From: an uncultured SAR86 cluster bacterium
GTDB lineage: Bacteria; Pseudomonadota; Gammaproteobacteria; Magnimaribacterales; D2472
Length of the DNA stretch: 35,651 bases
NCBI GenBank assembly: GCA_902516285.1
Contig: CABXXT010000001.1
Coordinates: forward strand, 99,655 to 135,305
Direction of reading: 5' to 3'
In this document: positions 1 to 35,651 of the stretch, piece after piece
How the letters are laid out: each line of letters begins with the position of its first letter
How positions within the stretch are numbered: position 1 is the first letter of the stretch
Notes under the pieces: generated by a model
Databases searched by the model: none
What the model was told of the DNA's origin: nothing
What the model saw: the letters and a program-made list of their open reading frames with translations, nothing else
Translations under genes and position numbers: made by a program

Positions 1-179
1 AAAAAGATAATTATGAGAGAGGAATAGAGTATGAAATTATGTTAGTTCCAAATATAACCAACATAACTTATGGAAGAAACGTAGGATACGTTTTTGAAGA
101 AGAGTCGTTTGATGATGAAATATCCTCTATAAGCGCTACAAAAATAAGAGATGATTTAAGAAACAAGGGAGAGTTATAA
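1..179 (+). CDS. C-terminal fragment of a cytidylyltransferase-like nucleotidyltransferase (5' end outside window)
   Basis: An open frame runs from base 3 to a TAA at 177-179 with no start inside the window, so only the last 58 residues are visible. The end reads SISATKIRDDLR, which resembles the ISxTxIR signature closing the Rossmann-like cytidylyltransferase superfamily, where these residues contact the nucleotide triphosphate. Upstream is NITYGRNVGYVFEEE, which resembles the tail of cytidylyltransferase-like proteins often annotated near adenylylsulfate kinases. The substrate cannot be told from this fragment. It converges on the next gene, whose stop begins only 2 bases away. Family assignment rests on one motif and is moderate. 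Confidence 0.6.
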   Translation, partial: KDNYERGIEYEIMLVPNITNITYGRNVGYVFEEESFDDEISSISATKIRDDLRNKGEL

Positions 180-181
180 TT

Positions 182-1354
182 TCAATCAATCTTGAAAATT
201 ATACCAGCATTTTGTTCAAGTCTTTTAGCGAGCTTCAGACCAAATAAGGATGCTGGAGTGTATATGCCTCCTTCGGTATCTTTTACATCCTTAAGCAGAC
301 AAATAGTTGATTCAACAATCATTTTTGATGTTGATCCATATCCAGGATCCATATCACCAACTACAGATGCTTTCATAACCGTATCATCTAAATCTGCACA
401 AAATAGAAGATCATAACTGCCTTTTTCTCGCTTCTCCCTATTAGGGCCTTCGCCTGGTTTTGGTCCATCTTCACCACCAATTGGATTAGACTTTGAGATA
501 AATTCAGCAGCAGCTTTGCCCTCTTCACCATCTCCAGTTATCCACATTTCATTATATTGAAAATCTTTTCCGTATTTATGATTCATTAATTTATTAGATC
601 TGTGAACATTTTTCGTATTTATTGGCGCCATAAAAAAAGGAGCAACCCAAACACCTAATTTTTCATCATACTTAAGTTTTGAATCGTCTTCTTGTTTAAC
701 ACCTTGAAAACCTTCACATAATGCGAAAGGATTAATCAATACATTGAAAAGTTCTGGATTTGTTTTTAACGCAGTCATGGTAGCTGATAATGAGGCAGCT
801 GTACCTCCTGAAAACTCTCCATCCATGACCCTGACCCTGCCTCTAACCGATGAAGCATATGCACCATATTTTGATTTAGCTTCTTCTTGAACAAATAGAA
901 CCCCTAAGTCAAAAGGAATACTATCAAAACCGCACGAAAATATTATTCTTGAACCAGACTTTTTAGCATCATCAGAGCATTCTGAAATAATTTTATGCAT
1001 CCATCCTGGTTCACCACAGAGATCTAAATAGTCAGTTCCAGAGGATGCGCAAGTTCGTACAATTTTTTCGCCATACAACTGATAGGGCCCTACAGTAGTT
1101 AAAATTATTTTAGTTTTGTTAACCAGATTATCTATTGAAGATTGATCATTACTATCAACTTCCAAGATTTCGATTTCTTCAGGCAAATTTAATTTATTTT
1201 TAAGAGTTGATAGCTTATCTTTACTTCTTCCTGCAATAGCCCATGAAAAACCAGAACTCGGAGGATACTTATCAAAAGCATACTCGACTACCAATTTACC
1301 AGTAAATCCAGTTGCACCAAATATTACAAAATCAAATTTATTCGAACCTTCCAT
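182..1354 (-). CDS. Saccharopine dehydrogenase-fold oxidoreductase (trans-acting enoyl reductase-like)
   Basis: A 390-residue protein whose N-terminus (FVIFGATGFTGKLVVEY, residues 9-25) is an NAD(P)-binding Rossmann loop of the GATGFTG type, typical of the saccharopine dehydrogenase NADP-binding family that includes mycobacterial trans-acting enoyl reductases and eukaryotic SCCPDH-like proteins. GFDSIPFDLG and GGTAASLSA are also characteristic of that group. Family members act on lipid-linked or polyketide substrates; the actual substrate here is unknown. No SD is evident ahead of the ATG at 1354. It is divergent from the acyl-CoA synthetase at 1426 with a 71-base shared upstream region, which suggests a joint lipid role (inference). 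Confidence 0.85.
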   Translation of the reverse strand: MEGSNKFDFVIFGATGFTGKLVVEYAFDKYPPSSGFSWAIAGRSKDKLSTLKNKLNLPEEIEILEVDSNDQSSIDNLVNKTKIILTTVGPYQLYGEKIVRTCASSGTDYLDLCGEPGWMHKIISECSDDAKKSGSRIIFSCGFDSIPFDLGVLFVQEEAKSKYGAYASSVRGRVRVMDGEFSGGTAASLSATMTALKTNPELFNVLINPFALCEGFQGVKQEDDSKLKYDEKLGVWVAPFFMAPINTKNVHRSNKLMNHKYGKDFQYNEMWITGDGEEGKAAAEFISKSNPIGGEDGPKPGEGPNREKREKGSYDLLFCADLDDTVMKASVVGDMDPGYGSTSKMIVESTICLLKDVKDTEGGIYTPASLFGLKLAKRLEQNAGIIFKID

Positions 1355-1425
1355 ATTTGTTGCCTATATTTAAAATTAGAGTGTAAGATTATAGTATAAA
1401 ATTTGTATATATATTTAAATACCAA

Positions 1426-3234
1426 ATGTTAGAGTCAATAAAAGAATTTTTAAGGGTCATTGGAGAAATTAGATATATTGTTCCTTTATTAAGATATAAG
1501 TGGCCTGATCCTGATGATAACGCTTCACTGGCTCATTCTTTTGAGCAAAGTGTGGAAAAGTACAAAAATAAAGACTTTATATTTTTTGAAGATGAGACTT
1601 GGACATATTCAGAAATAAATAATACTGCAAATATACTAGCACATAAATTAATTGAAGATGGCATTTCACATGGCGATAAAGTTGTCTTATTTATGGAGAA
1701 CAGGCCAAGTTATGTTTCAACAATATTGGCCCTAAACAAGATTGGTGCTATTGGTGTTTTAATAAATACTAGCCTAAAAGGTGAGCCTTTAATTCATTGT
1801 ATAAATTCTTCCAACTCTAAAAAATGCATTTTTGGTGCAGAATTGTCTGGGTCTCTTGAAGGAGTTCTTAGTAGTATTAATATAACTGCAAAATCTGACA
1901 TTTATTGGATACAAGATCTTCCTAATGGTAATTGTCCAGAATGGGCAACTGATATTAATAAAATTTTAGATTTATCTAAAACAGATAATTTAAGTGAAAC
2001 TAATAATGTTACTGCGAAGGATATAGCTTTTTATATTTTTACTTCTGGAACAACTGGAGTTCCTAAGGCAGCATTATTTCCAAATGTAAAAATAGTTGCT
2101 TCATCAACCAATATCACAAGAGGTGGATACAGAATGAATAGTGAAGATTGTCTATATAATTGTCTTCCTCTATATCACTCTACTGGAATGATGTTAGGAC
2201 TATGTGCATGTATTCATGTAGGTGCATCTACATTTATTAAAAGAAAATTTTCAGCTTCTTCTTTTTGGAAAGAAGTGAAAAAATATAACACCACCGCCTT
2301 TATATACGTTGGAGAATTATGTCGTTATCTCAGCTTGCAGGATCCTGTTGATGAAGAAAAAGATAATCCTATTACAAAAATGGTTGGAAATGGACTCCGT
2401 CCAGATTTATGGGACTGTTTTAGAAATAGATTTTGTGTAGAAAGAATATGTGAAATATATGGTGCTAGTGAGGGTAACGGTTTCTTTATGAATTTGCTAA
2501 ATAAAGATCAAACTATTGGAATGACTAATAACAAAATTGAATTACTTGAATATGACATTGGAGAAAATAAATTAAAAAAAGATATAGATGGTAATTTTAT
2601 AAGAGTGAAAGAAAATCAACCTGGTCTAGCATTGGTAGAAATTGGTCCAAACGCAATTTTTAATGGCTACACTGATAAAAAAGCAAGTGACGAAAAAATT
2701 TTTAGAAACGTCTTTAATGATGGTGACAGTTGGTTTAACACTGGAGATATTCTTAAAACCATGGATGTTGGTTTTGCTCTTGGAAGAAAACATTATCAAT
2801 TTGTTGACAGAGTTGGAGATACTTTTAGATGGAAATCAGAAAATGTTTCTACAAATGAAGTAGCAGAAATATTAAATTTGTTCAATCAAGTTAATATGGC
2901 AAATGTTTACGGAGTCAAAATTCCTAAAAGCGAAGGAAGAGCTGGTATGGTCGCTTTTAATTGCGAACTCAAAGAGTTCAAATGGAATGACTTCTCCAAG
3001 TTTGTTGCTGAAAAGTTACCAAAATATGCTCAACCTGTTTTTATAAGAATTATCAAAGAGCTGGAAACAACAGGAACATTTAAATTAAAGAAAAATGACC
3101 TTAGAGAAGAAGCATATCATTTAGATAAAATAAATGGTGACCAGATTTATATCAAAAAGCCTGGTAATAGTTCATATGAGGTTTTAGATAAAAGTTATTA
3201 TGACATCATAATGAGTGGTGAAGCTGGCTTTTGA
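1426..3234 (+). CDS. Long/very-long-chain acyl-CoA synthetase, FATP/SLC27-like
   Basis: A 602-residue adenylate-forming enzyme expected to activate fatty acids as acyl-AMP and then acyl-CoA. The AMP-binding P-loop IFTSGTTGVPKAA lies at about residues 203-215 and the adenine motif EIYGASEGN near 345. GDTFRWKSENVSTNEVAE near 465 is the hallmark of the FATP (fatty acid transport/very-long-chain synthetase) branch rather than ordinary FadD. The C-terminal domain has KLPKYAQPVFIR and TGTFKLKKNDLREE, which contains the catalytic lysine region. Length is normal for the branch. The start has no clear SD. It likely feeds beta-oxidation or lipid remodelling, consistent with the divergent oxidoreductase and the enoyl-CoA hydratase at 4281. 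Confidence 0.93.
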   Translation: MLESIKEFLRVIGEIRYIVPLLRYKWPDPDDNASLAHSFEQSVEKYKNKDFIFFEDETWTYSEINNTANILAHKLIEDGISHGDKVVLFMENRPSYVSTILALNKIGAIGVLINTSLKGEPLIHCINSSNSKKCIFGAELSGSLEGVLSSINITAKSDIYWIQDLPNGNCPEWATDINKILDLSKTDNLSETNNVTAKDIAFYIFTSGTTGVPKAALFPNVKIVASSTNITRGGYRMNSEDCLYNCLPLYHSTGMMLGLCACIHVGASTFIKRKFSASSFWKEVKKYNTTAFIYVGELCRYLSLQDPVDEEKDNPITKMVGNGLRPDLWDCFRNRFCVERICEIYGASEGNGFFMNLLNKDQTIGMTNNKIELLEYDIGENKLKKDIDGNFIRVKENQPGLALVEIGPNAIFNGYTDKKASDEKIFRNVFNDGDSWFNTGDILKTMDVGFALGRKHYQFVDRVGDTFRWKSENVSTNEVAEILNLFNQVNMANVYGVKIPKSEGRAGMVAFNCELKEFKWNDFSKFVAEKLPKYAQPVFIRIIKELETTGTFKLKKNDLREEAYHLDKINGDQIYIKKPGNSSYEVLDKSYYDIIMSGEAGF

Positions 3235-3242
3235 AAATATAG

Positions 3243-4259
3243 TTAAGAATTAATAATACTTTCTAATCTACCTCTCGTTTTGATAGCTCTATCGTCGTTA
3301 GACAATTGCTCCCAGCTTACATATGCATCAGCCTTCATTTTTAAAATATTTTCAGATTGTTCAATACAATTATCTTCAAAAACATCCAATGTTCTTTTCA
3401 CATCTTCCCTTTCATTGCAAATTAAAGCCATATCGCAACCTGCTTTAATAGATTTTAATGCCTTAACAGAACACGATTCTAGTCCTGCTCCTTTCATGGA
3501 GAGGTCATCACTGATTACTAATCCCTTATAATTAAGTCTATTCTTTAGTATTTCCTTTATCCAAAATTCTGAAAAGCTAGGTATCTCATTTGATATATTT
3601 TTAAATAAAATATGAGCGCACATTATGGCATCAAGTTTTTTTGATAAATCATTGAATGGTTTTATGTCATTATCCATCAATTCTTCAAGATTTCTGTTAT
3701 CAATTGGAAGTTCAATATGGCTATCAGCAAAAATACCCCCATGCCCAGGGAAATGCTTTCCAGTTGATTTCATTCCAGCTTCATGCATTCCATCAATATA
3801 TTCAGAAGCAAATCTTATAACCTCATCAGAATTGTTTGAGAAAGATCTATCACCAATAATACTGGAGGTAGATTTATCAACGTCTAGAACTGGTGCAAAA
3901 TTTATATCTATACCTGTAGATAATAATTCAGAAGAAATCAACCACCCAGTATCTTTGACTAAAGATTCGTCATTATGAGCAGACACATATCCTGAAATCA
4001 TTTGCATTGAAGGTATTTTAGTAAAGTCGTGGGAAAATCTTTGAACCCTGCCGCCCTCTTGATCAACAGCCACTAGCAGATTGTTTTTAATTTTTTTTAT
4101 GCTGCTAACAAGATCTTTTATTTGAGATCTAGATTCAAAGTTTCTTGAAAATAGTATCACTCCACCAATATTTTTATTTTTTAAAAGTTCGATATCTTCA
4201 TTTGAAAGATATTTTTTTTCAATATCAATCATTAGTCTGCCAAAAAAAGAATTCATCAT
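3243..4259 (-). CDS. nagZ: Beta-N-acetylhexosaminidase, GH3 (NagZ)
   Basis: A 338-residue cytoplasmic glycoside hydrolase family 3 protein that removes N-acetylglucosamine from anhydro-muropeptides during peptidoglycan recycling. The diagnostic GH3/NagZ motif KHFPGHG is at residues 168-174. The catalytic loop DSHIELP with His181 and the nucleophile region ISDDLSMKG (Asp251/252) are both present. No signal peptide is seen, as expected for NagZ. The N-terminus fits either Met1 or Met2; MIDIE at residue 10 is another candidate. It follows the enoyl-CoA hydratase by 21 bases, probably in the same transcript. No other recycling genes are in the window. Confidence 0.95.
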   Translation of the reverse strand: MMNSFFGRLMIDIEKKYLSNEDIELLKNKNIGGVILFSRNFESRSQIKDLVSSIKKIKNNLLVAVDQEGGRVQRFSHDFTKIPSMQMISGYVSAHNDESLVKDTGWLISSELLSTGIDINFAPVLDVDKSTSSIIGDRSFSNNSDEVIRFASEYIDGMHEAGMKSTGKHFPGHGGIFADSHIELPIDNRNLEELMDNDIKPFNDLSKKLDAIMCAHILFKNISNEIPSFSEFWIKEILKNRLNYKGLVISDDLSMKGAGLESCSVKALKSIKAGCDMALICNEREDVKRTLDVFEDNCIEQSENILKMKADAYVSWEQLSNDDRAIKTRGRLESIINS

Positions 4260-4280
4260 TGCATTATGTTAGAAATAAAT

Positions 4281-5084
4281 TTAACTATCTTTCCAATTTG
4301 GTTTTCTCTTTCCTAGGAATGATCCTATACCTTCTATTGCATCATGATCTAAGATATTCTCAGACATTATTTGAGATGTATATTCATATGCCTGGGATAG
4401 TTCTAATTCATGCTGTTTATAAAATGCTTTTTTTCCCGTCTCAATAGTTGAAGAAGGTTTCTTAGCTATTTTATTTGCAAGATTATCAACATTAATTTTA
4501 AGATCTTCCGATGACACAAAATCATTAATCAAGCCAATTCTTTTTGCTTCATATGCACTAATAAAGTCACCAGTTAAAAGCATTTTCATCGCATCTTTTT
4601 TATTCACATTTCTTGACAATGCAACCATAGGAGTAGAGCAGAATAGTCCTATGTTAACCCCCGGTGTCGCAAACTTAGCCTCTGAAGAAGATATTGCTAG
4701 ATCACAGCTTGCAACAAGCTGACAACCCGCGGCAGTAGCAATGCCATCAACCTCTGCAATAATAGGTTTTGGACAATACACGATAAGTTGCATCAATTGA
4801 GAACATTGATCAAAAAGATTTTTAAAATATGTTTCGCCTTTATCATCATTTTGTCTAGCATTTGTGATTTCTTTCAAGTTATGACCAGAAGAAAAAATAC
4901 TTCCAATGGCATCAATGATAATTACCTTAACCGTATTATCCAATGAAAGAGTTTTGATATTATTCTCTAAAGCCTCCATCATTTCTTCAGATAAAGAATT
5001 ACTACTATTTTCATCATTTAAAGTGAGACGAGCTATTCCATCATAAGTATTCTTTAAAATTACGATATCATTTTTATTTTTCAT
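4281..5084 (-). CDS. Enoyl-CoA hydratase/isomerase family protein (ECHDC3-like)
   Basis: A 267-residue crotonase-fold protein. The first oxyanion-hole segment is FSSGHNLKEI (about residues 64-73), and the second is GIATAAGCQLVASCDLAISS followed by FATPGVNIGLFCSTP. The second pattern is particularly close to the ECHDC3-type subfamily, whose in vivo substrate is poorly defined. The usual catalytic Glu positions of true enoyl-CoA hydratases are not obvious here, so hydratase activity itself is uncertain. It lies between the CoA-binding protein (38-base gap) and nagZ (21-base gap) on the same strand. Confidence 0.88.
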   Translation of the reverse strand: MKNKNDIVILKNTYDGIARLTLNDENSSNSLSEEMMEALENNIKTLSLDNTVKVIIIDAIGSIFSSGHNLKEITNARQNDDKGETYFKNLFDQCSQLMQLIVYCPKPIIAEVDGIATAAGCQLVASCDLAISSSEAKFATPGVNIGLFCSTPMVALSRNVNKKDAMKMLLTGDFISAYEAKRIGLINDFVSSEDLKINVDNLANKIAKKPSSTIETGKKAFYKQHELELSQAYEYTSQIMSENILDHDAIEGIGSFLGKRKPNWKDS

Positions 5085-5122
5085 AATATTATTTAATGCT
5101 AATTACCAAAATTAGTCCAATT

Positions 5123-5533
5123 TTATGTCATCTCCAAAACAATTTTAGGACATCTATCCATTATTACTTTCAATCCTGCTTGCTCAGCAAGGAAAGCGGC
5201 TTTTTCATCAATGACACCCAATTGCATCCATAATATCTTTGCATTAGTATTTACTGCCTCCTCAGCAACTCTAAATGCAAATTCACTAGATCTAAAAACA
5301 TCAACCATATCAATTTGTTTATCAATCTCATTTAAATTTTTAAAACATTTTTTTCCAAGAATTAAATTATCTACATTTGGATTGACAGGCAAAACATCAT
5401 ATCCACTATCAATCAAGAATTTCATAACTTTATAACTATCTTTTTCAGGATTTTGGCTTGCACCAACAACAGCAATAGTTTTTACAGATTGGAGTAAGGC
5501 CAGTAGATAGCCATCCTCATATTCTATTTTCAT
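5123..5533 (-). CDS. CoA-binding protein, YccU/Rossmann family
   Basis: A 136-residue single-domain protein matching the CoA_binding Rossmann fold seen in YccU and in the N-terminal part of succinyl-CoA synthetase alpha. The nucleotide loop IAVVGASQNPEKDSYKV (about residues 20-36) is followed by VLPVNPN and DMVDVFRSSEFA, then ILWMQLGV and the ending DRCPKIVLEM, all typical of the family. It probably binds CoA or an acyl-CoA; no catalytic function is established for such stand-alone proteins. It sits 13 bases downstream of the phosphoribosyltransferase and probably shares its transcript. Confidence 0.9.
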   Translation of the reverse strand: MKIEYEDGYLLALLQSVKTIAVVGASQNPEKDSYKVMKFLIDSGYDVLPVNPNVDNLILGKKCFKNLNEIDKQIDMVDVFRSSEFAFRVAEEAVNTNAKILWMQLGVIDEKAAFLAEQAGLKVIMDRCPKIVLEMT

Positions 5534-5546
5534 ATTTTTTGGTTAT

Positions 5547-6110
5547 TTAAATATATGGTTTAATCTTATCTAATAGCTCACTTAATTCTGGTTTATTAGC
5601 TTTAATTTCATCCTCTGAAAGACCTTCAAGCTCATGAGGGAATACAAGCCATTGATCTGTTTTATGTAAATAATAATCTGGCTCTTTATCAGTTTGATTT
5701 TTACCAGGCTTAAAATAAGGCGTTGCAACTCTTATTTCTGGTGTATTCTTTTTGCAAGCTTTTTTAATGTCATTTATGACTTGACCAATTGAATGTCCTG
5801 TATCATGAACATCATCAACTATTAAAAGCTTATCTTCTGACTGAAGTTTCCTTATCACATAGTTTAATCCATATACTTGGACATTTTTGCTTCTTTGGTC
5901 AATTCCAGTGTAATAGGACGTTCTTATCGCAACATGATCAGATTCTAGACCTAGTACACTCAAAAACTCTTGAACTGCGATACCTACTGGAGCTCCACCT
6001 CTCCAAACACCAACAATATAATTTGGCTTATATCCACTTTCAAAGACTTTCCAAGCTAATTTATATGAATCTTTTAAAAGTTCACTCGACTGAATAAATA
6101 ATTTTTCCAT
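5547..6110 (-). CDS. Purine-type phosphoribosyltransferase
   Basis: A type I phosphoribosyltransferase, probably acting in purine salvage by joining a free base to PRPP. The PRPP loop LLIVDDVHDTGHSIG (about residues 95-109) carries the paired acidic residues, and VGVWRGGAPVG near residue 33-43 is the flexible loop region. WLVFPHELE near the C-terminus is typical of xanthine/hypoxanthine-type enzymes. An in-frame GTG at 6116 could add two residues, but ATG at 6110 is the more likely start. The base specificity cannot be fixed from sequence reading. Its proximity to the AzgA-like purine permease (8647) supports a salvage role. Confidence 0.88.
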   Translation of the reverse strand: MEKLFIQSSELLKDSYKLAWKVFESGYKPNYIVGVWRGGAPVGIAVQEFLSVLGLESDHVAIRTSYYTGIDQRSKNVQVYGLNYVIRKLQSEDKLLIVDDVHDTGHSIGQVINDIKKACKKNTPEIRVATPYFKPGKNQTDKEPDYYLHKTDQWLVFPHELEGLSEDEIKANKPELSELLDKIKPYI

Positions 6111-6173
6111 TAGCACATAATTACATTTCTAATAGAAGTTGCAACAATTTGAGATAGATTAATTATATAACTA

Positions 6174-8528
6174 CTAAAAATCTAAACTTATGCGAGTCAT
6201 TATCTGTCTTGGTGGAATAAGCTCTATACCAGTTGCGGCAATACCAAAAACATCAGTCATGCTAGAGTTGACACCATCTTCATCAGTCATATTAAGAAAC
6301 ATAAAATCTAGACTCCAATCATTTGCATAGTCAATTCCAATTGTGAAATTTACAATACTGTAACTATCAACGAAATCAACAGCTGGATTATTAGAAACAC
6401 GTTGCTCAAATTCTCCTCTTTTTACATACTGCAGTGCGGTATTAAAAATGTTGCCTGACGGAAGATCTTTTGAATAGATTAAGCTTATATCTGCTGTTGA
6501 CTCAGGAGTTTTTGCTAACTTATTACCTTTTACATTTTCCCTAAGACCATATCTAATTAGCTCTTCACCTTCAGCAGAGTATTGAAATGCATCAACATTA
6601 TCAAGGACCATATAGTCTGATGTAACCTCACTATCTATGAATGCAAGATTTACGTCTAAAGTCAATGAATCTGAAAGTATACCTGTAAATTCTATTTCAA
6701 CTCCTGACATTTCAGATTCTGGAATGTTTGCTACACCACCTTGATATTGATCTGGGTCAGTAGCTTGAAACTGTAAATTTTCATAAGTGTAAGAAAAAGC
6801 AGCAATATTTGCTCTTGCTTTACCATCAAGTAAATCTGTTTTTAAACCAACTTCAAAAGAGTCGATTGTTTCTGGATCAAATGTCTTAAATACCATTGCG
6901 GGTGCAACAACCGCATCAAATCTAAATATCGCGTCAAGTTCTTCTCTTGTTGCTCTTCCAAATGTTAGATTTGTACCACCGGGTTTAAAACCTCTGGTAA
7001 ATGACACATAAGCCATCGTATCATCATCCATATCAAACTCTAAAGTAACTTTTCCTGTTATTTCATCAGCTGTTCCTTTTTCATTAAAAATATCTATGTT
7101 GTAAAAATTAGCAACATCTGTTTTGAAAGTGTCTTCCGTATAACGTAAACCTGAAATCAAGCGCATATCATCACTGTAGGAATAAGTTGTTTCTCCGTAT
7201 ATTGAAAATGATTCTCTCGAAGGAAAAGAATCTGTAACAAAATCAAATTCACCAACACTAAATACATCAAACATAGCAGGGAAGTTATAATTATGGGTGT
7301 AACAATAAGTTGACCTAGCAAATGGCTCTGCACATTCATACCTAATCTCACCATTCGCATCCCAATCTCTATAACCTCTTATATGGTTTTCAATTTCATG
7401 TTCCATGTAAAATGCACCAACTACCCAATCCAGTTTTCCATCCATAATCGGTTCATTTGAAATTAAATTAATTTCAAAAGTTGTGGTGTCAACTAATGAA
7501 GTTTCAGGCCTAAACTCTGCTTTTATGTAAGTTGTTCCACTCAAACCTGGAATGGATAACACAGGATCACCAAAATTATGTCTGTCATTATCTCTATCAA
7601 CCAAAATATCATCTTTTTGTTTGCTTGCGAGAATTTTTAAGTTTGCAAAACCTAAGTCTGACTCATAAATCGCTGCATAAACGGACGAAGTTAATTCTTG
7701 ATTTGATAATGTATCTTGTGAAAGTCTTCTTGGATTAACGGTTGAGTCATCAATACCCTTCATTGCAGCTCCATTTCTGTCAGTATTAAAATATTGACCA
7801 AAAATTCTAAGAGAGGTACTTTCATTTATGTCAAAAATCCAATCACTTCTTATGCTGACATTATCAGCATCATCAAGATACTGTCCGTTGGTCACATTTT
7901 TTGAGAAACCATCTCGATTAACTACCGAAACTGCTAATCTTGTTGCGATTGTATCTGATATAGGAGTGTTAGATGATGCAGAAAGCTTCATCATATTGTA
8001 ATTACCCATTGTTAATTGTGTTTTTGCTGATCGTTCCTCTGTAGATGGTTTTTTGCTAATAACATTTATTGCACCACCTGTTGAATTTTGACCAAATAAA
8101 GTTCCTTGTGGTCCCCTTAATACTTCAATTCTTTCAACATCTAAAAAGTCAGTTTGGAGAGCAAATGGGGAAGCTATAAAGATTCCATCCATATGATAAG
8201 CAACGGAAGGAGCAGCAATAGCATTCTGATTGGTTTCATTACCAACGCCTCTAATTGATATGACAGTTTTGTATCCTTCATTTTTTGCGACTGTAACACC
8301 TGGGACAATTGCGCTAAGGTCAACAATTGAATTAATATTTTTAACTTCAATTTCTGAACTAGTCAATGCGGTTACTGCTTGAGAAACTCCTTGTAAACTT
8401 TCACTTCTTTTTTCAGCTGTAACAATGACCTCTTCAAAAACAGATTGATCATCTTGCCCTTGGATATTTATACTTATTGATAGAAATGCAACAAAGATTG
8501 TCTTACCAAACACATTAATAATTTTCAT
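6174..8528 (-). CDS. TonB-dependent outer-membrane receptor
   Basis: A 784-residue receptor. A short signal sequence (about residues 1-24) precedes a TonB-box-like EEVIVTAEKR and a plug domain with ISIRGVGNETN, VAYHMDGI and VERIEVLRGPQGTLFGQNSTGGAINVI cut across residues about 90-155. The remainder is a long beta-barrel of alternating polar and aromatic strands ending in SLDF, the terminal aromatic expected for BAM-dependent assembly. Such receptors move scarce ligands across the outer membrane using TonB energy. The ligand is not evident; an AAGGGG SD lies 8 bases ahead of the ATG. It is divergent from a purine permease, so purine or nucleoside uptake is a possible but untested role. Confidence 0.96.
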   Translation of the reverse strand: MKIINVFGKTIFVAFLSISINIQGQDDQSVFEEVIVTAEKRSESLQGVSQAVTALTSSEIEVKNINSIVDLSAIVPGVTVAKNEGYKTVISIRGVGNETNQNAIAAPSVAYHMDGIFIASPFALQTDFLDVERIEVLRGPQGTLFGQNSTGGAINVISKKPSTEERSAKTQLTMGNYNMMKLSASSNTPISDTIATRLAVSVVNRDGFSKNVTNGQYLDDADNVSIRSDWIFDINESTSLRIFGQYFNTDRNGAAMKGIDDSTVNPRRLSQDTLSNQELTSSVYAAIYESDLGFANLKILASKQKDDILVDRDNDRHNFGDPVLSIPGLSGTTYIKAEFRPETSLVDTTTFEINLISNEPIMDGKLDWVVGAFYMEHEIENHIRGYRDWDANGEIRYECAEPFARSTYCYTHNYNFPAMFDVFSVGEFDFVTDSFPSRESFSIYGETTYSYSDDMRLISGLRYTEDTFKTDVANFYNIDIFNEKGTADEITGKVTLEFDMDDDTMAYVSFTRGFKPGGTNLTFGRATREELDAIFRFDAVVAPAMVFKTFDPETIDSFEVGLKTDLLDGKARANIAAFSYTYENLQFQATDPDQYQGGVANIPESEMSGVEIEFTGILSDSLTLDVNLAFIDSEVTSDYMVLDNVDAFQYSAEGEELIRYGLRENVKGNKLAKTPESTADISLIYSKDLPSGNIFNTALQYVKRGEFEQRVSNNPAVDFVDSYSIVNFTIGIDYANDWSLDFMFLNMTDEDGVNSSMTDVFGIAATGIELIPPRQIMTRISLDF

Positions 8529-8633
8529 ATTTTTTGCCCCTTAAATGTTAATGAAATATATTATTATATATGCATGCAAGTTATATGCCAAAAAATTTAA
8601 ATTTATAATTTAGATCAAGTTTATTTAATAACA

Positions 8634-8639
8634 TATACT
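8634..8639 (+). promoter_or_regulatory. Candidate -10 element for the NCS2 permease
   Basis: TATACT lies 7 bases before the ATG at 8647. No SD is visible, and a transcript from this -10 would start at or next to the ATG, giving a leaderless message. There is no convincing -35. The surrounding 118-base divergent region (8529-8646) serves both the TonB receptor and the permease. Confidence 0.35.
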
Positions 8640-8646
8640 AATTATT

Positions 8647-9945
8647 ATGAAATCATCACTAGATAAAATTTTTAAATTATCTGAGCATAATACGGACATA
8701 AAAACCGAATTATTAGCTGGTTTTACATCATTTGTAACAATGGCATATATTATCTTTGTAAATCCTCAGATCATGTCTTTAACCGGAATGGATCTAGGAG
8801 CTATTTTTGTTGGAACATGTCTTGCTGCAGCAATGGCATGTTTTATTATGGGTTTTTACTCTAATTGGCCAGTTGGCTTAGCTCCTGGAATGGGGCTAAA
8901 TGCCTTTTTCACATTTACAGTGGTTGGAGAAATGGGCTACTCGTGGGAAGTTGCACTCGGAGCAGTTTTTATTGCTGGAATTTTATTTTTTATCATGAGC
9001 ATTACAAAATTAAGAAGATGGATGCTAGATAGTATTCCTTTGAGTTTAAGAATTGCAATGGGTTGTGGTGTGGGACTTTTTATAGGTTTTATTGGTCTTA
9101 AGAGTGGTGGAATTGTCGTTTCAAATGATGCGACCTTTTTAAGTCTAGGTAATTTTGATAATACAGAAACACTTTTAGCTGCTATTGGATTTCTTTTGAT
9201 ATCAGTCCTAGCGATAAGAAAAATTACTGGTGCCATTATTATTGGAGTTTTAGTGATAACCTTTGCTTCTCTATTTTTAAACCTTGTTGAATTTAATGGA
9301 GTGGTTTCCTATCCACCAGAATTAAGTCCTACCTTGATGAAACTTGATATTATTGGTGCCCTAGATGTTGCAATGATAAGCATCATAATGTCTTTTCTTT
9401 TTGTAAATCTTTTTGATACTGCCGGAACTTTGTTAGGTGTAGCAACCAGAGCAAAAATCATTGATCAAAATGGTAACGCTAAAAATCTTGATAAAGCACT
9501 TTTAGCAGATAGTGGTTCAAGTATCTTTGGAACTTTTTTTGGTTGCTCACCTGTAACCAGTTATGTTGAAAGTTCAGCAGGCGTAGAAGCTGGGGGAAGA
9601 ACTGGTTTAACTGCAGTTACAGTTGGATTACTGTTTCTGCTAGCAATATTTTTTTCGCCCATTGCGATAATGGTTCCAGCTTATGCAACCTCAGGTGCTC
9701 TCATTTATGTTTCGATCCTAATGTTAAGTGGAATGGAAAAATTAGACTGGTCTGATTTTTCAGAACTTCTTCCAGCTTTAATAATTATAGTCATGATTCC
9801 TCTTACTTTTTCTATCGCAAATGGTATTGCCCTCGGTTTTATAGCATATGTAGTTTTAAAAATAGGAAAGGGTGATATTAACAAAATATCATCTGGAGCT
9901 TGGTTTTTAACTTTAATATTTTTATCTAAATTTATATTTCTATAA
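8647..9945 (+). CDS. NCS2 family purine permease, AzgA-like
   Basis: A 432-residue inner-membrane transporter of the nucleobase-cation symporter-2 superfamily, AzgA (adenine/guanine/hypoxanthine) branch. Hallmarks are AYIIFVNPQIMS near the N-terminus, the APGMGLNAFF motif near residue 79-89, and LFDTAGTLLGVATRA with SSAGVEAGGRTGL in the second half, all within about a dozen hydrophobic helices. The stop at 9945 is separated by two bases from the convergent GST gene's end. Together with the nearby phosphoribosyltransferase it suggests uptake and salvage of purine bases. Specificity within the family is inferred. Confidence 0.93.
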   Translation: MKSSLDKIFKLSEHNTDIKTELLAGFTSFVTMAYIIFVNPQIMSLTGMDLGAIFVGTCLAAAMACFIMGFYSNWPVGLAPGMGLNAFFTFTVVGEMGYSWEVALGAVFIAGILFFIMSITKLRRWMLDSIPLSLRIAMGCGVGLFIGFIGLKSGGIVVSNDATFLSLGNFDNTETLLAAIGFLLISVLAIRKITGAIIIGVLVITFASLFLNLVEFNGVVSYPPELSPTLMKLDIIGALDVAMISIIMSFLFVNLFDTAGTLLGVATRAKIIDQNGNAKNLDKALLADSGSSIFGTFFGCSPVTSYVESSAGVEAGGRTGLTAVTVGLLFLLAIFFSPIAIMVPAYATSGALIYVSILMLSGMEKLDWSDFSELLPALIIIVMIPLTFSIANGIALGFIAYVVLKIGKGDINKISSGAWFLTLIFLSKFIFL

Positions 9946-9947
9946 AA

Positions 9948-10808
9948 TTAAATACTAGCTATTTTAATCAAAGAGCTTGATCTAAAACTGTCATTTATCT
10001 TTGTAATTGTTCTAATTACCTTGAGAATCATTGGTTCTCTAACTTCATACTTAAATTCTTTTTTCATTATTAATTTTTTGTACCAAATATAAACATTTGG
10101 GTGAAGACGATCAAAAGGATAACCTGCTAAATATAATCTATGAGTATATATAAACCAAGCAACATCTAAGATTGAGATATCATCGCCTAGAAGATATTCA
10201 TTATTATTTAAGTTATTTTCAAAGGTATCGTATTTTTTTTTAAATTTTAATACTGAACTTTTTATGGAATCATTTGTTATTCCATTATTATTATTAAGAT
10301 TTTTATAAAAACTCAAGATCTTATTTTTATGGCTATCTTCTTTATTTAGGATGGTCCCTTTGTCATCCCTTAATTTATTAATTAGTTTGTTGCTTTTTTT
10401 CCTAAGATTATTTCCAAATAGAAATCGAAAACTTATATTTCTTATGTCGACATGCAAATTATCCTCTTCTTTTAACAAATTTGGTATATCGCTTTTAAAT
10501 TTGAGAGGAATAAGATTAGGTTGAGGAAACCTTTTCTCTAAATGTTGAATGATATCATTGCTTTCAATATGGACATGCCCATCATCAATTAATACTGGTA
10601 CTTGAGCTCTTGGATTGATTCCAAGAAACCAATCTGAATAATTTTCATTAGAGACTAAATTGATTGACTTTGATTTCCAGCTTATATTTTTAAGATTTAA
10701 AAATATTCTTGTTTTTTGAGAGCATGCAGAGTTTTGAAAATGTAACAAATGAAGACCTTTCCAATCTAAAACCTCTTTAGTTCTAATGTCATTATTATTT
10801 AGTTTCAT
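9948..10808 (-). CDS. Glutathione S-transferase family protein
   Basis: A 286-residue protein with an N-terminal thioredoxin-like domain: LLHFQNSACSQKTRIFLNLK (about residues 21-40) holds the SACS active-site region, followed by NPRAQVPVLIDDG with the cis-Pro, then ESNDIIQHLEKRFP, the glutathione-binding Glu-Ser step. The C-terminal helical domain includes LLGDDISILDVAWF, the typical N-capping box. It is longer than usual because of an extra Lys/Asn-rich stretch at about residues 110-180. The electrophile handled is unknown. It is 15 bases downstream of the MFS gene on the same strand. Confidence 0.88.
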   Translation of the reverse strand: MKLNNNDIRTKEVLDWKGLHLLHFQNSACSQKTRIFLNLKNISWKSKSINLVSNENYSDWFLGINPRAQVPVLIDDGHVHIESNDIIQHLEKRFPQPNLIPLKFKSDIPNLLKEEDNLHVDIRNISFRFLFGNNLRKKSNKLINKLRDDKGTILNKEDSHKNKILSFYKNLNNNNGITNDSIKSSVLKFKKKYDTFENNLNNNEYLLGDDISILDVAWFIYTHRLYLAGYPFDRLHPNVYIWYKKLIMKKEFKYEVREPMILKVIRTITKINDSFRSSSLIKIASI

Positions 10809-10823
10809 TTAAATAAAACAAAA

Positions 10824-12119
10824 TTAATCTCTGGCCAACTCCATATTTCTTTTTTCAGCTTGAGACCAGTCATTTGGCAGGACCTTAGATACAACAAAAA
10901 ATGCAATTATCGAAGGTATGAATACAAGTGTTACGACACTTAAAGAATAACGAATTGACTCAACATTTGTATATCCCTCTCCAAAAACATCCATCAACCA
11001 TCCAGCAAATGTTGGGCCTCCTCCCATCCCAATCATATTAAGAATGAAGAAGAACAATGCTGTAGACATTGCTCTCATATTGATAGGAGCCAAAGTTTGT
11101 GCAATAGCAAAACTGGGTCCTAGATAAAAGCCAATTAAAAGTAGAAAAACTGTGCCAAACATCAAATGAAGTTCAACACTAGGCACCCACCAACTTGCGA
11201 GAGAAACAGGGATTGCTAAAGATATTGCTATTGCTGGCAATAGACCATATGCCCTTATATCTTTACTACCCCATTTATCAGCTAACTTAGCTCCAAAAAA
11301 TGCTCCAGCAGCATATGTGGTTCCATTCATTATTCCCAAAATAATAACAAGCGTTTGGAAATCGAATGTGGGATCAAGAGCAATTAAGTATTTTGTTTGA
11401 AATGCTGCTTTTGCATAGGATACAAATGAAGCAAATGCTATTCCAAAGCACATTGCCCACCAAGCCGGTATTTTTAATAAACTTTTAACTGAATCAATAA
11501 AAGGTGGTTTCTCAAGTTGTGTTTCACTATCAAACTCCATCGAACCCCTAACAGGCTCCTTAAGAACAAGTTTTACAATTACAGCAAGTAAAATACCTGT
11601 TACTCCCAAAAAAATAAATATTTGTCGCCAGTCAACATCATCATTTGATGATCCCATTAAAGATGCTGTAACAAAATAAGCAGCCATAATTCCAAGCGGA
11701 ATCCCCATAGAGTAAAAACCAAGAGCACTTGCCCTCTCCTCTTTTGGGAACATATCAGATATTATCGAATGTGAAGGAGGACTTCCTCCAGCCTCTCCTA
11801 TCCCAACTCCCATTCTTGCAAGTCCTATTTGAATAAAATTATTTGCTAAACCTGTTAGTGCTGTAAAAGCACTCCATGTTGCTAAAGAAATAGATAAAAT
11901 GTTTACCCTGCTGTATCTGTCTGCAAGCCATGCAATTGGTATAGCAACAGTTGTATAAAAAACTGCAAAGGCAAGACCAATTAATAAGCCAAGCTGTGTA
12001 TTAGTTAAATCAAGATCTTCTTGAATAAATGGAGCTAATATCCCAAGGATTTGTCTATCAATAAAGTTAAACCCATAAACAATTGTTAATAGTATTAATG
12101 CAAAAGTACGGTATTTCAT
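10824..12119 (-). CDS. MFS transporter, Spinster-like
   Basis: A 431-residue major facilitator with 12 predicted membrane helices. The opening YGFNFIDRQILGILAPFIQEDLDLT and the loop AWLADRYSRVNIL (motif A variant) are typical of the Spinster/sphingolipid-transporter-like bacterial branch, as is RMGVGIGEAGGSPPSHSIISD. The substrate is not predictable; bacterial members export or import hydrophobic organic acids and lipids. It probably forms a transcript with the GST-like gene 15 bases downstream. A 16-base perfect palindrome lies just upstream at 12139-12154. Confidence 0.9.
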   Translation of the reverse strand: MKYRTFALILLTIVYGFNFIDRQILGILAPFIQEDLDLTNTQLGLLIGLAFAVFYTTVAIPIAWLADRYSRVNILSISLATWSAFTALTGLANNFIQIGLARMGVGIGEAGGSPPSHSIISDMFPKEERASALGFYSMGIPLGIMAAYFVTASLMGSSNDDVDWRQIFIFLGVTGILLAVIVKLVLKEPVRGSMEFDSETQLEKPPFIDSVKSLLKIPAWWAMCFGIAFASFVSYAKAAFQTKYLIALDPTFDFQTLVIILGIMNGTTYAAGAFFGAKLADKWGSKDIRAYGLLPAIAISLAIPVSLASWWVPSVELHLMFGTVFLLLIGFYLGPSFAIAQTLAPINMRAMSTALFFFILNMIGMGGGPTFAGWLMDVFGEGYTNVESIRYSLSVVTLVFIPSIIAFFVVSKVLPNDWSQAEKRNMELARD

Positions 12120-12138
12120 TTAATATAAAATTATATCA

Positions 12139-12154
12139 GGAATAAATTTATTCC
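12139..12154. promoter_or_regulatory. Perfect 16-base palindrome upstream of the MFS gene
   Basis: GGAATAAATTTATTCC is its own reverse complement and lies 20 bases upstream of the MFS start, a suitable place for an operator. There is no regulator gene beside it and the sequence is AT-rich, so chance is a real alternative. Confidence 0.3.
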
Positions 12155-12176
12155 AAGTCAATGTTCTCTCCCTATT

Positions 12177-12590
12177 CTATCTATTATACGCTGGTAGCGT
12201 TACAGTGTATGCCCAATAGAAAAATAAAAATTGCAGTGATAAACGAAAATACAGAAGACTAATTGAGTATTCTGGAAATAACTCTGAATTTAAAGCCATA
12301 TAAATATTTGCTGGATATACTGAAATTAATAATGCTATTAATCCCCATGCAGCAAATTTTCGAAGTCTTGCAACTAGAACGCCGAATCCTCCAAGAATTT
12401 CAAAGAGACCACTTATATATACAGCCTCATGATGCAATGGGAATGATTCAGGCATGATAGATAGGTAAAATTCAGGATTAACAAAATGATCAATACCAAA
12501 ATATATAAAAAAAACAGCCAATCCTAAGATGACCAATTTTTTTTTAATGCCTTTAGGTAGATTAAAAATTTTTAAAAAATTGTTCATCAT
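12177..12590 (-). CDS. DoxX family membrane protein
   Basis: A 137-residue protein with four hydrophobic segments. The pattern of FFIYFGIDHFVNPEFYLSIMP followed by a second helix with YISGLFEILGGFGVLVARLRKFAAWGLI is characteristic of DoxX/DoxD-like small inner-membrane proteins, split across residues about 28-90. Members are linked to terminal oxidases or thiol and oxidative stress; function here is undefined. It is on the same strand as the MFS and GST genes, 57 bases ahead of the MFS start. Confidence 0.85.
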   Translation of the reverse strand: MMNNFLKIFNLPKGIKKKLVILGLAVFFIYFGIDHFVNPEFYLSIMPESFPLHHEAVYISGLFEILGGFGVLVARLRKFAAWGLIALLISVYPANIYMALNSELFPEYSISLLYFRLSLQFLFFYWAYTVTLPAYNR

Positions 12591-12670
12591 TTTTAGTAAA
12601 AAAATATTATTGCTGAATTTAAATGGAATAAGCGTTCAAAAGAACAATTTTTACTTTTAAAAGAACAGCA

Positions 12671-13741
12671 CTATTTTTTTGAGATTTTTATTAAAGCATT
12701 CCCTAAATTGGCAACGTAAAATGGTTGTGAATCATCTCCTATTATCAATCCAGTAAGTAAACCTGGCATTTCTCCAGTCAATTCGGGTGTAAGTAACTGT
12801 GTAAAGCCATTCCCCGTCTCCATAAGTCTTATGCCTTCTTCCATATTTTCAAGACCGATTTGCGTTTGCGCATCAAATACAACATAGGATTCACCATTTA
12901 CTGGATTAATTGAGTAAATTTGGTTTGATAAGGGAGATGCAACCCATAACTGACCTTCGCTACTAAGCTCCATATTGTCAGGAGTTGGCATAATTACTAA
13001 GGTAGTTTGGTTTGAGAGAGAGCCAGTAGATAAATCTAAATCAAAAGCTAAAATCCTATTTTTCATCATCTCAGAGAGGTAGAGCTTACTCCTATCTTCA
13101 TCTATATAAAATCCATTAGCAAAATATAGGTTTCCCAGTATTAGTTCAGGCTTGGAAATAGAGCCATCTTCAGAAATGGGAAGTCTATATAATGCACCAT
13201 CCGGAATCGCTTTATCTAATGCTCCAAATAATCTCTCTTCATTTTGGTTTTCAGTTGACTGAGTAAACCAAAGAGATCCTGTTGAATCTTCTCTTGCAGT
13301 ATTTGCCCCATATTTATGGGTATATATTATTTCACTAGAATTGTTTTGTATTGATGTCTTATAAATCTTTCCATTAAAAACATCAGCAGTAATAATATAT
13401 TGCTTATCAGGAGTGAGATGAACTCCATTAGGACCAGATTCAACTTTAGGCGGATTATGTTCGTAATCCAATGCTTCAAAATTCCCGAAAGGAGAGACCT
13501 CTCCAGAAAGATTAATTTTGGCTAAACCGTATCTTTGATCAGCAACTATTAAAGTTCCATCTTCAAGCATTACACCATCTTCTGGTCTCGCAAGTTTTCC
13601 ACCCTCTGGATATTCTGCTCCTTCAGATAAATCCCATGAGATTTTGTTGAATGAATTATCTTCAACAGAACAAGAAATAATTAAAAAAAGAAAAAAAGGT
13701 GAAAGGACTTTTTTAAAATTTAATAAAAGTTGTGAAATCAT
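12671..13741 (-). CDS. SMP-30/gluconolactonase-like lipoprotein
   Basis: A 356-residue protein with a lipoprotein signal: hydrophobic core then IISC with the lipidated Cys at residue 24. The mature part has repeated beta-propeller blades, including RPEDGVMLEDGTLIVADQ, ESGPNGVHLTPDKQYIITAD and FANGFYIDEDRSKLYLSE, resembling the SMP-30/strictosidine-synthase-like six-bladed lactonase family. It probably acts as a periplasmic or outer-membrane-anchored lactonase or esterase, substrate unknown. The ATG has GGAGA nearby (13745-13749 on the opposite strand), a reasonable SD. It is the first gene beyond the outermost guaA-like repeat at 13798, so it is likely the ancestral chromosomal neighbour (inference). 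Confidence 0.85.
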   Translation of the reverse strand: MISQLLLNFKKVLSPFFLFLIISCSVEDNSFNKISWDLSEGAEYPEGGKLARPEDGVMLEDGTLIVADQRYGLAKINLSGEVSPFGNFEALDYEHNPPKVESGPNGVHLTPDKQYIITADVFNGKIYKTSIQNNSSEIIYTHKYGANTAREDSTGSLWFTQSTENQNEERLFGALDKAIPDGALYRLPISEDGSISKPELILGNLYFANGFYIDEDRSKLYLSEMMKNRILAFDLDLSTGSLSNQTTLVIMPTPDNMELSSEGQLWVASPLSNQIYSINPVNGESYVVFDAQTQIGLENMEEGIRLMETGNGFTQLLTPELTGEMPGLLTGLIIGDDSQPFYVANLGNALIKISKK

Positions 13742-13797
13742 GATATCTCCTTGAAAATTGATTGTTTAATTAAATCAGGTTCTTGAGTTTCTCTTTT

Positions 13798-13834
13798 CAT
13801 ATCCACTCAATAAACTTTAAACTTTGTAACCCAT
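13798..13834 (+). repeat. att-like guaA core, outermost and most diverged copy
   Basis: CATATCCACTCAATA (13798-13812) matches the 20029 copy at 12 of 14 positions from 13799. ACCC begins at 13829, 30 bases after the repeat start, as in two other copies. Over 36 bases it matches the 15155 copy at 21 positions, so it is probably the oldest junction. Confidence 0.6.
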
Positions 13835-13863
13835 CCAATTCTGAGTTCTAATTGTGGAGCCTA

Positions 13864-13880
13864 ATATTTGTGTCATACGA
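13864..13880 (+). repeat. Arm motif copy (right half)
   Basis: ATTTGTGTCATACGA (13866-13880) is identical to the same 15 bases of the arm at 18123-18146. The left GTGTCA of the full arm is missing here. It lies 30 bases from the stop of the MFS gene. Confidence 0.65.
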
Positions 13881-13909
13881 TATGATTTTATAGCCACTGC
13901 GAAGACAGA

Positions 13910-15145
13910 TCAAATTTTTTCAGGCTCTTGAATTTGGCTTGCCAATATTACTGCGATTAGAGCAAAACATCCCATAATATTAAAAGCTACAAAGTAAGTA
14001 TCTTGAAAACCAATTAGAATACTTGTTATCAAAACTCCAATTGGTTGAAGCGGTGAAATAATCGGAGATGATATGCCTCTGGTTTTACCAAGATTATGTG
14101 CTCCAAAAGTTTTTAGAAAACTCGCAGTCATAAGAGGCATTGCTCCTCCAAAACCCAAACCAAATATGAATGCACTTAAAAGGAATATGCTTGTCTCACT
14201 GAAATAAGTTATTCCAAAGATACCAATTGCTTGAAGGAACATCGCTATCATTGAAGGATATGCAGCTTTCATAATATCAATGAGATATCCAAATGTTATT
14301 TTTCCTAAAACTCCACCAAAGGCAGATAATGCATAAGCAAAAACATATTGTTTGACTGGTAGACCTAAAAGATTCCAAGTTTCATCTAACCCCATCTTGC
14401 TTGCATGTATTGGTAAAAAGGTAAGTACGCCCATCATGGAGAGAAATTGAAATGCAAATGCAAAAGAAATTATCCAAAAAACTTTTTTTGATAAAAGATC
14501 TTTTGCAGTCATCTCCTGAGGTAAAGATTCTTCTTCATTATCTTTTTCAATACCATCTTTAACTTGGTTGACGGTCTTTGGGTTATCAATCACAGTAAAA
14601 AAAATAAGAGGCAAAATAATGAAAAGAATTACAGAAGCAAAAATTACATAAACGTTTCTCCATCCCACTAAGTCAAGAAGAGGATCAACAACCAAAGGAA
14701 GTACAACTCCTGAAAAGGAAATACCCACCGCTGAAATACCTAACGCTCTTCCAGCATTTTTATCAAACCAATTTGAAATTAATTTAGACACAGCTAAATT
14801 TCCCATCATAATAGATCCAAGAGCAAGAATGGTTAAATAAATCGTTAGAAGCGACCAATAAGAATTTATGAAGCTTAATAAGAAAAGTCCTGCAGCATAA
14901 ATTATAGCTCCGATCATCATAAAGTTTTTGACAGAGTACTTATCAAGGGCGCGACCTATAAGAATTGCCAAAATTGCAACAGGTATAAAATAGAGTGCGG
15001 TAATCATTCCAAGTTGACTTTCAGTCATGCCAAGCTCTGATATCAGATAAGGCCAGAAGATAGGGAAGCTATAAAAAAGGAAACCAATAACAGTGAATTC
15101 AACAGCAAGACCGGTAAATACCATTCTCCAACCAAAAAACTTCAT
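13910..15145 (-). CDS. MFS transporter (monocarboxylate/OFA-like), sole cargo of its cassette
   Basis: A 411-residue 12-helix major facilitator. FFGWRMVFTGLAVEFTVIG at the start, the loop GRALDKYSVKNFMMIG, SKLISNWFDKNAGRALG and GKITFGYLID in the second half fit the oxalate/formate antiporter-monocarboxylate type family. A charged loop with EKDNEEESLPQEM at about residues 195-210 links the two halves. The substrate is unknown. It is the only gene between the repeats at 13798 and 15155; its start lies only 9 bases from the 15155 core, leaving no room for its own promoter inside the cassette, so it may be read from upstream DNA. Confidence 0.9.
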   Translation of the reverse strand: MKFFGWRMVFTGLAVEFTVIGFLFYSFPIFWPYLISELGMTESQLGMITALYFIPVAILAILIGRALDKYSVKNFMMIGAIIYAAGLFLLSFINSYWSLLTIYLTILALGSIMMGNLAVSKLISNWFDKNAGRALGISAVGISFSGVVLPLVVDPLLDLVGWRNVYVIFASVILFIILPLIFFTVIDNPKTVNQVKDGIEKDNEEESLPQEMTAKDLLSKKVFWIISFAFAFQFLSMMGVLTFLPIHASKMGLDETWNLLGLPVKQYVFAYALSAFGGVLGKITFGYLIDIMKAAYPSMIAMFLQAIGIFGITYFSETSIFLLSAFIFGLGFGGAMPLMTASFLKTFGAHNLGKTRGISSPIISPLQPIGVLITSILIGFQDTYFVAFNIMGCFALIAVILASQIQEPEKI

Positions 15146-15154
15146 CTTTTATTT

Positions 15155-15190
15155 ATTCCCACTCTATAGAAGAGTGCCTCTGCAACCCTA
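15155..15190 (+). repeat. att-like guaA core copy with inverted core
   Basis: The first 13 bases (ATTCCCACTCTAT) are identical to the end of guaA at 22910-22922. Within it CACTCT-ATAGA-AGAGTG (15161-15177) is a perfect inverted repeat around 5 bases, the layout of a tyrosine-recombinase core. Over 36 bases it matches the 18065 copy at 30 positions, including the terminal ACCCTA. Confidence 0.75.
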
Positions 15191-15201
15191 TATTTAAAAA
15201 G

Positions 15202-15225
15202 GTGTGTCACATTTGTATCATACGA
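15202..15225 (+). repeat. Arm motif copy
   Basis: The 24-base element begins GTGTGTCACATTTG and ends ATCATACGA; it is identical to 18123-18146 except for one base. It holds GTGTCA and GTATCA 11 bases apart, one helical turn, like paired integrase arm sites. Confidence 0.7.
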
Positions 15226-15319
15226 CGATTTAAGCATTTCTTTTCATCTCCAATAACAGAAACATACTTTCAAGCTATTTATATGACATCTAAAAATTCT
15301 TAAATGCTTATGAATCCAA

Positions 15320-16042
15320 TTAAGTTCTTACAAAAAAAGCATCAAATTGTAGAAGCTGTCCAGTTATGGGATTTGAAAACCCAGTTTCCAAGTCATAAAG
15401 TTCAAATCCATTTTCTTTAAAAAAGTTAAAATAATGCTCAAACGTTTTGTCGCCCTCATACAATGAAACTAATGAACATTCTAATTTAACTGCATAAACC
15501 TTGCTCAGACTAAAAATCATCCCCATCAAAACCTGATCTTCATAGCCTTGAACATCAATTTTTAAAAGGCATTTATCATTTGCATTAAAATAATCATCGA
15601 AAATATTATCTACAGTAATAAGTTTTACGTTTTCAGAACCAATATAATTTGCTTCAGGAGCACATTCTTCATGAGTATCTTTCATTGACAAGATTGAGGA
15701 GCTAGCAGCGTCATTACCAGCTATGTTAATTACTGTTTCACTACATTTCTCGCCAACTGCTGTTCGCTCATGAATTGTCCAATTTGTATAGCTTTTTGCA
15801 TTTTTAAGTAATTTAGTATGAGCGCTATTTGTGGGTTCAAAGCTTACAATTTTTCCAGAGTAATTATGTTCTAAAAGTGAAGTTGCGAACTGTCCTTTAT
15901 TGGCGCCTATATCAAATACAAGATTTATTCCTAAACTTTCAACTGCTTTGACGTATCGTGGTCTAGATCTATCATAGAAACTCAGCTTTAGATTAAATAA
16001 CTTTAAGAACCATATAACTAATTTCTTAATTAGTACTTTCAT
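15320..16042 (-). CDS. FkbM family methyltransferase (1 of 3)
   Basis: A 240-residue SAM-dependent methyltransferase. DIGANKGQ (residues 44-51) is the SAM-binding motif I, followed by FEP at 68-70, which contacts the ribose, and KIDVQGYE at 161-168, the FkbM-domain signature. A hydrophobic, basic N-terminus (first 20 residues) could associate with membrane. FkbM-type enzymes O-methylate sugars and other hydroxyls, often in surface polysaccharide loci. It is separated from the next methyltransferase by 318 empty bases, unlike the tight 18-base gap between the other two. The stop is 95 bases from the arm at 15202-15225. Confidence 0.9.
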   Translation of the reverse strand: MKVLIKKLVIWFLKLFNLKLSFYDRSRPRYVKAVESLGINLVFDIGANKGQFATSLLEHNYSGKIVSFEPTNSAHTKLLKNAKSYTNWTIHERTAVGEKCSETVINIAGNDAASSSILSMKDTHEECAPEANYIGSENVKLITVDNIFDDYFNANDKCLLKIDVQGYEDQVLMGMIFSLSKVYAVKLECSLVSLYEGDKTFEHYFNFFKENGFELYDLETGFSNPITGQLLQFDAFFVRT

Positions 16043-16360
16043 AAAAACGTATAATTATCCCCATTATTAAGACTTTGACTGAACTAAATTTACATTATTA
16101 AATGCAAACATTATAACCCTATTAATAAACTAAATGCCTTATAAATTATTTCTACTCAATAATCATATTTTGAAAACATGTTTAACAGAGTTCTTTTCAA
16201 AGTAAATATTTAATTACTTCACTATTACAACATTTGCTATACGTTTCTTTGCATATATTTATATAAATATTCTTGTGGAACCATTATTTTAGTATTTCTT
16301 ATCTTCACTATGACATTAAATTATAAACAATGCTTAAGCTCAAACTTTAAATAAAAAAGA
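16043..16360. other. Gene-free stretch between methyltransferase genes
   Basis: No open frame of note, RNA gene or terminator is visible in these 318 very AT-rich bases. It contains an AT-only 16-base palindrome (16255-16270) and a weak resemblance to the repeat core (CTACTCAATAAT near 16149), neither strong enough to call. It must supply the promoter for the 15320-16042 gene if that gene is transcribed independently. Confidence 0.6.
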
Positions 16361-17122
16361 TTATTCATTTACTACAAGTTTATAATCAGGATAATTTTTG
16401 TTATTAGGCATATCTAACTCATGAGGTAATTTAAAGTCGTAAGAAACATCACTGTATTTGGAAAAGGTTAGTTCTAATACTAAAGGCAAATCATCATCTT
16501 CTCTAATTGGTGAAAAATTATTGGCATGAACATGTACTAAATTTAAAGTAAATTGATTTATAAACTCTTCAATTTCTTTAAGATGTATATCGACATCATG
16601 CAATTCAATTACCATGCCAGTAATTCTATCTTCACATGCAATAATGTCATTTAAAAAACGGTATTCAGAACCTTCTATATCAATTTTAAAAAAAATATTT
16701 TTACTTTCTGTTACTTTTAACACACTCATAAATGTACAGTGTTGACTGCTTTCAGTATTTAAGCCTACAAATTTTTGGATATGATGAACGTTGGGTTGTG
16801 AGAAAAATTTATTATATTTTACAAGCACAGTAATCCAGTGCACAAAAATTTTCAAATTATCAATCCTTATTAAAGATTTAATAAGTTTTTTGAAAAAATA
16901 TTTTTTGCTCACACTCGCATCATATGCATATACACATACTTTTTTACAACTTAAGAAATCTTCTTCGAAACTCCAATCATCATTTATACCTAAACCTATG
17001 AGTATTTCTGATTTTTCGATGTCGGATTGCGAAACGAGATAACCGCCATCATATTTTTTTCCAATCCTCACTAAATCCGTTGCTTGCTCTACTGAAAAAA
17101 AATTTGGTAAGTGTGCTTTCAT
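16361..17122 (-). CDS. FkbM-like methyltransferase (2 of 3), divergent
   Basis: A 253-residue protein with LIGLGINDDWSFE at about residues 41-53, taking the place of motif I, and FKIDIEGSEYRFL at 145-157, the FkbM-type signature, then VIELHDVD and VHVHANNFSP. A basic, hydrophobic insert at about 70-105 separates the first two. The pattern fits the more divergent FkbM/Methyltransf_21 group seen in glycan loci; its acceptor is unknown. It is 18 bases downstream of the third methyltransferase and likely co-transcribed with it. Confidence 0.8.
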   Translation of the reverse strand: MKAHLPNFFSVEQATDLVRIGKKYDGGYLVSQSDIEKSEILIGLGINDDWSFEEDFLSCKKVCVYAYDASVSKKYFFKKLIKSLIRIDNLKIFVHWITVLVKYNKFFSQPNVHHIQKFVGLNTESSQHCTFMSVLKVTESKNIFFKIDIEGSEYRFLNDIIACEDRITGMVIELHDVDIHLKEIEEFINQFTLNLVHVHANNFSPIREDDDLPLVLELTFSKYSDVSYDFKLPHELDMPNNKNYPDYKLVVNE

Positions 17123-17140
17123 AACTTTCTATACTTTAAA

Positions 17141-17992
17141 CTAATGGGTATAGTTTATAAGTTTATTTGATTTTGTGAAAAGAAAATTATGCACTCCGAG
17201 CGTGTCAACATTGGTAAATGGAATCTTTTTAACTTCAGATAATTCAACTTTTCGCATTTTGTTACCTATTGTGTATCCAACATAGCCGAAGGAATAAATA
17301 AGTTCGAATGTTTCAACTAATTTTGGATTAATTATTGTGCTCTCTGGTTGATGTTCATTTACGCAAATCTCAATGAGAAAATCATTATTTGTATCTGAAT
17401 TTAACAAAGAAATTGCGCCTTTGAGACATCCCAATTCTGCGCCTTCTATGTCAATCATTACAAAGCACCTCTTGTCCTCAGTTAAAGGCAAGGCAGTTGA
17501 ATCGAATGATGATATTGGAACAAGAGTACTGCTTATTTGTCCAGCCCAACCCTTTACAAGGGAAGCTCCTGTGCTTGCACCATACAATGGAAGTACTCCG
17601 AGTTTGTCACTTAGGGCAATTGGGAATAATTGGAAATCAGCATCAAAGTTATTTGCTTCAATGTTGCGAAGCAAGATATTGATATTTAACTGGTTAGGTT
17701 CGAATGCGATTGTACTTATGCCTTTTTTAAGTGCTTTGCATACATAGTATCCAGTATTTGCACCAATATTAATGAATACGTCATAATTATCAATAATTTT
17801 TTCAAATATGTTAGTTTCATCAGGTTCAAATTCTCCCTCTTCCATAGCACTCATGCCATTAAAGAAGAAGCCAAGTTTTTCTCTAAAAAGCACTTCACTT
17901 CTTAAGATTTTGGCATCACGCGAATAACGATAGTAGTTTGCGACACTTGGAAATTTTTCTACTATTGGCTTTAGAAAACGAAATAAACTCAT
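17141..17992 (-). CDS. FkbM family methyltransferase (3 of 3)
   Basis: A 283-residue SAM-dependent methyltransferase with NIGANTGYY at residues 75-83 (motif I), AFEPN at 96-100 and MIDIEGAE at 179-186. The N-terminal 70 residues (including FREKLGFFFNGMSAMEEGEFEPDE) are an extension often seen in FkbM enzymes of polysaccharide clusters. It is the gene nearest the 18065 repeat and reads away from it. Three different FkbM-type genes in one 2.9 kb segment suggest methyl decoration of a surface glycan (inference). Confidence 0.9.
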   Translation of the reverse strand: MSLFRFLKPIVEKFPSVANYYRYSRDAKILRSEVLFREKLGFFFNGMSAMEEGEFEPDETNIFEKIIDNYDVFINIGANTGYYVCKALKKGISTIAFEPNQLNINILLRNIEANNFDADFQLFPIALSDKLGVLPLYGASTGASLVKGWAGQISSTLVPISSFDSTALPLTEDKRCFVMIDIEGAELGCLKGAISLLNSDTNNDFLIEICVNEHQPESTIINPKLVETFELIYSFGYVGYTIGNKMRKVELSEVKKIPFTNVDTLGVHNFLFTKSNKLINYTH

Positions 17993-18064
17993 CTTTTCTT
18001 CAATATATTAATATGCATATTATCTAATCAGTGTAGCATTTCTTCTGTTATCTGGCTTATTATT

Positions 18065-18100
18065 ACTCCCACTCAATAGTAGAATGCATCTGAAACCCTA
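18065..18100 (+). repeat. att-like guaA core copy
   Basis: The first 20 bases match the 20029 copy at 19 positions and the 36-base unit matches 15155 at 30. It ends ACCCTACTA with the surrounding bases, which also occurs inside guaA at 22957-22965, so similarity to guaA may extend beyond the terminal 13 bases. Confidence 0.75.
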
Positions 18101-18118
18101 CTATTAGTAGTGTTTCAG
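18090..18118. repeat. 29-base imperfect palindrome inside the att-like site
   Basis: CTGAAAC and GTTTCAG enclose TACTA/TAGTA arms; only one base pair and the central base fail to match. There is no T-tract on either side, so it is not a standard terminator. It lies between the core and the arm. Confidence 0.6.
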
Positions 18119-18122
18119 AATA

Positions 18123-18146
18123 GTGTGTCACATTTGTGTCATACGA
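18123..18146 (+). repeat. Arm motif, best copy
   Basis: It contains GTGTCA twice, 11 bases apart (18125 and 18136), joined by CATTT and followed by TACGA. Found also at 15202 (23 of 24 bases) and 13866 (15 of 15), and in part at 22811. It is 17 bases from the stop of the reductase gene. Confidence 0.75.
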
Positions 18147-18163
18147 ATTATTTATATGCCCTT

Positions 18164-18769
18164 TCATAAACTTCTCGCAAATTTCCTTACTTTTTGCATG
18201 TTCTTTTCAAAGTCAACTTTTTTCATATTAGGAAGTACTGAATAAAATCTTAAATACTTTGTCTTTAATCCTCCAGATTGAAATATTGATTTTTTCAATC
18301 TTCTGTATGGAATATTATCAAAGAAAGAAAAGTTAAAATAACTTACCATTGGTCCACCATAAGTCATTGAAACAATCCCAATTTTACCCTTCAATGCTCC
18401 TGCAACTGGATATCCATAATTGCCAAAAAACTTACTATCAGGTAGAAGCGATTTATAAGTGAAGAACCATGTTGGATGAAGGACCCAATCAATCCAGTTT
18501 TCTAGAATTACATTCATTCTTAGATTATGACAAGCACTCATTAAAAACATTACATCAGCATTTTCAAGTCTTTTTCTGTAATCCATCACTAATTGAGGGG
18601 GAGGATTAATATCACTTCTGTAAAAGGGAAGTTGTTCTTTTTCCTCAAAAAGGTTAATCAAATCAATTTCATGTCCAACTTTTTCTGCTTCTTCAATGAA
18701 AGTATCTCTTACAGCAGCATTAAATGAATCTTTGGTATTAAAGTGACCATAAACAATGCATATTTTCAT
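18164..18769 (-). CDS. NAD(P)H-dependent oxidoreductase, flavodoxin-2 fold
   Basis: A 201-residue protein resembling the NAD(P)H:quinone oxidoreductase/KefF family. KICIVYGHFNTKDSFNAAV at the N-terminus is the flavin phosphate-binding strand-loop, DLINLFEE follows, and ADVMFLMSACHNLRMNVILE near 90-110 with WVLHPTWFFTY is the usual quinone-pocket region. GKIGIVSMTYGGP near 140-155 fits the third flavin loop. The electron acceptor is unknown. It is the last minus-strand gene before the arm and core at 18065-18146, downstream of two lipoproteins. Confidence 0.85.
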   Translation of the reverse strand: MKICIVYGHFNTKDSFNAAVRDTFIEEAEKVGHEIDLINLFEEKEQLPFYRSDINPPPQLVMDYRKRLENADVMFLMSACHNLRMNVILENWIDWVLHPTWFFTYKSLLPDSKFFGNYGYPVAGALKGKIGIVSMTYGGPMVSYFNFSFFDNIPYRRLKKSIFQSGGLKTKYLRFYSVLPNMKKVDFEKNMQKVRKFARSL

Positions 18770-18883
18770 TTTGTTATCTCTTCTTAATAAGAATAAAGTA
18801 ATAACAGTCTATCATTTCTTTTTTATGAAAGTTAAACATGTTTACGCATTAAAATCGTTATAGGATTTAAGAATGGAATTTTA

Positions 18884-19405
18884 TTAGTTTAAGAACCAAT
18901 CTGCTTTATATCTTGATCGTGGATTATCTTTAATGTAGAAGAATCCTTCTTCAGAAAGATGAAATTCTTTATAACAATTCAATTTTCTTCCAGCAAATTC
19001 ACTCTCCGCAGATTTTACTACCATAAAAAAAAATGTTTCATATTCTGGAAAATCTTTAGTACTAAATGCAAACTCGTCCCCAGTACAGTTGTAAACTTCA
19101 TCACCCAGTGCTTTGAGAAAGGCAAATATTTTATTTTCACCTTCAACTAAATCAAAGACTTGTACCTCTTGGTCACGCATATATCTTTCAGTTTCATTCA
19201 CTCTCACGAAATGCCATAGTCCATCCTGAATGTTTGAAAAAACAAATACTTTTCCTTTTCTTAATTCAGAATCGTTGAGTTGATCTAAAATTATTTGAGC
19301 ATTGCCCTCTTTTTCAATATCACTCTGAATAAAAAGATTGTCATACTCCATCGAACTGCAAGAAAAAAAGAAGATTAAGATAGATAGAATGTATGTGTAT
19401 TTCAT
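18884..19405 (-). CDS. Small lipoprotein, paralogue of the upstream lipoprotein
   Basis: A 173-residue predicted lipoprotein: hydrophobic core then FFSC with Cys16. No named family is recognised. The mature part aligns clearly with the protein at 19411: LRKGKVFVFSN here against LKKGKIFVFSN there, VQVFDL against TQIFDL, and a shared C...FSTKDFPEYETFFF against C...FNTEMFPEVETYYF pattern, then LNCYKEFHLSE against FTCFKDFEVTE. A conserved pair of cysteines suggests a disulfide. It is 5 bases downstream of its paralogue. Function unknown. Confidence 0.8.
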   Translation of the reverse strand: MKYTYILSILIFFFSCSSMEYDNLFIQSDIEKEGNAQIILDQLNDSELRKGKVFVFSNIQDGLWHFVRVNETERYMRDQEVQVFDLVEGENKIFAFLKALGDEVYNCTGDEFAFSTKDFPEYETFFFMVVKSAESEFAGRKLNCYKEFHLSEEGFFYIKDNPRSRYKADWFLN

Positions 19406-19410
19406 AATAC

Positions 19411-19917
19411 TCAGAATATTAAACTGTTAATAAAACTTTTACTTAAGTTCTGCAAAAATTCACTACCACCGTTTCTTGGATTGTTTATTTGTTCAAGGAA
19501 TGCCTTCTCAGTTACTTCAAAATCTTTGAAGCATGTGAATGTGCGAATAGTGCTATCAAACCCTTGCTGAATTACAAAATAATAAGTCTCCACCTCAGGA
19601 AACATCTCTGTATTAAAAGTGTATGGTTGCTTATCACAATTACTGGACTCACCAGTTGAAACTCTCCCTAAGTTTTTGACACTATTTTGCCCATCTTTCA
19701 AATCAAAAATTTGAGTTTCTGTATGTTTTATTTTTCGCACTTCTCCATTAACTCTAATATTCATTGGAAGAGGATCCATATGATTTGAAAAAACAAATAT
19801 TTTTCCTTTTTTTAATTCAGGATCAAAAAGTTCTGGAATTACTTGTCTTTGGTCAACAACAGTAGTTGCGCATGATGATATTAAAAAAAAGGTTAATATT
19901 AATCTAATGATGTTCAA
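19411..19917 (-). CDS. Small lipoprotein, paralogue of the downstream lipoprotein
   Basis: A 168-residue predicted lipoprotein with ISSC lipobox, Cys16, followed by a short soluble domain. It carries the same motif series as its neighbour (LKKGKIFVFSN, TQIFDLKDG, FNTEMFPEVETYYFV, FTCFKDFEVTE), which points to a local duplication. After the shared domain it has a distinct tail that ends in FINSLIF. Not recognised beyond a possible surface or periplasmic role. The gene starts about 110 bases from the 20029 repeat; there is no arm motif between. Confidence 0.8.
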   Translation of the reverse strand: MNIIRLILTFFLISSCATTVVDQRQVIPELFDPELKKGKIFVFSNHMDPLPMNIRVNGEVRKIKHTETQIFDLKDGQNSVKNLGRVSTGESSNCDKQPYTFNTEMFPEVETYYFVIQQGFDSTIRTFTCFKDFEVTEKAFLEQINNPRNGGSEFLQNLSKSFINSLIF

Positions 19918-20028
19918 TTATATTTCCTGTGAAAAGTGGTCTGTAAGAATACTTTATTATCGCAAAAAATTCTTATTAGAAAAACATTAATTTCATAAAT
20001 AAAAAATATACAAAAAATTTATATTTTT

Positions 20029-20048
20029 ATTCCCACTCAATAGTAGAA
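20029..20048 (+). repeat. att-like guaA core copy without adjacent arm
   Basis: ATTCCCACTCAATAGTAGAA matches 18065-18084 at 19 of 20 positions and shares ATTCCCACTC with guaA. Unlike the other three copies it lacks ACCC at +30 and lacks an arm motif to its right, so this junction differs in structure. Confidence 0.75.
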
Positions 20049-20165
20049 AATAGTCAAAAAATCCCCATATAAATAAGTGTAAAGAAAGAAATATATTCCT
20101 TATTTCAGATTCCATTACTCACATCAACATACCTAATTTTGGGTGTGTTTTTTATGGAGAAAAAT

Positions 20166-20468
20166 ATGCAAGTATTTAAATGTGAAATTACTAATCCCAA
20201 AGGAAAGATCAATCATAATGTTCATTGCGATTGGGACGATCAAGGTAACCTACATTTTTGTGAACACGATCTTGGAGATGGTGTAAAAGAATTTTGGGGG
20301 ACTGACGAATATGAATACTTTATGATGATCCCTCAAAAGCATGTTGCAAAGTTTATTCTTTGTTCTTTTTGGAAAGGGTTTACTTTTGAAGGGAGATTTA
20401 CAGTTGGAGAGTTAAGAGAATTATGTGATGAATATGAAATTGAATATCAAACTGATTTCTGGATGTAA
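20166..20468 (+). CDS. Unknown 100-residue acidic protein, the only plus-strand gene of the array
   Basis: Starts are possible at a TTG (20139), ATG (20154) or ATG (20166). The last is preferred because GGAGA (20156-20160) lies 5 bases ahead of it. The protein is acidic and aromatic-rich, with CDWDDQGNLHFCEHDLGDG near residues 20-38, EFWGTDEYEYFMMI near 41-55 and LRELCDEYEIEY near the end. Several Cys/His residues in the first third could bind metal, but no known motif is formed. No family is recognised. It opens the cassette next to the 20029 repeat and converges on the HNH nuclease gene, suggesting its own promoter and possibly a role tied to the restriction pair (inference). Confidence 0.7.
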   Translation: MQVFKCEITNPKGKINHNVHCDWDDQGNLHFCEHDLGDGVKEFWGTDEYEYFMMIPQKHVAKFILCSFWKGFTFEGRFTVGELRELCDEYEIEYQTDFWM

Positions 20469-20626
20469 AAACTTTTTATGTAGCGAGAACAAATGTCATT
20501 AAAAAATAGGAAAGACTGAAATTTTTATTTCAAGAAATATCATAAAGGATATTGGGAATATTATAATGATGAGTTCTTAGGACACCATCTTTATTATTCT
20601 TATATTTTAAAATCAATGAAGCAACG

Positions 20627-21712
20627 CTATTTGTTTGATTTCCTTCTATTACAACCCTTGCATAAAATTTGGCAATTTTCTTCTGAAGTTTTTCCACCGG
20701 ATGACCATGGGTCAATGTGATCAGCATCCATCGCTGAAATATCAAATTCTTTTTTACATGAATTACATTTTCCATTTTGTTTTTCATAAACTCTTTGTTT
20801 TTCTTGGGGGGTAAACGATCTAATACTAAGAAATTTCTCATTTCTTGTTAATACATATTGATATATTCCACTCATCTTGGTTATATCTTCATCTTGGATA
20901 AGAATTGAAAGTTCTTCTTCAATTTTCTGAGGATCTAGTGATGTATTTTTAAATTCATTATAAAGTTCTCCCCAAGGAACGTTCTTCATAAACTTTTTTC
21001 TCTTTACTGTAAAAATAGATTCAATCCAAGAGATCAAACTTTGGTAGTAACTCCATAAGTTATGAGCAGTGGGTTCATGCTGATGCTTTGCCATATAATC
21101 ATCTATATTATTATTGCTTACCCATTTAATAGTTTTCTCTAAAAAATCTTGTCGTATTGGACTACCGGTAATATAGTCGTTACCCATATCATATGCAGGA
21201 CATCCAGATTTACTGAAGTATTTTTTTGCATCAGTTACCCAAGTTCCGTGATATACAGCATTTCTCATCTCTTGTGATGTTAATTTCTCACCTGCAATAT
21301 TAATTATCCTAAACCAATCTAGTTTGTCACTAGCATCACCGCTGCAAAGATAAATTAAGAGTTTGTACTCTAAAATTTCTTTTTTTTCGTTGTCTTGAAG
21401 ATTTGACCAATATTTTTTTTCATATGAAAAATCACCATTAATATATTGGCATATAGAGATTGTTCTTTGCTGACCATCCATCACTTCAAAGTTACCATCA
21501 TCTCTGACTGCCCAATACATTACATTTAATGGAAAGTTTTTTTTAACAGTTGAAATTACTGCTTCTCTTTGTTTTCCTGAGTAGATAAATTCTCTCTGAT
21601 AAGGTGGTCTTATATCTAATTTTCCTCCGTAACCAGTAACCCCATCTTCATTATTATCTTGGTATTTATTAACTAAGTCCTCGATTGTTATTTCATGTGG
21701 TTCAATCTTCAT
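20627..21712 (-). CDS. DUF262-HNH restriction-type nuclease
   Basis: A 361-residue two-domain protein. The N-terminal DUF262 (ParB-like/GmrS-related) domain shows RPPYQRE at residues 35-41 and the nucleotide-handling DGQQRT at 79-84. The C-terminus is an HNH nuclease with CNSC at 316-319, the catalytic DADHIDPW at 329-336, and C351/C354 closing the zinc site. Such DUF262-HNH proteins occur in GmrSD-type and other modification-linked defence systems. Its ATG overlaps the methylase stop by 4 bases (ATGA), implying translational coupling. With the methylase it is probably the nuclease half of a compact restriction-modification system. Confidence 0.9.
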   Translation of the reverse strand: MKIEPHEITIEDLVNKYQDNNEDGVTGYGGKLDIRPPYQREFIYSGKQREAVISTVKKNFPLNVMYWAVRDDGNFEVMDGQQRTISICQYINGDFSYEKKYWSNLQDNEKKEILEYKLLIYLCSGDASDKLDWFRIINIAGEKLTSQEMRNAVYHGTWVTDAKKYFSKSGCPAYDMGNDYITGSPIRQDFLEKTIKWVSNNNIDDYMAKHQHEPTAHNLWSYYQSLISWIESIFTVKRKKFMKNVPWGELYNEFKNTSLDPQKIEEELSILIQDEDITKMSGIYQYVLTRNEKFLSIRSFTPQEKQRVYEKQNGKCNSCKKEFDISAMDADHIDPWSSGGKTSEENCQILCKGCNRRKSNK

Positions 21713-22764
21713 AATCTTTTATTCCTAATAATAATCCTAGCATAGGGAACCACAACTTCGTCATTATTCATAATATATAAGTCTCCATCTACAGCACCTC
21801 TTTTTTGAACTTCCTTGCGATATTTTTTGTGTTCTGGTTTATATGGGGATACTCCTATTTCTTTACCAGAATTTGAAATACCAAGACCTATAATTTCAAA
21901 TTGATCAGGGTTAAATTTATTTAAAAATGTAATTGGTACTCCCATTGCGCCTTTGTAATCAACAGGAATATCTTTAGTTTTATTAACATTGATTGCATCA
22001 TAATTCTCATATTTTAAGTATTCTTCATCAGAATATTTTTTATACAAAATTAAATCTTCATGTCTTTTTTCAATATCTAGATTAGTAAACCATGTCACTC
22101 CAGAGACTCTTATCATTCCATCTTTTTTGTCACTGGCAGTTGCATAATTTTCATATGATGAATTTATAAAATGTGCAGCACCTCCTTTAAAACCATAACC
22201 CAACCACACTTTATTTTTAACAATTAATTTAAAAATTTCTTTGTAGGTGATTGCATTTTGATGTCCAATAATTAAAAAATCCTTTTTATAATTTATTAAC
22301 TGTTCCACGTATTCTCTGAAAAGTGAAAAAGGAGGATTGGTAACAACAATATCACATTGTTTAAGCAAATCTATACATTCATTGGATCTAAAGTCACCAT
22401 CTTCTTTGAGGTGTTGAACTCCTATTTCATCAATATCTGGAATTTTATTATTATTTTTATCTCCCTCGTAAATTAAATATATTGCTTTATCAGATTTATT
22501 TTGACTAAATAAATCAATTTCTTGATTCTTGTAACATACTGCAATTAATTTTTTTAAACCTAATTCCTCAAATTGGTAAGAAAAATAGTGAAAAAAATTA
22601 CTCATTCTAGGATCATCACAATTACATAATACTGTTTTGTTTTTGAAGTGATCTTTATAATGTTTTAATTCATTTTCAATATCCTCTAATCTAGTATAAA
22701 ACTCATCTTTCTTATTTTTTTTTGCACCATGAAGATTTTTATTTGAATTATTATTTTTTGCCAT
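21709..22764 (-). CDS. Adenine-specific DNA methyltransferase, EcoRI type
   Basis: A 351-residue methylase from the ATG at 22764; a TTG at 22797 would add 11 residues but gives an atypical N-terminus. KKDEFYTRLEDIENELKHY near residues 18-36 and CNCDDPR at 47-53 are characteristic of the EcoRI methylase family, and TNPPFSLF at 142-149 is the catalytic N6-adenine motif. It should methylate adenine within a short recognition site and protect host DNA from the coupled nuclease. The recognition site cannot be read from sequence. It is the cargo closest to guaA and so, under the serial insertion model, the most recently acquired. Confidence 0.9.
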   Translation of the reverse strand: MAKNNNSNKNLHGAKKNKKDEFYTRLEDIENELKHYKDHFKNKTVLCNCDDPRMSNFFHYFSYQFEELGLKKLIAVCYKNQEIDLFSQNKSDKAIYLIYEGDKNNNKIPDIDEIGVQHLKEDGDFRSNECIDLLKQCDIVVTNPPFSLFREYVEQLINYKKDFLIIGHQNAITYKEIFKLIVKNKVWLGYGFKGGAAHFINSSYENYATASDKKDGMIRVSGVTWFTNLDIEKRHEDLILYKKYSDEEYLKYENYDAINVNKTKDIPVDYKGAMGVPITFLNKFNPDQFEIIGLGISNSGKEIGVSPYKPEHKKYRKEVQKRGAVDGDLYIMNNDEVVVPYARIIIRNKRL

Positions 22765-22810
22765 TAAAAAAGTATGCCATAAACATATGACTTTCAATAG
22801 TTATCTTAAA

Positions 22811-22881
22811 GTGTCAGATTTGTGTTTTTTAGGTCTTCGAAGTCTGCATTCCTTCATTGAAGTGACGAATTGTGTCGCACG
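22811..22881 (+). repeat. Arm-like sequences on the guaA side of the last cassette
   Basis: GTGTCAGATTTGTGT (22811-22825) matches the arm at 18125 at 14 of 15 positions, and a weaker relative, ATTGTGTCGCACG (22869-22881), follows. They lie between the methylase start and the guaA stop, i.e. on the opposite side of the core from the other three arms. Confidence 0.55.
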
Positions 22882-22907
22882 TAAACTACTGATATAAAGT
22901 GTTTATT

Positions 22908-24473
22908 TCATTCCCACTCTATTGTTGCAGGAGGCTTGCTTGAAATGTCATAGACAACCCTACTAACATCTTCTATTTCATTAACTATTCTATTCGATAC
23001 AAGTTCTAGAAAATCGTAAGGTAGATGCGCCCAATTAGCAGTCATAAAATCTACAGTTTCTACTGCTCTTAATCCTATTACTTCTGCATATCGTCTTTCA
23101 TCTCCTACAACACCAACAGACTTAACTGGAAGAAGAACAGCAAAAGCTTGAGAGACTTGATCATACAAATCAGCCTTGATTAGTTCTTCAATAAATATAC
23201 TATCTGCTTCTTGAAGAATAAGAGTTTTATCTTTTGTAACCTCTCCTAATATCCTTACACCAAGACCTGGACCTGGAAATGGATGCCTATTTATCATTTC
23301 TTCAGGTAAGCCTAATTCAATTCCCATTCTTCTTACTTCATCTTTGAACAAGTCTCTTAGTGGCTCTACTAAGTCTAATTTCATCTCTTCTGGAAGGCCT
23401 CCAACATTATGATGTGATTTAATCACTCGTGCCTCATTCGATTCCGAACCTGATGACTCAATTACATCTGGATAAATAGTTCCTTGAGCAAGATATTTAA
23501 TATCTTTTAATTTTGCTGCCTCAGAATCAAAAACATCTATAAATGTTCTACCAATAATCTTTCTTTTTTGCTCAGGATCTGTTTCACCTTTTAAATGTCT
23601 TAAAAAAATATCAGCACTCTCAGATTTAATAACATTTAAATTCATATTATCTTTAAAGGTCTTCATAACAGAGTTAGCTTCTCCTTTTCTAAGTAACCCA
23701 TTATTCACAAAGACGCATACGAGATTTTTATCAATAGCCTTATGAAGTAATGCCGCGGTTACAGAAGAGTCAACACCTCCTGAGAGGCCTAATAAAACTT
23801 TTTCATCTCCAACTTGTTTTTTTATGTCATCAAGCCTACTTGAAATAAGATCATCCATCTTCCAATCAGTTTTAGCATTACATATATCAAATAAAAAATT
23901 TCTAAGAATATCTTTACCGTTTTCTGTATGAGTAACTTCTGGATGGAATTGAATACCATAAATAGGCAGACTCTTGTGTTCCATGGCTGCTATAGGTGCA
24001 GTTGATGTTGAGGCAGCTAAATTAAAATCCTCTGGTAGGTCTTGAACTTGATCACCATGACTCATCCAAACATTAATATTTTTATTTAAATTATGAAATA
24101 ATTTCGACTCATTTATTAGTTCAAGCTCTGCGTGTCCAAATTCTTTTTGATCTGCAGATATTACTGAGCCTCCCATTTGCTCAGCCAAAGTTTGCATTCC
24201 ATAACAAATACCAAGCACAGGTATATTTAAATCAAATACTATTTTAGGTGCTCGTGGTGTATAACTTTTTGTAACTGAATTTGGTCCACCAGATAAAATA
24301 ATTCCAACTGGTTTTACCTCTTTTATTTTATCCTCTGAAATATCCCATGGCAGTATCACTGAATATACATCATTTTCTCTGACTCTTCTGGCTATAAGTT
24401 GGGTATATTGTGATCCAAAGTCTAAAACAAGAATAGTATCTATTTTTTTATCAGTTACTGAGAGTTTGGTCAT
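22908..24473 (-). CDS. guaA: GMP synthase (glutamine-hydrolysing)
   Basis: A 521-residue, full-length GMP synthase that aminates XMP to GMP with ATP and glutamine. The class I amidotransferase domain has GICYGMQ with nucleophile Cys90 and [10 protein letters not shown] holding the His/Glu pair. The synthetase domain carries the PP-loop [12 protein letters not shown] and the dimerisation part [14 protein letters not shown], and the protein ends PPATIEWE. The gene's last 13 coding-strand bases plus stop form the core repeated downstream at four places, yet the gene is intact. It follows guaB by 4 bases. Weak SD (GAGA) only. Confidence 0.99.
22910..22922 (+). repeat. Genuine guaA 3'-end core (presumed attB/att junction)
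   Basis: ATTCCCACTCTAT on the plus strand is the complement of the codons for Ile-Glu-Trp-Glu plus the first stop base. It is identical over 13 bases to 15155-15167. Coding constraint keeps it conserved, which suits it as an integration target. Confidence 0.75.
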
Positions 24474-24477
24474 TTCT

Positions 24478-25941
24478 CTAGCTTCTTTGGTAGTTTGGAG
24501 CCTCTTTTGTAATCATAACATCATGGACATGACTCTCAGTCATACCTGCATTAGTTATTTCTATAAACTGACTATTTTTTTGCATTTCATCAATAGTTTT
24601 ACATCCAATATATCCCATACTTTGCCTTAAACCACCAATAAGCTGATCAATAACTTTTATAACTAAACCTTTATAGGCTACACGTCCCTCAATACCCTCT
24701 GGAACTAATTTATCTGCATCAATATCTTCTTGCGAATATCTGTTTGCATCTTGTCTTTCTGTCATTGCTCCAATTGAACCCATTCCTCTATAAGTTTTGA
24801 AACTTCTTCCTTGAAAAAGCTCAACCTCTCCTGGAGCTTCCTCAGTTCCAGCAAACAAACCACCCAGCATCACTGAATCAGCACCAGCGGCGATAGCTTT
24901 TGCAATATCTCCTGAGAATCTAATACCTCCATCAGCAATTATTGGTATATCTTTATCCTTAAGAGCATTTTTTATATCAAGGATTGCTGATATTTGAGGA
25001 ACACCAATTCCGGCAATTATTCTTGTAGTACAAATTGATCCAGGACCCATACCAACCTTCACTGCATCAGCTCCTGCATTTACTAGTTCAAAAGCACCCT
25101 CTGATGTAGCAACATTTCCAGCAATGATATCAATTTCTTTGAATTGATCTTTTATTAATTTAACTGTTTGAAGAACATTTTTTGAATGGCCATGGGCACT
25201 GTCAATTACAAAAACATCTACTCCAGCTTCAGCTAAAGCTTTAGCACGCTCAAGAGTCTCTTTCCCTGTTCCAAGAGCGGCACCTACCATCAGTCTTCCC
25301 GAAATATCTTTAGTAGCATTTGGATGTTGAGCAGCCTTTTCAATGTCCTTCATCGTAACCAATCCAGTTAATGTTCCACTGTCATCAAGTACTAAAATTT
25401 TTTCTATTCTATTTTCATACATTAATTTTTTGACTTCTTTTTGAGATGTTCCCTCTTGAACAGTTACTAAATTTTCTAAAGAGGTCATAATTGACGAAAC
25501 TTTAGATTCCATATCATCTGCGTATCTAAAATCTCGACTTGTTACAATTCCCTTTAACACATCATTATCAACAACTGGCATACCTGAAATACTCAGCTCG
25601 GTAGTTAACTGTTTCAATTCTCCAATTGTTTTGTTTGAATCAATAGTCACAGGATCTCTAACTATCCCACTCTCATATTTTTTGACTGCTTTAACAAGCT
25701 GTGCTTGTTCCTCAATAGAATTATTCTTATGAATTACGCCAAGACCGCCCGCTTCTGCAAGCGCAATACCCATCTTAGATTCTGTCACAGTATCCATGGC
25801 AGCAGATATTAAAGGAGTTTTAACGGTAATGTTTTTAGTGAGCTTTGTTTCAGTTACAGCTTCACTCGGAACGAAGTCACTGTAACGTGGTAAAAGAAGT
25901 ACATCATCGAATGTTAGGGCTTTTGATTTTACTTTGTCCAT
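24478..25941 (-). CDS. guaB: IMP dehydrogenase
   Basis: A 487-residue enzyme oxidising IMP to XMP with NAD, the committed step to GMP. Two CBS domains occupy about residues 95-205 (DPVTI to DIEKAA). The catalytic loop [15 protein letters not shown] holds Cys304, AHGHSKNV marks the NAD site, and the flap [10 protein letters not shown] is present. Length is typical. It heads the guaBA pair with a 4-base gap to guaA. The likely promoter (25947-25955) would give a leaderless transcript. Confidence 0.99.
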
Positions 25942-25946
25942 GTTGG

Positions 25947-25955
25947 ATTATAGCA
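25947..25955 (-). promoter_or_regulatory. Extended -10 promoter of guaBA
   Basis: On the minus strand this reads TGCTATAAT, a perfect TGn-TATAAT extended -10, only 5 bases ahead of the guaB ATG. No SD lies between, so transcription would begin at about the A of the ATG. No good -35 is visible, as usual for extended -10 promoters. Confidence 0.55.
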
Positions 25956-26001
25956 ATTCTTATATGAAAAAAAAATCACTATGATATATAAAAAATAATA
26001 T

Positions 26002-26229
26002 TTAAAAAATTAAACCTAAGATATAAATTATTGTTAGCCCAGCATTAAGAATTATTAAAGTTTGCTCCCTCCAAAGTATACCAACAAGAACCCAAAGCGT
26101 ATTAGCAGAAATAAATGCCCAATGATGATATTCTAGCTCGGGTACAAAACTTGCTAAAGCAGCAGCTAATATAAGTATAGTTGTAGCTATCCAAGCCAAG
26201 AATTGATAAGGCTTTTCATTTTGTTCCAT
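26002..26229 (-). CDS. Small hydrophobic membrane protein
   Basis: A 75-residue protein with two to three hydrophobic segments: residues about 8-28, 36-52 and 56-75. Charged residues lie at the N-terminus and in the WREQ turn. It is not assigned to a named family. It starts 15 bases after the pterin dehydratase stop in the same orientation and ends 60 bases upstream of guaB, so it may belong to the fumC transcript. Confidence 0.65.
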   Translation of the reverse strand: MEQNEKPYQFLAWIATTILILAAALASFVPELEYHHWAFISANTLWVLVGILWREQTLIILNAGLTIIYILGLIF

Positions 26230-26244
26230 GATTAAAAATAATTT

Positions 26245-26592
26245 CTACGTATGAGAAAACAACTTATCAGTTTTAGCAGCACAAATAAAATCATTTTTGT
26301 GTAATCCTTTGATTTTGTGTGACCACCAAGAAACTGTTACCTTACCCCATTCTAGAAGAATCTCTGGATGATGATCTTCTTCTTCTGCAAGAATGGCAAT
26401 TTTATTGGCAAAACTAACTGAATCTTCATAGTTAATAAATGCGAATGAGCAAACAAGCTTTTTGCTTTCAGCTTCTTCAATAATACACCATGATGGAATT
26501 TGGTTCATCAAATTATTTATTTCACTTTCAGACAATATTGGCGCATCCTCTCTGCATGCCTCACAAGAATTATTAACTAGGTTTTTATCCAA
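26245..26592 (-). CDS. 4a-hydroxytetrahydrobiopterin dehydratase (PCD/DCoH)
   Basis: A pterin-4a-carbinolamine dehydratase recycling the pterin cofactor of aromatic hydroxylases, or a related salvage enzyme. The signature EEDHHPEILLEWGKVTVSWWSHK is split here across the mid C-terminal third, with the two His residues in the active site. The upstream ATG at 26628 overlaps fumC by 35 bases; a better start is TTG at 26592, with AAGGAGG (26601-26607, complement) 8 bases ahead and inside the fumC end. That gives 115 residues, the normal length. No phenylalanine hydroxylase is in the window. Confidence 0.9.
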   Translation of the reverse strand: MDKNLVNNSCEACREDAPILSESEINNLMNQIPSWCIIEEAESKKLVCSFAFINYEDSVSFANKIAILAEEEDHHPEILLEWGKVTVSWWSHKIKGLHKNDFICAAKTDKLFSHT

Positions 26593-26593
26593 A

Positions 26594-27985
26594 CTAAATT
26601 CCTCCTTTTGAAAGCTTTGTTGGATCAAGCAATTTTTTAAGTTTTGCCATTGGAATATCTGTTTCTTCAGAGGCTACATCAATAATTGGTCTATTTTCTT
26701 TATATGCTTTCTTTGCAATCGCTGCAGCGCTTTCATAACCAATAATTGGATTCAAGGCTGTTACTAAAATAGGGTTTTTAGAGAGGGATATTTCTAAATT
26801 TTTTACATTAACTTTGAAAGAATTAATTGCTTTCTGTGACAATACACTCATGGATCCTGCCATAAGATTAATACTCTTTAAAAGGTTATAAGCTATAACT
26901 GGAAGCATCACATTAAGCTGAAAGCTTCCAGATTGGGCGGCAATAGTAATAGATGCATCGTTCCCAATTACATCAGCAGAAGCCATTGCAACTGCCTCAG
27001 GAATAACAGGATTTACTTTTCCAGGCATGATGCTGCTTCCTGGTTGCAATTCTTTGAGTTCAATTTCAGATAAACCAGTTAATGGTCCACTATTCATCCA
27101 ACGTAAATCATTAGATATTTTCATTAAAATTACTGCTAGATTTTTTAACTCTCCTGACAATTGAACAGAGCAATCTTGGGAACTAAGTTCATGATAAAAA
27201 TTTTTACTTGCCACAAACTTATATTTTCCAGGATAAAGCTTAGAAATTTCTTGAGAAAAATAACGTGAAAATTGCTTATGAGCATTTATGCCGCTTCCAA
27301 CAGCGGTTCCACCTTGGGGTAGGATAAGAAATTTGTTTGCAATAATGTTTATCATTTCATTAGAGGCTCTTAATTGGCTTGACCATGCAAACAACTCTTC
27401 TGAGAAGTTAATTGGCATTGCATCCATTAAATGAGTCCTACCAGTCTTAATGACTCCATCAATCGATTTTGCTTTTTTTTCGATTGTATTAATTAGATCA
27501 TCTAACGCTGGAATTAATTTTTTTGTAAGATCCATGTGTGCGCTAATTTTAATAGCAGTAGGAATTACATCATTACTACTTTGGCTCATATTTACATCAT
27601 CATTTGGGCTAATAGTAAGTTTGGAGTTCTTTGATGCCAAATTAGCAATTACTTCATTGGCATTCATATTTGAACTCGTACCAGAGCCTGTTTGAAAAAC
27701 ATCTACTGGAAATTCATGATGGTGTTTTTCTTGCCATACTTCTTTTGAAGCTTTCGAAATCGCTTTAGCTTTTTTTGTTGGTATTAATTTAAGTCTCAAA
27801 TTAGCTTTTGCAGCTGCATCTTTTATCAATCCTAAAGAAGATACAAAAGATTTTGTAAAAGGAAAATCCATTTTTATTCCACTTATTGGAAAATTATTTA
27901 TTGCCCTTTGAGTTTGAGCACCCCAAAGTGCTTTGTTTGGAACCTTAACCTCACCAATGCTATCTTTTTCAATTCTAAATTTCAT
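26594..27985 (-). CDS. fumC: Fumarate hydratase class II
   Basis: A 463-residue iron-independent fumarase interconverting fumarate and malate in the TCA cycle. The superfamily signature PGSSIMPGKVNP occupies residues 315-326, TGSGTSSNMNANE (99-111) and GRTHLMDA (182-189) form the rest of the active site. Length is standard. AAGGAAG is the SD before the ATG at 27985. The stop overlaps the region providing the SD of the following pterin dehydratase. It is divergent from the class II aldolase gene with 67 bases between. Confidence 0.97.
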   Translation of the reverse strand: MKFRIEKDSIGEVKVPNKALWGAQTQRAINNFPISGIKMDFPFTKSFVSSLGLIKDAAAKANLRLKLIPTKKAKAISKASKEVWQEKHHHEFPVDVFQTGSGTSSNMNANEVIANLASKNSKLTISPNDDVNMSQSSNDVIPTAIKISAHMDLTKKLIPALDDLINTIEKKAKSIDGVIKTGRTHLMDAMPINFSEELFAWSSQLRASNEMINIIANKFLILPQGGTAVGSGINAHKQFSRYFSQEISKLYPGKYKFVASKNFYHELSSQDCSVQLSGELKNLAVILMKISNDLRWMNSGPLTGLSEIELKELQPGSSIMPGKVNPVIPEAVAMASADVIGNDASITIAAQSGSFQLNVMLPVIAYNLLKSINLMAGSMSVLSQKAINSFKVNVKNLEISLSKNPILVTALNPIIGYESAAAIAKKAYKENRPIIDVASEETDIPMAKLKKLLDPTKLSKGGI

Positions 27986-28052
27986 ATTCTTCCTTTTTTT
28001 GGTAAGCTATTTTAACTATTTTAACATTAATGAGTAAAAGAGAATAAAAACT

Positions 28053-28862
28053 ATGTCAAATGTTTCACCAATTAAAATTGATATTTTTGATGGAAGACTT
28101 CCATTAAAAGAAAAAGGCCTTGTTTTTCAAGAATTTGCAAATCCTGCTGAAGAGAGAAGAAACCAATTAGAAAAATTGGCTGCAGGATTTAGATTATTTG
28201 ATTACTTTGGTTTTAATGAAGGAGTAGCTGGTCATATTACTTACAGAGATCCAGAATTTAAAGATCATTTCTGGGTAAATCCTTTAGGTGTTCATTTTTC
28301 CCAAATATCAGTTTCCGACTTACTACTGGTGAATCATGATGGCAAAGTTGTTCAAGGTGATAAAGATGTAAATGTTGCTGCTTTTGCAATTCATTCAAGA
28401 CTTCATAAAGCAAGGCCTGATGTAAATGCAGCCGCTCATTCACATTCAATTTATGGAAGAACATTTTCAACCCTTGGTAAGCTTTTAGATCCTATCTCAC
28501 AAGATGCTTGTGCATTCTATGAAAATCAAGGTCTTTATGAAGATTTTTCTGGCGTTGTTGAAGAAGTTGATGAAGGAGATGAAATTGCGAAGGCTCTTGG
28601 AAAGAAAAAAGTTGCAATTTTACAAAATCATGGAATATTGACAACAGGTCCATCTGTAGATATAGCTCTTTGGTTTTATATGTCAATGGAAAGATGTTGC
28701 CAAGCCCAATTGATGGCTGAAGCTGCTGGAAAGCCAAAGATAATTCCGCATGAAACCGCAATAAAAACAAGAGAATTTATAGCTAACGATATTGCTGCCT
28801 GGGCGAGTTATCAACCTGCATTTGATAAAATTGTAAAAATGCAACCGGATCTTTTAGATTAG
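28053..28862 (+). CDS. Class II aldolase/adducin family protein
   Basis: A 269-residue metal-dependent aldolase-like protein. AAHSHSIYGR (residues 127-136) supplies the paired metal-binding His129/His131, and QNHGILTTG holds the third conserved His; FNEGVAGHITYRDP near 54-67 is the substrate loop. These family members catalyse retro-aldol cleavage or decarboxylation of sugar and sugar-acid phosphates, but stand-alone members of this size are often of unknown substrate. It converges on the aldehyde dehydrogenase gene with a 4-base overlap of stop codons (TTAG, 28859-28862). Confidence 0.92.
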   Translation: MSNVSPIKIDIFDGRLPLKEKGLVFQEFANPAEERRNQLEKLAAGFRLFDYFGFNEGVAGHITYRDPEFKDHFWVNPLGVHFSQISVSDLLLVNHDGKVVQGDKDVNVAAFAIHSRLHKARPDVNAAAHSHSIYGRTFSTLGKLLDPISQDACAFYENQGLYEDFSGVVEEVDEGDEIAKALGKKKVAILQNHGILTTGPSVDIALWFYMSMERCCQAQLMAEAAGKPKIIPHETAIKTREFIANDIAAWASYQPAFDKIVKMQPDLLD

Positions 28863-30283
28863 ATCTCCGGTGCAATTATAGCTTTCGTTTCAAGACATTC
28901 TTCGAGCCCATGTTTTCCATGCTCTCTTCCATTCCCCGATGTTTTATAACCTCCAAAAGGAGCTGCATTTCCCCTTGCACCTCCATTAATTGTAATCTGC
29001 CCCGCACGAATTTGATTACCTACTTCAATTGCATGAGATAGTTCACCTTGAACATATCCAGCTAAGCCATACTCTGTATCATTTGCAATTTTTATTGCCT
29101 CTTCTTCATTATCGTATTTAATAATGCATAAAACAGGTCCAAATATCTCCTCTTTTGCAATTGTCATGTCATTAGTTACGTCTGCAAATACTGTCGGTTT
29201 TACATAATAGCCTTTTTCACATCCCTCAGGTTTTTCAGGTCCACCTGCAACTAATCTCGCTCCTTCTTCAATACCAATTTCTATCATCTTTACTACTTTT
29301 TCGTATTGAGTTTTATTTGAAATTGGACCCATCCTAAATTCTCCATTTGGATCTCCTACTGAAGTGTTGTTTGCTGTCTGTGTTGCTACTTCAACAGCTT
29401 TGTCATAATTTTTTGATGATACAAGCATTCTTGTTGGAGCATTACATGATTGACCAGAATTTAGAAAACAATGACCTGCGCCACCTTTAACGGATTTCTC
29501 AAGATCAGCAACATCATCTAAAATTATATTTGCAGATTTTCCACCAAGTTCCTGTTGAACTCTTTTAACAGTATTCGCTGAAGCTTGTGCAACCGCAATT
29601 CCCGCCCTAGTAGAACCTGTGAATGACATCATATCTACCTTTTCGTGCTCTGAAAGAGCAGCTCCTACAATTGGTCCATATCCGTTTACTAAATTAAAGA
29701 CGCCTTTTGGAACACCAGCATCATGCATCACTTCAGCTAATAACATTGAACAATATGGAGATATTTCGCTTGGTTTTAGAACCATAGTACATCCACTTGC
29801 AATAGCAGCAGATACTTTGGTAGTTATTTGGTTCATTGGCCAGTTCCATGGAGTAATCATACCTACAACACCAATTGGCTCTTTTCTTAAAGTATAACCA
29901 TCTTCTTTTTTTTCAAATTCATAGTTTTCAAGAGCTTCAAGAGTTTCTTTAAAGTTTTTAAGGCCTGTATTTGCTTGTGCTCTTTCAGAAAGCCATTGGG
30001 GAGCTCCCATTTCTTTGGTAATTACTTCAACAAAATCTTTATATCTATTTTCATACTCTTTAATGATTGCTTTAAGAAGCTCAATTCTTTCATCTTGAGT
30101 AGTAGTAGAAAATGTTTTAAATGCCTCAGCAGCTGCCTTAACTGCAATGTCAATATCATCTTTTGTACCTGCAGTAATTTGCCCAATAACTTCTTCATTG
30201 GCTGGATTAATGACATCAATTAAGTCATTACTATCAGACTTTATCCATTCACCATTTATATAGAAATTTAAATCATTACTCAT
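28859..30283 (-). CDS. NAD(P)-dependent aldehyde dehydrogenase
   Basis: A 474-residue aldehyde dehydrogenase. The catalytic Cys280 lies in NSGQSCNAPTRM, the general base Glu245 in QELGGKSANII, and the oxyanion Asn in TPWNWPM (144-150); GSTRAG near 223-228 is the cofactor loop. Length and motifs fit a broad-specificity class I/II-like enzyme. The aldehyde is unknown. GGAGAT precedes the ATG by a few bases, a good SD. Confidence 0.95.
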   Translation of the reverse strand: MSNDLNFYINGEWIKSDSNDLIDVINPANEEVIGQITAGTKDDIDIAVKAAAEAFKTFSTTTQDERIELLKAIIKEYENRYKDFVEVITKEMGAPQWLSERAQANTGLKNFKETLEALENYEFEKKEDGYTLRKEPIGVVGMITPWNWPMNQITTKVSAAIASGCTMVLKPSEISPYCSMLLAEVMHDAGVPKGVFNLVNGYGPIVGAALSEHEKVDMMSFTGSTRAGIAVAQASANTVKRVQQELGGKSANIILDDVADLEKSVKGGAGHCFLNSGQSCNAPTRMLVSSKNYDKAVEVATQTANNTSVGDPNGEFRMGPISNKTQYEKVVKMIEIGIEEGARLVAGGPEKPEGCEKGYYVKPTVFADVTNDMTIAKEEIFGPVLCIIKYDNEEEAIKIANDTEYGLAGYVQGELSHAIEVGNQIRAGQITINGGARGNAAPFGGYKTSGNGREHGKHGLEECLETKAIIAPEI

Positions 30284-30345
30284 ATTTATCTCCTAAATAA
30301 TTTGAAATTATAACTAAAATTGCAATAATGAACTACAGAGATTTT

Positions 30346-32025
30346 TTAGAAAAGTCCCGTAATTTCTTTATCTTTATCTAAACCAATAGCCTCAGCAGCC
30401 GGAATTCTTGGAAGGCCAGGCATTGTCATAATTTCTCCACAAACTACTACTATAAATTCAGCACCTGCAGATAATCTTACCTCTCTTATAGGAATATCAT
30501 GCCCAACTGGCGCACACATCAGTAAAGGATCTGTTGAAAAACTATACTGAGTTTTAGCCATACATATTGGATAATTACCAAAGCCATCCTCTTCAAGTTT
30601 TTTAAATTGGTTTCGAACTTTCTTATCAGCAATTATTTCAGCAGCTCCATATATTTTTTTTGCAACTGTGGATGTTTTATCCCAAAGAGACATTTCATCA
30701 TCATATAGAGTTTTAAATTCTGCTGAATTAGAATCTGAGACTTTCGCTACTTCCTCAGCCAGATCACTAGCACCTTCACCACCCTTTTCCCAGTGGGATG
30801 ATATTTTGCATTGCACTCCAAGATTTTTACAAAAATTAATTATCTGCTCATGCTCTTTTTTTGTATCAGTTACATAATCATTAATAGCAACAACAACAGG
30901 TACTCCAAATTTCTCAATATTCTCAATATGTTTTGCAAGATTTTCACATCCTTTTAAAACTGCATCAGCATTTTCTATACTAAGTTCATCTTTTTTTACA
31001 CCACCGTGCATTTTTAATGCTTTTGTAGTTGCAACCAATACAACTGCATCGGGTTTAAGACCTGATTTTCTACATTTAATATTAAAAAACTTTTCAGCTC
31101 CTAAGTCAGCACCAAAACCTGCCTCAGTTACAACATAGTCTGCTAATTTTAATGCTGTTTTTGTAGCAACAACTGAATTGCAGCCGTGAGCAATATTTGC
31201 AAAGGGTCCTCCGTGCATGAGAGCAGGATTATTTTCTAATGTTTGAACCAGATTTGGTTGAAATGCATCTTTTAACAGTGCTGTAATAGCTCCATCTGCA
31301 TTAAGTTCTTTTGCTTTAACAGGTTCATTTTTCTTTGTATAGCCTATAACAATATTTCCAATTCTTGTTTGTAAGTCATCTAAATCTGATGCTAAGCAAA
31401 ATACAGCCATTATTTCTGAAGCTACAGTGATATCATATCCGCTTTGTCGCGGTATTCCATTTCCAGTCCCGCCAAGACCACATGTAATATCTCTTAATGA
31501 TCTGTCATTCATATCAACAACTCTTTTCCAAGTTATTCTTCTTGGGTCAATATTAAGTTCATTCTCCCAATGGATATGATTATCAATTAGAGCTGATAGA
31601 AGATTATGTGCTGCGCCAATAGCATGAAAATCTCCAGTAAAATGTAAATTTATATCAGTCATAGGTATAACTTGAGCATATCCCCCACCTGCAGCACCAC
31701 CTTTCATGCCAAAACATGGTCCTAAACTTGGTTCTCTTAGGCAAATCATTGCTTTTTTTCCAATATGACAAAGACCATCTACTAATCCAACACTTGTAGT
31801 TGTCTTTCCTTCCCCAGCAGGAGTTGGTGAAATTGCTGTAACAAGTATTAATTTTCCGTTGTCATTATTTGAAACTGATTTAATTAAGTTATGAGAAAGC
31901 TTTGCTTTATCGTCCCCAAAACAGATTAAATTTTCTTTATTGATACTTATTGAATCAGCAATTTCAACAATATTTTTTTTGTTTGCAGAATTTGCAATTT
32001 CTAAGTCACTCAGATATTCAGACAT
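30346..32025 (-). CDS. fhs: Formate-tetrahydrofolate ligase
   Basis: A 559-residue enzyme making 10-formyl-THF from formate, THF and ATP, supplying one-carbon units. The P-loop [15 protein letters not shown] (residues 66-80) is diagnostic, and [16 protein letters not shown] and [16 protein letters not shown] also match. The ending [18 protein letters not shown] is typical of the family. GAGGT lies ahead of the start ATG. It likely has its own promoter in 32026-32091. Its 10-formyl-THF product is used for purine synthesis, so it fits with guaBA (inference). Confidence 0.98.
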
Positions 32026-32091
32026 TGTTTACCTCAAAAAATTAGGTTAAGTATACATAAGTGAATAATACTAAACTAGAAAAAAAAATAA

Positions 32092-33507
32092 TTAATTTCT
32101 TGCACTATTGAATGCTTCAATTGCTCTTAATCTTGATTCTTTTAAATCTAATATTTGCTCAGGATAACCAAGATGAGATCGAATATTTGAAGCGGGACTA
32201 TGAATTTCTTTCGCATCTAAATCTTCAAGCTCACTAATATATTTTTTTATAAATAATCCACTTTTATCAAAGTTTTTTGATTGTGTTAGCGGATTAAAAA
32301 TTCTGAAATATGGTGCGGCATCCGTACCGGTTGAGCTACTCCATTGCCAACCTCCATTATTTGATGAAAAATCTCCATCCATTAGATTGCACATAAAAAA
32401 TGCCTCACCAATTTTCCAGTCATGAAGCATATTTTTAGTGAAGAACATTGCTGTAACCATTCTCAGTCTATTATGCATCCAGCCCTCTGTTTTGAGCTGC
32501 TTCATTGCAGCATCAATTATTGGAAAACCAGTTTCTCCATTTTTCCATGCGTCTAACTCACTTTCATCATGCCTCCATTTGATGTTTACTGTATATTCTT
32601 GAAAGGGTTTATCTTTGCTAACTCTTGGAAAACAGAACATTATATTTTTATAAAACTCTCTCCACACAATTTCATCAATCCACTTTACTATTCCAATTTC
32701 GTTGGAATCTAATTCAAAATTATTTCTTTTTAAAGCTTCTAAAATACATCTCCTAGGAGAAATTACTCCTGATGCAAAATAAGGCGATAATCTACTTGTT
32801 CCATCTATTATTGGGTCATTTCTGTCTTTAGAATATCTTAGGACTTTTTGATCTAAGTAATCATTTAGTCTCTTATAAGCCTCCTTCTCACCAACAGGCC
32901 ATAGTGACATGTCTACAGAATGAGTTTTTTTAAAACTAAAATCAAAGGTATTTACGTTAGATTTAATACCAGTATTATTTTTTGGAGTGTAATTAAATTC
33001 AATATCGAGAAGATCTATATTGAACTTTTCAATCCATTTTCTTTTAAAGGGTGTAAATACTGAATATGGTCTATCATCGCCAGTTCTCAATGTTCCAGGA
33101 GAATAGACCAAGCCATTTTCATAGTTGGAATATTTAATATTATTTTCATCCAAAACTTTCTTTAACATATCATCTCTCTTAATTTCATCAAACCCAACTT
33201 GATTGTTCCAGAAGACTTGTTGTAAGTTTCTTTCTTTTACTATTTGAAGAATTTTGTTTGGATCATCTAAAAAATTATTTGAATCAATAATGGTTAATGG
33301 AATATTAAATCTTCCTAAATCTTCTTCTAAACTTTTAAGATTTTCAATAATAAAGTGAGTTTTACAATTAGCTTCATTATGGGCCTCATTTTGATTTAAT
33401 GAATGTAAATAAACACAATGAACTTCTGAAGATGATATGCAAGCATTTTTGAGAGCTTGATTATCATCAATTCTTAGATCACTTCTGAACCAAACTAAAC
33501 TTTTCAT
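32092..33507 (-). CDS. phrB: Deoxyribodipyrimidine photolyase, class I CPD
   Basis: A 471-residue flavoprotein repairing UV pyrimidine dimers with blue light. The N-terminal antenna domain opens with LVWFRSDLRIDDNQAL. The FAD domain contains TSRLSPYFASGVISPR near residue 237, WIDEIVWREFYKNI, GWMHNRLRMVTAMF and WQWSSSTGTDAAPYFRIFNP, with the Trp residues of the electron-transfer chain. Full-length. It precedes fhs by 66 bases and follows the IMPase-family gene by 3, so it is likely co-transcribed with that one. Consistent with life in sunlit surface water (inference). Confidence 0.96.
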   Translation of the reverse strand: MKSLVWFRSDLRIDDNQALKNACISSSEVHCVYLHSLNQNEAHNEANCKTHFIIENLKSLEEDLGRFNIPLTIIDSNNFLDDPNKILQIVKERNLQQVFWNNQVGFDEIKRDDMLKKVLDENNIKYSNYENGLVYSPGTLRTGDDRPYSVFTPFKRKWIEKFNIDLLDIEFNYTPKNNTGIKSNVNTFDFSFKKTHSVDMSLWPVGEKEAYKRLNDYLDQKVLRYSKDRNDPIIDGTSRLSPYFASGVISPRRCILEALKRNNFELDSNEIGIVKWIDEIVWREFYKNIMFCFPRVSKDKPFQEYTVNIKWRHDESELDAWKNGETGFPIIDAAMKQLKTEGWMHNRLRMVTAMFFTKNMLHDWKIGEAFFMCNLMDGDFSSNNGGWQWSSSTGTDAAPYFRIFNPLTQSKNFDKSGLFIKKYISELEDLDAKEIHSPASNIRSHLGYPEQILDLKESRLRAIEAFNSARN

Positions 33508-33510
33508 AAA

Positions 33511-34266
33511 CTACTCTGAAATATGTGAATTTGAGAAAACTATATCGACTTGAAAGTTATCCTTAAAATTATTTATTTTTGCATTACCACCAGAAGATTC
33601 AATTATTGCAGCGCCAGCAATAATATCCCATAAAAATACTCCATTTTCTTTATAAAGTTCTGCTTTGCCTGATGCTATATAACAAGATGCAATTGCAGCA
33701 GAGCCAATCATTCTTACTTTTTTCCAAGTTTGCATATCTTCAATCATTTTTTTAAGAGAATCATTTTCATAACTTGTGTTCACAGGTAATCCTGTAACTA
33801 AAACAGCCTGATTTTTATTATTAATCTTTGAAACTTCAATTTCTTTATTATTTAAAAAAGCTTCTTTGGTAATATTATTAGCCTTATATAAGTCATCATT
33901 ATTAAAATCATAAATTACTCCTAATATTGGTTTCATATTGCATACAAGACCTATTGATACAGAACAGATTGGTATATCTCTACTAAAATTTGCGGTTCCG
34001 TCTAAAGGATCAATAACCCAAAAGGTGTCGCCTAAATTTTCTACAGATTTTCCACTCTCTTCAGCTAAAATAGGATATTTTGAGATAGAGCTAATTGATT
34101 GTTTTATTAAATTTTCAGCTTCAACATCTGCTTGTAACTTTGTATCTTTTGGTCTGCTTTCTATCCTTACATTTAGTTTTGATTTATTTTTTAGTAGGTA
34201 TTTTCCAGCATTTAAAGCAGCCTCGACTGCATAACTCAGCTCTTGAGAATAGTCATTTTTAGTCAT
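33511..34266 (-). CDS. Inositol monophosphatase family phosphatase
   Basis: A 251-residue Mg-dependent sugar/nucleotide phosphatase. The metal-binding residues are in ILAEESG (Glu69/70), WVIDPLDGTANF (86-91) and LWDIIAGAA (Asp214), the three classic IMPase motifs. Members dephosphorylate inositol phosphate, PAP (CysQ) or fructose bisphosphate; the precise substrate cannot be read. Its ATG overlaps the preceding gene's stop by one base (TAATG), and it is 3 bases before the photolyase gene. Confidence 0.92.
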   Translation of the reverse strand: MTKNDYSQELSYAVEAALNAGKYLLKNKSKLNVRIESRPKDTKLQADVEAENLIKQSISSISKYPILAEESGKSVENLGDTFWVIDPLDGTANFSRDIPICSVSIGLVCNMKPILGVIYDFNNDDLYKANNITKEAFLNNKEIEVSKINNKNQAVLVTGLPVNTSYENDSLKKMIEDMQTWKKVRMIGSAAIASCYIASGKAELYKENGVFLWDIIAGAAIIESSGGNAKINNFKDNFQVDIVFSNSHISE

Positions 34267-35387
34267 TAGCCAGAATAGGTTACGCGATATATTACATTAT
34301 GCTTATCATCAGAAATTAGAAGTGATCCATCACTCATTACAAATGGTGAAACTGGTCTTCCCCATGCTTGTTCATTATCAAGCCATCCAGTTATAAAGTC
34401 CTCTTGTCTGACATAGTTTCCATTATTGTCAAGTTCAACAAAAATTACTTTATATCCCGATTTTTTAGTTCTATTCCAAGATCCATGCAAAGCAATAAAA
34501 ATACTATTTTTATATTTGGAAGGAAATAAATTACTGTCATAAAACGTAATACCTAATGGAGCAACATGAGGCCCTAACTCGGCAATAGGATCAACAAACT
34601 CTTTATCGAGAGTTGGAATTAAATCTCCAAATTCTGGATCAATCACATCAGTAGCATGTTTATAAGGGTAACCAAAAAAATCTCCATCATTTTCGATAAC
34701 GTTTAGTTCACAAGATGGTGAATCATCTCCCATCCAATCTCTTCCATTATCAGAAAAATATAATTTTTTAGTTACAGGATGCCAATCAAAACCTACACTA
34801 TTTCTAACTCCTTCTGCTACAGTAACTAAATTACCATCTTCATATTTATGGATAGCAGCAAATCTTTTATCTTTTGTTTGAGGCTCAATACAAATATTAC
34901 ATGGCACACCAACAGGTATGTAAAGGTTTCCATCTGGTCCAAATCCTAGATATTTAAATCCATGCCAAGTTTCATTAGGCAAATCATCCATGTAAATATT
35001 TTTTTCAGGAAGTATATTTAAACTAGATGTTAACCATTTATCAATATCTTTAATAACCCAAATCTTATCAATTTCAGAAAAATATAAGTCTCCATTCTTC
35101 ATTGCAACACCAGTAGGGTTTTGAAGTCCTTCTGCAATTAGGACCTTTATCTCTGCAGATCCATTACTATTTTTATCTTTAATTGCATAGATTTTGTCAC
35201 CTTTCTTTGAGCCTACAATAATGTATCCACTTTCAGTTTCAGTAATTTGTCTTGGGCTATCAAGCCCATCAGCAAAAACTGATATTTTAAAGTTCTCAGG
35301 AAGATTTAAATTATCGATGTCTTGAGATAACAAAATTGTAGTAAAAAATGAAAGTATAAATATAAAAAATGAATTTTTTTTAATCAT
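34266..35387 (-). CDS. PQQ-type sorbosone/glucose dehydrogenase-like periplasmic protein
   Basis: A 373-residue exported protein from the ATG at 35387; an ATG at 35417 would add ten residues before the signal peptide. The signal MIKKNSFFIFILSFFTTILL is followed by a six-bladed propeller with repeats such as FADGLDSPRQITET and AEGLQNPTGVAMKNGDLYFSE. WHGFKYLGFGPDGNLYIPVG and VRNSVGFDWHPVTKKLYFSDNGRDWMGDD closely match L-sorbosone/glucose dehydrogenases. PQQ-dependence and substrate are not proven by sequence. It overlaps the IMPase-family gene by one base. Confidence 0.88.
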   Translation of the reverse strand: MIKKNSFFIFILSFFTTILLSQDIDNLNLPENFKISVFADGLDSPRQITETESGYIIVGSKKGDKIYAIKDKNSNGSAEIKVLIAEGLQNPTGVAMKNGDLYFSEIDKIWVIKDIDKWLTSSLNILPEKNIYMDDLPNETWHGFKYLGFGPDGNLYIPVGVPCNICIEPQTKDKRFAAIHKYEDGNLVTVAEGVRNSVGFDWHPVTKKLYFSDNGRDWMGDDSPSCELNVIENDGDFFGYPYKHATDVIDPEFGDLIPTLDKEFVDPIAELGPHVAPLGITFYDSNLFPSKYKNSIFIALHGSWNRTKKSGYKVIFVELDNNGNYVRQEDFITGWLDNEQAWGRPVSPFVMSDGSLLISDDKHNVIYRVTYSG

Positions 35388-35449
35388 AAATGAGTAGTTA
35401 TTAATAAAGAATTTCATATAATGTAACCTGCTAAATTAAATTTAAAAAA

Positions 35450-35651
35450 ATGCCGAACACGCTAGCTATATCTATTTTACTACTTGCATTTTTCGCTTCA
35501 ATAGTATTTAACGGCTTTTTTAGGAATATTGCAAAAAAAAATAAAATTTTAATAGATATTCCAGATAAAAGTAGAAAATTTCACTTTAATGAAACTGCTC
35601 TCACAGGAGGATTGGGTATATTTTGTAGCATTTTAGTAAGTGGTCTGCTTC
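35450..35651 (+). CDS. N-terminal fragment of a WecA/TagO-type polyprenyl-phosphate sugar-1-phosphate transferase
   Basis: An open frame from ATG 35450 to the window end, about 67 residues. The first hydrophobic helix is followed by ILIDIPDKSRKFHFNETALTGGLGIF, here cited in two pieces: IDIPDKSRKFHF and TALTGGLGIF. This is the first-helix/first-loop signature of the MraY/WecA/TagO family, whose members move a sugar phosphate to undecaprenyl phosphate to start O-antigen or teichoic acid synthesis. The rest is outside the window. It is divergent from the sorbosone dehydrogenase-like gene. Confidence 0.75.
   Translation, partial: MPNTLAISILLLAFFASIVFNGFFRNIAKKNKILIDIPDKSRKFHFNETALTGGLGIFCSILVSGLL

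What the first reader, a model, noticed from the sequence alone, without database searches (positions are those of the whole stretch)
13864..22881. Conserved arm motif with two GTGTCA repeats one helical turn apart
A 24-base element at 15202-15225 and 18123-18146 differs by a single base; 15 of its bases recur exactly at 13866 and 14 of 15 at 22811. The motif has GTGTCA twice, 11 bases apart, the layout of paired arm sites bound by tyrosine integrases. It lies next to noncoding cassette ends and is not part of any gene.
Basis: seen in the sequence. Interest (0 to 1): 0.6.

Follow-up and report, generated by a model that had tools for sequence, protein, structure and literature searches.

The report
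Mobile gene cassettes behind guaA, SAR86
The repeated motif is the landing gear of small mobile gene cassettes that pile up one behind another at the end of the guaA gene in SAR86 ocean bacteria, nearly all without an integrase gene of their own, which suggests that one of the ocean's most streamlined bacterial groups shares genes through a docking site served by helper integrases.

Summary
In the 81%-complete own genome the motif occurs only in this guaA array, always beside a copy of the guaA 3' end (core GAGTGGGA). Across the SAR86 order, guaA is followed by 0-4 short cassettes (median 1.2 kb), all in guaA orientation, typically ending in: arm pair, ~45-nt spacer, guaA-like core. Of 95 distinct cassette ends, 49 carry a 7-base tandem repeat of period exactly 11 (controls 0). 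At least eight arm specificities occur. 39% of cassettes with far arms carry the same arm at the near end (14% when shuffled). A 556-bp cassette is 94-100% identical across four families whose guaA tails are 63-71% identical, so cassettes move. Of 203 genomes only three carry a guaA-type integrase, each directly behind guaA; one has an attachment end 92% identical to that of an integrase-less cassette. Many cassettes have no inner arms and lock a gene start codon onto guaA's stop codon. Closest known: CIMEs, and the GIsul2 integrase moving the integrase-less CR2-sul2 unit at guaA. I call it a new variant of a known kind. Mobilisation in trans and expression through guaA are inferred, not shown.

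The parts
22908..24473 (-). guaA (GMP synthetase), anchor gene; its last codons ...TIEWE* form the attachment core
22911..22925 (-). core 0, guaA 3' end: ACAATAGAGTGGGAA (guaA sense)
22862..22881 (+). near-end (guaA-side) arm GTGACGAATTGTGTCGCACG, conserved in other family-A elements (G004, G015, G029, G086)
22811..22825 (+). near-end arm GTGTCAGATTTGTGT
20045..22910 (-). cassette C1, 2.9 kb: EcoRI-type adenine methyltransferase (21709-22797), type II restriction endonuclease with GmrSD_N + HNH (20627-21712), small ORF (20139-20468,+). Absent from G014, where guaA joins C2 directly
20030..20044 (-). core 1: ACTATTGAGTGGGAA; no recognisable arm pair beside it
18081..20029 (-). cassette C2: two lipoprotein-like genes (19411-19917, 18884-19405) and a flavodoxin-fold reductase (18164-18769)
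18125..18146 (+). far-end paired arm site: GTGTCA x2, 11 bases apart
18089..18119 (+). inverted repeat TCTGAAAC...GTTTCAGA between arms and core (role unknown)
18066..18080 (-). core 2: ACTATTGAGTGGGAG
15171..18065 (-). cassette C3: three FkbM-type methyltransferases (17141-17992, 16361-17122, 15320-16042); the middle one is below Pfam's cut-off
15204..15225 (+). far-end paired arm site (GTGTCA / GTATCA); spacer to core 11 nt shorter than at 18066, one helical turn
15156..15170 (-). core 3: TCTATAGAGTGGGAA
13815..15155 (-). cassette C4: MFS transporter (13910-15145), start codon 10 nt past the core
13859..13880 (+). decayed far-end arm site (one of the two repeats kept)
13800..13814 (-). core 4, decayed: TTTATTGAGTGGATA

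Best explanation
The motif is the paired arm site of an attachment (att) site. Small mobile cassettes insert at the 3' end of guaA by recombination within the GAGTGGGA stretch. Each insertion leaves a guaA-like core, so cassettes pile up in tandem in guaA orientation. The far end of a typical cassette is: two arm repeats 11 bp apart, a ~45-nt spacer, core. Some cassettes also carry matching arm repeats on the guaA side. A tyrosine integrase of a guaA-specific family would bind the arm pair with its N-terminal domain and cut at the core. The integrase is encoded by rare fuller elements at the same site, so most cassettes are non-autonomous and would be moved in trans, or in cis after accretion. 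Cassettes without inner arms place a gene start on guaA's stop codon and would be expressed with guaA. Shown: anatomy, periodicity, arm matching, recent transfer between families, location of the integrases, shared att end. Inferred: arm binding, trans mobilisation, translational coupling.
For: Far-end tandem repeats with period 11 in 49 of 95 distinct ends, almost none at other periods, 0 in control stretches; exact 8-mers start at -70 to -77 in 34 of 35. The near end shares the arm 7-mer in 18 of 46 cassettes, shuffled mean 6.5, maximum 14 in 2000. In 55 family loci: 21 with at least one extra core, 0 minus-oriented cores within 8.5 kb, 1 core from 8.5 to 20 kb. A cassette 94-100% identical over ~556 bp where guaA tails are 63-71% identical. 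Insertion difference: G000 guaA-C1-core-C2 against G014 guaA-C2. guaA-type integrases in 3 of 203 order genomes, all directly behind guaA; relatives in other Gammaproteobacteria (G261, G465, G529) also directly behind guaA. Att end of the G166 integrase element identical at 119/130 and 96/108 positions to ends without integrase in G021 and G030. Start codon at -1 (14x) or +4 (15x) after the core in 191 flanks. Literature: the GIsul2 integrase recombines GAGTGGGA at guaA, moves the integrase-less CR2-sul2 unit, and attR recombines with attB (PMC9376610).
Against: No excised circle or binding experiment exists. The integrase for this window's own arm type was not found in SAR86 genomes or in IMG/VR. 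C1 lacks far arms and C2-C4 lack inner arms, so parts of this array may be decayed. Only about half of far ends show a 7-mer repeat. One-armed sites are unusual in the lambda picture. G000 is 81% complete, so a resident integrase could be missed.
Confidence: 0.82

Rival explanations
1. The arrays are graveyards: ordinary integrative elements inserted at guaA, lost integrase and transfer genes (CIMEs), and accreted. The arms are fossil att sites with no present mobility.
For: Most cassettes lack an integrase; the 13800 core and 13859 arms are decayed and C1 has no far arms; tandem accretion of CIMEs is well known (PMC5704250).
Against: Near-identical cassettes across four families; arms and cores intact in many genera; start codons locked to the core suggest reuse rather than random decay.
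Confidence: 0.3
2. An integron-like system: promoterless genes each followed by one recombination site, captured by an integrase at an anchor site (guaA in place of attI).
For: Gene followed by site, uniform orientation, start codons at -1/+4 after the core, tandem arrays.
Against: No integron integrase gene seen; the sites are duplex-type arm + core with near-identical guaA cores, not folded attC; many cassettes have att ends on both sides with matching arms.
Confidence: 0.12
3. The motif is a transcription-factor site or terminator-associated element of the downstream genes.
For: Palindromic flavour (TGACACAAATGTGACACA), intergenic position, inverted repeats beside it.
Against: Only three copies in the genome, all beside cores; position fixed relative to the core, not to genes; the sequence changes between cassettes while the 11-bp period stays; no Rfam match.
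Confidence: 0.03

Closest known systems
CIMEs (cis-mobilizable elements) and site-specific accretion
   Same: Integrase-less units kept between att sites and stacked in tandem at the 3' end of a gene (PMC5704250).
   Different: Here gene-sized (median 1.2 kb), order-wide, with at least eight arm types in one site, often without inner arms and with a gene start fused to the anchor gene's stop codon; no conjugation genes identified.
GIsul2 / CR2-sul2 unit at guaA
   Same: Insertion at the 3' end of guaA, core GAGTGGGA, integrase moves an integrase-less unit, attR x attB integration; GIsul2 also carries a resolvase gene resG (PMC9376610).
   Different: GIsul2 is ~15 kb with transfer genes; homology of its integrase to the SAR86 integrases was not tested; no arrays of many cassettes described there.
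Tycheposons of marine bacteria
   Same: Cargo-carrying integrative elements of streamlined marine bacteria.
   Different: Tycheposons are 4-200 kb, tRNA-bordered and carry a tyrosine recombinase (as cited in PMC10872708); these are gene-sized, at guaA, without recombinase.
Integrons
   Same: Tandem promoterless gene-plus-site cassettes behind an anchor, one orientation.
   Different: No intI seen; the core matches the guaA end and arm pairs stand where attC folding would be expected.
Lambda-type attP of tyrosine integrases
   Same: Short direct-repeat arm sites about one helical turn apart, spacer, core, arms on both sides in complete elements (general knowledge).
   Different: Same core with many interchangeable arm specificities; one-armed variants common.

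Membership tests
Integrative element att site of a tyrosine integrase | duplicated core matching the 3' end of the target gene | tested here: met
Integrative element att site of a tyrosine integrase | arm repeats flanking the core at fixed distance and helical phase | tested here: met
Integrative element att site of a tyrosine integrase | a tyrosine integrase gene is found at this target | tested here: met
   In G107, G124, G166; not in the window
Integrative element att site of a tyrosine integrase | integrase binds the arms and recombines the core | not testable with these tools
   needs biochemistry
CIME | flanked by att sites, no integrase gene | tested here: met
   Matching att ends in 18 of 46 cassettes; integrase search of arrays
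CIME | derived from an ICE/IME and mobilised in cis by one | tested here: inconclusive
   Shared att end with an integrase element; no conjugation genes identified; no transfer test
Integron | integron integrase gene beside the array | tested here: not met
   Only two Xer-sized recombinases in the 81%-complete G000; none in arrays except the guaA-type integrases
Integron | attC sites | not tested
   No dedicated attC model was run; ends differ in plan (arms + guaA core)
GIsul2 family | integrase homologous to GIsul2 Int | not tested
   No GIsul2 sequence was fetched; phage and plasmid searches gave no close relative
Tycheposon | tRNA-bordered, 4-200 kb, own tyrosine recombinase | tested here: not met
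   No tRNA in the window, guaA target, median 1.2 kb

The most novel reading that the evidence does not exclude
SAR86 has an order-wide, integron-like gene-exchange system without an integron: guaA is a shared dock into which promoterless, gene-sized cassettes are inserted so that their start codon abuts guaA's stop codon. Integrases with different arm specificities but one core specificity, supplied by rare elements, write and reshuffle the array.
Probability: 0.4. Interest if true: 0.88.

Novelty: new variant of a known kind. Interest (0 to 1): 0.74.

Why it matters
SAR86 is among the most abundant and most streamlined heterotrophs of the surface ocean (general knowledge), and the papers searched here describe no cassette system for it. 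A docking site that admits defence genes (restriction-modification in this window, NucS/MrcB-like and Schlafen-like genes elsewhere) and surface-modification genes (FkbM methyltransferases, acyltransferases) offers a concrete route for gene exchange between distant SAR86 families. It also provides a natural set of att sites in which arm sequence varies while period, spacing and core stay fixed, useful for studying arm recognition by tyrosine integrases.

Tried and rejected
Exact window motif and two other arm types in IMG/VR: none; a looser GTTACA pattern gave 18 contigs, none with a guaA core nearby. guaA core in IMG/VR: 16 contigs, several of them guaA 3' ends of other bacteria, no SAR86-like array. 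Integrase in phage, plasmid and viral collections: no close relative. Rfam on the window: nothing. Inverted repeat in the spacer: enriched (39% of ends with stem score 6 or more against 8% shuffled) but pairing and position vary; role left open. Transcription-factor reading rejected.

Full report
1. What is in the window. The window is SAR86: an exact-pattern scan returned five contigs, four named SAR86 and one a gammaproteobacterial MAG. guaA is at 22908-24473 on the minus strand. Leftwards, copies of its 3' end (guaA sense AC(T/A)AT(T/A)GAGTGGGA) stand at 22911, 20030, 18066, 15156 and, decayed, 13800. They divide the stretch into four cassettes: C1, an EcoRI-type methyltransferase with a type II restriction endonuclease; C2, two lipoprotein-like genes and a flavodoxin-fold reductase; C3, three FkbM-type methyltransferases; C4, an MFS transporter. 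Nearly all cassette genes are on the guaA strand; one small ORF (20139-20468) is not.

2. The observation. Coordinates and identities hold. Shuffles predict 0.02 matches to the 22-base pattern; three are found. In the 1.08-Mb own assembly there are no others. In the genus, 8 further genomes have a match: seven beside a guaA-type core, one a 3-mismatch chance match in a gene.

3. The general anatomy. Regions downstream of guaA were fetched for 60 genomes of the family and about 40 loci of three other families of the order; the latter were picked because they matched the core, so they are not an unbiased sample. In the 55 family loci with at least 3 kb of sequence, 21 carry at least one further core within 8.5 kb, none in reverse orientation, and one core lies between 8.5 and 20 kb. 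Of 95 distinct far ends, 49 have an exact 7-mer tandem repeat of period 11 between -100 and -35; other periods give 0-2, and control stretches give 0 at period 11. Exact 8-mers start at -70 to -77 in 34 of 35 cases. The repeat sequence differs between cassettes (TGACACA, GTTACAAA, GTTACAC, TTGTAAAC, TTGTAAAG, TGACAAAC, ACTACACA, AACTAAG and others). In 18 of 46 cassettes with far arms the near end holds the same 7-mer; shuffling near ends gives 6.5 on average and at most 14. In the window the 15156 site has a spacer 11 nt shorter than the 18066 site, one helical turn.

4. Mobility. In G014 guaA is joined directly to a homologue of C2 (90.5% identical); in the window C1 sits between them, bounded by cores. 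A 556-bp cassette occurs behind guaA in six genomes of four families: 94-100% identical in 14 of 15 pairs (89% in one pair where more bases were aligned), while the adjacent 400 bp of guaA are 63-71% identical except in one within-genus pair (84%). Two other cassettes are 98.5% and 99.8% identical where guaA is 77% and 81%.

5. The integrase. The own genome has only two tyrosine recombinases, both of Xer size (298-299 codons), and a search of the fetched array regions found none in the cassettes except in two elements. A relative search over 203 genomes of the order gave three integrases, in G107, G124 and G166, each starting about 130-220 nt after the guaA core, with arm repeats between core and gene. 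In G107 and G124 a serine resolvase gene overlaps the integrase stop. Relatives outside the order in G261, G465 and G529 also lie directly behind guaA; two other good relatives (G566, G314) and the weaker ones showed no guaA core in the roughly 1.5 kb of flank held, so guaA specificity is shown for part of the wider family only. The near end of the G166 element is identical at 119 of 130 aligned bases to a cassette end in G021 and 96 of 108 to that of an integrase-less cassette in G030. That G030 cassette carries an acyltransferase and related arms at both ends, and G030 has only two PF00589 matches.

6. Two kinds of cassette. Some have arms on both sides. Others have no inner arms: of 191 distinct right flanks of cores, 79 have an ATG-started ORF of at least 80 codons within 60 nt (random positions 18%), with peaks at -1 (14 cases, ATG overlapping the stop as ATGA) and +4 (15 cases, TAAnATG), spread over about twenty different genes; immediate starts and near arms almost exclude each other (4 of 42 against 75 of 149). 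I infer translational coupling to guaA. How one-armed cassettes recombine is not shown; in GIsul2, attR recombined with attB and attLR with attR (PMC9376610), which makes it plausible.

7. Filing. The thing works like a set of tyrosine-integrase att sites with non-autonomous cargo. It meets the CIME features of att ends without integrase, but origin from a conjugative element was not shown. It fails the integron and tycheposon definitions where tested. In the open-access library I found no description of guaA cassettes in SAR86; most subscription journals and bioRxiv preprints are not held, so novelty is provisional.

8. Limits. Some counts include related genomes; the shuffles do not correct for relatedness.

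Noticed in passing
L212-L214, L216, L222 (genus g5), just after gene family F64: A second docking site far from guaA whose core is preceded by a relic of the guaA tail (e.g. IIYDSSSKPMVTIEWE*), with its own cassettes in L212 and L222.
   Followed up: partly
L217, L218: Further isolated cores outside guaA whose upstream reads like a worn guaA tail (YEIFSKLPETIEWE, PSKLPTTIEWE).
   Followed up: no
L108 (G104), L094 (G071), L096 (G058), L088 (G090): Partial second copies of the guaA 3' end (about 29-136 codons, some with stops) downstream of guaA, as if elements carried a longer guaA tail.
   Followed up: no
L256:759-2683 and L259:815-2655 (guaA orientation): Integrase and serine resolvase genes overlap by 4 bases in both elements; L259 also has a small protein with an HCHC stretch reminiscent of HUH Rep proteins, without a Pfam match.
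   Followed up: partly
window 20139-20468 and L087:18088-18417: The same small ORF (family F103) occurs in two family-A cassettes, in both cases opposite to guaA.
   Followed up: no
L158, L159, L161: Very short tyrosine recombinases (191-211 codons, catalytic domain only) elsewhere in SAR86 genomes.
   Followed up: no
L173, L178 (IMG/VR contigs of 108 and 203 kb): A guaA-like core ACTATTGAGTGGGAGTAA about 50 nt behind a GTTAGAAACTTGTTAGAAA repeat in two large viral contigs; may be chance or an attP.
   Followed up: no
far-end spacers, e.g. window 18089-18119: Inverted repeat (AAACCC...GGGTTT type) between arms and core, enriched over shuffles but with changing sequence; role unknown.
   Followed up: partly
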